Below are positions 1 to 49,010 of a stretch of 49,010 nucleotides of DNA, piece by piece. This stretch comes from Anaerolineae bacterium (GTDB lineage: Bacteria; Chloroflexota; Anaerolineae; 4572-78; J111): positions 1 to 49,010 of the forward strand of contig JAFGDY010000240.1 in the NCBI GenBank assembly GCA_016931895.1, read 5' to 3'. Both the position numbers and the translations under genes were made by a program. Below the pieces are notes generated by a model. That model was not told where the DNA came from and did no database searches. It worked only from the letters and a program-made list of their open reading frames with translations. Position 1 is the stretch's first letter, and every line of letters begins with the position of its first letter.

Positions 1-1103
1 GCCGGAATGGTGCCGCTGGCGATGTTCCACAGACGGGCATTGTCGGGATTAGCGGTTATAAACTTGGCAAAATCCCAGGCCACGTTTTGGTGTTGGCTGT
101 TGGGTGAAACAACCAGGCCCCAGCCGGAATCGGCAACAAAAAGAGGCTCGTTGCCGGCCTGAGGCGGCAAGAAAAAGTAATCCCATTCGCTCTCGAAATC
201 GGGGTAATTAGCGCGGCCTTCGGCAATGGCCCAGGCGCCCATTGTTCCGATGCCCACTTTGTCCTGGAAAAAGGCGTCAACAACCCAATTTTCAGAGTCG
301 TTGAACAACACCGGGTCCACCACCCCGGCGTTGACCAGATCTACCATCGCCTGGAGCGTTGCTTTGGCTTCGGGTGTATTAAAGGTGAAGCCGGTCTGGT
401 CGGCATTCCAATAATCGCCACCCCGCTGCAAGATACCGGCCAAAAAAGCAAACACAACCGGATCCATCGCGGTAAAGTGGAAGCCAGCCGTAGACATCAT
501 GCCGGCATCATCGTTTTTGGTCAGGGCCTTGGCGTCACTAACCACATCGGCCATGGTTTTCCACTGCGGCGGGTAAGTCAGGCCGGCTTCTTCGAATTTG
601 GTTTTGTTCACCAACACCCCGCCGTATTCGCAGTTGAATTCTTGCGGCAGGCCGTACAATTTGCCATCGACAATATAACCACCCAGCGGAGCCGCGTAGA
701 ATAACTCTTCGGCTTCCGCAATTGACATGACGCTCTCCGGCAGGGGCGCCAGGCGCTCGGCGTATTCTGCCGTCCAGGTGCCAAATAATTGGATAACGTC
801 GGCTTCCTGGCCGGCCGGCATTGAGGTTTGTAAGGTTTGAATGTAGGTGTCATAATCAAAGGTTTCAAGCTTAATCTCTACATTGGGGTGTTCTTGCTGG
901 TAAGCTTTGATCAAGGTTTCAAAGCCGGCAATGAAAGGGGGATTCTGAAGCGCCCAAAACCGCAGCGTCACTTTTTCGGCTGGCGCCGGGGCGGCTTCCT
1001 CTTGGGCGGGTTCGGCTGGCGGGGTGGCTGCGTCGCCGCAACTAACTAATAACCAGGCGCTGATTATCAGTAAACTGATAATAAGGATGATATTTCTCTT
1101 CAT
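1..1103 (-). CDS. ABC transporter sugar-binding lipoprotein, family 1 (C-terminus outside window)
   Basis: The frame opens at ATG 1103 and stays open to the window edge (about 367 codons), so the C-terminus is missing. An upstream GGAGG seven bases before the ATG supports the start. The N-terminus has a short basic start, a hydrophobic stretch and the lipobox LVSC, followed by a Pro/Ala/Glu-rich linker: a lipid-anchored exported protein. The body reads as a family-1 extracellular solute-binding protein (MalE/UgpB type), with phrases such as RFWALQNPPF, AYQQEHPNVEIK, GLPQEFNCEYGGVLVNKTKF and VWGLVV-like hinge segments. It would bind a sugar or oligosaccharide for an ABC importer whose permeases should follow beyond the left edge. 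It is the last visible gene of the GntR-controlled sugar operon. The substrate cannot be named; a family of this kind covers many carbohydrates. Confidence 0.9.
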   Translation of the reverse strand, partial: MKRNIILIISLLIISAWLLVSCGDAATPPAEPAQEEAAPAPAEKVTLRFWALQNPPFIAGFETLIKAYQQEHPNVEIKLETFDYDTYIQTLQTSMPAGQEADVIQLFGTWTAEYAERLAPLPESVMSIAEAEELFYAAPLGGYIVDGKLYGLPQEFNCEYGGVLVNKTKFEEAGLTYPPQWKTMADVVSDAKALTKNDDAGMMSTAGFHFTAMDPVVFAFLAGILQRGGDYWNADQTGFTFNTPEAKATLQAMVDLVNAGVVDPVLFNDSENWVVDAFFQDKVGIGTMGAWAIAEGRANYPDFESEWDYFFLPPQAGNEPLFVADSGWGLVVSPNSQHQNVAWDFAKFITANPDNARLWNIASGTIP

Positions 1104-1261
1104 TTTTTATCCTCCAGGTTATAATAAAAGACGAAATTGATTTTAATTGACCATCCTTAAATGAGTAAAAAATTATTGGGATTAACTCACCTCCTTTGAT
1201 TGGCCTTGATCATCCTGTTATTAAAGGTTATACGGCCAAAAAATGGTAACTATGGGCCTGA
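1104..1261 (-). other. Intergenic leader between amidohydrolase and sugar-binding protein
   Basis: This 158-bp gap is longer than other gaps in the operon. On the minus strand it carries a strong Shine-Dalgarno-like AAAGGAGGTGAG (about 1182-1193) that precedes no usable reading frame, only GTG-AGT-TAA. It also has a 6-bp inverted repeat TTGGCC/GGCCAA with a 28-base loop. It could hold an internal promoter or an mRNA processing site that raises expression of the binding protein, as is common in ABC operons, but no clear promoter was found. Confidence 0.35.
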
Positions 1262-2299
1262 TCAACGCCCCCATCTTAACACTTGCCGGGCATTGCTATA
1301 ATAAATTTTTTGCAACACCTCGTCGGGCAAAAACAAGCCGTAAATTCGCCAGCGACTCGGAGCGGGATTGTCGCCGGGTTCGTAGTTAAAATATTCGTCG
1401 TCGGTTTCAAGAAAACGATAATAGATACGATAAGTGTCCAGGTCGGCGCCCGCATCGGTGCCAAACAAAATCCGGTTGGCATGTTGAATAAAAAAGCGCC
1501 GGGCGGTGTAGGGTTGACGGCCTAATTCGTCAATGCGGGCAGAGATGTCAACGTAAAAATTGGGGCATTTATCCAGCAATTGACCCACCCAGTCCAGATT
1601 TTCGGCGTAGCAGCCTACATGCGCGCCGATAAAGGTGACGCCAGGGTGCTGCGCCACCAAATTCGCCAGTTGATTCATCAGAGTTATAAACGCGGGGAAC
1701 GGCGGGCTGGGAAAATGCCAATCGGGGCGGGCGTGAAGCAAGGCCCAATGTTCGTTGGTGGCATCAAGGGGTTTAAAAAAGGCTACCGGGTCCGCCACAT
1801 GAATCATCACCGGCAGATTTAACTCCTCGGCGGCTGCCCAAATTGGGTCCAGACGAGAATCATCAATAGGCACCAGCCGGTTATGGTGGTCGCGCACGTG
1901 CAGGCCCAACGGTTTCCAGATTTTTAGTCCTGCCGCGCCCCAGGCAACCTGCGCCCGCAGCCGCCCGGCTGCCCACTCGCCAAAACCGTCGCCGTGTTCA
2001 GACCAGGCTGACCAGTTAATCCCCCCAAACACGGCAAAGCGATCAGGCGCGGCGGCTTTGAGCTTATCAAGGTGCTGTTGAAGAACCTCTTCGCCCCAAC
2101 CGCCATCCAGGTCTACAAAAAATCGCACGTTGGCTTGGGTCAGGGCGTCCAGCAGTTCAGACACGGGCCGGTTTATCCAGCCGTCGCCAAATTCTTCGCC
2201 TAGGTGGTTATGGGCGTCAATCACCGGATAGCGGGGCGTGGCAATGGGCGTGACGTTGGCGGTTAAAGTTGGGCAAGGGCGGTAGTCGCTCAATAACAT
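1262..2299 (-). CDS. Amidohydrolase family protein (metal-dependent TIM-barrel hydrolase)
   Basis: The 345-residue protein fits the Amidohydrolase_2 family (PF04909, COG2159). The metal-binding DAHNHLG near residue 30, a middle MIHVADP strand, the FIGAHVGC segment and FGTDAG near the C-terminus appear in the expected barrel order. Members hydrolyse or decarboxylate cyclic and carboxylated substrates, including sugar lactones; which applies here is unknown. I chose ATG 2299 over the in-frame TTG just before it. The gene lies 16 bp behind the mannitol-dehydrogenase-like gene, so it is in the same operon. A lactonase or sugar-acid role is inferred from that context only. Confidence 0.85.
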   Translation of the reverse strand: MLLSDYRPCPTLTANVTPIATPRYPVIDAHNHLGEEFGDGWINRPVSELLDALTQANVRFFVDLDGGWGEEVLQQHLDKLKAAAPDRFAVFGGINWSAWSEHGDGFGEWAAGRLRAQVAWGAAGLKIWKPLGLHVRDHHNRLVPIDDSRLDPIWAAAEELNLPVMIHVADPVAFFKPLDATNEHWALLHARPDWHFPSPPFPAFITLMNQLANLVAQHPGVTFIGAHVGCYAENLDWVGQLLDKCPNFYVDISARIDELGRQPYTARRFFIQHANRILFGTDAGADLDTYRIYYRFLETDDEYFNYEPGDNPAPSRWRIYGLFLPDEVLQKIYYSNARQVLRWGR

Positions 2300-2315
2300 C
2301 AAAAAAACTTACTTT

Positions 2316-3629
2316 CTATACCGCTAAAAAATCCTGACTTTTAGTGTCAAACCAATGTTTGAATTCCCGCCGACTATCCTCAATCAGGTTTAGGACAATT
2401 TTTTGTTCGGCTTGGTCGGGAGAAGCCACAGACCATAAGGGTTTTAGCCAGGTGGATAGGGGAATTGTTAAATCTAGTACAGTGTGGTTTATGGCCGAGC
2501 CTTGAGTAGACATGGTCAGCAGAGCGGCCACAACGCCCAGAGCATAACGACGCGGCGTAACTCGCTGTTGTAACGCCAGGCGGATTGTCCCCAGCAGGCG
2601 GTCGTCCCAACCAAGTTTCCGCTGCGGGTCGCGGGTCACCCGTTCTACCGTATCGCCCAGATAGGGGTTGGTCATCCGTTCCAGTAAATCATCGGCATAT
2701 TGTTGGTAGCCGGCGGTGGTAAACAGAGGATCAAGATCACCATATTTGCGTATCAATGTCTGGCCCGATTCTTCGATGAAAGCGGCCCGCAGAAAATTCA
2801 TTACCTTGGGATTAGCCCGTAAATCGGCTACGTAAGATACGCCCAGCACCGCGCCCAGGTAAGCGGCCAGGGCGTGGGTGGCGTTGTGGCCGTAGAGTTT
2901 GGCTTCCTCAAACGGCAGCAGGTTGGGCTTTTCTTCAAAAACCTCAATGCCACGTTCAAAACCATGCTCAAATCGGATATTTGAGATGAGAATGCGATTG
3001 AAACTCTCAACCAAAAAAGCATGGCTTGCGCCGGGGGTAATGGGGATCAGGTGGCGTTTAGAAATTTCATTCGGATCGCTCACAATGCCACTCATTTTGC
3101 CGATGACTGTGTTGAGAAAACAAACTCGGCTACAAACCGCTGCCTGTTCAACGTCCGGAATCTGGGCCAATATTGCCTCTTCCAGAATTTCGGCGGCATG
3201 ATTGTGGTTTTCGGCGGTATAAACTACGGCCGGCGGGCCGCCATGCGCTGCTTTAAGCCGCAAGCCCTCGGCCAAAATATGATGCAAACTGGCCGGACCT
3301 TCCGAAAGGTAATAGGCTACGCCGGGAACAGCCGTGGCAATTTCTTCAGCCTCTGCAATGGCTTCAATCAGGCGTTGGCGGTCACGCTTGAGGGTGGGGT
3401 TTTCAATCTGAATGGGGCCGATGCCGGCTTGTTCCACCCGGTTGGCGTGGGCAATGTTCAGCGAAAAATGACCATTGGCTCGGCGAATAGCGCTAACAGC
3501 CTCCGGCTGCACTTCGGCCACCACCAGCCGGCCAAAATTGCCGGAGCGGAAAGCTTCACCAAGGAACAGGCCGGCCTGGATGGCGCCAAAGCCGAGGCCC
3601 ACATAGATGCGTATTCCTGTTAGGGTCAT
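2316..3629 (-). CDS. Mannitol-1-phosphate dehydrogenase-like NAD(P)-dependent oxidoreductase
   Basis: At 437 residues it resembles the polyol/mannitol dehydrogenase family (COG0246: mannitol-1-phosphate, altronate, fructuronate dehydrogenases). The N-terminus has the nucleotide-binding GLGFGAIQAG motif near residues 12-21. The C-terminal domain carries KLYGHNATHALAAYLG and GDTVERVTRDPQRKLGWDDR, close to signature blocks of mannitol-1-phosphate dehydrogenase. It probably interconverts a ketose or uronate and a polyol or aldonate. It is 41 bp downstream of the GH4 gene, whose own cofactor use is NAD-dependent. ATG 3629 has GGGGAG about 13 bases upstream. The exact substrate is open: tagaturonate, fructuronate and mannitol phosphate are all possible. 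Confidence 0.8.
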   Translation of the reverse strand: MTLTGIRIYVGLGFGAIQAGLFLGEAFRSGNFGRLVVAEVQPEAVSAIRRANGHFSLNIAHANRVEQAGIGPIQIENPTLKRDRQRLIEAIAEAEEIATAVPGVAYYLSEGPASLHHILAEGLRLKAAHGGPPAVVYTAENHNHAAEILEEAILAQIPDVEQAAVCSRVCFLNTVIGKMSGIVSDPNEISKRHLIPITPGASHAFLVESFNRILISNIRFEHGFERGIEVFEEKPNLLPFEEAKLYGHNATHALAAYLGAVLGVSYVADLRANPKVMNFLRAAFIEESGQTLIRKYGDLDPLFTTAGYQQYADDLLERMTNPYLGDTVERVTRDPQRKLGWDDRLLGTIRLALQQRVTPRRYALGVVAALLTMSTQGSAINHTVLDLTIPLSTWLKPLWSVASPDQAEQKIVLNLIEDSRREFKHWFDTKSQDFLAV

Positions 3630-3670
3630 TGCACCAAGTTCTCCCCTGCCAGATAACGCGGCGGCGTTTT

Positions 3671-4984
3671 TTAGCTAACCAGGAATTCCGGCAAATAGTC
3701 TCGTTCTGCGCCAACCATTTCGTCAAATAGCGCGCGGATTTCGGCCAGCGAGCAGACCGCCGCGGTGAGAGGGTCAACCATGAGGGCATGCACTGCCGCT
3801 TCGCGGTTCTGTTCCAAAATTGCCGTAGCCACCAGATCGTGGAAGGCCATATGCTGCTGATCCAGATTAGCCAAATGAGTAGGCAGCGGGCCAAAGTGGG
3901 TGGGCTGGATGCCTTTGCTGTCTACCAGGCAAGCCACCTCAACCACGCCGTTGCGGGGCAGGTTATCAATCAAGCCCGTATTGCCCACATTGCCGTAAAT
4001 TACCGCCGGAACATTGGTGGTTATGGCCTCAATAATGTAAGAGGCAAATTCAAGGCCACGCTCCAGGGGGTATTCTTCTTTACCGGACAGGCAATCGCGG
4101 ACACTCTGGTCGCCTTCAGCCCGTTCAAGGGGCCAAATGCGGGCATAACCACCACTTTCGCCCAGCAAATAGCCGGTACCCATATATTTTTCAACCAGGT
4201 TGGGCCGCTTGCGGAAATAGGCGGTATATTCTGAAACATGCCCGCTGGATTCGGTGGGGAAAGCGCCTAAATGGCGCATCATCTCAAAGCGCACCGGGTC
4301 TTTTTCGTAGATTTCGGGGATCTGGCAACGCTGGCGCAAATAAGGGTAAAGGTCCTGGCCGTCGTGCTCAAGCTTGACAAACCAGGCCAGGTGGTTAATG
4401 CCGGCCGCCCGCCAATCAATCTCCTCGTAAGGAATAGCCATATATTCGGCTAATTCGTGCGAGGTATTCTGAATAGAGTGACACAGCCCCACGATTGGCA
4501 GTGAGCAAGCCCGCAAGCCGGTTAGCACGGTCAGGGACATCGGATTGGTATAGTTCATCACCAGGCTGCGAGGGGCCAGGCGCTCAACATCACGCACAAT
4601 ATCTACCCAACTGGGTAAAGTACGCAGCGCTTTAAATAAGCCGCCCGGCCCTATTGTATCGGCAACCGCCTGGTCAATGCCGTATTTAAGAGGAATTTCG
4701 TAGTCGAGACGCACGTTGGGTAGGCCGGCTACTTCAATCATATTAATCACATAATCGCTGCCGGGCAGCATCTCGGCGCGATTGGTGCTGGCTTCAACCG
4801 TCCAATGCCGGCCGGTGCGCTCAATAAGAAATTCAGCCATTTGATGCGCCAATTCCAACCGCCCGGCGTCTATGTCTACCAGCGCAAACGTGCCTTGTTC
4901 CAGCGCCGGAGTAAGCAAGATGTCCTTCATTAATTCGGTTGAAAACACCATGCTTCCGGCGCCAATGAATGTAATTTTTACCAT
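3671..4984 (-). CDS. Glycoside hydrolase family 4 (alpha-galactosidase-like)
   Basis: The 437-residue protein starts with a Rossmann motif (ITFIGAGSMVFS) and continues with MNYTNPMSL, GLCHSIQ and GINHLAWF, all GH4 signatures. In this family the Cys of the C-H-S block and the His of the N-H block bind the catalytic divalent metal, and cleavage runs by NAD-dependent oxidation, elimination, addition and reduction. The CHS-type signature is associated with alpha-galactosidases (MelA type), whereas phospho-glucosidases carry CN-x-P; so an alpha-galactosidase or related uronidase is likely. No signal peptide is seen, so it acts on imported oligosaccharide in the cytoplasm. It is the fifth gene of the operon, with AAGGA before ATG 4984. 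Confidence 0.9.
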   Translation of the reverse strand: MVKITFIGAGSMVFSTELMKDILLTPALEQGTFALVDIDAGRLELAHQMAEFLIERTGRHWTVEASTNRAEMLPGSDYVINMIEVAGLPNVRLDYEIPLKYGIDQAVADTIGPGGLFKALRTLPSWVDIVRDVERLAPRSLVMNYTNPMSLTVLTGLRACSLPIVGLCHSIQNTSHELAEYMAIPYEEIDWRAAGINHLAWFVKLEHDGQDLYPYLRQRCQIPEIYEKDPVRFEMMRHLGAFPTESSGHVSEYTAYFRKRPNLVEKYMGTGYLLGESGGYARIWPLERAEGDQSVRDCLSGKEEYPLERGLEFASYIIEAITTNVPAVIYGNVGNTGLIDNLPRNGVVEVACLVDSKGIQPTHFGPLPTHLANLDQQHMAFHDLVATAILEQNREAAVHALMVDPLTAAVCSLAEIRALFDEMVGAERDYLPEFLVS

Positions 4985-5048
4985 CGAATCATCCTTTCAA
5001 AGCAACAGGTAACATCAAGTCCAGAGAAGCATGCGTTGCTGGCTGCGG

Positions 5049-6083
5049 TTACAAAAGGTCAACAACTTCAAGTTCCAACTCATAGCGACAACTTTCACCG
5101 GGTATCAATTCAGGCAAATCGTTGTTGGCGCGGGCGGCGGCGCGGCCATGCATACCGCTGCTATTGGCCGGTTCTACGCCCAACACGTAGGTTCCCCGCC
5201 CCATCATCTTCCACTCAAACAAATGGGGCAGATTGGCTTTAGCGTAAGTCCAGCGTAATCCCAGCCCCAGAGCAGGGTTTTCTACCTCAATTTTGACCTG
5301 CCCTGCCGTATCGGCTGCCGCCGTATGGTGAAAAACCTGTTCCCGATACCCTTCGGTTGGCGGTTGAAAGTTCATCCAATCGGCCAGACCGCCCTCGGCC
5401 TCGGCGTCACGCGGAGCAGTTTTCTCTACTTCAACCCGCAAGTGGGCGGACTCGCTGAGCAAGGGAAAACCCAGATTAAAGTGGTATAAGATCATGTGCG
5501 GTTGGGGAACAAACCCTTCGTTTGCAACCACATCTTCAAGCCGTATTTTATTGGAATCTAACGCCGTTGTGATACGCCGCCGCAGCACAAGGTTTTCCCC
5601 GAACACTCGCGCCTGGCGCACCTCCCCGGTAATTTCCAACTCATATTGATCTCCCTGCCAGACGGCCCGATGGTTCACATAACGGGCGGGCAAATTACTG
5701 ACCCGCCCGTGCAGACCGAATGTTTCACCTTCATCGCTGCAAGGGTAGCCAAACTGGTCCAGCCCGCCGGTTATCAGCAGCCCACCCTGAAAGGAACGCA
5801 GCCACCCTACGCCTTCAGGTTCGTAGTAGGCGGGGTGAACATCGCCTACCGGAGAGGCCCAGGCCAGGGAAATACCTTTGTAGTGACAGGCAGAGATGTC
5901 GAGCGCCCGGTCGGCCAGAACATTAAAGGACAGACCTGTGCCGGTCCACACCTGAAGCATACGGCTGCCGCGGGCCAAACCGTCGCCGGCCTCCATTAAT
6001 TTAATTCCGGCCACCTGGTCGGGATGCCCCACATAGGGTAACAGCGCCGACCGGTGCAAATTAGACAGATATGACCGATTCAT
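5049..6083 (-). CDS. DUF4432 family aldose-1-epimerase-like protein
   Basis: The frame extends further upstream, but ATG 6083 is preceded by GGAGGTGATC, a full anti-16S match, so the start is firm and the protein is 344 residues. It matches the galactose-mutarotase-like beta-sandwich family DUF4432: FNVLADRALDIS, LDQFGYPCSDEGETFGLHGRVSN and YELELEVVDLL. DUF4432 proteins sit in bacterial sugar operons and are thought to interconvert anomers or bind sugars; direct biochemistry is limited. It begins 13 bp after the isomerase gene, so the two are co-translated neighbours. An epimerase would feed the anomer released by the GH4 enzyme to the isomerase. Confidence 0.85.
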   Translation of the reverse strand: MNRSYLSNLHRSALLPYVGHPDQVAGIKLMEAGDGLARGSRMLQVWTGTGLSFNVLADRALDISACHYKGISLAWASPVGDVHPAYYEPEGVGWLRSFQGGLLITGGLDQFGYPCSDEGETFGLHGRVSNLPARYVNHRAVWQGDQYELEITGEVRQARVFGENLVLRRRITTALDSNKIRLEDVVANEGFVPQPHMILYHFNLGFPLLSESAHLRVEVEKTAPRDAEAEGGLADWMNFQPPTEGYREQVFHHTAAADTAGQVKIEVENPALGLGLRWTYAKANLPHLFEWKMMGRGTYVLGVEPANSSGMHGRAAARANNDLPELIPGESCRYELELEVVDLL

Positions 6084-6096
6084 GATCACCTCCACT

Positions 6097-7479
6097 TTAT
6101 AGAGCAATGGCCTTGATGTCGGTCAACTCGCAAAAAGCCAGTAAATCTTCATACAGATGAACTCCATAACCGAGGATGGCATACTCGTTACCCCAGGCTT
6201 GAATCAACTGGTCAATTTCACAGTGAACCGTCACAAAAGCGTGGGGCCAAAACGGAATGCCACATTCCCGGCGACGTTCTTCCAATTGTTCGGCTGGCGG
6301 CTCAAAAACAGAACACCTGGCTACAACCATTTGAAACTCGCCTTGATAGCGGCCCAGGTGAGCCAGTACTCCCTCACCGGGCTTGCACACCAACTTAACC
6401 GACAGCCCTCCCGCTTCCCCCTCGGTGGGGATACCGTGTTCGGCAAAACCGGCCGGGCCGGCCTTACCGGCCAGCGAGGGAGGGCATGTGCCGTCGCCAA
6501 TGATCTTGATTTCTTTCCTGATTCGGTCAAAATGTTGCAGATCGCCGTAATAAACCCGTTCCTGGCTCAAGTCGGTGATAAGTTTTACAATCAAAAATGT
6601 GTTAAAGTCACTTAACGTAGAGGTGCCTACGCCTTGCTCCAGCATCAAACTCTGGGCCAGGCAAGTGGCGCTGTAATCATCGCCCAGGCCGGGGAAGGAT
6701 TGAATGGTGTAACCTTCCCAACCTTCTTTTTTAACAATTTTCTTGACAGCCAGATAAAGCCGGATGGAGCGTTCGGCTGTTTCGTCATCAGGCAGGGGGT
6801 CTGCAAAAAGCGGCTGAATTTCCCGGCGGGCCTGCTCGATTTCAGACGGGGAAATTTTTTTAGCGGTTTCAATTAATTCGGTGGTATCATGGGTGTCAAT
6901 ATCTATGCCAAACATTCTCATCCATTGAGAGGGATCGGCCACGCCGCAAGTTTGGCCCATCCCGCGCCCGCCAAAAGCGCCAACCGTACTCATATTGAGT
7001 CGATTCTTTTCGTGGCCGGCCCGGCAATAGGAAACAATTCGGCCTATCTGTTCGGCATCGTTGCACACGCCATAAACAAAACGATGCTTAACGCCGATTT
7101 CCTTGAGCGCGCCGTGCATTACCAGGCCGCCCACGGGCCGCCACCCCTGCGAGCCGGGATGGGTCCAGATGACAATGCCTTTACCGGTCAGGGCAAAATC
7201 GCGCAGCGGTCCGGCCAAATGAGCCGCCCAAACCCATGTGCCCGAAAACAACACCAGAGCATCTACATCATCCATCTTTTTGAATTTAGAAAAGCAAGCC
7301 CTGGCCTCCAACCTGGAGGCGATAATGACATCGTGTTCAACCAATTCTAAGCCAGCCTGCCGCAATGCCTGCTTGGCCTGCTGAATGAGTTCATTATCAA
7401 TAAAGGGCATCCCCAACGGGTCAAGTAAGCCATCTTTATGAACGCCATAAACTATAAAGCCAACTTTAGGTTTAATCAT
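6097..7479 (-). CDS. L-fucose/L-arabinose isomerase-like sugar isomerase
   Basis: The 460-residue protein belongs to the fucose/arabinose isomerase fold (COG2407). Visible family blocks are VDALVLFSGTWVWAAHLAGPL in the N-terminal domain, VGAFGGRGMGQTCGVADPSQW in the middle, and a C-terminal segment with HAFVTVHCEIDQLIQAWG. Such enzymes use Mn2+ and isomerise an aldose to a ketose. Start choice is between GTG 7482 and ATG 7479; GGAG lies nine bases before the ATG, which I prefer. The preceding GNAT stop codon overlaps this start, showing translational coupling. The true sugar is unknown, and some members of this family are not classical isomerases. Confidence 0.85.
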   Translation of the reverse strand: MIKPKVGFIVYGVHKDGLLDPLGMPFIDNELIQQAKQALRQAGLELVEHDVIIASRLEARACFSKFKKMDDVDALVLFSGTWVWAAHLAGPLRDFALTGKGIVIWTHPGSQGWRPVGGLVMHGALKEIGVKHRFVYGVCNDAEQIGRIVSYCRAGHEKNRLNMSTVGAFGGRGMGQTCGVADPSQWMRMFGIDIDTHDTTELIETAKKISPSEIEQARREIQPLFADPLPDDETAERSIRLYLAVKKIVKKEGWEGYTIQSFPGLGDDYSATCLAQSLMLEQGVGTSTLSDFNTFLIVKLITDLSQERVYYGDLQHFDRIRKEIKIIGDGTCPPSLAGKAGPAGFAEHGIPTEGEAGGLSVKLVCKPGEGVLAHLGRYQGEFQMVVARCSVFEPPAEQLEERRRECGIPFWPHAFVTVHCEIDQLIQAWGNEYAILGYGVHLYEDLLAFCELTDIKAIAL

Positions 7480-7972
7480 CACAATGTTCTCCTTGACTGG
7501 TACAATTTATGTTGTACTGCATAATAACAACTTCTTCGCCACGATATGAGGTATGTTCAAGAAATTGCCACCCCAAACGGTTATAAAAATTCATTTTGTT
7601 GGGGGTAAACAGGTAAATCCTGTCTAGCTTCAATACTGCTGCCTCTTGCATAACAGCGCGTACCAATCTGGACCCAATGCCTTTATGTCTAAATTCAGGC
7701 GCAACATATACGGCGGCCAACCACGGCGACAGGTCCGGTCGAGTGGTCATATCATGCGGATCAATACTGGCCATACCCACAAGTTGTTTGCCAACTACGG
7801 CGACAAAAGTTTCCGGAATGTGATGATAAAGGGTTCTTTTTTTAAAGGTTGAAACTATCATCTCAAAAGTGATTTCCGGTAACAGATGTCCCCATTCCTG
7901 TTGCGCCCAGCCCGCCAATAGGGGTATGGCCATTGTGTGTTCAGCCAGATGCTCTATTCTCACCTCGGCCAA
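7472..7972 (-). CDS. GNAT family N-acetyltransferase
   Basis: A protein of about 166 residues with the acetyl-CoA binding motif AVYVAPEFRHKGIGSRLV and the following NFYNRLGWQFLE block typical of GNAT enzymes. It would transfer an acetyl group to an amine of a small molecule or protein; the acceptor is not readable. No ATG start exists; TTG 7972 has GGAGG eight bases upstream, while a TTG at 7987 lies inside that Shine-Dalgarno itself, so 7972 is preferred. The gene is squeezed between gntR (20 bp) and the isomerase (8-nt overlap), so it is a true operon member although its role in sugar use is unclear. Confidence 0.8.
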   Translation of the reverse strand: MAEVRIEHLAEHTMAIPLLAGWAQQEWGHLLPEITFEMIVSTFKKRTLYHHIPETFVAVVGKQLVGMASIDPHDMTTRPDLSPWLAAVYVAPEFRHKGIGSRLVRAVMQEAAVLKLDRIYLFTPNKMNFYNRLGWQFLEHTSYRGEEVVIMQYNINCTSQGEHCDD

Positions 7973-7992
7973 TTTTCTTTCCTCCAACGTTT

Positions 7993-8760
7993 TTATCTGT
8001 CAAAAACCAGATCCGTGTAAAAACGACAACGGTCGCCCCGCAAGAGGTTGGTCAGGTAGGCTGCCGGTTTATCTGCTACTTCAAAGGCAATATGCTCCAC
8101 CCACAAGGCAGGAAAACCACCTTTGCTTCCCAATATTTTGGCTTCTTTGTCTTCTAAAATTACCGGCTCAAACGTTTCCCTTGCCCTGACAATTTTGACA
8201 TCGTAATGTTTGGTTACAAATTTGTGCGGCTCTTCCAGGCCATCATAAGTTTCAAGCAAATCGGGAAAACGCGTTGCCGAAAAATAGGAAGTCTCAATCA
8301 AGATTGGTTCTTCATTAACCAGCAATAAACGTTGCAGCCAGACTGCTTGCTCTGTGTCAGCAAGGGCCAGTAACTTGGCAACATTTGGTGGTGGAACAAT
8401 ATATTGCTTACCTATTAGTTGGACATTGGGTTTCAAACCGTTTCTTTTGATAACATCCGAAAATTCCATCAAACGCAGCACGCCTTGCTCGATTTTTGGC
8501 GGGGCCACAAACGTTCCTTTTCCTTGCACCCGGTACAAAATACCTTCCTTAACTAGATTATCTATCCCCTGGCGTACGGTAGCTCGACTGACATTGAATA
8601 TGTTCATCATCTCCCGTTCAGAGGGGATACATTGCCCAACCGTCCACTCGCCGCTTTGAATTTTGCTGCGGATAATATGTCCCAGACTATGGTAGAGCGA
8701 ACTGGGGCTGGTATGCACCGCCGCAATTTCGTCCAATCTGATTTTTGCCTGTTGGCTCAT
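7993..8760 (-). CDS. GntR/HutC-family transcriptional regulator with UTRA ligand domain
   Basis: The 255-residue protein has an N-terminal winged helix (about residues 20-90: IPSEREMMNIFNVSRATVRQG, then VQGKGTFVAPP) and a C-terminal UTRA domain (about 100-250), which in this family binds a sugar or sugar phosphate. It is the first gene of the sugar operon and is therefore likely its local regulator, repressing until an intermediate appears. The upstream region holds a consensus promoter and an operator resembling DasR/NagR sites, so autoregulation is likely. ATG 8760 has AGGATGGTG upstream. Family placement is firm; the effector is inferred to come from the pathway encoded downstream. Confidence 0.93.
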   Translation of the reverse strand: MSQQAKIRLDEIAAVHTSPSSLYHSLGHIIRSKIQSGEWTVGQCIPSEREMMNIFNVSRATVRQGIDNLVKEGILYRVQGKGTFVAPPKIEQGVLRLMEFSDVIKRNGLKPNVQLIGKQYIVPPPNVAKLLALADTEQAVWLQRLLLVNEEPILIETSYFSATRFPDLLETYDGLEEPHKFVTKHYDVKIVRARETFEPVILEDKEAKILGSKGGFPALWVEHIAFEVADKPAAYLTNLLRGDRCRFYTDLVFDR

Positions 8761-8802
8761 TTTTATTCACCATCCTGTAGGGGTATTAGTTGTTTAATTG
8801 TT

Positions 8803-8826
8803 AGGTCATCAGGTCATTAGGTTGTC
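8803..8826. repeat. Three tandem 8-bp repeats upstream of gntR
   Basis: The plus strand reads AGGTCATC, AGGTCATT and AGGTTGTC back to back, the last running into the GntR operator. This may be slippage or extra half-sites for a regulator. Confidence 0.55.
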
Positions 8827-8836
8827 CGTACCAGTT
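8821..8836. promoter_or_regulatory. Predicted GntR (DasR/NagR-like) operator
   Basis: Read on the minus strand the site is AACTGGTACGGACAAC. The dre/NagR consensus is ACTGGTCTAGACCAGT, so the left half ACTGGT is exact and the right half is close (ACAAC). It lies immediately downstream of the -10 box of the gntR promoter, where a bound repressor would block transcription. Binding by the adjacent UTRA regulator is inferred. Confidence 0.55.
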
Positions 8837-8838
8837 AT

Positions 8839-8867
8839 ATTTTAGCATACTTGTATTTGGCTGTCAA
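8839..8867 (-). promoter_or_regulatory. Sigma-70-type promoter of the gntR-led sugar operon
   Basis: On the minus strand TTGACA (8867-8862) and TAAAAT (8844-8839) are separated by exactly 17 bases. Transcription would start near 8832, inside the predicted operator, about 70 bp before the gntR ATG. Confidence 0.75.
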
Positions 8868-8905
8868 GTCGGTTATTAGCCAGCAGTAATTCTCAATATG
8901 ATTTT

Positions 8906-9061
8906 TTAGCGGGTATCAGGGTTGAGTTCAAGTTGTTGGATAATAAACTCCGGGAGGTGTTGCCAACTCTTGAAATAGAAGTAACGGGTTAAGACGCGGA
9001 TATCATTGAAAAAGGTCTGGCGAGTAGCCAATTCTTGTCGTAACAAGTTAACGCATCCCAT
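8906..9061 (-). pseudogene. Transposase-like C-terminal remnant (51 codons)
   Basis: A short open frame from ATG 9061 to TAA 8906 encodes a protein-like sequence (LATRQTFFNDIRVLTRYFYF, then KSWQHLPEFIIQQLE). The composition and the TR-FF-D-R-LTRY-F-SW-HL-FM/I pattern recall the C-terminus of DDE transposases that are abundant in Chloroflexota; this is from memory, not from a search. It has no Shine-Dalgarno and nothing recognisable upstream, so I read it as a fragment left by an insertion element rather than a working gene. It separates the sugar operon promoter from the methyltransferase gene. Confidence 0.45.
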
Positions 9062-9156
9062 TGATTCTCAGCCGAAGTATTCGTACAATATTTGGCAATA
9101 TGCCGAAATCTGGGGTAGAATACAACCAAATTCTATGCCCAAAAGGTATCATTGAA

Positions 9157-9945
9157 ATGACCTCACAACTTCCCCCCCTTGCAGACATTCCCATTCCCGA
9201 TAGCATCCCGGAGGATTCTCACTGGTGGTTTGCCAGCCGCACCCGCGCCCTGAATGCGGTGATTGAACCGCTATTGCCCAAAACGCCGGATTTCCGCTTG
9301 CTGGATGTGGGCTGTGGGGCCGGCAATATGATCCATCATCTCAGCAAATACGGCCGGGTCAAAGGATTAGAGATTGACGCCCGTCCGGTAAAAGTGGCGC
9401 GGCAAGAACGCGGCTACGATGTAGACCTGTTTGACGTGACCCAGCCCATGCCGTTTGATGATAACTCTTTTGACGCCGTGACCGCGCTGGATGTGATTGA
9501 ACACAACGAAGATGATATGGCTATTCTGGCCGATAGCTATCGCATTCTCAAACCGGGCGGCCATATGATTATCACCGTGCCGGCTTTTATGTTTTTATGG
9601 AGCCACAACGACGACATCAATGCCCATGTACGCCGCTACACGTCGGATGAACTCAAACAGAAACTCGCCCAAACCGGCTTTGAGGTCAGCCGCGTTACCT
9701 ACAACAACTTTTTTGTTTTCCCGCTGGCGGCGGCGCTCATTTTGCTGCGGCGCTCTTCCAAAGCCGAACCCGAATTGGCCTCGCATCACTTGAGTGAAGA
9801 AGAGTATCAGGTGGAAATGGAACCGGCCTCGCCGCCGGTCAACGCTGTGTTAACGGTTGTAGGCCAGGTTGAGGCCGGTTTGATCCGCTATGTCAATTTA
9901 CCGTTTGGTACCTCGCTGATTGCGGTGGGCCAAAAGCCCAAGTAG
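9157..9945 (+). CDS. Class I SAM-dependent methyltransferase
   Basis: The frame is open from 9061, but ATG 9157 has AAAGGT nine bases upstream and begins a natural N-terminus, giving 262 residues. Motif I is LLDVGCGAGNMIHHL, followed by the acidic end of strand 2 (GLEIDARPV), motif II/III FDAVTALDVIEHNED and post-motif LKPGGHMIITVPAF: a Methyltransf_11/23 fold. The acceptor cannot be predicted; similar proteins near glycosyltransferases methylate sugars or lipids, and the hydrophobic FFVFPLAAALILL helix near residue 190 hints at membrane contact. A small gene follows 19 bp downstream. Confidence 0.88.
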   Translation: MTSQLPPLADIPIPDSIPEDSHWWFASRTRALNAVIEPLLPKTPDFRLLDVGCGAGNMIHHLSKYGRVKGLEIDARPVKVARQERGYDVDLFDVTQPMPFDDNSFDAVTALDVIEHNEDDMAILADSYRILKPGGHMIITVPAFMFLWSHNDDINAHVRRYTSDELKQKLAQTGFEVSRVTYNNFFVFPLAAALILLRRSSKAEPELASHHLSEEEYQVEMEPASPPVNAVLTVVGQVEAGLIRYVNLPFGTSLIAVGQKPK

Positions 9946-9964
9946 TAACTGAGGAGGCGTAAAA

Positions 9965-10234
9965 ATGGCTAAATTAAAAAACGGTCCCGTAGAAGATTTT
10001 GTACTGACCGATTGGCTCAAAGAAGGCGCAAAGGGAATGCACCACAAAATGGAAGAAAAGCGGGGGAAGATGAAGCGAAGATTCCAAAATCGTACCCGCA
10101 ATTTTGATACAACTGAATTTCGCAGCCATCTGCGTCAAGCCCGTAAAGAACAGTTGCTGGCTGTGCGCAGTCTGGTTGATAGCGCTCTGGAATGCATCAA
10201 GGGCGAAGAGATTGGTCAGAAAGCGCCGCAGTAA
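9965..10234 (+). CDS. Small basic helical protein of unknown function
   Basis: I do not recognise this 89-residue protein. GAGGAGG six bases before ATG 9965 and close spacing to the methyltransferase make it a credible gene. It is rich in Lys/Arg (KMEEKRGKMKRRFQNRTRN) and predicted mostly helical, with a C-terminal half (HLRQARKEQLLAVRSLVDSA) that looks amphipathic. It has no signal peptide and no cysteine cluster. Its stop codon directly abuts the stop of the convergent hydrolase gene. Confidence 0.75.
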   Translation: MAKLKNGPVEDFVLTDWLKEGAKGMHHKMEEKRGKMKRRFQNRTRNFDTTEFRSHLRQARKEQLLAVRSLVDSALECIKGEEIGQKAPQ

Positions 10235-10957
10235 TCACACACTCAAAATTTTCTTCACCCACACCCGCAAATCTCTGATGCCCTGCACATGCATTTTATG
10301 CCCCACGTTGTACTCAGCGTAAGTCACTTCCGCCCCCAATTGGGTGTAAGTTTCACAGGCTTGCTGCGCCTCACTTAAAGGCACAATTTCATCGCGGGTT
10401 CCGTGCGCAATAAACACCGGCAACCCGTTCAAGGATATTGCTTGCGGAATCAACCCCGGCAACTGGAACCCCATTCCCAAAAGCAAAGCCACCCCCATCA
10501 CCAATTCCGGCCGGGCCATCACCAGACTATTGGCTACGGCTGCACCCTGGCTAAAACCAATCAGCAGTAACCGGGAGGAGTCAACCGGATAAAGTTGGGA
10601 CAAGCTGGTTAAAAAATCTTCCAATTTGGTAATGGCAGTTAATAGCGACTCCGGGTCTGTCAGGTGCAGGGGGTCGTCTCGGTAAAACCAGGCGTAGCCG
10701 CTATTTTTTAGTTCAAGTGGGGCGCGCGGCGTCACCACAGCCACATTGGGCGGCGGCACCTGCTTAAAAAGCCACATCGAACTTTCATCGCCGCCCCAGC
10801 CGTGCAGCATCACTATCACCGGCACGGGATGAGCCGAACTTGCCTCTTGCGGCAATCGCACACAGTGAACCAGGCCGCTGGTGGTGGATTCATGGCAGTC
10901 CGGTCCGGCCCAATCCACCGGGCCGGCGCTGGCGGGTAAGTCTGGTTTGTTTGACAT
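10235..10957 (-). CDS. Alpha/beta hydrolase, phospholipase/carboxylesterase type
   Basis: The 240-residue protein fits the PF02230-like esterase family. The oxyanion region VMLHGWGGDE, nucleophile GFSQGAA, the acid in HGTRDEIVP and the base in NVGHKMH appear in correct order, giving a Ser-Asp-His triad. It would hydrolyse carboxylic esters of small substrates in the cytoplasm; no signal peptide is present. Gene order on the minus strand is alcohol dehydrogenase, then this gene 18 bp later, so they probably share a transcript. The stop codon TGA is immediately next to the convergent TAA of the small basic gene, with no room for a terminator. Confidence 0.88.
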   Translation of the reverse strand: MSNKPDLPASAGPVDWAGPDCHESTTSGLVHCVRLPQEASSAHPVPVIVMLHGWGGDESSMWLFKQVPPPNVAVVTPRAPLELKNSGYAWFYRDDPLHLTDPESLLTAITKLEDFLTSLSQLYPVDSSRLLLIGFSQGAAVANSLVMARPELVMGVALLLGMGFQLPGLIPQAISLNGLPVFIAHGTRDEIVPLSEAQQACETYTQLGAEVTYAEYNVGHKMHVQGIRDLRVWVKKILSV

Positions 10958-10975
10958 TTCAGTCCACCCTAATGA

Positions 10976-11932
10976 TCATCCAGTTGAAAGTAAAACCTTA
11001 AGCACGCCCGGCGCAGCGGCGCGTTCAAACGCGGCCACCGCCTCATCCAGGGGAAAGGTGTCGTGGATGAGCGACTCTACATCCACCAACTTCTGTTCCA
11101 GCAATCGCAGCGCCGGGGCAAACGGGCCGCAGCGCGAGCCGAGCAATTCAATTTCATCCACCACAACCATACTCATATTGAGCGATAGATCGCCATGATA
11201 GGTGCTTTTTAGAATCAACTTGCCGCGAGGCCGCACAAGCTGGCGGGCGGCGGCAAAACCTGCGGCGTTGCCGGTGGCCTCAACCACAATATCCGCGCCC
11301 GGTTCAAGTTTGTCATCCGTGGTTTGGGTACGAATGCCGCGTTTTTCCAAAATAGTCAATTTGTTGGGATACCGGCCCACCACCAGTAAATCGCAGCCGG
11401 TCAGTTGGAGCACTTGGGCAATCAGCAATCCCAACTTACCGTCGCCCAACACCACCACCCGGTCGGTGGGCCGAACGTGGCAACGCTCGGTGATTTCGCA
11501 GGCGGCGGCCAACGGTTCGGTAAATACGGCCCATTCATCAGGCAATGAGTCGGGCAAGGGGTACAGTAGGTGGGTGGGTAATGTGAAATAATCGGCAAAA
11601 GTACCGTTGCGCCGGTCAATACCCAAAGTGGTGCGCCGGGGACAATGGGTGGGGTCGCCCCGCCGGCAGGTGTCACACTCCCGGCAGTAGGCGTTGATCT
11701 CGCCCACAACGCGCTGCCCGATCAACTCTGGCGCATCAGCGGCGCGAATCACTTCGCCCACAAACTCGTGGCCCATCACGCCCTGAAAGCCCATATAGCC
11801 GCGCATGATCTCCAGGTCGGTGTTGCAGATACCGGCCAGACGGGTACGAATTAAGGCTTCGCCCGGCGGCGGTTCAGGCTCCGGCATATCCGCTCGATAC
11901 TGCAAGGTTTGGTCAAAATAGAGCGCGCGCAT
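10976..11932 (-). CDS. Zinc-dependent alcohol/polyol dehydrogenase (MDR family)
   Basis: ATG 11932 follows GGAGGTGATC directly, so I prefer it over an earlier in-frame start; the product has 318 residues. Catalytic-zinc ligands are Cys in GICNTDLE and His-Glu in MGHEFVG; the structural zinc loop is CRECDTCRRGDPTHC with four cysteines. The Rossmann region is RVVVLGDGKLGLLIAQ. This is the medium-chain dehydrogenase family (threonine dehydrogenase/sorbitol dehydrogenase-like). It oxidises a secondary alcohol or polyol with NAD(P). It is slightly shorter than the usual 340-350 residues. Substrate unknown; the next gene is an esterase. Confidence 0.9.
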   Translation of the reverse strand: MRALYFDQTLQYRADMPEPEPPPGEALIRTRLAGICNTDLEIMRGYMGFQGVMGHEFVGEVIRAADAPELIGQRVVGEINAYCRECDTCRRGDPTHCPRRTTLGIDRRNGTFADYFTLPTHLLYPLPDSLPDEWAVFTEPLAAACEITERCHVRPTDRVVVLGDGKLGLLIAQVLQLTGCDLLVVGRYPNKLTILEKRGIRTQTTDDKLEPGADIVVEATGNAAGFAAARQLVRPRGKLILKSTYHGDLSLNMSMVVVDEIELLGSRCGPFAPALRLLEQKLVDVESLIHDTFPLDEAVAAFERAAAPGVLKVLLSTG

Positions 11933-11997
11933 GATCACCTCCCCATCATAAAGATTGGAGAGCAAACCGGCTCTCCAATCTTTTATCTCTTATTCGC

Positions 11998-13329
11998 CTA
12001 CTTAATCTCAAGCAATTCTACTTCAAAAATCAAAGTGGCGTTGGGCGGAATAACACCCCCTGCGCCACTTTCACCGTAGCCTAATTCTGGGGGGATGACC
12101 AGTTGGCGTTTGCCGCCCACCTTCATCGTCGCCACCCCTTCATCCCAGCCGGGAATAACCTGCCCCATGCCCAGGTTAAAGTCAAACGGCGTGCCCCGGT
12201 CAAGCGAACTGTCAAACTTGGTGCCGTTTTCCAGCCAGCCGGTATAATGCACCACCACCTGCTGCCCTTGCTCCGGCGAGTCGCCGGCGCCTTCGGCAAA
12301 ATCATAATATTTCAGGCCGCTCTCGGTGGCGGTGTAATCGGCTTCATCCACCTCGGTGGCAGCGGTAGGAGCGCCGGGCAAAATGTCAAGCAGTTCCACC
12401 TCAACAATCATGGTGGCGTTGGGCGGAATAAGGCCGGGCACACCCTCTTCGCCAAAGGCCAGTTCCGGCGGCACAACCAGTTGGCGTTTGCCGCCCACTT
12501 TCATGGCCGCGATTCCTTCATCGGTGCCGGGAATAAATTTTCCGGCCCCAAGCTGGAAGGTTATTGGCTGGGCTCTGTCCAAAGAGCTGTCAAACCGGGC
12601 GCCATCTTCCAGCCAGCCGGTATAATGAATGCTGACAATTTGCTCCATTTCACTTGTGTCGCCGCTGCCGGTTTTAAGGTCGTAATATTTTAACCCTGCC
12701 TCGGTAACCGTGTAATCCGATTCGGCGACTTCAGCCGGAGAGTCAGGGGCGCCGGGCAAAATGTCAAGCAATTCTACCTCAAAGTATAACCACGCGTTGG
12801 GCGGAATAACGCTGCCGTCGCCCTGCTCGCCAAATCCCAATTCTGGGGGAAGGATGAATTTGGCTTTGCTGCCCGCCTGCAATAAAGCAAACCCTTCATC
12901 CCAACCGGGCATGATCCTTTCTTCCCCTATTGGAAAAGCCAGGGGTTCGCCAAACTCGTATGAATTTCCCAACGAGGTGCCGTCGGCCAGCCAGCCATTA
13001 AAATGCACTTTAACCACTTCGCCTTTTTGCGGAGTGGGGCCAGAACCTTTGCTGACAATCATATATTGCAAGCCGCTATCGGTGGTGATCATGTCTGCTG
13101 CCGGGAAATTGGCTTCTATTTCGGGGTCGAGCGAGATTTCTGTTGACTCATCAACCGGCGCTATGGTTGCCACCGACTCAACCTCGGCGATTGCGCCGGC
13201 TTCTTCGGTGGGGGCAATCGCTTCAGTGGCTACATCCGGGGTGTCTGTTGGCTGCAATTCGGCTGTGGCCGGCGCGCCGCAGCCCGCCAGTAAAACAGCC
13301 AAAATTACAACAAGATAATAAAATTTCAT
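11998..13329 (-). CDS. Lipoprotein with three tandem FKBP-type peptidyl-prolyl isomerase domains
   Basis: The 443-residue protein starts with a lipoprotein signal (hydrophobic stretch, LLAGC with Cys17) and a Thr/Glu-rich linker to about residue 80. Three FKBP domains follow at roughly 82-192, 203-315 and 328-443, each containing GWL-DG and PPELGFGE-type blocks. Domain 3 keeps the canonical [12 protein letters not shown] and LGYGE residues; domain 2 has FDSS but IPGT for IPGW; domain 1 lacks FD altogether. It would speed prolyl isomerisation of exported proteins outside the membrane. ATG 13329 has AAGGAG upstream. Most bacterial FKBPs have one domain, so the triplication is notable. Confidence 0.93.
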
Positions 13330-13362
13330 AACAATCTCCTTGTGAAGTTAAAACATCCAGAA

Positions 13363-13404
13363 ATAATAGCGGAAGGGGTCAAATTATCCAAATGCGTTTG
13401 ACCC
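13363..13404 (-). promoter_or_regulatory. Promoter of the triple-FKBP gene with overlapping inverted repeat
   Basis: On the minus strand TTGGAT (13391-13386) and TATTAT (13368-13363) have a 17-base spacer. A perfect 8-bp inverted repeat, GGGTCAAA (13376-13383) and TTTGACCC (13397-13404), spans the spacer and the -35 box, a position typical of a repressor operator. No T-run follows it, so it is unlikely to be a terminator. Confidence 0.5.
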
Positions 13405-13507
13405 GAATCATTCTTCGTTCAGGCGCGCTTTTCAATTGCAGGCCGATTGAGGGAAAATGTTCAATTGGGCCATTGGTCAGGCCGCAGCGGCTATGGCCGG
13501 TGAAAGG

Positions 13508-14365
13508 CTAAAACAAACTCATCTGCTCCGCGTCGGCCGTGTCTGGTTTTTCAGACTGGCGGGCAATTGTTATTTCGGCCACAAGTTGGGGTAATTTTTG
13601 AAAATCTTCGGTGATCAGGGGACGCCACTTGGCCTGGTGCAAGGCTGCGGCCGGATGGAACATAGGCACCACCAGCCGGTTGCCGACCCGCCGGGGCTGG
13701 CCGTGAAGCTGGCTGATGGAAGCGCCGGGGAAATAACGATACATTGAAAAGCGGCCCAGGGTGACAATCACTTTGGGATCAATCAACTCAATCTGTCGAT
13801 CCAGGTAATCTTTACAGGCCGCCAATTCTTCGGGCTGGGGATCGCGGTTGTTGGGCGGGCGGCATTTGACCACGTTGGCGATAAATACATCCTGGCGTTG
13901 ATAGCCGGCGTCGTGGAGCAACTGGTTAAGAAATTTACCCGACGCTCCCACAAAAGGCCGGCCTTGTTTATCTTCGTGAAAACCCGGCCCTTCGCCAATG
14001 AGCATGATGTCGGCCTGGGGATTGCCTTCGCCGGCCACGGCTCGACTGCGGCCCTGTTGACTCAAAGGGCAGCGGGTGCAATCGTGCACGGCGCGGGCTA
14101 TTTGGAGCAAATCCATTTCAGACACCGGCGGCAGGTCAGTCGGGTCTACCAGGGCGATGGGATAATCTCGCACCCATTCTTTGCTGCCGCTGGCTTGCCG
14201 AAACCACTCGCCCGCGGGGCTGAGCATCCAGGTATCGCTCCATTCATCTTTTAACTGCATTTTGCGCAGCGTAGCATCCCGCTGCGCCTCGGTGATTTCA
14301 CCGTTGGCGCAACGGGTTTTGACTGCTTCAACCTGGTTTTGAAAGTCAACAAACAAATTGGGCAT
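13508..14365 (-). CDS. Family 4 uracil-DNA glycosylase with N-terminal extension
   Basis: The 285-residue protein removes uracil from DNA in base-excision repair. Iron-sulphur ligands are Cys96, Cys99, Cys168 and Cys184; the active-site block is GEGPGFHEDKQGRPFVG (about 124-140) and the second motif is FHPAA near residue 237. This is the 4Fe-4S type 4/5 superfamily, usually about 200 residues; here 85 extra residues precede it, with a D-W-LSPAGEWFR segment of a kind also seen in other Chloroflexota proteins. The last five residues are QMSLF, close to the bacterial sliding-clamp binding consensus QL-S/D-LF. ATG 14365 is the first start of the frame. Confidence 0.92.
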   Translation of the reverse strand: MPNLFVDFQNQVEAVKTRCANGEITEAQRDATLRKMQLKDEWSDTWMLSPAGEWFRQASGSKEWVRDYPIALVDPTDLPPVSEMDLLQIARAVHDCTRCPLSQQGRSRAVAGEGNPQADIMLIGEGPGFHEDKQGRPFVGASGKFLNQLLHDAGYQRQDVFIANVVKCRPPNNRDPQPEELAACKDYLDRQIELIDPKVIVTLGRFSMYRYFPGASISQLHGQPRRVGNRLVVPMFHPAAALHQAKWRPLITEDFQKLPQLVAEITIARQSEKPDTADAEQMSLF

Positions 14366-14546
14366 GAGGCAAGTTAGGGCCTAACCAGTGAAATTCTTGC
14401 ACAACGAACAAGAATTCCCAATAGCACTTTCTTTTTGGTTCCGGCTTTGTCCGGGTTAGGAAGATAAAAATGGGAAAGTTAGAAGCGTTGGGGCCAACAA
14501 CGCCAGGCAGAATAAAACCAACCTTCTCATTTCAAACTGCTTATGT

Positions 14547-15185
14547 TTATTGTTTGGCCCCACATTCCGGGCAGAATTTGGCCCCGCTTTCCAATTCGGC
14601 GCCACATTGGCTACAGAACTTTTGGGTTTTAATTGGCGCGCCGCACTCGCTACAGAATTTGGCGTTGGGTTTAAGCGTGGCCCCGCAGTTGGGACAGCCG
14701 GCGCGCCGGTCGTCGCCCTCGGTGTACTGACTCACGTCATATTGCCGCTCGGTGACTTTTTGGCGCGACTGGTCGGCGATGGCCTGGGCCTGGGCCTGGC
14801 TGGCGGTAACGGCTGCATCGGGGGCGCAGTTCAAGCATAAACCCCGGCTCTCATTCCAACAGCGTTTGCGGCAAACCCATTCGTTGCAGGCGGGACACTG
14901 AAGAAAATATTTTCGGACCTCGGTGATGGCATCCTTAAAGCCCTGGTCGTGCGCTCGTTCCCAGGCCACCGAATGTACCCGGTCGGTGGCCTGGGCAATA
15001 TTGCTCACCAGCCCGCCCAAAAAACTACCGGCCACATCCATTGCTTCTGATAAGAGGCCGGTTTCAGAGGCGTCAAAGTGGGAGCGATAACCGCTATGGC
15101 AGCGCTCGCAGTAAAATTCCCATTGAAAGCCCCGGTCGGTGCTCAGGTCTCGATAGTTGCTGGTAAATTCAATCAGCTCGGTCAT
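14547..15185 (-). CDS. Multi-zinc-ribbon protein
   Basis: A 212-residue soluble protein with many Cys pairs. The N-terminal half has FYCERCHSGYRSH, then QCPACNEWVCRKRCWNESRG with LCLNC. The C-terminus carries three CPNCG/CSECG/CSQCG/CPECG ribbons, i.e. double-zinc-ribbon (DZR) modules. A Gln/Ala-rich helix (ASQAQAQAIADQSRQKV) joins the halves. Zinc ribbons like these generally mediate protein or nucleic-acid contacts; function is not known. It lies 52 bp downstream of rimI on the same strand and may be read through from the tsa block. Confidence 0.82.
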   Translation of the reverse strand: MTELIEFTSNYRDLSTDRGFQWEFYCERCHSGYRSHFDASETGLLSEAMDVAGSFLGGLVSNIAQATDRVHSVAWERAHDQGFKDAITEVRKYFLQCPACNEWVCRKRCWNESRGLCLNCAPDAAVTASQAQAQAIADQSRQKVTERQYDVSQYTEGDDRRAGCPNCGATLKPNAKFCSECGAPIKTQKFCSQCGAELESGAKFCPECGAKQ

Positions 15186-15236
15186 GGTTCGTCCTCATAA
15201 TCGTATAACATGAAAAAATATATCAGTATCCAGATT

Positions 15237-15824
15237 CTAATCCAATTCTTCTTTTTTGTCTATCTTGATTTGGGCCAAATGTTGGCCCAGCGTAGCCTGG
15301 CGTTGGCTAAGCATGGCCTGATAGTCAAGCGAAGCCAGGGCAGAGGTAGTTAAAATAAGAGCATCTTCGTGATTATCGTCATAGTAACGGGGCCGGCGCC
15401 CGACCTCTTGAAAATTGTATTTGTGGTACAGCGCCAGGGCAGTTTGGTTAGAGGGGCGCACTTCCAGGGTGGCGACGAGGGCGCCCAAGGCTTGCGCTTT
15501 TTTCAGCAAAAACAGCAGCATCCACTCGCCCAGGCCCAACCGCCGCCAATCCGGATGGATAGCCAGGGTCATCAGGTGCGCTTCATCGGCCATGAGCCAA
15601 AAACCACCCAGGCCGATGAGGGTTGTTTGGGTGGGGACGGGAGGACGGGTACGCAAGACAAAATAATGAGCTAACTTGTTTTGCTCGAGTTCGTAGGCGT
15701 AGGCTTTGCGGGGCCAGGGCATGGTGTAGGCGGCTTGCTCCACCGCCATTACCTGGGGAATATCGGCGGGGCGCATCGGCTCAAGGCAAAAGGGTAAGGC
15801 TTTATCACGCACAACCGGCCTCAC
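15237..15824 (-). CDS. rimI: Ribosomal protein N-acetyltransferase RimI-like
   Basis: Starting at GTG 15824, which overlaps the tsaB stop as GTGA, the product has 195 residues. The GNAT core shows MRPADIPQVMAVEQAAYTMPWP, the acetyl-CoA motif AIHPDWRRLGLGEWMLL and RPSNQTALALYHKYNFQEVG with YYDDNHEDALIL, all standard in RimI. RimI acetylates N-terminal residues such as that of ribosomal protein S18. The frame is open upstream inside tsaB, but those residues are low-complexity and unlike RimI. The 4-nt overlap indicates coupled translation with tsaB, a common arrangement in bacteria. A C-terminal tail of about 35 polar residues is extra. Confidence 0.9.
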   Translation of the reverse strand: MRPVVRDKALPFCLEPMRPADIPQVMAVEQAAYTMPWPRKAYAYELEQNKLAHYFVLRTRPPVPTQTTLIGLGGFWLMADEAHLMTLAIHPDWRRLGLGEWMLLFLLKKAQALGALVATLEVRPSNQTALALYHKYNFQEVGRRPRYYDDNHEDALILTTSALASLDYQAMLSQRQATLGQHLAQIKIDKKEELD

Positions 15825-16477
15825 GGCGACGACAGGTAGATAGGGGCCAGCGCATCGGGATCGTCCTGGAAACTTTCCTCCAGGCGAGCGGCGGCAATTT
15901 CGGCCAGGTAACCGGCTCGCCGCAGCCGGGCGGCCGGTGAGACCACCGTGGCTTTGTGTTGGGAGTCGCGCCACAAAATTTGGGCGGCCTCCTGGTCAAT
16001 CTCGCCGGCGCATAGGGCTTCTTGGTCAATTTGCCGGGCCAGGGCCGCAAAATTGGTCAAGCCCGGTTCATCAAGCGCCTGCCAATGGTCGTCAACGCGG
16101 GTATAACAGGCGGCCAGAATCCGGCCTCGCCCGGCCTGGACAATGGCCCATACCGGCAAATTGTCTGCGCGGAATGGATAGGCCACAATCTCCAGGGTAG
16201 GTACGCCCACCACTGGCAGTTTGTGGGGCAGGGCCAGGCCCTTGGCCACGGCCAGGCCAATGCGCAAGCCGGTAAAAGACCCCGGCCCCAACGAGACGGC
16301 CAGCGCCGTTAGATCGGCCACTTTGAGATTGGCCAATTTTAACATGCGGGCCAGACGCGGCATCAACTCAACCGTGTGCTTGCGGCCGGAAAACCACGAC
16401 TCTTCAGCAAAAATACTGTCGGGGTTGGCCAGGGCCAAACTGGCATATTGGGTGGCAGTGTCTATGGCCAGGATCAT
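15821..16477 (-). CDS. tsaB: tRNA threonylcarbamoyladenosine biosynthesis protein TsaB
   Basis: The 218-residue protein begins MILAIDTATQYASLALA and contains LGPGSFTGLRIGLAVAKGLA, the hallmark of TsaB (ASKHA fold, inactive paralogue of TsaD). TsaB with TsaD and TsaE transfers threonylcarbamoyl to A37 of ANN-decoding tRNAs. Length is normal. Gene order tsaE, tsaB, rimI on one strand matches many bacteria; tsaD is not in the window. No Shine-Dalgarno precedes ATG 16477. Confidence 0.95.
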   Translation of the reverse strand: MILAIDTATQYASLALANPDSIFAEESWFSGRKHTVELMPRLARMLKLANLKVADLTALAVSLGPGSFTGLRIGLAVAKGLALPHKLPVVGVPTLEIVAYPFRADNLPVWAIVQAGRGRILAACYTRVDDHWQALDEPGLTNFAALARQIDQEALCAGEIDQEAAQILWRDSQHKATVVSPAARLRRAGYLAEIAAARLEESFQDDPDALAPIYLSSP

Positions 16478-16520
16478 AAATACAGTTCTTTTGGACTATT
16501 GGATTTTAGGGCAGAACAAG

Positions 16521-17027
16521 CTATGATGTATAGTGTTGCGCAAAAGCAGTTTCCTTAAAAGCGGCCAGTACGGTGACAAAACGTTGGCTGTGCGAACGCA
16601 AAACAATGCGGCGCTTGGTTTCTTCCAGGTGATGCAGTTCCACGGTCAGGTAGTCATCCGGCAGAAAATCCTCGGCCCGGTCGGCCCATTCAATCAAGGA
16701 AACTCCGGCGCCATACAGATAATCTTCCAAACCAAAGGTAAAAACTTCGGTAGCCTGGTCAAGACGATAGAGGTCAATATGATACACAGGCAGCCGCCCC
16801 TGATACTCATTGACCAGGGTAAAGGTAGGCGAGTTAACCGGGTCGGTGACGGCCAGGCCCTGGCACACGCCCTGCGCCCAGCGCGTTTTGCCGCTGCCCA
16901 ATTCGCCCTCCAAGGCCAACACATCGCCAGGCTCCAGAAATTCGGCCAGGCGCGCGCCCAGGCGGCGCGTTTGCGCCTCGCTATGACTGATAAAATCAAG
17001 CGTATTTTGCCCAAAAATTGGCGACAT
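16521..17027 (-). CDS. tsaE: tRNA threonylcarbamoyladenosine biosynthesis ATPase TsaE
   Basis: The Walker A motif LEGELGSGKTRWAQG, SPTFTLVNEY and YHIDLYRL are diagnostic of TsaE, the P-loop ATPase that drives the TsaBD complex. Three starts are possible: TTG 17078, ATG 17051 and ATG 17027. Only the last has a GAGG upstream (11 bases), giving 168 residues and an N-terminus of normal TsaE length. It precedes tsaB by 43 bp. A divergent promoter for the neighbouring phosphoesterase lies just upstream. Confidence 0.93.
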   Translation of the reverse strand: MSPIFGQNTLDFISHSEAQTRRLGARLAEFLEPGDVLALEGELGSGKTRWAQGVCQGLAVTDPVNSPTFTLVNEYQGRLPVYHIDLYRLDQATEVFTFGLEDYLYGAGVSLIEWADRAEDFLPDDYLTVELHHLEETKRRIVLRSHSQRFVTVLAAFKETAFAQHYTS

Positions 17028-17083
17028 GCGGCAAATTTCCTCATTGGGCATTATACTCTGATTGTTAGAGAGGGACAAAGGCT

Positions 17084-17112
17084 TTGGCAGAATTATATGA
17101 ATATGGTATTAT
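17084..17112 (+). promoter_or_regulatory. Predicted promoter of the metallophosphoesterase gene
   Basis: TTGGCA (17084-17089) and TATTAT (17107-17112) are spaced by 17 bases. A short palindrome TCCCAAATTTTGGGA follows at 17147-17161 in the leader. Confidence 0.55.
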
Positions 17113-17184
17113 TTAACAGTAGCATCCCCAACTGGATGCCTCCCAAATTTTGGGACAGACCTATCTGAGCAAAAGAGGTTTTTC

Positions 17185-17925
17185 ATGCGTTGTCTCCTCA
17201 TCTCCGATATTCACGCGAACTTGGCTGCTTTTGAAACCGTTCTGAAAGATGCTGAGGGGTTATACGATAAAGTCTGGTGCCTGGGCGACATGGTTGGCTA
17301 TGGCCCGGACCCTAACGAGTGTGTAGAGTTATTGCTGACCCTGGATCACCTGTGTATCGCCGGTAATCACGATTGGGCCGTGCTGGGTAAACTTGATGTT
17401 GACGACTTCAATCCCGACGCCCGTTTTGCCACGTTGTGGACCAGAGACCAGTTGACCGATAAAGTGCGCGATTATCTGAACAACCTGCCGGTGGCCTCTG
17501 TTGAGGAGAGCTTGTATACCCTGGTCCACGGCAGTCCTCGCCATCCAATTTGGGAATATATTCTCTACCCTACGGTGGCCCAACCCAATTTCCGGCAGTT
17601 CAACACGCCCTACTGTTTTGTGGGACATACCCACAGCCCGATCATTTTTCAAGAGGCCGAAGAACCGGGCGAGATGTGCGAGGCCCTGGTACCAGAATTC
17701 AATAACAGCCCCCTGCCCTTGGGCGAACGGCGTTTGATTATTAACCCCGGCAGTGTAGGCCAACCTCGTGACGGCGACGCCAGAGCCGCTTATGGTATTT
17801 TAGACGTGGAGACCAACACCTTTGAACATCGGCGCGTTACTTACCCGGTAAGCGTTACTCAGGAAAAACTAAAAGGGTACGATTTTCCCGAACGTCTTTG
17901 GAAGAGATTGGCGTTTGGCTGGTAA
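17185..17925 (+). CDS. Calcineurin-like metallophosphoesterase
   Basis: The 246-residue protein has the dimetal signature in order: SDIHAN (Asp8, His10), CLGDMVGYGPDPN (Asp35), AGNHDW (Asn61, His62), a middle VHGSP and a late VGHTHSP. This is the YfcE/MJ0936-like branch (PF12850), whose members hydrolyse phosphodiesters, often cyclic nucleotides or related small molecules; the substrate is not known. AGAGG stands before ATG 17185. The gene is followed after 59 bp by the DUF4349 lipoprotein gene on the same strand, and a terminator closes both. Confidence 0.9.
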   Translation: MRCLLISDIHANLAAFETVLKDAEGLYDKVWCLGDMVGYGPDPNECVELLLTLDHLCIAGNHDWAVLGKLDVDDFNPDARFATLWTRDQLTDKVRDYLNNLPVASVEESLYTLVHGSPRHPIWEYILYPTVAQPNFRQFNTPYCFVGHTHSPIIFQEAEEPGEMCEALVPEFNNSPLPLGERRLIINPGSVGQPRDGDARAAYGILDVETNTFEHRRVTYPVSVTQEKLKGYDFPERLWKRLAFGW

Positions 17926-17984
17926 CAGCAACAAACTCTCTTATTTTTGCCAACGATATTCCCAAACAGATATATGGAGAAAAA

Positions 17985-19001
17985 ATGAGAACCACTTTGA
18001 CCGATTTTGTTAGCTTTCGTTTTCGGGGGATAGGGCTTTTGTTAATTTTGGCCATCTTTTCCGGTTTGACCACGGCCTGTGGCGCAGCTCAAATGTCTGC
18101 TACGCCTATGTATGACAGTGTGGCTGAAGAGGCTCCGGCTGCCCCGCCCCCGGCGGTTGAAAGGGGTATGGTTGAACCGGGTTATGCTGGCGAAACAGGC
18201 GGCGCAACCTATGGGGATAGCACCGCTCTGGATGACATTTTGACCAACGCCGCGGCTCAGGCCCAGGCGGAAACGCGGGTGATTATTTACACCGGCAATA
18301 TGTCGTTGGTGGTTAAGGATACCCAAGAGGCCATTAAGGCTGTTACCAACCTGGCTGAGGAAAAGGGCGGCTACGTATCCGGGTCCAATATTTACCAATC
18401 TGGCCCGGTGCCGCGGGGGAACATCACCATTCGCGTGCCGGCGGAGCTTTACCAGGAGACGGTGGCCGATTTGCGCGCCCTGGCTATTCGAGTGGAGCAG
18501 GAAAGTTCCAACTCGCAGGACGTCACCGAAGAGTACACCGATTTGCAGGCCCGCAAAACCAACCTGGAATATACCGAAGAGGCTTTGCAAGAGTTGCTCG
18601 ACGAGCGAAAGCGCACCGGCAGCACCAGCGATATTTTGGAAGTGTACCGCGAGTTGACCAACATTCGCGGCCAAATTGAGCAAATCGAGGGACGCTTGCG
18701 TTACCTCACCAACCAGGCGGCGCTTTCAACTATTAGCATTGAGCTTATCCCCGATGTATTGTACCAGCCGGTCAGTGTGGCCGGGTGGGAGCCACAGGGG
18801 GTGGCCAAAGAAGCGGTGCAGGCTTTGGTGGTCACGCTCCAGGGGTTAGCCAATCTGTTAATCTGGTTCCTTATCTTTTTACTGCCTTTGCTCATAATCT
18901 TTTTAATCCCTGTGGTGGTGATTGTTTTGATTATCCGCTGGTGGTGGAAACGACGCCAGGCCAAAAACAAAAGGCAGGCGCAGGCCGAAAAAACAGGCTG
19001 A
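17985..19001 (+). CDS. DUF4349 family membrane-anchored lipoprotein
   Basis: ATG 17985 follows GGAGAAAAA and is preferred over an upstream in-frame start inside the phosphoesterase gene; the product has 338 residues. It has a signal with lipobox-like TTAC (Cys32), a Pro/Ala/Glu linker, then the DUF4349 domain (IIYTGNMSLVVKDTQEAIKA, GNITIRVPAELY, SNSQDVTEEYTDLQARKTNL) including a coiled coil, and a C-terminal transmembrane helix (LLIWFLIFLLPLLIIFLIPV) followed by a very basic tail. The domain thus sits outside the membrane, held at both ends. Its role is unknown in all bacteria. Confidence 0.9.
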   Translation: MRTTLTDFVSFRFRGIGLLLILAIFSGLTTACGAAQMSATPMYDSVAEEAPAAPPPAVERGMVEPGYAGETGGATYGDSTALDDILTNAAAQAQAETRVIIYTGNMSLVVKDTQEAIKAVTNLAEEKGGYVSGSNIYQSGPVPRGNITIRVPAELYQETVADLRALAIRVEQESSNSQDVTEEYTDLQARKTNLEYTEEALQELLDERKRTGSTSDILEVYRELTNIRGQIEQIEGRLRYLTNQAALSTISIELIPDVLYQPVSVAGWEPQGVAKEAVQALVVTLQGLANLLIWFLIFLLPLLIIFLIPVVVIVLIIRWWWKRRQAKNKRQAQAEKTG

Positions 19002-19041
19002 GATTTATTCTCGTTATAAGCCGGTCAAAGCTCCAAATATT

Positions 19042-19075
19042 AAGGGGATGTTCACCAGCGAACATCCCCTTTTTT
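19042..19075 (+). terminator. Rho-independent terminator after the DUF4349 gene
   Basis: A perfect 12-bp stem AAGGGGATGTTC / GAACATCCCCTT with a 6-base loop is followed by a run of T. It lies 40 bp past the stop codon. Confidence 0.9.
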
Positions 19076-19115
19076 GATTTGGGTATGTTAAAAATGGGTC
19101 GCCAGCATAGATGAA

Positions 19116-20876
19116 TTAGGGTAGGTTTGACGGTTGTTGCCCCAGGGAAACAAGCCCCTTGGCGCTGGCTTTCTCCAGGAGATGTTGATACTCTGCAAAT
19201 ACTCTCAATAAGTCACGGGTAGTGGCGTCCCGTCTTTGCTCGCGTTCTCTTTGCTGCACCAGCACCATGCGGTTGAAAATTTCTTGCTGCACGCTGCTGG
19301 GATTGAGAACCTTTTTAAAGGTGAAAGTATCTTTGGTGCCGGCAGTTTCAATGATCACGGTACCCATATTAATCAAAGCGCTGAAAAGGTCGGGAATTTC
19401 GTAGGTGATATTTTGAATATCATCCAGGTTGCCTTCGCTGCGTATTTCGCCGCCCAGGCCAAAGGGACTGCTGGTCACATCTAAGATACGGTTGCGCGTA
19501 ACCTGGTAAATATCTCTGCGCCAGCCGTCATAAAGCCACAGATACCACAAAAAACTGACCGCCACCGCTATGCCCAGCCCTATCTGGATAAATGGGCCGG
19601 CTACCACTCCAAATGGGAACCACACAACTAGGGTGGCCAAAAATAGATATAAAGAAACCAAAAATGCCAGCAGCGGCAAACCAACAGTTTGCAAATATAC
19701 CCAATAATGTTTGCGCCAGGTAATGGTGACGCCGTCCGGCTCAATGTTTTGCACCCTGGGCCAAAAATAATTTAATACGCCAAATGATGAGCGATACGAT
19801 TCAGGCCGGGTGGTCATACCTCCCTCTGTTTCGGCGATGGCCAGAATGGTTTCCTCAAGGGTTTCTTCCCAATTCAATTCCTGGGCCAGTAATTGCCGGA
19901 TGGCCGCTACATGCGCTGCCCGCACCCGCGCCAGGGCGCGTTCTTTTTCTAAAAAAATTTGATCCTTGATTTGCTGGGCCTTGGTAATGCCTTTAATTCT
20001 AATATCGCCGGCCCCGGCTGTTTTTATGCGCAAGTGAAAATAATCAAACCGATCCAGGAAACCGGGATAGGCCAACCAGACATCTTGAATGCGGGTCAGC
20101 GGCGCTTCGTCCCGTTGCTCGCCATAAAAAAGCCTGCGCTCAATGTGGATAAAACGTTTGGTGGTAAGAATAAAATCATCGTTACGCCAATCAATATAGT
20201 GATAAACGGTTAAACCTACGGCCAGGAGGATAAAGGGCAAAATAGCTAAAACCATCAAAAGCAGGTCGCCGGAGGTAACCGAAAAAAAACGGATCCCCAC
20301 TAACTCCGCAATAATCAGAAAAATAAGGGGCAAAATCAGCAACGTCAAGGGTAAGGAGAGTTTGGCAATAAAGGCCAAAACATGCCGCTTGGTGGAAGCC
20401 ACCACCACTTCATCCCATTGCCGGCCAGGAAAATCTATGAGCGCGCGTTTAGAGAACTCACTTTCCAAATTCTGGAAATAGGTTTCTATTCTGGGCTGGC
20501 GATGAAGCAGCCAATCCCAATCGCCCTTATCAAAAATAGCCACCCGGGCGTCAACCACCACTTCCACCGTAGCCGCCCGCCGTTCATTGGTAAGCAGGGC
20601 GCGGGCGCCAATGATGTGGCCGGCATCGTGGTAGTTCAACAGGCGGGGAGGGTCATAATTTACGTCAACAGCCCGTAATTGACCGTTGAGCACCACAAAA
20701 AACTCGTTCCCCCGTTGCCCCTGTTCAATGATCCGGGTTCCCTGCTCGCAGAAACGGAATTCGGCTGCCTCGGCAAACCGGGCAAGTTCTTCATCCGAAA
20801 AATCGGTAAAAGCCTCTTGGCCTCTGAGAATAGGGAACAGCAAGTTAAGATAGTGTTGTCGGCTTAAATTTGGCAT
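19116..20876 (-). CDS. Membrane protein with cyclic-nucleotide-binding and two PH-like (bPH2) domains
   Basis: The 586-residue protein combines an N-terminal cNMP-binding domain (about 15-140; GNEFFVVLNGQLRAV, ERRAATVEVVVDA) with two copies of a transmembrane hairpin plus bacterial PH domain. Hairpin 1 lies near 170-225 and is followed by DFILTTKRFIHIERRLF; hairpin 2 near 395-455 is followed by IYQVTRNRILDVTSSPFG and DDIQNITYEIP. A helical C-terminus (RMVLVQQREREQRRDATTRD) may be coiled coil. The cNMP domain lacks an evident PRAAT arginine block (RRAATVEV is close), so ligand binding is uncertain. ATG 20876 or GTG 20879 may start it. It could link a cytoplasmic signal to membrane organisation; no partner is evident. 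Confidence 0.88.
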   Translation of the reverse strand: MPNLSRQHYLNLLFPILRGQEAFTDFSDEELARFAEAAEFRFCEQGTRIIEQGQRGNEFFVVLNGQLRAVDVNYDPPRLLNYHDAGHIIGARALLTNERRAATVEVVVDARVAIFDKGDWDWLLHRQPRIETYFQNLESEFSKRALIDFPGRQWDEVVVASTKRHVLAFIAKLSLPLTLLILPLIFLIIAELVGIRFFSVTSGDLLLMVLAILPFILLAVGLTVYHYIDWRNDDFILTTKRFIHIERRLFYGEQRDEAPLTRIQDVWLAYPGFLDRFDYFHLRIKTAGAGDIRIKGITKAQQIKDQIFLEKERALARVRAAHVAAIRQLLAQELNWEETLEETILAIAETEGGMTTRPESYRSSFGVLNYFWPRVQNIEPDGVTITWRKHYWVYLQTVGLPLLAFLVSLYLFLATLVVWFPFGVVAGPFIQIGLGIAVAVSFLWYLWLYDGWRRDIYQVTRNRILDVTSSPFGLGGEIRSEGNLDDIQNITYEIPDLFSALINMGTVIIETAGTKDTFTFKKVLNPSSVQQEIFNRMVLVQQREREQRRDATTRDLLRVFAEYQHLLEKASAKGLVSLGQQPSNLP

Positions 20877-21025
20877 CACTCAACCCATTGGGCACAAATA
20901 AACAAAAAATGTTGCCTCAAACCATCTGCGCTAAATAACTGATGATATTTTACCACACATTATCAAAAAAGGGAACAGGTGAGCTATTAACATAATCATA
21001 GCGCAACTCTGATTGGTACACCCGC
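20877..21025. other. Intergenic, GT39 stop to cNMP/PH gene start
   Basis: AT-rich 149 bp. It must hold the promoter of the cNMP/PH-domain gene; TAAAAT on the minus strand near 20954 is a possible -10 box, but no good -35 box was found. Confidence 0.3.
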
Positions 21026-23899
21026 CTATTCCACCGTAATCGGCCAACTATCCAAAAGTACATGGTCTTTAACTATTTTTCCCTTCTCTACCACCGGCAA
21101 TCGCCCAAAATTGTTGGCGTCATACAGGCCAATTGCCAGCCGGTATTGGCCGGGGGGGGTAGCCGCCGGGACAAACAAGTTGTAACCGTCGGTGATGTAC
21201 TCGTTGGGAAGCCAGCCGGTGGTGGGGAATTGGCCGCCGCCCGGAAGTTGGTCCTGTTGGGCGATGATTTGACCATCATCATTGAGCAGGTGGACAAAAA
21301 CAGTCCAACTTTTCTCAGGCGTGGCCAGAGCCTGCCAGTAAAGAGTCAGGGACAGCCACTCGCCGGCCTTGAGGTGGGGCTGGGGCAGGTCCAGGCCGAC
21401 CAATTGGGCCTGGTGGCTAAAATTAACAGCCAGCTCAATTTGGGGTTCAGGCGCGGCAAAGGTGTGGGGGCGGTCAATGGTGGTGATGGTGGTCAGAAGC
21501 AACTCATCCTGACCCTCAACTTTCAACGGCACTTGCGCGGGCGTAGAAACACTGATGACTAAATGATAATCGCCGGGCGGGAGAGTTGGCGGCAAGGATA
21601 CATCTTGGGGGTCGCGCAGCAATGTGCCCTGCCGCCAATCTGTGGTGGGGCGGAGAGGTTCTTTTTGCTGAGAGAAAACAAACCGGCCGGCCGCATCTTG
21701 CAGGTGGAGGGAAAGGGTCAGCGGGCCGGGGTGGTCGGCCAAGGATTGCCAGAAAAGGGTGAGGGGCAATGTTTCGCCGGCTTTAAAGGGGCCGGAACCC
21801 AGGCTGTAGCCAACCAGTTTTATCTTCTGGCCAAATAGGGCCGTGGTGATAAATTGGGCCGGCAGAACAGCCGGGTCAATAGCCGGGTGAGGGTCAACCA
21901 CTTCTATATGGGCCAGGAGCAATTCCACGCCAAGGGGTTGGCCGTTGATGTCAAGCAAATTAAGCGGATGGGCATCGTTGACGCGGCGCACGCTCAACAG
22001 CAGGCGGTATGAGCCGGGCGGGGTTCCGGCGGGGATGAGCAGACCATGCCGGTCAATGAGGGTGTCGCCAACGGCCAAATCTGTAAAAAATTCCTGCCCG
22101 GCGCAAGGATGGCTGTCGCGGACGGCCCAGGTGCGGCCCCCGGCATCGCTCAGGCGCAGGCTGACCAGGTGACTGCTGCCCAGGCTCTTTTCCTTGCGCC
22201 AGGTCAGTTCAACCGGAACAACGCCCCGCCCCGCTTCGTATTTCTGATTGCCCACCCCGGCCACCAGTAAGGTGAGCCGGTTGGCAAAATTGGCCGAAGG
22301 GCCGTTGGTAAAGGCGGAAGGAGGCGCTCCGGCCAGAGTCAATTTGGTTTGGGGACTGTACCACTCTAACAGCGCCGGATAGCCCAGGCCGGCAATGGCT
22401 GCTTCGGCCTGATCTTCCCAGAGATGGCCCAGGGTTTGATGCGCCGGAAACCAAAGCCGCGGCGACGCGGCAAAGATGCCGGTCAGGTCTTGGACAAGCC
22501 GGTTATGGCCGGCCTCCCCGGCCCAATCTTTGCCCCAGCCGGGCACTGAAAAAAGGCGAGGACGAGGGGGAGATAGATAAGCATAATAAAAACCAAGCTG
22601 CCACTGGTAACTGGCCAGGAGGGTGTCTTCCGGCGTGGCCCGCCCGGCGATATTTTGAAGCAGGGGGCGATAATCTTCTTGGGGATAGCGGGGAATGCGG
22701 TAAAAACTGATCAAACTGACATTAGTGACCAGAAGCATGGCCAGCACAAAGGTGCCAACCAGAATATATTGGCGATCCCACAAAAAGATAATACCGGCGG
22801 CAATGAGCAGCCAATAGGCCGGGGCGGCTAACAGGAGCGTCCGCTCAAAGAAGCGCGGCGTAAAGGGAAAGGTCAAGTTAATCAGATAGCCTGCTACCAG
22901 GGGGGTAAAGAGATAAAGCGGGAGGAGATAAGATTTGGGTTTTTGAGAGGTGACAACGGCAATAAAACCCAGGGCAGCCATAAAAACAAAGGGCAAAGCC
23001 GTCCAGGTGTATTGCTGCAAATAATCGGGCAGATGGCCGATACTGAAAGCAATCAGGTGGTCACCAAAAAAGCGGATGAGGCTGAGCGGCGCATAGCCTT
23101 CAACTTCACGCTTGTTGGCAATGTAGTTTTGCAGGCGCGGCCCCAGGTAAATGAGCCAGGGTAAATAAAGCAAGCCCATGTAGACAAAAGGGACCAAGGA
23201 GGCCCAAATAGAAGCCCTGGTCAGATATTTTTCATGTCTGCGGACAAAAATGAGTAGGACGTACAATCCTTGGGCCAGGATAATGAAGGCCGCGTAATAA
23301 TGCGTATACAGGGCTGCGGTAGTGGTCAGGATATAGGCCATCAACCACCACCGGCGCGGCTGCCAACGCCCCCCGAAAAAATTTAAAGTTTTTGACGTTT
23401 TTATATTGCCGGGCGTATCATCCGGCCATCTAGTGAAGCAGTAGGCCGATAAGGCGCCCAATAAGGTAACCAGTTCATACATTCGCACTTCTTGCGAATA
23501 GTAGATGGCCAACGGCATCACCGCTCCCACCGCCGCCCCGGCCAGGCCAATACGATAGTCGCTGAAAAGACGCCGCCCTAACCCATAGAGGATAGGAATT
23601 AACATTACGCCGGTTATTACAGACCAGAAACGGGCCTCTTCTGGCCCTATCCCCACAATAAAGAGCCAAAGTTTTAGCAGGATGTAATAGAACGGGGGAT
23701 GGATATCAATGGCCGTGAGGGCTAATAATTGAGAAAACGATTGCCCGACAAAATAAAAACTCCACCCCTCGTCGCCCCATAGAGGTTGGAAAGTGAGATG
23801 ATGCAAGCGCAGGCTAAAACCAAGCAGCGTAAAAAGCAGCAGCCAGTAAATAGGGCGTTTTTGCAGGCGGACGGCTGGTAAACGGGCCAAGATACTCAT
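21026..23899 (-). CDS. GT39-type membrane glycosyltransferase with C-terminal repeated beta modules
   Basis: The 957-residue protein has about a dozen membrane helices in residues 15-400. The first outer loop carries GDEGWSFYF (acidic residue expected to be catalytic) and the second DIHPPFYYILL, as in ArnT/PMT-family glycosyltransferases that use polyprenyl-phosphate sugars. Residues after about 590 form an extracytoplasmic part with two related beta modules, each with LVG-x-L...KAGE-LTL-WQ-L and PPG-YRL/HL. They resemble modules repeated in many Chloroflexota GT39 proteins. It is the last gene of a minus-strand run behind a response regulator. No Shine-Dalgarno is visible at ATG 23899. Target and sugar unknown. 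Confidence 0.88.
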   Translation of the reverse strand: MSILARLPAVRLQKRPIYWLLLFTLLGFSLRLHHLTFQPLWGDEGWSFYFVGQSFSQLLALTAIDIHPPFYYILLKLWLFIVGIGPEEARFWSVITGVMLIPILYGLGRRLFSDYRIGLAGAAVGAVMPLAIYYSQEVRMYELVTLLGALSAYCFTRWPDDTPGNIKTSKTLNFFGGRWQPRRWWLMAYILTTTAALYTHYYAAFIILAQGLYVLLIFVRRHEKYLTRASIWASLVPFVYMGLLYLPWLIYLGPRLQNYIANKREVEGYAPLSLIRFFGDHLIAFSIGHLPDYLQQYTWTALPFVFMAALGFIAVVTSQKPKSYLLPLYLFTPLVAGYLINLTFPFTPRFFERTLLLAAPAYWLLIAAGIIFLWDRQYILVGTFVLAMLLVTNVSLISFYRIPRYPQEDYRPLLQNIAGRATPEDTLLASYQWQLGFYYAYLSPPRPRLFSVPGWGKDWAGEAGHNRLVQDLTGIFAASPRLWFPAHQTLGHLWEDQAEAAIAGLGYPALLEWYSPQTKLTLAGAPPSAFTNGPSANFANRLTLLVAGVGNQKYEAGRGVVPVELTWRKEKSLGSSHLVSLRLSDAGGRTWAVRDSHPCAGQEFFTDLAVGDTLIDRHGLLIPAGTPPGSYRLLLSVRRVNDAHPLNLLDINGQPLGVELLLAHIEVVDPHPAIDPAVLPAQFITTALFGQKIKLVGYSLGSGPFKAGETLPLTLFWQSLADHPGPLTLSLHLQDAAGRFVFSQQKEPLRPTTDWRQGTLLRDPQDVSLPPTLPPGDYHLVISVSTPAQVPLKVEGQDELLLTTITTIDRPHTFAAPEPQIELAVNFSHQAQLVGLDLPQPHLKAGEWLSLTLYWQALATPEKSWTVFVHLLNDDGQIIAQQDQLPGGGQFPTTGWLPNEYITDGYNLFVPAATPPGQYRLAIGLYDANNFGRLPVVEKGKIVKDHVLLDSWPITVE

Positions 23900-23974
23900 A
23901 ATGTTAGAAAAATCTGGGCTGAATTTACCTGATTGTAGGGTAAGAGCGGGGGCTTGTCAAAGGTGAGCGCGGGG

Positions 23975-24005
23975 AAAAAGAGAGCCTGCCAAAATTCTGG
24001 CAAGC
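23975..24005 (-). terminator. Probable terminator downstream of the response regulator
   Basis: On the minus strand CTTGCCA / TGGCAGG (one G-T pair) surrounds a 6-base loop and is followed by CTCTCTTTTT. It would end the DUF5317/response-regulator transcript before the GT39 gene. Confidence 0.6.
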
Positions 24006-24096
24006 CGTTTTAAATAAGCTAGTATTGGATGGAGATTTTGGCAAACGTACTTATTTTACAACACACACGCTTGTATTATTCGCCAGCCTATTTACA

Positions 24097-24513
24097 TCAC
24101 TGAAAACTGTATCGGTCCAGATAAATTTTTTGAAACATCAATTTTTTGGTTAAAAATCTTTCAACTTTTTCCATCAAAACAGAGGGTCGGAAAGGTTTGG
24201 TGATATATTCATCGGCGCCGGCAGCCAGGCCCATTTGAATGTCCTCTCTCTGCCCTCTGGCCGAAAGCAGGATAATGATAATACCGGCCGTAACCGGGTC
24301 GGCTTTAATCCGGCGGCAGACCTCTAGCCCATCTATTTTGCTGTTGGGCATCATAATATCCAGCAAGATAATGTCGGGCTGTTCGGTACGCGCTATTTGC
24401 ATAGCCTGCTGACCATCATCAGCAAATAAGAGGTTGTGGTCGTCCAATTCAAGGGTGATTTTTAGTAATTCTTGCACTTGGGGCTGGTCGTCTACGATCA
24501 AGATTTTTTTCAT
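24097..24513 (-). CDS. Single-domain response regulator (CheY-like)
   Basis: The 138-residue protein is a bare receiver domain. Acidic pocket Asp8/Asp9, phospho-acceptor Asp52 (ILLDIMMP), Ser84 and Lys106 (ITKPF) are all present, so it should be phosphorylated. The last 20 residues (MFQKIYLDRYSFQ) are extra to the domain. No output domain exists, so it must act through protein contacts, as CheY or a phosphorelay shuttle. No histidine kinase lies in the window. AAGGAG lies upstream of ATG 24513. It follows the DUF5317 gene by 24 bp. Confidence 0.93.
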   Translation of the reverse strand: MKKILIVDDQPQVQELLKITLELDDHNLLFADDGQQAMQIARTEQPDIILLDIMMPNSKIDGLEVCRRIKADPVTAGIIIILLSARGQREDIQMGLAAGADEYITKPFRPSVLMEKVERFLTKKLMFQKIYLDRYSFQ

Positions 24514-24537
24514 TATGGGGAAAAACTCCTTATCAGG

Positions 24538-25128
24538 TTAGGATACTGCGCCTTTTAACTTCACTATTTCCTCTCCTCTTTTTTTCTTGAAGTTGATTTG
24601 AAAAATGAATTGAGCGGCGCCCAAAACCAAACACAGATCACCCCCGCTCACCGCATTACGTCGCCAGGGTAAAGTGACCGGAATAATATCGGACAAAAGC
24701 CGTAAGTTGGTTTGATTATAGGGCAGGATAATGTTTTTACTGCTTGGTGGTTTGGAATATAGCTCAACCGGGCGGCCAGGATGAACAAACTGATAGATTT
24801 CTGGCGTAACCGGCATCCAACCCCCATTGGCCACCATCACCGCAGTGTTAAGAATAATTCCCAACACAAACAATTTAATTCCCGGCACATGCCGGTTCAA
24901 GAGCAAAAGAAATACCAGGGCAAGCTGCGCCCCAATCAAAAGCGCCGCCTGCCAAACAGCTTGCCCTGATGTATAGATAATGAGTGTGGCTTGCAATATG
25001 AATAAAGCAATAACCCCTATGATCACGCTCCACCCCCCGCGATAAGGCAGACGGGCGATAAGGCTTAAATCGCGTTTAAGGAGTAGAGCCAGGATAATCA
25101 GAAAAACTATGGCATCAGTTAAAATCAT
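24538..25128 (-). CDS. DUF5317 family membrane protein
   Basis: A 196-residue protein with four or five membrane helices: residues 5-20, 35-55, 60-78, 85-105, and a late helix near 165-180. The phrase VMVANGGWMPVTPE and the final LPWRRNAVSGGDLCLVLGAAQFI segment are recognisable DUF5317 features. ATG 25128 is preferred over an upstream TTG because the family starts directly with the first membrane helix. A basic tail (KKKRGEE) lies in the cytoplasm. Function is unknown. It probably shares a transcript with the response regulator. Confidence 0.82.
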   Translation of the reverse strand: MILTDAIVFLIILALLLKRDLSLIARLPYRGGWSVIIGVIALFILQATLIIYTSGQAVWQAALLIGAQLALVFLLLLNRHVPGIKLFVLGIILNTAVMVANGGWMPVTPEIYQFVHPGRPVELYSKPPSSKNIILPYNQTNLRLLSDIIPVTLPWRRNAVSGGDLCLVLGAAQFIFQINFKKKRGEEIVKLKGAVS

Positions 25129-25196
25129 AAAATTGATTTCCAACACCCCAACGAGAATCGCGTAGAGTGGCTCGCATCGAGATCAAGCTTCCAAGA

Positions 25197-25295
25197 GCCT
25201 GTCTGAAAGGCCCGACATAGACTCCATGTTATTTCGAGCGAGATTCCGGGGATTTCTCGGCCTATGGTCTCGAAATGACATATTTTTCAGACGGC
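25197..25295. repeat. MITE/REP-like palindromic repeat, copy 1
   Basis: Outer arms GTCTGAAA (25201-25208) and TTTCAGAC (25285-25292) enclose inner arms TTATTTCGAG and CTCGAAATGACA and a core CGAGATTCC / GGATTTCTCG. The nested inverted structure of about 98 bp matches palindromic elements common between genes in Chloroflexota. It lies between the leader-like gene and the DUF5317 gene. Confidence 0.65.
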
Positions 25296-25307
25296 TTCAG
25301 TTAGAAA

Positions 25308-25610
25308 TTAACAGTCAGGAGATGCGTAAACAAAAGCTGAAATGGGATAGGATGAGGCAACACCTTGCTGACTGCTATAGGGTCTGTCGTCATGAAGATC
25401 GCTGACCAACAGCCTGGCTTTAATCTGGCTGGCATAATCTTTTAGATTAGCGGCGCGAATACCTGTCAAGATTGCGGCATCCTCTGGCGGTATATCCAAC
25501 TCTGCCAAAACCTCCTCCTCGCCGGATAACAACTTGGTACGGAATACAATGTTGGCATTGGCTTTAATTAATATATCTGAGATGGCTGGACGATAGGGTA
25601 TTTTGGCCAT
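25308..25610 (-). CDS. NHLP/Franean1-like leader protein, possible RiPP precursor
   Basis: The 100-residue protein has a helical N-terminal part (about residues 9-68) with pattern DILIKANANIVFRTKLL, then EVLAELDIPPEDAAILTGI and AANLKDYASQIKARLL. This spacing of FR-x2-LL, a short acidic link, LxEL-x-IPPEDAA and a final A-x-LK-x-A helix is like the leader region of Franean1_4349/Os1348-type precursors (from memory). The last 32 residues, rich in Ser, Tyr, Pro and Asp and ending in Cys, would be the core. ATG 25610 has GAGGAAA about 11 bases upstream; an earlier ATG 25649 overlaps the stop of the small peptide gene as ATGA. No maturation enzyme is next to it. It could equally be a small regulator. 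Confidence 0.6.
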   Translation of the reverse strand: MAKIPYRPAISDILIKANANIVFRTKLLSGEEEVLAELDIPPEDAAILTGIRAANLKDYASQIKARLLVSDLHDDRPYSSQQGVASSYPISAFVYASPDC

Positions 25611-25645
25611 TGTTATGCTTTCCTCGCGAGCTGTTGAGATTTGTC

Positions 25646-25774
25646 TCATCCCCCATATTCATGGGGCGCACCACCTGCTAAAACAGCCAGTACTACAGTA
25701 ACCAGAATGAACGCCACCTGCACCTTTGGATTGTTAGCCAACTGACTCACCGCAAGTTTAAATTTTGGTAACAC
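25646..25774 (-). CDS. Small membrane peptide (42 aa, GTG start)
   Basis: GTG 25774 is preceded by GAGGAGG six bases upstream and opens a frame of 42 residues ending at TGA 25646. The peptide has a basic N-terminus (LPKFKLAVSQLANNPKVQ), one hydrophobic helix (VAFILVTVVLAVLA) and a short glycine-rich tail (GGAPHEYGG). It could be a membrane-anchored or exported peptide. It lies 128 bp downstream of the STAND/BTAD regulator stop and its stop overlaps an in-frame ATG of the next gene, so co-translation is probable. No known family is recognised; coding potential rests on the ribosome site, context and a coherent sequence. Confidence 0.6.
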   Translation of the reverse strand: MLPKFKLAVSQLANNPKVQVAFILVTVVLAVLAGGAPHEYGG

Positions 25775-25902
25775 TGGAATCCTCCTCTTCCAAATATCAT
25801 TGATCTTTTATTTTTCAGCCGGTGAAATGCTCTCGCTGAGAGTAAACCACCCGACCATATCACCAGTGTACCAAATAGGCTCTGATGGTTTTCGGAGGAA
25901 TA

Positions 25903-28900
25903 TTATGTAAAATTTATTTTTGCAGTTAACAGTTGTTTGTACAGTTGTTGGGTTTCTGGCGCAGGCGGTTCCCCCAGTTCCTCTTTAAAAAATTTGTTTA
26001 TCTCGCGATAATAGTCTTTTAAATCATCATACAAGCCCAACTGAGCGTAGGCCCTCAAGGCGTTACAGTGTAAATCTTCCCGAAAATTATCCCGGGCCAG
26101 ACCTTTATTAATCACGGTCAGAGCATGTCTGGGATCACGAGCTTCGAGTAATTGCTCGCTGGTAAGGTTGATCATTTGCAAAAACTGAATTTCATACTTT
26201 GTACGGTACGTTGCGCCCCACTCTTCCAGCTCAAAGCTGGCCAGGAACTCACCTCGATACAGATCTATTAATTCCAACTGTAAGGCTAATTTCTCTTTAG
26301 GCGGGGCAATACTCGCTTCTTGAAAAAGGGACTCAAAGGCCAGAGCGTCACACCATTCCAGATAATCGCTATTTATCCGGTAAATATCGTTTTGGACGGT
26401 GATGTAATCTGACCTTCCAAAAATACTACTTCTCAAACGCTTCAGGACGTGGTGAAAACTATCCGAAGCTTTCTCCGGTTCTATATCCGGCCAGAGCGCC
26501 ACGCTAATGTCATTCCAGCGACAACCTTCTCCCCGGCCTTCCAAAATCAAATAGAGCAAAAATTCGGGCATTTTGTGAACACTGCCGCGCATACTGAGAA
26601 AGTGCTTATATTCACCAGCCACAATTAACGAAGCCGGGCCAAAAGCAAATACTTGCAGGCTTGGCCGTGAGGTTTGCAGGGTTGATTGCTTTTCTTCCAG
26701 CAAGGCTCTAATACTGTCGCGCACTCCGGGCGAGGTATCAGCGTGGTGCCGGAAATGCAATAATAACTGTTGAGTTTCCCCTACCGTCGGCCCCAACCCC
26801 ACCCGCAATTGATCCATGGTCAGCGCCAGGCCAATGGCTTTTTGCAACTGCTCAAAAGCGGCTTTAGCCTTACAATCGAGTAACAGGCTATAACCCCACC
26901 AAAGCCTGACCCTGGCTTGTTCCAGGATGTCACTTTGGGCAAAAGAAGTCAGGGCTTCTGCAAATAAACTATAACTATCTCGATATCTGGCCCGACGAAC
27001 GTAGATTTTGGCCTGAAGCGTACAGGCCAATCCTTTTTCAAAATTTAAACCGTTTTCCGCAGCGTGATGTTGCGCACTAATAGAGAGGGACAGGGCTTGA
27101 TCAAGCTGCTGTTGTTGAAAAAGACATTCGCCTTGTTTGACTACATTATAAATCTCAAGTGATTTCGCCCCTACTTGCCGGGCCAGTTCAGTTGATTTGG
27201 TGAAAGCCTCATCCGATAGTTCATATTTCTGACAGGCCAGATAAACATCGCCGATACTGGCCTGGGCATACGCCGCCCGGCTTATGGCCCCAATCCGCAA
27301 GGCAATCTCTATACTTTCATTAAATCGCTCAAGCGCCTCATCATAATGGCCAAGCATTTGTAGAGACACACCCAAACTATTTAAAGAGCGAGCCAGATCA
27401 TTGCCGTTTCCTAAAGTTTCCCAAATCTGAATAGCCTGCCTGAAGTGGTTAATGGCACCATCTACATGTCCCTGCCGTTCTAAAGAAATGCCTATGTCAT
27501 GATGACATATCCCAATGTTATAGGTATCGCCAATACGCTCAAACAAGGCTAACGCCTGGTACAAGTCTGATATCGACTCCGGGACCTTGCCCGAAACCCC
27601 ATAGGCAATGCCTCGATATCTGGTAGCCCAGGCAATTACCCGTTTTTCCGCATCCAGCGCGTCCAATTGCGCTAACCCTTTGGAAACTAAAGCCAAACTT
27701 TCTTCAGCTTGGCCCATCATCCTCAAACTTACCGACTGCCACACTTCTGCCTCCGCGGCGCCAATCAAATCATCTTGCCGAGAAAATTGTTGAGCCGCTT
27801 GCTTAAAAAGCGTTTGCGCCGCTTCTGGCTTACTCAAATCATTGGCCAGTACCCGGCCTTGCAGCAACAGCAGCCGGGGACGCTGGTTTAGCTCCTGTTT
27901 GGGAATCTGGGCCAGCCAGTTGTGCAGAGTCAAAGCTCGACCCGTATCGTAAAAGAATCCCCCTCGATTTTCTAGCAGGGTTACAGTTTCATCCCAAGCT
28001 TGCACCGACAGGTAGAGAGCTGCCGCCTCTTCAAAACGAGAACGGGCGGTTAAAAGGTGGCCCGCTTTTACCGAAATCTGACCATAAAGTTGTTCATCCT
28101 CGGCCAACTTGGTTTGCAGGAATTCGGCAAAAAGATCGTGATACCGAAACCCCACGCCTACCTGGGTAATAAATAAGTCTCTGCGAATAAGCTGCTCCAG
28201 GTAAGTATGAGCGTCGGTTATTTCTAATAATTCATTGCATAACTCCGCAGTCATCTCAGGTAAAATAGCCGTACGCAACATAAAACGTTGCAGTTCTGGC
28301 GGCTGTTTGTCAAAAACTTCTGTGGCCAGGTAATCGTAAATCACTTCCCGGTCATCGCCCAAACGCTGCCCTAACCGACCAAGTAACTCATCGGCATGCA
28401 TGAGATGGCCGGTCAGCAAAATTTGAGCAATGTTTCCATCGGTGGCCTGGGCAATTTCCGCGGCTGTGGCCAAATCAATTTGACGGCCAAATCGTTTGCG
28501 CATCACCCGCTGTAATTCTGCCGGGGTAAAGCGCAACTCTTCTTCAGAAAGGCCGGTGGCCTGTTCTGCTATGAGCAGATCAATGATCTGGCCTGTTTCC
28601 AGGGCCATATCCCCCCGGGCGGCCACGATCATGGTGCTGGTGGAGGGCAACTGCTCCAAGAGTCTATTAAGGGCCAGGGTCATCCCGGCGCTCACGGCTT
28701 TGTGATAATCGTCAATAATGATCAGGTGCGGGCCAACGTTGGCCAACAGGTCGGCCAGATGGCGAATGCTAACCTGGGTGTCACCCTGTTGCACTACCTT
28801 GAGCAATCTGTCCGGTTCAATTTCGTGGAAACGATCGGTGATGCTATAAGCGAGGAGTGTTAAAAAAGAGGTGGGGTCACGATCCGCCGGCTCCAGCGAG

Positions 28901-29091
28901 CACCAGCACACCGGCAGGTCCGTGGTTTGGGCAAAATCTGCCAGCAGAATAGATTTGCCGTAACCGCCGGGCGCGTAAACCGTGATCAGGCGATAGTGCG
29001 CCTCGATAAATCCGGCCAACGTATCTAACAGGCGCGCCCGGCGATGAATTAAATTAAGGGCGGGGAGGCGAATTCGATCTTCTAAGGCCAT
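25903..29091 (-). CDS. STAND ATPase-TPR regulator with BTAD (SARP/MalT-type) output
   Basis: The 1062-residue protein has a STAND-type ATPase at the N-terminus (Walker A APGGYGKS at 40-47, Walker B LIIIDDY near 124-130), about a dozen TPR-like helical repeats in residues 340-760 (SLNSLGVSLQMLGHYDEALE, AYAQASIGDVYLACQKYELS), and a C-terminal OmpR-like winged helix plus BTAD (WNDISVALWPDIEPEKASDS, LELIDLYRGEFLASF, NALRAYAQLGLYDDLKDYYR). Such regulators bind a small inducer through the TPR part and activate transcription when ATP-bound. The small peptide and leader-like genes lie directly downstream on the same strand, so they are its likely targets or partners. No Shine-Dalgarno precedes ATG 29091. 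Confidence 0.92.
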   Translation of the reverse strand: MALEDRIRLPALNLIHRRARLLDTLAGFIEAHYRLITVYAPGGYGKSILLADFAQTTDLPVCWCSLEPADRDPTSFLTLLAYSITDRFHEIEPDRLLKVVQQGDTQVSIRHLADLLANVGPHLIIIDDYHKAVSAGMTLALNRLLEQLPSTSTMIVAARGDMALETGQIIDLLIAEQATGLSEEELRFTPAELQRVMRKRFGRQIDLATAAEIAQATDGNIAQILLTGHLMHADELLGRLGQRLGDDREVIYDYLATEVFDKQPPELQRFMLRTAILPEMTAELCNELLEITDAHTYLEQLIRRDLFITQVGVGFRYHDLFAEFLQTKLAEDEQLYGQISVKAGHLLTARSRFEEAAALYLSVQAWDETVTLLENRGGFFYDTGRALTLHNWLAQIPKQELNQRPRLLLLQGRVLANDLSKPEAAQTLFKQAAQQFSRQDDLIGAAEAEVWQSVSLRMMGQAEESLALVSKGLAQLDALDAEKRVIAWATRYRGIAYGVSGKVPESISDLYQALALFERIGDTYNIGICHHDIGISLERQGHVDGAINHFRQAIQIWETLGNGNDLARSLNSLGVSLQMLGHYDEALERFNESIEIALRIGAISRAAYAQASIGDVYLACQKYELSDEAFTKSTELARQVGAKSLEIYNVVKQGECLFQQQQLDQALSLSISAQHHAAENGLNFEKGLACTLQAKIYVRRARYRDSYSLFAEALTSFAQSDILEQARVRLWWGYSLLLDCKAKAAFEQLQKAIGLALTMDQLRVGLGPTVGETQQLLLHFRHHADTSPGVRDSIRALLEEKQSTLQTSRPSLQVFAFGPASLIVAGEYKHFLSMRGSVHKMPEFLLYLILEGRGEGCRWNDISVALWPDIEPEKASDSFHHVLKRLRSSIFGRSDYITVQNDIYRINSDYLEWCDALAFESLFQEASIAPPKEKLALQLELIDLYRGEFLASFELEEWGATYRTKYEIQFLQMINLTSEQLLEARDPRHALTVINKGLARDNFREDLHCNALRAYAQLGLYDDLKDYYREINKFFKEELGEPPAPETQQLYKQLLTAKINFT

Positions 29092-29289
29092 TACTCATCA
29101 TTTCAAACTTCTACACATTACTCAAAAATCAGTCTACCACAACCTTGCCAGGAATCATAGAAAGCGGCGATAACAAATTTCATACCCTCTACTCATTTGG
29201 CCACGTTTCTATCTTGGCCGCCACATGAATTTGGGCAATACGCCTGGCATCCGGGCGTTGGGCGATACGGATGGTTATGAAATTGCTCT
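29092..29289. other. Intergenic between regulator and Gate-domain gene
   Basis: About 200 bp without a convincing gene. It should hold the promoter of the STAND/BTAD gene; TTGTGG with TAATGT at 16-base spacing (minus strand, near 29118-29145) is only a weak candidate. Confidence 0.3.
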
Positions 29290-30258
29290 TCAACCGGCAA
29301 AAGATTTGCGGATGAGCCAGTGATTAAAGGTGGTTTCCGGAATTTTTTGGACGATTCGAACCAGGAGAAAAATAACCAGAAGGGAGAATAAAACCCGCCC
29401 CCATAGAACACCCGATAGATGCCCGCCAACGACCATCATCAGCAAGGTATCTTCAATGACACTATGACAGATGCTCAATAACGCCAGGGCAAAAAAAACG
29501 TCGTGGTTGGATAACTTCCCGGAACGGGCCTCTTGAATAATAAGGCCGCCCCCATAACTCAAACCCAGCGTCATCCCGATGATGGTAGTGGGGACCACGG
29601 CCTGGCTCATGCCCAAAACCGAGAGAACCGGCTTTAATACTTTGCCCAACACTGCTGTGACCCCCAGCCATTCTAACCATCTGATGATGAACAGCAGCAC
29701 CACAATAATCAGAAATATGGTTAATAAACTTTTCACTTCGGCCTGCGCCCAACCCAACCAGGAAGAGCTGCGGGGAGACGGATTCCAGAGGGCATAATTG
29801 GGCGTTTGCAAAAAATCACCAACAAGATAAACCCGGTTCAACAGCCAGCCCAATGTCAGGGCACAGGTAATGCGCAAACAGGCCATTGACCACAATCGGA
29901 GCCCGGCCACCTGTGTAATCCGCACCTCCACAGGCAAACCGTGCGCAATCAGCATCATTGTGGTTAGCACCGTAACTTGAGCCGCCGTCAAATTCTCGGT
30001 AGGGGCGAGCGAGGCAAAAACGACCAAGGCCCCATAAATGTTCGTCACCATGGCTGTGGCCCAAACCAACCCCATTGAGCCGGGCAGCCCCACCCAGGCC
30101 ATAACCGGGCTGAGGGCCATGCCCAGGTAGGCAGTAATGCCTCTATCGGTGAGCAGTTTGGTGAGAATACTCAGCGGAATGATGATTTTGAAAAGATCGT
30201 AACTGGTCTTGAGCGCGTCACAAAGTAATTGGCGGCTGCCGGCGGCGAGCGATTTCAT
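29290..30258 (-). CDS. Nucleoside-recognition (Gate) domain membrane protein
   Basis: The 322-residue protein is very hydrophobic, with about eight helices. It contains two Gate-like halves: residues 15-140 (KIIIPLSILTKLLTDRGITAYLG) and 175-305 (RWLEWLGVTAVLGKVLKPVL, GLSYGGGLIIQEA). This is the family of spore maturation proteins and YjiH-like transporters (PF07670), whose substrates are poorly known. The duplicated fold suggests a complete transport unit. No partner gene is seen. ATG 30258 has no clear Shine-Dalgarno; the gene lies 123 bp downstream of marC on the same strand. Confidence 0.85.
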   Translation of the reverse strand: MKSLAAGSRQLLCDALKTSYDLFKIIIPLSILTKLLTDRGITAYLGMALSPVMAWVGLPGSMGLVWATAMVTNIYGALVVFASLAPTENLTAAQVTVLTTMMLIAHGLPVEVRITQVAGLRLWSMACLRITCALTLGWLLNRVYLVGDFLQTPNYALWNPSPRSSSWLGWAQAEVKSLLTIFLIIVVLLFIIRWLEWLGVTAVLGKVLKPVLSVLGMSQAVVPTTIIGMTLGLSYGGGLIIQEARSGKLSNHDVFFALALLSICHSVIEDTLLMMVVGGHLSGVLWGRVLFSLLVIFLLVRIVQKIPETTFNHWLIRKSFAG

Positions 30259-30381
30259 GAATTTGTTTTAGTGACATATTTGGCCATCAATTTTGGCATC
30301 AGCTAAGTTGACCTCGCCTCCGAGTAGGGATGCTTTGCCAGATTTGCCACGGTTTTGACTTTTTTCATAATGTTCCCTGGA

Positions 30382-31002
30382 TTATATGTAATTTTGCAAA
30401 TATTCCGCCACTCCATCCAAAAGCATTTGCACGGCAATGAGGATGAGCAGCATGCCCATTAAACGTTCTAAGGCTCTCACCCCCCTGCGTCCCAAAAATT
30501 TGAGAATAACCGGCGAAGCAACCAGGATGATGGTGGATATACTCCAGGCCAATAAAAGGGCTAACCCCCACTCAAAAATACGTTCCGGCGCCGAAGTGGC
30601 TTGCAACATTAAAATGGTGATGGTGGACGGCCCGGCCACCAGGGGGATGGCCAACGGCACAATAAAGGGATCGCTATGGTCCTGGCCAACGCCCAAGGCC
30701 TTCATGGCAAAAACCATTCTAATGGCGATGAGAAACAGCAGAATTCCCCCGGCAATATTAAGCGTGGGCTGCGTTAAACCCAGGAAATTTAAAATTTTGG
30801 TGCCGGTGAATAAAAAGATGAGTAAGATAATTAGAGAAATCAGCAACTCGCGGATGATAATTTTCATGCGGGTTTTGGCGGGAAACTCTTTTAAGATGGA
30901 ATGAAATACCGGGATATTGCCAATAGGGTCCATAACAAAAAACAGAGTCACAGCGGCGGCAAAAATGTCTATCCAGATTATTTGCTGAAACATACTGGGC
31001 AT
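30382..31002 (-). CDS. MarC family integral membrane protein
   Basis: A 206-residue protein with six membrane helices. The start FFVMDPIGNIPVFHSI is the MarC/UPF0056 signature, and the second half repeats it as DPFIVPLAIPLVAGPSTITI, showing the family's internal duplication. MarC proteins are widespread; the earlier link with multiple antibiotic resistance was withdrawn, and function is unknown. ATG 31002 has GGAG upstream; an ATG three codons later is possible. The terminator for the acetyl-CoA synthetase transcript lies just upstream. Confidence 0.92.
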   Translation of the reverse strand: MPSMFQQIIWIDIFAAAVTLFFVMDPIGNIPVFHSILKEFPAKTRMKIIIRELLISLIILLIFLFTGTKILNFLGLTQPTLNIAGGILLFLIAIRMVFAMKALGVGQDHSDPFIVPLAIPLVAGPSTITILMLQATSAPERIFEWGLALLLAWSISTIILVASPVILKFLGRRGVRALERLMGMLLILIAVQMLLDGVAEYLQNYI

Positions 31003-31086
31003 TGCGCCAATTTCTCCGGGGTGATCACGTTAAAGGCAGAGGGCAACTTATCCAAATTTTATTTTAATCCCCGCCAACCGGCATGT

Positions 31087-31123
31087 CAAAAGAAAAAGCC
31101 CGCCAGAATTACCCTAGCGAGCT
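31087..31123 (-). terminator. Probable terminator of the acetyl-CoA synthetase transcript
   Basis: Minus-strand stem AGCTCGC / GCGGGCT (one G-T pair), 13-base loop, followed by TTTTTCTTTT. It sits between acs and marC. Confidence 0.65.
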
Positions 31124-31186
31124 GAATTTTTAATAATGAAGCCAAAACCCTAATGAAGATTAAATAATTATGTCGGTAATCTTAGG

Positions 31187-31235
31187 GACAGCGCCTTGTG
31201 CCTGTCCTCCGGGGCGACCACAAGGGTACGCCCCT
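31187..31235. repeat. Paired hairpin intergenic repeat
   Basis: Two adjacent hairpins: GGACAG / CTGTCC around GCGCCTTGTGC, then GGGGCGACC / GGTACGCCCC around ACAAG. Elements of the form GGGGCGACC...CGCCCC with this spacing recur between genes in Chloroflexota and other GC-moderate bacteria. It lies in the 293-bp gap between acs and marC. Confidence 0.6.
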
Positions 31236-31295
31236 ACATTACCGGGTTAATTTCTAAAAATTCATAAGGGTTTTGAATTCTTTAGGGTTTATTTA

Positions 31296-33329
31296 TTACC
31301 CTTGCACCATCTTCTTCACTTCTTCAACAACTTCGGGGTTGGCCAGGGTGGTGATGTCGCCTACATCGGCCCGGTTGGTGATGGCGGCCAGCACGCGGCG
31401 CATAATTTTACCGGAACGGGTTTTGGGCATATCGTGCACAATGTATACTGCCGCCGGCCGGGCGATTTTGCCGATGGTGTCGTCCACCGATAGTACCACC
31501 TTTTTCTGAATTTCTTCGCTGGGCGAAAAGCCGGGCTTGAGCGACACGAAGATCACCGGCACCTTGCCCCGGATTTCATCGGCCATCGGCACTACCGAAG
31601 CCTCAGCCACCTCTTGCACCAGCAGGCAGGCTGATTCGATCTCTTTGGTGCCCAGGCGGTGCCCGGCCACATTGATCACGTCGTCAATGCGGCCCAGAAT
31701 GCGGTAGTAGCCATCGGGGGCTTGCATAGCGGCGTCGCCGGTGAGGTACGGCCAGTCTTGCCAATCTTTGCTATTGGGATCCTTGCAGTAGCGCTCGTAA
31801 TACTGCCGAACATAGCGATCGCGGTCGCCCCAGATGGTTTGGAAGGCGCCAGGCCAGGGGTTCTGGATGCAGATGTTGCCGGCCTTGTTGGAACCGGCGG
31901 GCACCTCGTTGCCGTCTTCATCGTAAATAATGGGATGGATGCCGGGTACAGCCGGTCCGGCGCTGCCGGGTTTCATGCCATGTAGGGCCGGGATGGTGCT
32001 GCACAGGAAGCCGCCGGTTTCGGTTTGCCACCAGGTATCTACAATGGCGGCCTCGCCCTTGCCCACCACCTCGTAATACCAACGCCACACGGCCGGCTCA
32101 ATCGGCTCGCCGACGGTGGTCATGTGCTTAAAGTGGTAATCATACTTTTGTGGCTCGTCGGGACCGGCCTTGCGCAGCATGCGCACGGTGGTGGGCGCGG
32201 TGTGGAAGATGTTGACGTCCAATTGCTGGGCAATGCGCCAGGCCCGGCCGGCGTCGGGGTAGGTAGGTACGCCTTCAAATATAACGCTGGTGGCAGCCAG
32301 GGCCAGGGGACCGTAAACAATGTAGGAGTGGCCCGTAATCCAGCCGATGTCGGCCATGCACCAGTACACGTCTTCGGGGTGAATATCTTGGACGTATTTT
32401 GAGGTGCCGGCCACATAGGCCAGATAGCCGCCGGTGCTGTGCTGGCAGCCCTTGGGCCGGCCGGTGGTGCCGCTGGTATACATCAAAAAGAGCGGAGCTT
32501 CGGCGGGCACTTGCACCGGCTCAACCCGCTGGCCCCAATACTGCTTGAGCACGTCGTTAACAAAGAAGTCTCGGCCTTCTTGCATGGGCGTTTTGGTTGA
32601 CGACTTACCGGGATAGCGTTGCCACACCAACACCTTTTCCACGGTAACGCCTTCGTCGTCGGCCACTTTTACCGCCTCGTCGGCCTTTTCTTTGTGCTCT
32701 AACAACTTGCCGCTGCGGTAATAGGCGTCCATTGTCACCAATACTTTGCTGCCGGAGTCGCTAATGCGCTCGCCGCAGGCCCGGCCGCTGAAGCCGCCAA
32801 ATACCACGGAATGAATAGCCCCCAACCGGGCACAGGCCAGCATGGTAATGGGCAATTCGGGCACCATGGGCATGTGGATGGTCACGCGGTCGCCGGTTTT
32901 AACTCCGGCAAAATCGCGCAGCAAGGCGGCCATCTCGTTAACGCGCACGTATAGCTCTTGATACGTGATAGCTTGATGGGCTTCTTCTTCCGGTTCCGGC
33001 ACATAAATAAAAGCGGCCTTATTTTTGTATTGGTCCAGATGCCGGTCAATACAGTTATAAGAAACGTTGATTTTGCCGCCCACAAACCATTTCCAGCAAG
33101 GCGCATCGCTGGTATCAAGAGTTTTTTCCCAATACTTGTACCAGGTCAACAGGTCGGCATATTCTTTAAAACAATCGGGGAAGTTGTCCAGGCTAAAGCG
33201 GTCAAAAATGCCCTTATCGGTCATATTGGCCTGGGCAATGAATTCGGTTGAGGGGAAGAAATACTCCTCTTCTTGCCAGTGTACGGCAATCTGCGCTTCG
33301 GTAACTTCTAAAGTTTCATTGTTACTCAT
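31296..33329 (-). CDS. acs: Acetyl-CoA synthetase (AMP-forming)
   Basis: The 677-residue enzyme activates acetate to acetyl-CoA through acetyl-AMP. P-loop-like YTSGTTGRPKGCQHSTGGYL, the WWQTETGG block, DxYxxxGD-type YLTGDAAM and the C-terminal PKTRSGKIMRR are all present. The last contains the conserved lysine that GNAT enzymes acetylate to switch the enzyme off. Length is slightly above the usual 650. AAAGGTG precedes ATG 33329. It is divergent from the CoA-transferase/ADP-forming ligase operon, so the 861-bp space between may coordinate high-affinity acetate uptake (Acs) and reversible acetate formation. Confidence 0.97.
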   Translation of the reverse strand: MSNNETLEVTEAQIAVHWQEEEYFFPSTEFIAQANMTDKGIFDRFSLDNFPDCFKEYADLLTWYKYWEKTLDTSDAPCWKWFVGGKINVSYNCIDRHLDQYKNKAAFIYVPEPEEEAHQAITYQELYVRVNEMAALLRDFAGVKTGDRVTIHMPMVPELPITMLACARLGAIHSVVFGGFSGRACGERISDSGSKVLVTMDAYYRSGKLLEHKEKADEAVKVADDEGVTVEKVLVWQRYPGKSSTKTPMQEGRDFFVNDVLKQYWGQRVEPVQVPAEAPLFLMYTSGTTGRPKGCQHSTGGYLAYVAGTSKYVQDIHPEDVYWCMADIGWITGHSYIVYGPLALAATSVIFEGVPTYPDAGRAWRIAQQLDVNIFHTAPTTVRMLRKAGPDEPQKYDYHFKHMTTVGEPIEPAVWRWYYEVVGKGEAAIVDTWWQTETGGFLCSTIPALHGMKPGSAGPAVPGIHPIIYDEDGNEVPAGSNKAGNICIQNPWPGAFQTIWGDRDRYVRQYYERYCKDPNSKDWQDWPYLTGDAAMQAPDGYYRILGRIDDVINVAGHRLGTKEIESACLLVQEVAEASVVPMADEIRGKVPVIFVSLKPGFSPSEEIQKKVVLSVDDTIGKIARPAAVYIVHDMPKTRSGKIMRRVLAAITNRADVGDITTLANPEVVEEVKKMVQG

Positions 33330-33545
33330 AATACACCTTTCTTTGTTAGATGGATTCTTTGATGATATTTTATTAAACTTCTACCAGCCAAGCTGACAGA
33401 TTTGTTGGCTTCGGTTTGACTTTCCCTCTAACGCGGTGTTTTTCCCAACCACGTTGATTGGGTAAGTAGAAATAAAAATTTACTTTTTAGGATTAATTGG
33501 TTAAACTGGAGATATATTTTTCTAGTTACTACTCAACCCCATGCC

Positions 33546-33640
33546 AATTCGAGGCCGGAGGCCGAGGAATCTCCTTCTTAGGGGTACGGCTTTAAGGAGA
33601 TTTCTCCTGTAAGCGTAGCGGCGTCGAAATGACATGCTTG
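33546..33640. repeat. MITE/REP-like palindromic repeat, copy 2
   Basis: Inner arms GAGGAATCTCC (33564-33574) and GGAGATTTCTC (33596-33606) differ at one position, with ATTCGAG on the left and TCGAAATGACAT on the right. The last 12 bases are identical to the right arm of the copy near 25271. Confidence 0.6.
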
Positions 33641-33861
33641 AGCAGTTACATTTTTTAGAAAAAGAATTTATGTCTCTCATTGAATGGAGAGAGAGTATTA
33701 CCCTCTTTCCATCCCAAAACATTATTTGAATATGTAAAGAGGGGAATTTTACACCCGCTACAATTAGGCGGATAATAATATACAACCCTTTATTTGTCAA
33801 CCGCTTCTATTTTCCGCCTACAGCCAAGGCTTATTGTAAAACGATTGTCTGCATTGGGTAA

Positions 33862-33897
33862 GTGACATTTGTCCTTGTTGCCGCTGACAAATGTCAC
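33862..33897. promoter_or_regulatory. Perfect 12-bp inverted repeat (GTGACATTTGTC)
   Basis: GTGACATTTGTC (33862-33873) and GACAAATGTCAC (33886-33897) are exact inverted copies separated by 12 bases. No T-run follows, so a DNA-binding site is more likely than a terminator. Related copies occur at 34080 and 34102. Confidence 0.6.
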
Positions 33898-34079
33898 CAA
33901 TCATTTTTCTTCCAACGTCAAGGTGTCAATTTTTCAAGTATGGACGGTATTGGAGGGCGCGTCCAGAATTTTTGGAAAGCACAGAGGGGAATTGGGGGGA
34001 CGTCCCCCACACCCCCTGGTCCTCCTAAAGTGCCGGACAGACCCGTATTGGACGGTTAAAAACTTAAGGCTTATAATAA

Positions 34080-34092
34080 GTGTCATCTGTCC
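34080..34092 (+). promoter_or_regulatory. Degenerate copy of the GTGACATTTGTC motif
   Basis: GTGTCATCTGTCC matches the motif at 33862-33874 at 11 of 13 positions and lies in the same orientation. Confidence 0.4.
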
Positions 34093-34100
34093 ATCTTTTT

Positions 34101-34144
34101 TGTGACATTTATCACTAAAAATATTTCTGGCTATGGAGTATAGT
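34101..34144 (+). promoter_or_regulatory. CRP/FNR-type site with class-II-like promoter of the acyl-CoA operon
   Basis: TGTGACATTTATCACT (34101-34116) fits the CRP palindrome TGTGA-N6-TCACA except the last base. A -10 box TATAGT lies at 34139-34144 without a good -35 box. The predicted start near 34151 puts the site centre at about -42, the spacing of class II activation. A 6-bp hairpin GGCAAC/GTTGCC follows in the leader (34154-34171). Confidence 0.55.
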
Positions 34145-34190
34145 TTTGTATTGGGCAACTGGAGTGTTGCCAGAAATCGGTTGGTGAACC

Positions 34191-36080
34191 ATGAACAGAA
34201 AGTTTTTAGACGAGTTAAAACAAACCTACCCGGATAAATTTGCCCCGGAAAATAGAATATTCAAAAACATCCGCCGGGGCGATAGAATTTTTATCAGCAC
34301 CGCCTGCGGGGAGCCGCAATACTTGGTGCAGGCCCTCATCAACTACGTAGAATCCCATCCTTCCGCCTTTTTTGACACCGAAGTTTTCCACGTGTGGAGC
34401 CTGGGGCTGGCCCCCTACGCCGACGTTAAATTTAAGGACCACTTCCGGTATAACTCCTTTTTTGTGGGCGATAGCACCCGGTCAGCCGTTAATGAGGGTT
34501 TGGCGGATTATTCGCCCATATTTTTATCCCAAATTCCCAACCTGTTTTATCGCCGGCTGGTGCCCATTGACGTGGCCCTTATCCAAACCTCTCTGCCCGA
34601 CGCGCATGGTTATTTGAGCTTGGGCATCAGCGTAGATATTACCAAAGCCGCCGTGGAATGTGCTAACAGGGTTATTATCCAGATCAATGCCAATATGCCT
34701 CGCACCCATGGCGATAGTTACATTCACATCAAAGATGTGGATTTTGCCATTGCCCACGACGAACCCATCCTGGAATTCAAGGCTAAAGCAGAAAGTGATG
34801 AGGTGGCTCAAGAAATTGGCAGATATGTCGCCCGCCTGATTCAAGATGGAGATACTATTCAGGTTGGCTACGGCAGCATTCCCAATGCCATTATGGACAA
34901 TCTTTACGATAAAAAACACCTGGGGGTGCACACCGAACTGCTCTCCAATGGGCTGGTAAAGTTAATCAAGGCCGGTGTTGTGGATAACTCTCGTAAAACG
35001 GTCAACCGCGGCCAGACCATTGCCACCTTCTGCATGGGTTCCAGAGAAACGTATGAATTTTTACACGACAACCCCGCCGTAAAATTCAGGCGGGTAGATT
35101 ACACCAACGATCCCCTCCTGATTGCCCAGCAATACAATATGACCGCCATCAACAGCGGGTTAGAAGTTGATCTGACCGGCCAGGCCTCGGCTGAATCTAT
35201 TGGGTCAGTATTCTACAGCGGCATTGGCGGACAGGCCGATTTTATGCGCGGCGCGATTTTGGCCCCTGGCGGCAAAACTATTCTCACCTTGCCCTCTACC
35301 GCCGATAACGGCAATGTTTCCAGAATATCGCCTTTTCTCAAAGAAGGGGCCGGCGTCACCCTCAACCGGGGTGATATTCATTATATAGTCACAGAGTATG
35401 GCATTGCCTATCTGCATGGCAAAAATATCAGGGAACGGGCCATGGAGTTGATTGCCATTGCCCATCCCAAATTCAGGCCCAAATTAATTCAAGAAGCCAA
35501 ACAGTTGAACCTGATCTATCAAGATCAAGCCTTCATTCCCGGCAAACGAGGAAAATATCCCGAAGAGTTGGAAACTTATCGCACCACCAAAGGCGGGGTT
35601 GAAGTTTTCATGCGCCCGGTAAAAATTAGCGATGAGCCTCGTTTGAAAGAGTTTTTCTATGCTCTCTCGGACAAAAGTTTGTACCGCCGCTTTATGTCGG
35701 TTTTCAAAAGCATGCCCCACGAACGCCTGCAAGAATTTGTAGTGATAGATTACACCACCGATATGGTTATTCTGGGCATCATGCAGGAAGATGAAAAAGA
35801 AACTATTGTGGGGGTGGGCCAATACGGCATTCACGAACAATCCCATACCGCCGAAGCAGCCTTTGCGGTACGAGACGATTATCAAGGCCTGGGTATTGGC
35901 CGCGAGCTTGTTTCTTATCTTACGTACCTGGCCCAGCGGCAAGGTTTGCTTGGCTTTACCGCCGAAGTATTGCAAGAAAACAGGCACATGCTTTATCTCT
36001 TTGAAAGCGCGGGGTTTGACCTGGAAAAGAGAACAGAAGAAGGTGTATATCACCTGAAGATGGCTTTCAGAGGAACGTAA
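34191..36080 (+). CDS. Acetyl-CoA hydrolase/CoA-transferase fused to a C-terminal GNAT domain
   Basis: Residues 1-450 form a class I CoA-transferase of the acetyl-CoA hydrolase/4-hydroxybutyrate CoA-transferase type: VGYGSIPNAIMDNL, GVHTELLSNG (Glu249, the likely catalytic glutamate by position), NSGLEVDLTGQA and GGQADFMRGA. Residues about 470-629 form a GNAT domain with motif VRDDYQGLGIGRELVSYL and RHMLYLFESAGF. The first half would move CoA between acetate and other acyl-CoAs; the second would acetylate an amine, perhaps a metabolic enzyme lysine. Such fusions occur in several phyla; the acceptor is unknown. GGTGA precedes ATG 34191. The ADP-forming ligase gene begins 4 bp after this stop. 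Confidence 0.93.
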   Translation: MNRKFLDELKQTYPDKFAPENRIFKNIRRGDRIFISTACGEPQYLVQALINYVESHPSAFFDTEVFHVWSLGLAPYADVKFKDHFRYNSFFVGDSTRSAVNEGLADYSPIFLSQIPNLFYRRLVPIDVALIQTSLPDAHGYLSLGISVDITKAAVECANRVIIQINANMPRTHGDSYIHIKDVDFAIAHDEPILEFKAKAESDEVAQEIGRYVARLIQDGDTIQVGYGSIPNAIMDNLYDKKHLGVHTELLSNGLVKLIKAGVVDNSRKTVNRGQTIATFCMGSRETYEFLHDNPAVKFRRVDYTNDPLLIAQQYNMTAINSGLEVDLTGQASAESIGSVFYSGIGGQADFMRGAILAPGGKTILTLPSTADNGNVSRISPFLKEGAGVTLNRGDIHYIVTEYGIAYLHGKNIRERAMELIAIAHPKFRPKLIQEAKQLNLIYQDQAFIPGKRGKYPEELETYRTTKGGVEVFMRPVKISDEPRLKEFFYALSDKSLYRRFMSVFKSMPHERLQEFVVIDYTTDMVILGIMQEDEKETIVGVGQYGIHEQSHTAEAAFAVRDDYQGLGIGRELVSYLTYLAQRQGLLGFTAEVLQENRHMLYLFESAGFDLEKRTEEGVYHLKMAFRGT

Positions 36081-36084
36081 AAAG

Positions 36085-38220
36085 ATGAGTTTTAACAACC
36101 ACCTCCCTATCAAACATCTCTTCGAACCACGAGGGGTGGCCGTTATTGGCGCCTCCGCTCAAGAAAACAAAATAGGTTATACCATTGTTAAAAATATTGT
36201 AGAAGGCGGGTACACGGGGAAGGTGTATCCCATCAACCCCAAGGGCGGGGAAGTGTTGGGCTTGCCCATGTACAAAAACCTGGAAGAAGTTGACGGCGAA
36301 GTAGACGTAGCCTGCATCGCCATTCCGGCCCCCTATGTTTTTGACGTGCTCAAGGATTGCGCGGCCAAAGGCGTTAAATATTTGCCCATCATCACCTCCG
36401 GCTTTTCCGAAGTGGGCAATACCAAAGGCGAAAAACAAATTGTAGCCTACGCCCGCAAGCACAATATGGGCGTGTTAGGGCCAAACATTTTTGGCATCTA
36501 TTCCGCCGCAGTGTCGTTAGACGCCACCTTTGGCCCCGGCAATATTATGGCCGGCAACGTGGCCATTATCACCCAAAGCGGCGCCCTGGGCATTGCCATG
36601 ATTGGCAAAACCGCCACCGAAAGGATTGGCCTGTCGGCCATTGTGTCGGTGGGCAACAAGGCCGATGTGGATGAGGCCGACTTGCTGGCCTATTTGACCC
36701 AACACGAGGGCACTGAAGTTATCTTGATCTACATTGAAGGCATCAAAGAGGGCCAAAGATTTATTGAGGCGCTTAAACTGGCTACGCAAAAAAAGCCGGT
36801 GGTGGTGATCAAATCGGGCCGGTCAAAAAGAGGAGCGGTGGCGGCGGCCTCGCACACCGGCTCGCTGGCCGGGGCGGACGAAATTTTTGACGACGTAATG
36901 CGGCAGTGTGGCGTGCTCCGGGCCGAAAATTTGCAAGAAGCCTTTAGTTGGTGCAAATTTCTGGCCGATGCGCCTATCCCCCGCGGCGAAAACACCGTTA
37001 TTGTTACCAATGGCGGCGGCATTGGGGTGATGGCTACCGACGCCTGCGAAAAATATGAGGTCAAACTTTATGACGACCAGCCCACGCTCAAAGAAATTTT
37101 CTCGCTGGTAACACCCAGCTTTGGTTCCACCAAAAACCCGGTAGACATCACTGGCCAGGCTGCGCCGCAAGATTATCACGACGCCCTGGGCGCCGCCCTG
37201 CAAAACAAAGAGATCAACTCGGTGATTGCGCTATATTGCCAAACCGCTGTTTTTGACGCCGATAGTCTTTCTAATATGATTAAAACCAATTATACTAACT
37301 ACCAGGTCGGTCAAAAACCCATTATCTTTTCTATTTTGGGCGGCGAGGTAATTGAAGACAGCATTATTTCGCTCAGAAAAAAACAGGTGCCCGTATTTTC
37401 CGATGTCTACGAGGCCGTTTCATGCCTGGGCGTCACTTACAAATACCGTCGTTATCTGCGGGATTATTCCAACGAGGTTGACACGGTAGACCTGAACATC
37501 CAAACCATCGAACAAATTGCCCAAAACGCCCTGGCCGAAGGCCGTTCTTTTTTGCTGGCCCACGAAGGCCAACAGGTCATGAAAGTGGCCGGTTTGCCGG
37601 TGCCCCAAACGCGCGTGGCGCGCAGCCTGGATGAAGCGGTCCGGTATGCCGAAGAAATTGGCTACCCGGTAGTGATGAAGGTGGTTTCCAGAGACATTCT
37701 GCACAAAAGTGATGCCGGCGGCGTGGCCCTGGACCTGGACGACAAGGCCGAAGTTATTGACGCCTACCAGGCCATTATCCAAAATTGTCGCGCCTATAAT
37801 CCCCAGGCCATTATCCAGGGCGTTGAGGTGGCGGAAATGGTCAAACCCGGCACTGAAGTTATCATTGGGGCCAGAAGAGATAACGCCTTTGGCCCGGTAG
37901 TGATGTTTGGCCTGGGCGGCATCTACGTGGAAGTGATGAAAGACGTTTCTTTCAGGGCCACTCCCCTGAACCGCCAGGAAGTGATGCGCATGATCAAAGA
38001 AATCCGCTCCTATCCGCTGCTGTTGGGCGTGCGTGGCGAAGGGGCCAAGGATATTGAAGGCATTGTGGATACCATCATCAAACTGGGCGCAGTGATCCAA
38101 CAATGCCCCAGTATCACCGATATAGAAATCAACCCCTTGATGGTATACGAGCAAGGTCGCGGAACCAAAGCCGTAGATGTTCGCATTCTAGTTTCAAATG
38201 CTGAGAAAGGTGACACATAA
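36085..38220 (+). CDS. ADP-forming acetate/acyl-CoA ligase (fused alpha and beta subunits)
   Basis: The 711-residue protein joins an N-terminal CoA-binding/ligase part (residues 1-460) to a C-terminal ATP-grasp part (about 480-711). CoA-binding RGVAVIGAS, phospho-histidine site ASHTGSLAGAD (His257, equivalent to the ACD histidine), NGGGIGVMATDACEKY and the beta part with VMKVVSRDILHKSDAGGV are clear. It makes ATP from acyl-CoA and ADP, or the reverse. A Pat-type lysine acetyltransferase shares this architecture with an added GNAT, but no GNAT is attached here; instead the preceding gene carries one. It overlaps the next gene by one base (TAATG). Confidence 0.95.
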   Translation: MSFNNHLPIKHLFEPRGVAVIGASAQENKIGYTIVKNIVEGGYTGKVYPINPKGGEVLGLPMYKNLEEVDGEVDVACIAIPAPYVFDVLKDCAAKGVKYLPIITSGFSEVGNTKGEKQIVAYARKHNMGVLGPNIFGIYSAAVSLDATFGPGNIMAGNVAIITQSGALGIAMIGKTATERIGLSAIVSVGNKADVDEADLLAYLTQHEGTEVILIYIEGIKEGQRFIEALKLATQKKPVVVIKSGRSKRGAVAAASHTGSLAGADEIFDDVMRQCGVLRAENLQEAFSWCKFLADAPIPRGENTVIVTNGGGIGVMATDACEKYEVKLYDDQPTLKEIFSLVTPSFGSTKNPVDITGQAAPQDYHDALGAALQNKEINSVIALYCQTAVFDADSLSNMIKTNYTNYQVGQKPIIFSILGGEVIEDSIISLRKKQVPVFSDVYEAVSCLGVTYKYRRYLRDYSNEVDTVDLNIQTIEQIAQNALAEGRSFLLAHEGQQVMKVAGLPVPQTRVARSLDEAVRYAEEIGYPVVMKVVSRDILHKSDAGGVALDLDDKAEVIDAYQAIIQNCRAYNPQAIIQGVEVAEMVKPGTEVIIGARRDNAFGPVVMFGLGGIYVEVMKDVSFRATPLNRQEVMRMIKEIRSYPLLLGVRGEGAKDIEGIVDTIIKLGAVIQQCPSITDIEINPLMVYEQGRGTKAVDVRILVSNAEKGDT

Positions 38221-39257
38221 TGGATAAGCTAATTATTGCCTCAACAAGTCAAAATGCCGGAAAAACCAGCCTGATTGTGGGCCTGGCTAAAGCATTGCGC
38301 AAAAAATTTGGTTACATGAAACCCCTGGGCGATAGGTTGCTCTATCGTAAAAAACAACTCTGGGATTACGACTCGGCCCTGGTTACGAATATCTTTGGCT
38401 TAACCGATGACCCCATACACATGAGCCTGGGCTTTGATCACTCCAAACTAAGATACATGTATGACGAGGCGGCCACCAAAGAAAAGCTGCTTGAAGCCGT
38501 GGAGAGTATTGGCCAGGACAAAGAACTACTTTTTATTGAAGACAGCAAAGATATTGCCTACGGCATCTCCGTTTATCTTGACGCCATCTCTCTGGCCGAG
38601 TATACCGGCGCTAAACTTATTGTTGTGGTCAGCGGTGATGAAGCGGCCATTTTTGACGACATCACGTTCATCACCAAACACATAGACATCAGCCGGGTTA
38701 ATTTTGGCGGGGTTATTGTTAACAAACTGCACGACCTGGAAAACTTTGAAGAAACATACCTGCTTGATATTGAAGAGATGGGCATCAAGGTAGTGGGCAT
38801 GGTGCCCTATGAGGCCAGGCTAACCTATTTTGCCATTGACTACCTGGCCGAGTATCTGTTTGCCAAAGTGGTTGCCGGCGAGGGCGGAGTGACCAACGTG
38901 GTTCAGAACGTTTTTGTGGGAGCGGCTTCGGTTAACGCCGCCCTGAGAAGCCCGGTGCTCAAAAAAGAAAAAAGCCTGGCCATCACCAGCGGCGACAGAA
39001 CCGATATGATTCTGGCCGCTTTAGAAAGCGATGTGGTGGGTATGATTTTAACCAACAACATCCTGCCGCCGCCCAACATCATCGCCAAAGCCTCCGCCCG
39101 CAACGTGCCTTTGTTGCTGGTTTCCGCCGACACGTACGAAATAGCCCGCAAAATGGATAATCTGCAACCGCTCCTGACCAAAGATGATGCCGTAAAGATT
39201 GAGCTGCTGGAGCAGTTGGTTAAAGAACACGTGAATTTGGCCGAAATAACGGGCTAA
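38220..39257 (+). CDS. P-loop and DRTGG domain protein (phosphotransacetylase N-terminal-like)
   Basis: The 345-residue protein has a BioD-like P-loop (STSQNAGKTSLI, residues 8-19), a dethiobiotin-synthetase fold to about 210, and a DRTGG domain with ITSGDRTDMILAALES at 252-267 that normally binds nucleotides or is regulatory. It corresponds to the N-terminal half of long phosphotransacetylases but lacks the catalytic PTA half. ATG 38220 overlaps the ligase stop by one base, indicating tight coupling. A sensor or regulator of acetyl-CoA/acetate flux is inferred. A strong terminator follows 19 bp after the stop. Confidence 0.9.
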   Translation: MDKLIIASTSQNAGKTSLIVGLAKALRKKFGYMKPLGDRLLYRKKQLWDYDSALVTNIFGLTDDPIHMSLGFDHSKLRYMYDEAATKEKLLEAVESIGQDKELLFIEDSKDIAYGISVYLDAISLAEYTGAKLIVVVSGDEAAIFDDITFITKHIDISRVNFGGVIVNKLHDLENFEETYLLDIEEMGIKVVGMVPYEARLTYFAIDYLAEYLFAKVVAGEGGVTNVVQNVFVGAASVNAALRSPVLKKEKSLAITSGDRTDMILAALESDVVGMILTNNILPPPNIIAKASARNVPLLLVSADTYEIARKMDNLQPLLTKDDAVKIELLEQLVKEHVNLAEITG

Positions 39258-39275
39258 ATATTGAACACCTGCCCA

Positions 39276-39314
39276 ACACAAGGCCCGACAAATCGTCGGG
39301 CCTTGTGTTTTTTT
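39276..39314 (+). terminator. Strong Rho-independent terminator of the acyl-CoA operon
   Basis: A 14-bp perfect stem ACACAAGGCCCGAC / GTCGGGCCTTGTGT with a 5-base loop is followed by a run of eight T. Confidence 0.95.
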
Positions 39315-39332
39315 GTCTTTGTGTAGGATTGA

Positions 39333-39365
39333 ACACCTGACAGGTTTTTGAAACCTGTCAGGTGT
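39333..39365. repeat. Perfect 15-bp hairpin repeat
   Basis: ACACCTGACAGGTTT (39333-39347), loop TTG, AAACCTGTCAGGTGT (39351-39365). The same CCTGACAGGTTT...AAACCTGTCAGG form is known as a dispersed repeat in cyanobacteria and Chloroflexota. Its left edge repeats the word ATTGAACACCTG also found at about 39260. Confidence 0.7.
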
Positions 39366-39418
39366 GGCCCCCTCGCAGCGACAGCTCGCTCCAAAATCCG
39401 AACACGCCCGCTCCACGC

Positions 39419-39447
39419 TTGATTGTAGATTTTGCTTATGTTATAAT
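39419..39447 (+). promoter_or_regulatory. Promoter of the helicase operon
   Basis: TTGATT (39419-39424) and a perfect TATAAT (39442-39447) are spaced by 17 bases. Transcription would start about 25 bp before the Shine-Dalgarno-preceded ATG at 39479. Confidence 0.75.
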
Positions 39448-39478
39448 CCTTAATTGACTTGGACGAGGAGTAAACTTA

Positions 39479-42400
39479 ATGCACGTATTACACGCCCATT
39501 GGCATTTTCCCACCGCCCCCACCGAAAGCGGGGGGATGCTTTTTTGGGCGGAAACCTCTGAAACTGAATTAATTCCCAAAAAAGGCAAAAGAAGCAAAGC
39601 CGCCCGGCCCCATCCCTTTTGCGCCGATCCCGAAATCACCACCCGCCTGCTGCATACTTTTAAGTTGGCAGCAGATGTGAGCCAGATCAATTGGGTCAAT
39701 CTTCTGCTGCCCACCCGCAAAGCCAATCCCCTGCCTTCGCCCCAATTGGCGCACAATTGGGATCTTGACAACGACATTTTGCCCACCTTAACCGCATGGA
39801 CCGTCGCCGGGGCCTGGCTGTCGCCGGTTGATGCATTCCGATTGCTCACCGGCCTGCCCGCGCCGCAAGATTTGCCGCCGGCCCTGGCCCTGGGTAGCGA
39901 ATTACGTTACTGGCAAACGGCGGCCAACCTGGTGCTGGAAACCCTGGCCCAGCAAAAATTTTTGCCCGTGCTGGCCCAACCCGACCCCGCCCGCCTCGCC
40001 TATGACGCCCGCTGGCTGCCCGTGCTGGATGGTCCCCAGGATGGGCCACGGCTGGCCCGTTTATTGGAAGCTATGCCGCCACTCTGCCGGGCCGAAGCGG
40101 AAACGTCCGAAACTGCGCCCTCTCCCCGCGCCGTTCTGGAGACCTTTCTTAACACCACCACCGATGCCCTGGCCCGCCGCTGGGGAGGCGCTTCGCCGGC
40201 CGTCTTGCCATACCGGGAGGACGAAGCGGCTTATAGCTGGTTGAACGCCCTGTTCACGGCCGACCCGCGTTTGAGCGGCTCGGCGGCCCAACTCAAACGC
40301 CTGCGCCAAAGCCATCAACTCTGGCTGCGCAACCTGCACGTAGCGGGCGACAAAACCTTCCGGGTGGCGTTTCGGCTGGAAGCGCCCGCGCAGCAAAGCC
40401 GGGAAGCCGCCCGCAAAAACTGGCAGCTCCATTACCTGCTCCAGGCCCGCGACGACCCCAGCCTGCTGGTCCCGGCCCCCCAGGTGTGGCAAACCAGGGG
40501 CAGCGTGCTCAAGGCCCTCAATCGCCGTTTTGAGCAGCCGCAGGAAAAACTGCTGGCCGGGCTGGGCCACGCCGCGCGCTTGTTTGAGCCGCTGCGGGCC
40601 GGGCTGAAAACGGCCAAACCCGTGGCCCTGTCTATGTCTGGCCAGGAAGCGTTTGACTTTTTGCGCGAAAGCGCGCCCCTGCTGGAAGCCAGCGGTTTTG
40701 GCGTGCTGGTGCCGCCCTGGTGGAACAAGCCGGGCACGCGCCTGGGCGTCCGCCTTAAAATGGCCTCGCCCAAAGGTCCTCCCGCCGACGCCGTTCCCAA
40801 GAGCAAAATGACGTTTGACAATCTTATCCGCTACCAATGGGAATTATCCATTGGCAATACCACCCTCACCCGCGAAGAGTTTGACGCGCTGGTGGCGCTC
40901 AAATCGCCGCTGGTGCAAATTCGCGGCCAGTGGGTGCAGCTAGACCCGGAACAAATTGAAGCGGCCATCCAATTTTGGAAAAAGCAGAACCTTGAGGCGG
41001 AAGTCAATATGCAAGACGCCCTGCGCATGGGCCTGGGCGCCACCGACGCCATCAACGGTCTGCCGGTAGAGGGGGTTGAATTTGAGGGCTGGCTCAAAGA
41101 GTGGATGGAGCGTTTCACTGGCCAGGAAAAACTGGCCGAACTGCCGCAACCCCAGGGCCTACAGGGCCAACTGCGCCCCTATCAGCGTTACGGCTATTCC
41201 TGGCTTGATTTTCTGCGGCGCTGGGGCATGGGGGCCTGCCTGGCCGACGATATGGGTTTAGGCAAAACCATTCAAACCATTGCCGTGCTGCTGCGGGAAA
41301 AAGAAACGGTTGGCTCACTGCCCGGGCCGGCGCTGCTGGTCTGCCCCACCTCGGTGGTGGCTAACTGGGAACGGGAAGTGCATCGTTTTGCCCCGGCCCT
41401 GACCACGCTGGTTCACCAGGGCGGCGACCGGCTGCGCGACGCCGCCTTTGTTGAGCAGGCCAATGCCACCGATATGGTGCTGACCAGTTACGCCATTGCC
41501 CGCCGCGATGCCGAGACCATGCAAAAGGTCAACTGGTTTGGCGTGGTCTTGGATGAAGCCCAAAACATCAAAAACCCCGAGGCCAAACAAACCCGCGCCA
41601 TTCGCCAACTGCCGGGCCAATTCCGCATGGCCCTGACCGGCACGCCGGTGGAAAACCGGCTGTCGGAGTTATGGTCTATTATGCATTTTCTCAACCCTGG
41701 CTATCTTGGCTCGCGGCAGCACTTTAGGCAAAATTTTAGCCTGCCCATTGAGCGTTACGGCGATGAAGACGCGGCCCAACGCCTGCGCCACATGGTTTCG
41801 CCCTTTATCATGCGCCGGGTTAAAACCGATCCCACCGTTATCCAAGATTTGCCCGACAAGCAGGAAATGAAGGTGTATTGCAACTTGAGCGAGGAGCAGG
41901 CCACGCTTTACGAGTCCGTGGTGCAGCAATCTATGCAGGAAGTGGCGGAGGCCGACGGCATCCAGCGCAAAGGGTTGGTTTTGAGCATGCTGATGCAGCT
42001 TAAACAAATCTGCAACCACCCGGCCCAATATTTGCACCAGGTGGGCGAGGGCGCGTTATTAGATGTGACCAAAGAAACGGACCGCAGCGGCAAACTGGCC
42101 CGCCTGGCCGAGATGTTGGAAGAGGCCGTTTCGGTGGGGGATCGGGTGTTGATCTTTAGCCAATTTTCCGAAATGGGCCAGTTCCTCAAACAACATCTAC
42201 AGGAACGCTTGGGCGTGTCCACCCTATTTTTGCATGGCGGTGTGCCGGCCCCTAAACGGGCGGCCATGGTCGGCCGGTTCCAGGAAGACCCGCACGGCCC
42301 GCCCATTTTTATTTTATCGCTAAAAGCCGGCGGCACCGGCCTGAACCTGACCCGGGCCAACCACGTGTTCCATTTTGACCGCTGGTGGAATCCGGCCGTG

Positions 42401-42616
42401 GAAGACCAGGCCACCGACCGGGCCTTTCGCATTGGCCAGACGCGCAACGTGCAGGTGCATAAATTCATCTGCGCGGGCACCATGGAAGAGATGATTGACA
42501 ACATGATTGAAAGCAAAAAAGCCCTGGCCCAAAGCATTGTGGGTGGTGGCGAAAATTGGCTCACCGAGTTGTCTACCACGGAACTGCGCGATCTGGTGAC
42601 GCTGCGGCGAGGATAA
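39479..42616 (+). CDS. SNF2-family DEAD/DEAH-box helicase (SNF2 N-terminal-associated domain)
   Basis: The 1045-residue protein has a long N-terminal region (1-420), a SNF2-associated bacterial domain (about 430-550: MTFDNLIRYQWELSIGNTTL), then a SNF2 ATPase: Walker A DDMGLGKTIQT near 590, DEAQNIKNPEAKQTRAIRQL near 690, LTGTPVENRLSELWSIMHFL, and a C-terminal RecA lobe with QFSEMGQFLK, ALKAGGTGLNLT-like and DQATDRAFRIGQT near 975. It would move or remodel nucleic acid or protein-nucleic-acid complexes. GAGGAG precedes ATG 39479. It is the first gene of a five-gene operon; the next genes are a SWIM-finger protein and a helicase-associated protein. Confidence 0.95.
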   Translation: MHVLHAHWHFPTAPTESGGMLFWAETSETELIPKKGKRSKAARPHPFCADPEITTRLLHTFKLAADVSQINWVNLLLPTRKANPLPSPQLAHNWDLDNDILPTLTAWTVAGAWLSPVDAFRLLTGLPAPQDLPPALALGSELRYWQTAANLVLETLAQQKFLPVLAQPDPARLAYDARWLPVLDGPQDGPRLARLLEAMPPLCRAEAETSETAPSPRAVLETFLNTTTDALARRWGGASPAVLPYREDEAAYSWLNALFTADPRLSGSAAQLKRLRQSHQLWLRNLHVAGDKTFRVAFRLEAPAQQSREAARKNWQLHYLLQARDDPSLLVPAPQVWQTRGSVLKALNRRFEQPQEKLLAGLGHAARLFEPLRAGLKTAKPVALSMSGQEAFDFLRESAPLLEASGFGVLVPPWWNKPGTRLGVRLKMASPKGPPADAVPKSKMTFDNLIRYQWELSIGNTTLTREEFDALVALKSPLVQIRGQWVQLDPEQIEAAIQFWKKQNLEAEVNMQDALRMGLGATDAINGLPVEGVEFEGWLKEWMERFTGQEKLAELPQPQGLQGQLRPYQRYGYSWLDFLRRWGMGACLADDMGLGKTIQTIAVLLREKETVGSLPGPALLVCPTSVVANWEREVHRFAPALTTLVHQGGDRLRDAAFVEQANATDMVLTSYAIARRDAETMQKVNWFGVVLDEAQNIKNPEAKQTRAIRQLPGQFRMALTGTPVENRLSELWSIMHFLNPGYLGSRQHFRQNFSLPIERYGDEDAAQRLRHMVSPFIMRRVKTDPTVIQDLPDKQEMKVYCNLSEEQATLYESVVQQSMQEVAEADGIQRKGLVLSMLMQLKQICNHPAQYLHQVGEGALLDVTKETDRSGKLARLAEMLEEAVSVGDRVLIFSQFSEMGQFLKQHLQERLGVSTLFLHGGVPAPKRAAMVGRFQEDPHGPPIFILSLKAGGTGLNLTRANHVFHFDRWWNPAVEDQATDRAFRIGQTRNVQVHKFICAGTMEEMIDNMIESKKALAQSIVGGGENWLTELSTTELRDLVTLRRG

Positions 42617-42673
42617 ATTGACCGCCGACCGCCAAGGCCGATACTTCAGCGGCCGTTTGGAAGGAAGTGTTCA

Positions 42674-43561
42674 ATGAGTCGTTATTACAATTATTACAGT
42701 TATTTCAAACCCAGCCAGCCCATCGAAACCGACCAGGGCATCAAGGCCCGCAGCAAACGGGGCGATTTTGCCAAAAATTGGTGGGCCAACCGCTGGATCA
42801 AGTCGCTGGAAAAATTGGTGGATGCCGGGCGGCTGCGCCGGGGGCGCACTTACGCCCGCAAAGGCCAGGTGCTTTCTATAGAAGAAAGCAAAAGCGGCAT
42901 CGAGGCCAAAGTGCAGGGGTCGCGCAAAAGGCCCTATAAAGTGACCATCAACATTGACCACCTGACCGATAGGCAGTGGGAACAGGTTATTGACGCGCTG
43001 GCCGAGCAGGCCATTTTTACGGCCCAACTGCTGGCCGGGGAGATGCCAGACGAAGTTGAACAGGCTTTTCGGGCGGCCAGGGTAAGCCTGTTCCCTGAAA
43101 CCGAAGTGGAGTTGATGACCAACTGTAGTTGCCCGGATTGGGCCAACCCTTGCAAACACGTGGCCGCAGTGCATTATATTTTGGGCGAGCAGTTTGATGA
43201 AGACCCTTTTTTGCTCTTCCGGCTGCGGGGCCGCACCCAGGAGCAAATTCTGGCCGCGCTGCGGGCGCATCGCGCCGAAACGCTTGGCCCGGAAGATGAG
43301 CCGGAGGAAATGGCCGAAGTGACCGTTCCGCTGAATGAAACCGTTGAAAATTTCTGGGACATAGGCCAGCCCTGGCCCCATTTTAAAACCACCATCAAAC
43401 CGCCGGTGGCTGAATTTCCCATCCTCAAACGTTTGGGGCAGCCCAACTTTTTAGACGAAGACTTGCTCAAAATCCTCGGCCCCGCTTACCGGGCAATTAC
43501 CCAGGCGGCGATGAAGGCTGCTTTTGGTGAACAGGTCCCAAATATTGATAGGGAAGACTAA
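42674..43561 (+). CDS. SWIM zinc-finger protein
   Basis: The 295-residue protein has a SWIM finger at residues 151-162 (CxC-x6-CxH: CSCPDWANPCKH), which in this family binds nucleic acid or proteins. The N-terminal block FAKNWWANRWIKSLEKL with GRTYARKGQVLSIEESKSGI is typical of SWIM proteins that accompany SNF2 helicases in bacteria and archaea. The rest is helical, with no enzymatic motif. GGAAGGA before ATG 42674. Gene spacing of 57 bp to the helicase supports a functional pair. Confidence 0.92.
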   Translation: MSRYYNYYSYFKPSQPIETDQGIKARSKRGDFAKNWWANRWIKSLEKLVDAGRLRRGRTYARKGQVLSIEESKSGIEAKVQGSRKRPYKVTINIDHLTDRQWEQVIDALAEQAIFTAQLLAGEMPDEVEQAFRAARVSLFPETEVELMTNCSCPDWANPCKHVAAVHYILGEQFDEDPFLLFRLRGRTQEQILAALRAHRAETLGPEDEPEEMAEVTVPLNETVENFWDIGQPWPHFKTTIKPPVAEFPILKRLGQPNFLDEDLLKILGPAYRAITQAAMKAAFGEQVPNIDRED

Positions 43562-43597
43562 AAGGCCCACAACCTTTAGAGGTGGGGTTTTTGCAAG

Positions 43598-45340
43598 ATG
43601 GAGCTTTCAGAAATACTCTATAGTTACACCAATGACCACTTGCAGCGATTGGCCGGTTTGTGCAATTGCCGGGGCCATACCCGCAAAGACGATCTGGTGC
43701 GGTGCATTCATCGCGCGGTAATGGTTCCGGAATTGTTGCGGCAGTTGTGGCAGCAAATGGACGATCTCTCCAAAAAGGCCATCGCCGCCGCTTATCACAA
43801 CGACGGCGAGTTCAACCAGCGAGCCTTTGTGGCCCAATATGGCTCGCTGCCGGAACGCCCCCAAAGCGGCTGGGGCTGGCGCTCAAACCCCATCCTGCTG
43901 GACCTGTTCCTGCACAACGGACACTTGCCTTCAGACCTCGTACCCCTGCTGGCAAATTTGGTGCCACCCCCCGATAAATTCCAACTCACGGGCGTGTCCG
44001 AAACACCCACCACCCTGGCCGAAGAGGGGTATTCGCTTGACCTGATGTGTACCGAAACCGAACAGGCCGGGCTGCACGACCTGCTGGCCTACCTCCGGCT
44101 GGCCGACCAAGGCCAGCTAAAAATTGGCGGCAGTTCCGGCCGGGCCACCAAAGGCAGTATCCAAAAAATCATGGCCGGCTTATTGGCCGGCGATTTCTGG
44201 CCGCCGCCTGCTGATTTTCGGGCCGATCAAACCATTCGCCCTTTTGGCCTTGATGTTTTTGCTCAAGGGGCCGGCCTGGTGGCCAAAGCGCGGGGCCGCA
44301 ACCAACTGCAATTGACCGCCCCTGGACGCGAGTTTTACCAAACCCAAAACCCTGCCTTATTGCTGGAAGCTTTTGAAACGTGGGTAGCGGATGGCTCTTT
44401 TGATGAATTGAGCCGCATTTCGGCCCTGAAAGGGCAGCGGTCGCGCCGCACCCGTTTGACCCCGCCATCTGTTCGCCGCGAAGCCGTAATTGAGGCGCTT
44501 TCCTGGTGCCCGGTAGGCGTGTGGATTGACCTCCAGGATTTTTACCGGGCGCTCAAAATATGGCACTTTGATTTTGAGGTGGAAACAACCCAAACCAGCA
44601 ACCTGTACGTGGGACACCCCGAATACGGCATGCTCTACGGCAACGACTATTGGCTGATCGTTAAGGGTTTGTACGTGAATGTGGTGTTATGGGAGTATTT
44701 AGGCTCAATGGGGGCGCTTGATTTACTCTTTACCGATCCCGCAGATGCTAATCCGAAATTTGAGCATTTTTACGCAGATGAGGCTTTGAGTTTGTACGAC
44801 GGCCTCAGATATTTTCGCATCAACAACCTGGGCGCGTATTTGCTTGGCCAGGCCGAGGCGTACACTCCCCAAAAACCGCCCCACGAGCCGCTGTTTGTGG
44901 TTTCAGCCGATTTACACATCACTCTGATTCAGGGCCACGACTTAACGCCAAATGAACAAAATATGCTGGCGCAGTTGGCTACGCCGGTGCAAAAACACCG
45001 CTGCCAACTCGATACCCGGCAATTGTTAAACGCCCTGGAAGAAGGCGCCGATTTTGATCGCCTGGCCGGCTTTTTACACCAACGCCACAACGGGCCTTTA
45101 CCTCCTGCCGTCACTACCTGGCTAGAGCAAGTTCGGCAAAACAGCCAAGCCTTCCGCAAAGGCGAACCGGCCGTTTTTGTCAATGCCGACACCCCTGACC
45201 TGGTGGAGATGGTGCTGGCCGACCCGGTTTTGCAAAAATTTTGTTATGCCATGAACCAATCAACCCTTATCATTCCCGTCCGCCGCGAAAAAGCCTTCCG
45301 GGCCAGGTTGAAGGAGTTAGGATACATCCTCCAGCCATGA
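43598..45340 (+). CDS. Helicase-associated protein with XPB-N-like C-terminal domain
   Basis: A 580-residue protein without catalytic motifs. The N-terminal part (1-200; [37 protein letters not shown]) looks like a winged-helix or SAP-like helical segment. The C-terminal third resembles the Helicase_C_3/XPB N-terminal domain: [59 protein letters not shown]. This is an adaptor-type domain that helps helicases distort or read DNA. It lies 36 bp behind the SWIM gene and overlaps the STAND regulator gene by 4 nt (ATGA). Function is inferred from this context. Confidence 0.75.
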
Positions 45341-48120
45341 TCATTCTTCCGGCAAGCGCATCCCCCCAAAATCCGCTCTTAACCACCAAACTGCACATTC
45401 CCCCTCCCCGTTGTAGCCAGGTTTTCCGCCCGCGGCTGACCGCCCGGCTAAATCAAGTTTGGGAGCACGCCCTTACCCTCATCCTGGCCCCGGCCGGTTT
45501 TGGCAAAACAACCCTATTGAGTGAATGGGTCCAGCCCCTGCTTCAAGAGCAAGAACCCCAACAAACAACCGCTCAAAAAAATGTTCCTCCCGCCAAAATC
45601 GCCTGGCTCTCCCTTGACGAGAACGACAACGACCCGGGCCACTTTTTGTTGTACCTCCTCGCCGCCTGGCAAACCATTCAACCCGGACTGGGTGAAACCG
45701 GCCTGGCCACGCGCCGGCCTCAAACCCCGCAATCAATCTCTAATCTCGCCTCTGGAAGCGCGGAGGATCATGAGGCATTTTTAACCGCGCTTATTAATGA
45801 AATCGCCGCTACAGGTTCAGGTCATAAATTCGCCCTGATTCTTGATGATTACCACCTGATCAACACCCCGGCCATTCACCACATTCTGGCCTGCCTGCTC
45901 AACTACCTGCCGCCGCAAATGCGCCTCATTATCGCCAGCCGCGCCGAACCGCCCTTACCCCTGGCCCGCCTGCGAGCGCGAAACCAACTGCTTGAGTTGC
46001 GAGCAAACGATCTGCGCTTTATGCCCGCCGAAGCTGCTACCTTTCTCAACGAGGTAATGGGCCTGGAGCTTTCAGCCGTAGATGTAGCGGCCCTGGAAAC
46101 GCGCACCGAAGGCTGGATTGCCGGGCTGCAAATGGCCGCGCTTTCGATGCGGGATTGCCAGGATATCCCCGCCTTTATGGCCTCGTTCACCGGCAGCCAG
46201 CGTTATATTTGGGACTACCTGGCCGAGGAAATCTTGCAGCAACAGCCCCAACCCGTGCAAACCTTTTTACTGCAAACTTCCATTCTCAATGGTTTGACCG
46301 CCCCCCTGTGCGATGCTGTGCTGGATTCTCCTCGCCTGGCCGGGGAGAAATCCAGCCAACAGACCCTGGCCTATCTGGAAAAGGCTAATCTCTTCATTAT
46401 GCCGCTTGACGACCACCGGCAGTGGTATCGCTACCACCATCTCTTGGCCGATTTTTTACGCGACTATCTCCAACGGCAGGTTGGCGCGCCGGGCGTAGCC
46501 GCCCTGCATCGCCGGGCCGCAGCATGGTACGAGCAAAACGGTCTGGCCGTTGAAGCCATGAGCCACGCCCTGGTGGCCGCCGACGTTGAGCGCGCGGTGC
46601 GGCTGGTGGAACAAAGCGGCGGGGCGCTGCTGCGACAAAGCGAGTTGGCCACGCTGTTCAAATGGCTAGAAGCGTTGCCCGCAGAGTTGGTCCGCGCCCG
46701 GCCCCGGCTGTCTCTCTTTCACGCCTGGGCCATGGTTTTTGCCGGACAATTGGCAGAGGTTGAAACCTGGCTGCAAAACAACCAACTTGCCCCAATTGCG
46801 GATGAAGGTGAAATCCCCGGCGAGTTGACCGCCATTCAGGCCAGTGTGGCCTTCTTTCGGCGGAACATTCCCCAGGCCATAGAATTATATCGCCTGGCGT
46901 TGGCCCGGTTGCCAGAGGAAAACCTGTTTTTGCGGGGAGCGGTCGCCTTGAGTTTAGCCACGGCCTGCAACCTGCACGGCGACATTGCCGGGGCTAAATG
47001 GGCCTTTGCTCAGGCCAGCGCCATCAGCCAGGCCAATCACAATCTCCCTGTTGCGTTGATCGCTATCGGGAATTTGGCCCAGTTACACCTGGAACAAGGA
47101 GGCTTGCGCCGCGCGGCTGAACTCTACCGGCAAGCGTTGGCTTTGGCGGCCCGGCATGTTGAACGAGGGGGACCGCTGCCGCCCCATACGGGCCGGGTGC
47201 ACGTTGGGCTGGGGGAGGTATTGTATCAATGGAATGACCTGGATGCGGCCAGTGAGCACCTGCAAGAGGGTCTCCAGATGGGCCAGCAACACGGCGAGGC
47301 CATCACCCTGATGAAGGGCTACCTGGCGCTGGCCTGCCTTCACCAGGCCCGATCCAACCCAACCGCTGCCTTTGAAGCAGTAGGCCAGGCCGAAGCGTTT
47401 GCCCAAAAACACCAGCTACCCAGTTGGCGCGTCCGGCTGAATGATTGCCGCGTGAGGCTGTGGTTGGCGCAAGGTGATATAGAGGCAGCCATTAATTGCT
47501 TAAAGCAAGAGCGCTCCGGCCCCAATGACGATAACGCCCGCGCCGACGACTCCGCCGGTTATCCCGACGAACTATCTCGGCTGGAACGCCTGACCCAGGC
47601 CCGGCTTCTGATTGCCCAAAATAAGCCGGATGAGGCCCTGGTTTTGTTGACTTCCCTGCATCAGGCTGCCGCAGCGTCGGAGCGTACCGGCTGGGTTCTG
47701 GAAATTTCGACTCTCCAGGCTTTGGCCTATCAGGCTTCCGGCGACACGCCCGGCGCCGTAACTACCCTGGCCGAAGCCCTGGCCCTGGCCGAACCGGAGG
47801 GCTACATTCGCCTTTTTGTTGACGAGGGAGGCCCGCTGGCAGACTTGTTACCACAGGTCACAGCCCCCAAGGTAGCCGCGGGTTATGCCAAAAAGTTATT
47901 GACCGGTTTGCAAAGGGTAAATCTGGTAGAGTCGCTCAGCGACCGCGAGCTTGAAATTCTGCGTCTCATTGCCACTGGCTTGTCTAACCAACAAATTGCG
48001 GCCGAACTGGTGCTGACGGTGGGCACGGTAAAGTGGCACCTAAGTAATATCTACGGCAAACTGGGCGTCAACCGCCGCACCCAGGCCGTGGCCCGGGCCA
48101 GAGAAATGCAACTGTTATAG
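45337..48120 (+). CDS. LuxR-family STAND ATPase regulator (MalT-like)
   Basis: I chose ATG 45337, which overlaps the preceding stop codon as ATGA, giving 927 residues; an earlier in-frame start would lie deep inside that gene. The N-terminus has Walker [10 protein letters not shown] (51-59) and Walker [10 protein letters not shown], followed by the AAA winged-helix region, then TPR-like helices (400-850), and a C-terminal LuxR HTH ([40 protein letters not shown]). In MalT, ATP and an inducer convert the protein into a transcription activator. Translational coupling to helicase-associated proteins is unusual and suggests it senses or controls the same process. Inducer unknown. Confidence 0.93.
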
Positions 48121-48140
48121 CCTGACCATGGAGAATAATG

Positions 48141-48365
48141 ATGACCCATCAAGAAGCGCAAGAGCTACTTAAAAAATTCATTCAGGCCAAAGATAAAGAC
48201 GACCTGCAACAACTGATCAGCGTTAACGTGAGCCGTTGCGATAGCGTTTTTTTTGCCGAGTTGGCAGCCAGAGTGGAGCAATTCCGGGCCAAAGGCGATG
48301 AAAGCAGCGCCGTCAAACTCAAAGAGTTGGGCGATTTTATGGCCCGGCTGCGATTTATGATTTAG
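48141..48365 (+). CDS. Small helical protein of unknown function
   Basis: A 74-residue acidic and basic helical protein (LLKKFIQAKDKDDLQQLISV, AELAARVEQFRAKGDESSAV). Two ATGs lie at 48138 and 48141; GGAG seven bases before the second favours it. It resembles small helical segments found next to or inside CHAT-type proteins of cyanobacteria and Chloroflexota, but no homologue can be named. It begins 20 bp after the STAND regulator and is the last gene of the operon. Confidence 0.75.
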   Translation: MTHQEAQELLKKFIQAKDKDDLQQLISVNVSRCDSVFFAELAARVEQFRAKGDESSAVKLKELGDFMARLRFMI

Positions 48366-48424
48366 ACACAAAGTACTCTGGCACTCTGTTTTAAAGTTTG
48401 ATAAACTGAAAGCAGCTTAATTTG

Positions 48425-48442
48425 TGCCATCATTTGATGGCA
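48425..48442. repeat. Perfect 8-bp inverted repeat after the helicase operon
   Basis: TGCCATCA, TT, TGATGGCA form a compact palindrome 60 bp past the last stop. The following bases are not a T-run, so it may be an operator or weak terminator. Confidence 0.4.
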
Positions 48443-48497
48443 ATCTGTACTTTAAAAAACTGTTTGCGTGTTTTGATGATGGCCGGATGAAAATGTT

Positions 48498-48555
48498 AAC
48501 GCCCTTTATATTGTGTTTTGCTTCTCTCCGCAGAACAGGGGGCGTTTTTTATTTT
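48498..48555 (+). terminator. Possible long-loop terminator
   Basis: AACGCCC (48498-48504) pairs with GGGCGTT (48540-48546) across a 35-base loop and is followed by TTTTATTTT. The loop is long, so this is a weak call. Confidence 0.4.
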
Positions 48556-48573
48556 CATCGGGAAAATATCGGC

Positions 48574-48602
48574 TTGACAAACTAGAACATTTGTACTAAT
48601 AT
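48574..48602 (+). promoter_or_regulatory. Consensus promoter with LexA-like palindrome in the spacer
   Basis: TTGACA (48574-48579) and TAATAT (48597-48602) are separated by 17 bases. The spacer and the -10 edge contain TAGAACATTTGTACTA (48583-48598), a palindrome with one mismatched pair, close to the Gram-positive LexA box GAAC-N4-GTTC. A repressor bound there would block the promoter. It drives the cysteine-rich gene at 48620. Confidence 0.65.
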
Positions 48603-48619
48603 CTCGATTTGGAGAAAAA

Positions 48620-48952
48620 ATGGAGAAGAAAACTACTCTACAGTTTGAATACCCAAAAACAACCGACGGGCCAAAAGATTGCCAGGTTATTTTGCAGCCC
48701 ATTGCTATGACCATTCCCAATAGTCACGGGGTTTATTGTCCCTGTCAATTATGGCCCCAAAAGGAAATGAGTTGCGAGGAGTTTCTGAGACGATACGCTG
48801 ATTATCCCCGGAAAATTCGGGTTTGTCTTGATAAGATTTGTTCCGCAAAAGATTTGCTTCAAAAATCAGAGTTCGTGACGGCTTATGGCTTTGGCTGGGA
48901 TTGTTGGTATATTATTACGAAAAATAGGGGATGGTTCATCTCTTACGAATAG
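48620..48952 (+). CDS. Cysteine- and tryptophan-rich small protein of unknown function
   Basis: The 110-residue protein is not recognised. GGAG lies five bases before ATG 48620, behind a consensus promoter. It contains seven cysteines, including CPC (VYCPCQLWP) and CLDKIC, and a C-terminal aromatic segment GWDCWYIITKNRGWFISYE. The cysteines could bind a metal, but no known finger is evident. No signal peptide is seen. The gene is lower in GC than its neighbours, has its own promoter and stands apart from the helicase operon, so it may be a recent acquisition. Confidence 0.75.
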   Translation: MEKKTTLQFEYPKTTDGPKDCQVILQPIAMTIPNSHGVYCPCQLWPQKEMSCEEFLRRYADYPRKIRVCLDKICSAKDLLQKSEFVTAYGFGWDCWYIITKNRGWFISYE

Positions 48953-49010
48953 TTAAGTTGACACTTTTCAAATAGGCGAAAATCTATATGAGTGTTAATC
49001 CAAGAAAATA
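48953..49010. other. Window end, non-coding
   Basis: AT-rich 58 bases after the last stop codon; nothing recognisable. Confidence 0.3.

Follow-up and report, generated by a model that had tools for sequence, protein, structure and literature searches.

The question raised by this locus is what a large transcriptional regulator and the tiny membrane peptide encoded beside it do together. The window, that is, the whole stretch of DNA analyzed, comprises positions 1 to 49,010 of contig JAFGDY010000240.1 (forward strand) from an Anaerolineae bacterium (assembly GCA_016931895.1). A first-pass annotation had described three minus-strand genes, for a regulator, a 42-aa peptide and a 100-aa protein, and all three are present as claimed. 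Its interpretation was incomplete in that it overlooked the next gene, which encodes the membrane protein DUF5317, as well as the cassettes that combine HD-GYP, DUF5317 and an MKW peptide and the DUF5317/peptide pairs of other phyla. The cassette runs in the order BTAD/STAND/TPR regulator, 42-aa membrane peptide, NHLP-clan protein and DUF5317, and these four genes form a conserved unit, which resembles a peptide-signaling system not described before; no description of the cassette was found in the papers searched.

The peptide gene (PEP; 25646..25774, minus strand) encodes 42 aa, MLPKFKLAVSQLANNPKVQVAFILVTVVLAVLAGGAPHEYGG, from a GTG start codon preceded by the Shine-Dalgarno sequence GGAAGAGGAGG, which bears out the strong ribosome site noted in the first-pass annotation, and ribosome sites precede the peptide genes of relatives as well. 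Codon-level analysis of the pooled peptides gave a pS of 0.54 versus a pN of 0.15, indicating purifying selection on the peptide frame. Judging from this constraint and from the ribosome sites, the peptides are real proteins. A single-sequence search detected homologues of the window peptide in 18 of 298 genomes of the class, most relatives being about 30–50 aa long, and no Pfam or NCBIfam model matched the window peptide. The common layout consists of a basic N-terminus, a helix, a signal-peptidase-like site, an invariant GAP, three variable residues and [GS]G. In a profile of 81 distinct peptides, position P-3 is V, A or I in 76 and position P-1 is A, G or S in 78, in keeping with the (-3,-1) residues of signal peptidase I. 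Each position of the GAP motif is kept in at least 75 of the 81, the following three residues are variable (2.9–3.7 bits) ahead of a G-rich end, and two or more cysteines occur in 9 of the tails. From this profile, the predicted exported tail of the window peptide is GGAPHEYGG (residues 34–42; 25649..25675, minus strand), which would be released after the signal-peptidase-like V-L-A site. The GAP motif sits near the membrane, and the tail could stay anchored.

The NHLP-clan (Os1348-like) protein of 100 aa (25308..25610, minus strand) contains a conserved helical domain (residues 8–72) and a window-specific tail (residues 73–100). The ATG said to overlap the peptide stop does exist (25649), but the start in relatives lies close to the internal ATG at 25610. 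The window copy resembles NHLP leaders weakly (E=0.09 for NF038399, under the cut-off), but the likeness is real for the family, one member of which (L040) scores 53.2 bits against the NHLP cut-off of 40. In relatives, the protein has 71–75 aa and stops right after the leader-like domain, without a core peptide. Structure prediction gave a five-helix domain with a pLDDT of about 80 over most of residues 11–70, and a PDB fold search with this model returned nothing significant.

DUF5317 (24538..25128, minus strand) was recognized by PF17248 (94 bits, E=1e-26), its sole Pfam match, and by alignment with 21 relatives. The listed open reading frame spans 24538–25146, and the true start is probably the ATG at 25128, not 25146. 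The motifs N-G-G-x-M-P and S-x-G-D are invariant in the alignment, and no Cys or His is invariant among the 22 aligned sequences. The DUF5317 profile found no match among solved structures, and an AlphaFold model built from four sequences was too poor for use (pLDDT 51.6). DUF5317 was sought in viral contigs, where none was found, and a search of a library of 5.4 million papers retrieved none naming this family of unknown function. DUF5317 occurs in fusions to EAL and to MFS_3, and Thermotoga maritima and Thermus composti also carry it. The adjoining single-domain response regulator (Pfam Response_reg; 24097..24513, minus strand) also lies beside DUF5317 in L019, L020, L027 and L034, a linkage limited to the closest relatives.

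The linkage of the cassette genes is near certain, and DUF5317 is the most constant neighbor of the peptide. Across 199 genomes of the class, a homologous GAP peptide lies just upstream at 44 of 69 DUF5317 places; the regulator is also present at 40 of these 44 and the NHLP protein at 39. Homologous peptides are flanked by a BTAD regulator on one side and DUF5317 on the other, an arrangement seen in dozens of genomes and far above chance. As had been proposed, the three genes for regulator, 42-aa peptide and NHLP-like protein form a conserved unit, and neither a lack or frame disruption of the homologues nor a regulator standing always alone was found in relatives. For some DUF5317 copies, most of them at contig edges, no peptide was detected, and in G006 and G075 (loci L032 and L038) a small histidine kinase replaces DUF5317, which is therefore not strictly required. 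A second tiny peptide type (MKW...W) lies upstream of an HD-GYP gene at 13 places, 10 of them DUF5317 places and 3 reached by genome search; the peptide models gave no further match among 6,964 open reading frames of DUF5317 loci. Similar peptides adjoin DUF5317 in Actinomycetota and Bacillota. The peptide genes sometimes occur in tandem, and the tails of some copies differ slightly. On one contig (L022) there are two regulators, and a separate peptide follows each of them; the second of these regulators groups with that of L132, and the corresponding tails match (ASTGCC and ASSGCC).

The regulator (REG; 25903..29091, minus strand) is a protein of 1062 aa with orthologues of 54–65% identity on six genome contigs. 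Pfam matches comprise an N-terminal AAA_22 (AAA/STAND ATPase), a TPR region (TPR_12, E=1e-22, together with TPR_2 and TPR_1) and a C-terminal BTAD domain (E=3e-15, 57 bits, residues 914–1055); the winged helix was read from the sequence ahead of residue 914, without a separate Pfam match. The peptide gene is preceded by an activator-type promoter element, CGAAAACCATCAGAG, separated by 9 bp from the -10 box TACACT (25865..25894, minus strand). Among the 11 loci of this lineage, 9, including the window, have the element exactly 9 bp from a TAnnnT box; L023 has a variant outside the strict pattern, and at L027 the element was not seen. The peptide-gene site is the only one in the window (1 found versus 0.10 expected), and in a regulon search of the window's own genome, the peptide promoter was the sole place where the element exceeded the control level. 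Since this conserved promoter precedes the peptide gene, control of the peptide by the adjacent BTAD regulator is supported. Autoregulation of the cassette is likely.

A repeat scan of the window peptide promoter detected no significant direct repeat despite the conserved element and the 9-bp spacing. Many other peptide promoters carry putative SARP-type operators, namely direct repeats of 11–12 bp located 7–11 bp before the -10 box. Repeats of 9-mers with a period of 11–12 bp and at least 8/9 matching positions occur at 42 of 76 loci versus 5.6% of control segments, -10 boxes are concentrated 7–11 bp downstream of the repeats, and this anatomy is found in relatives from many families. One repeat-containing promoter, for example, has TTTTGAAGCCTG twice. 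In one family, a putative operator stands at every peptide promoter of eight genomes (8/8), with no matches to the reversed pattern; among a few additional sites in these genomes are the start regions of two giant RHS-repeat proteins that are secreted. Known SARP operators follow a rule of 11 bp for the repeats and 8 bp to the -10 box (PMC4393881).

The cassette shares features with several known systems. RRNPP quorum sensing of Bacillota couples regulators such as Rgg, Rap, NprR, PlcR and PrgX with exported propeptides. Its criteria are a Sec-secreted propeptide of 10–100 aa and an adjacent gene for a TPR-containing receptor of 250–500 aa (PMC10075063). Here too, a TPR regulator adjoins a small gene, whose 42-aa product falls inside this range, is hydrophobic and probably exported by Sec, and ends in a short variable tail, whereas the regulator is a STAND ATPase of 1062 aa with a C-terminal winged helix/BTAD, conserved DUF5317 and NHLP proteins are added, and the cassette is not confined to Bacillota. 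The Agr system consists of the AgrD peptide, the membrane cysteine protease AgrB and the AgrC/A two-component system; it resembles the cassette in that a gene for a tiny membrane-leader peptide accompanies those for a dedicated membrane protein (about 200 aa) and for an output regulator. However, DUF5317 has neither an AgrB match nor an invariant Cys or His, the peptide has no AgrD match (nor, in NCBIfam, do the MKW type and two other relatives), and most cassettes use a STAND/BTAD or HD-GYP regulator instead of AgrC/A. Lacking AgrB/AgrD features, the cassette was rejected as a member of Agr. SARP, SARP-LAL, AfsR and MalT proteins likewise combine BTAD and a winged helix with a STAND ATPase and TPRs, and the putative operator of many relatives is of their kind, its direct repeats being spaced by one helical turn and closely followed by the -10 box. 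The SARP domain is N-terminal in described SARP regulators (PMC10972967), in contrast to the C-terminal DNA-binding part found here, and the regulator is partnered here by a small membrane peptide together with DUF5317, the predicted target being the peptide operon itself.

With slightly better than even confidence, the cassette is read as a self-activating peptide-signaling system in which an exported peptide is perceived through DUF5317 and/or the regulator. Of what had been proposed from the window, the alternative of a signaling module, with the regulator controlling a small-gene peptide, fits best and is supported by the conserved activator-type promoter. The peptide might instead be a resident membrane subunit whose helix and GAP tail dock on DUF5317, modulating DUF5317 or the regulator with no secretion, for which small membrane modulators of sensor kinases provide a precedent. 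The GAP, nearly invariant and placed at the membrane border, and the very short tails suit protein–protein contact, the pairing with a membrane protein is strict, and DUF5317 can be fused to a cytoplasmic EAL output; however, the signal-peptidase-like positions are nearly universal, the motif varies most at the three post-GAP residues, and tandem copies, with tails that in some cases differ slightly, are commoner for signals than for subunits, making this account rather unlikely.

A further reading, highly improbable, makes the NHLP-like protein a RiPP precursor or stand-alone leader, and the peptide or its product a modified natural product under the regulator's control. Several family members do belong to the NHLP clan (Os1348, NF038399), sharing a homologous leader-like domain with its RiPP precursors, one of them above the curated cut-off, some peptide tails contain two or more cysteines, and BTAD regulators often govern natural-product genes (PMC10972967). 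Nevertheless, the window copy scores below the cut-off, and the RiPP-precursor idea of the first-pass annotation is unsupported because close relatives have no core after the domain and the cassette has no modifying enzyme; across the examined loci, no recurring maturation enzyme was seen. Least credible is a circuit for membrane stress or protein quality, where the peptide would be a sacrificial sensor degraded by, for example, FtsH, with DUF5317 reporting. The small helix-plus-tail layout is degradable and FtsH-type M41 protease genes adjoin some DUF5317 genes (L214, L231), but only at a few loci, all without the regulator cassette, and such a circuit predicts neither variable tails nor exoprotein-linked operator sites.

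In the favored signaling model, the BTAD regulator would bind the SARP-type operator ahead of the peptide gene and switch on the peptide, the NHLP protein and DUF5317, as the operator anatomy suggests. The peptide would insert in the membrane with its basic end inside, and signal peptidase or a dedicated protease may cut after [VA]-L-[AGS], freeing a short tail, (G/A/S)GAPxxxGG. DUF5317, with a conserved loop predicted to face outside, would recognize this tail, and the regulator may be switched by the state of DUF5317 or, via its TPRs, by re-imported peptide. In sister cassettes, the peptide/DUF5317 pair appears to be wired to HD-GYP or EAL proteins, implying that the output module is exchangeable. 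More tentatively, and somewhat short of an even chance, GAP- and W-tailed peptides with DUF5317 may constitute an unrecognized signaling superfamily of at least three phyla (Chloroflexota, Bacillota and Actinomycetota), with DUF5317 as receptor or processor, exchangeable outputs (BTAD/STAND transcription activators, HD-GYP and EAL c-di-GMP enzymes, histidine kinases and MFS transporters) and, in one Chloroflexota family, the switching on of giant secreted RHS-repeat proteins.

Chloroflexota are abundant, mostly uncultured bacteria, and a literature search found no described peptide signaling for them. The signaling model offers a testable role for DUF5317 and, if true, would predict a peptide-communication system in Chloroflexota. 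As peptides, operator and regulon can be read from genomes, synthetic peptides are directly testable, and the HD-GYP/EAL link would join peptide signals to c-di-GMP.

In the window, which is the whole of contig C240 (assembly of 6.06 Mb, 320 contigs), the three minus-strand genes of the first-pass annotation are all present as it described. The regulator (25903-29091; 1062 aa) carries AAA/STAND, TPR and BTAD domains, the 42-aa peptide (25646-25774) has a GTG start codon and the ribosome site GGAAGAGGAGG, and the 100-aa protein (25308-25610) bears a weak likeness to the NHLP clan. The next gene, overlooked in that first reading, encodes DUF5317 (24538 to a probable start at 25128; PF17248, 94 bits) and is followed by a single-domain response regulator. 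The relatives bearing names in public records are Anaerolineae/Chloroflexota MAGs. At one related locus (L024:1264-4436), the regulator orthologue is divided between open frames of 441 and 602 aa, reflecting a frameshift or an assembly error; at L023/L025, DUF5317 is only 96 aa and the NHLP protein was not detected, yet the regulator and the peptide are intact.

Searching with the single window sequence recovered the peptide from 18 of 298 class genomes, with a homologous BTAD regulator immediately upstream wherever the contig permitted. In a peptide-independent survey, every DUF5317 gene in 199 class genomes was taken and its surroundings were inspected. The 42-aa type (GAP peptide) lay immediately upstream of DUF5317 in 44 of the 69 places, accompanied by the regulator in 40 and by an NHLP-clan protein in 39; the NHLP gene precedes DUF5317 in the window's lineage and follows it in others. 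In ten more places DUF5317 is paired with an HD-GYP gene that has a second type of tiny peptide (MKW...helix...W) upstream of it, and running the MKW model over the genomes added three just outside locus edges. Of the 18 strongest MKW matches (E up to 2.1e-5), most coincide with DUF5317 places of the survey, and the remaining few precede an ORF of HD-GYP size. Because some weak MKW-model matches are GAP peptides of regulator cassettes, the two types look homologous. No other ORF among 6,964 in the 448 kb of surveyed loci matched either model at E<0.02. In a tree of BTAD C-termini, nearly all peptide-linked regulators separate from the window genome's other BTAD regulators, and two of the unlinked exceptions lie on contigs ending straight after the regulator gene. 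The linkage of the cassette is established.

The MKW-helix-A(x)A...W peptides (about 30 aa; L117, L119, L125, L126, L131, L143 and L145) lie mostly 24-95 nt, in one case 228 nt, upstream of the HD-GYP (MASE9)-DUF5317 pair. In some HD-GYP cassettes (L143:3538-4136 and L145:3890-4207, in genomes G137 and G155), DUF5317 is in short broken frames.

Codon-level conservation of the 42-aa frame was confirmed by pooled difference rates of 0.54 (synonymous) and 0.15 (non-synonymous) over 13 related peptide pairs, which are not fully independent; the frame is thus a genuine gene under constraint. The layout common to the 81 distinct peptides runs from a basic N-terminus through a hydrophobic helix and V/A-L-[AGS] to G-A-P (each position conserved in 75 or more of 81), then to three variable positions (entropy 2.9-3.7 bits) and [GS]-G. 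Counted from the probable cleavage site, position -3 is V/A/I in 76 and position -1 is A/G/S in 78, a pattern consistent with signal peptidase I. Tandem copies occur at L127, L128, L138, L053 and L228, and L022 contains a pair of regulators, each with a separate peptide gene behind it; the second regulator groups with that of L132, and the peptide tails agree (ASTGCC, ASSGCC).

In 22 DUF5317 sequences, N-G-G-x-M-P and S-x-G-D are invariant, and a positive-inside reading would place the conserved loop outside and the C-terminus inside. DUF5317 is fused to MFS_3 transporters in other Chloroflexota, at their N-terminus in L212, L213 and L219, and L229 has an HD-GYP-MFS_3 fusion beside DUF5317. 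Beyond Chloroflexota, where the view rests on three plasmid records, GAP-like peptides lie close to DUF5317 in Euzebya (Actinomycetota; L112; ...VILATGAPQKWG), in which DUF5317 is fused to EAL, and in Natranaerobius (Bacillota; HD-GYP; L114; MRPMNKVVLILVTLLGVVLAGGASFTWGGGG), with a weaker candidate in Subdoligranulum (L113). A small histidine kinase takes the position of DUF5317 in two genomes (G006 and G075). At L214 and L231, an FtsH-type AAA/M41 protease gene adjoins DUF5317, and its product is a possible processing enzyme.

The gap between regulator and peptide holds a conserved activator-type promoter, which in many lineages contains direct repeats spaced at 11-12 bp (e.g., TTTTGAAGCCTG, TTTTGTAAGCAC and GTTTCGTGAGT, each twice). 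Of 76 loci, 42 have repeats matching at 8 or more of 9 bases, versus 5.6% of 3,716 random segments from the same loci, and 30 have perfect repeats, versus 1.3%; loci inside one family are kin, and about sixteen families contribute. TAnnnT boxes concentrate 7-11 bp downstream of the repeats, where shuffled sequences give roughly one per position. In the window's lineage, a CTGARARNTGTMAGAG-like element followed by exactly 9 bp and TAnnnT is found in 9 of 11 loci; the window has a single one, at 25865-25894, where 0.10 would be expected. Published SARP operators consist of direct repeats 11 bp apart, the 3' repeat lying 8 bp upstream of the -10 (PMC4393881). Read against this rule, the operator anatomy makes it likely that the adjacent BTAD regulator controls the peptide gene, with autoregulation.

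In eight genomes of family f29, that family's operator (up to 3 mismatches) marks every peptide promoter, and the reversed pattern had no matches there. Five further loci, predicted members of the regulon, carry it, each exactly 9 bp from a TAnnnT box. They include the starts of a protein of 804 aa whose C-terminus is kinase-like and of two giant secreted RHS-repeat proteins (L253:377-12580, 4067 aa; L254:3397-13545, 3382 aa; 52% identity across 1,572 aligned columns), whose operators, immediately in front, are identical or nearly so to that of the peptide promoter. The f43 operator matched in only two of five genomes, there too at the peptide promoter, and a scan of the window genome gave no site above control level except the peptide promoter.

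The NHLP likeness of the family to which the 100-aa protein belongs is genuine; the RiPP-precursor function suggested for it is not supported. RRNPP and Agr systems are the closest in manner, but the 1062-aa regulator is longer than RRNPP receptors are defined to be (PMC10075063), and neither DUF5317 nor the peptide has the features that define Agr. Beyond the established genes, linkage, motif, selection and operator anatomy, the peptide would be exported and cut, and may then be sensed by DUF5317 and/or the TPRs of the regulator.
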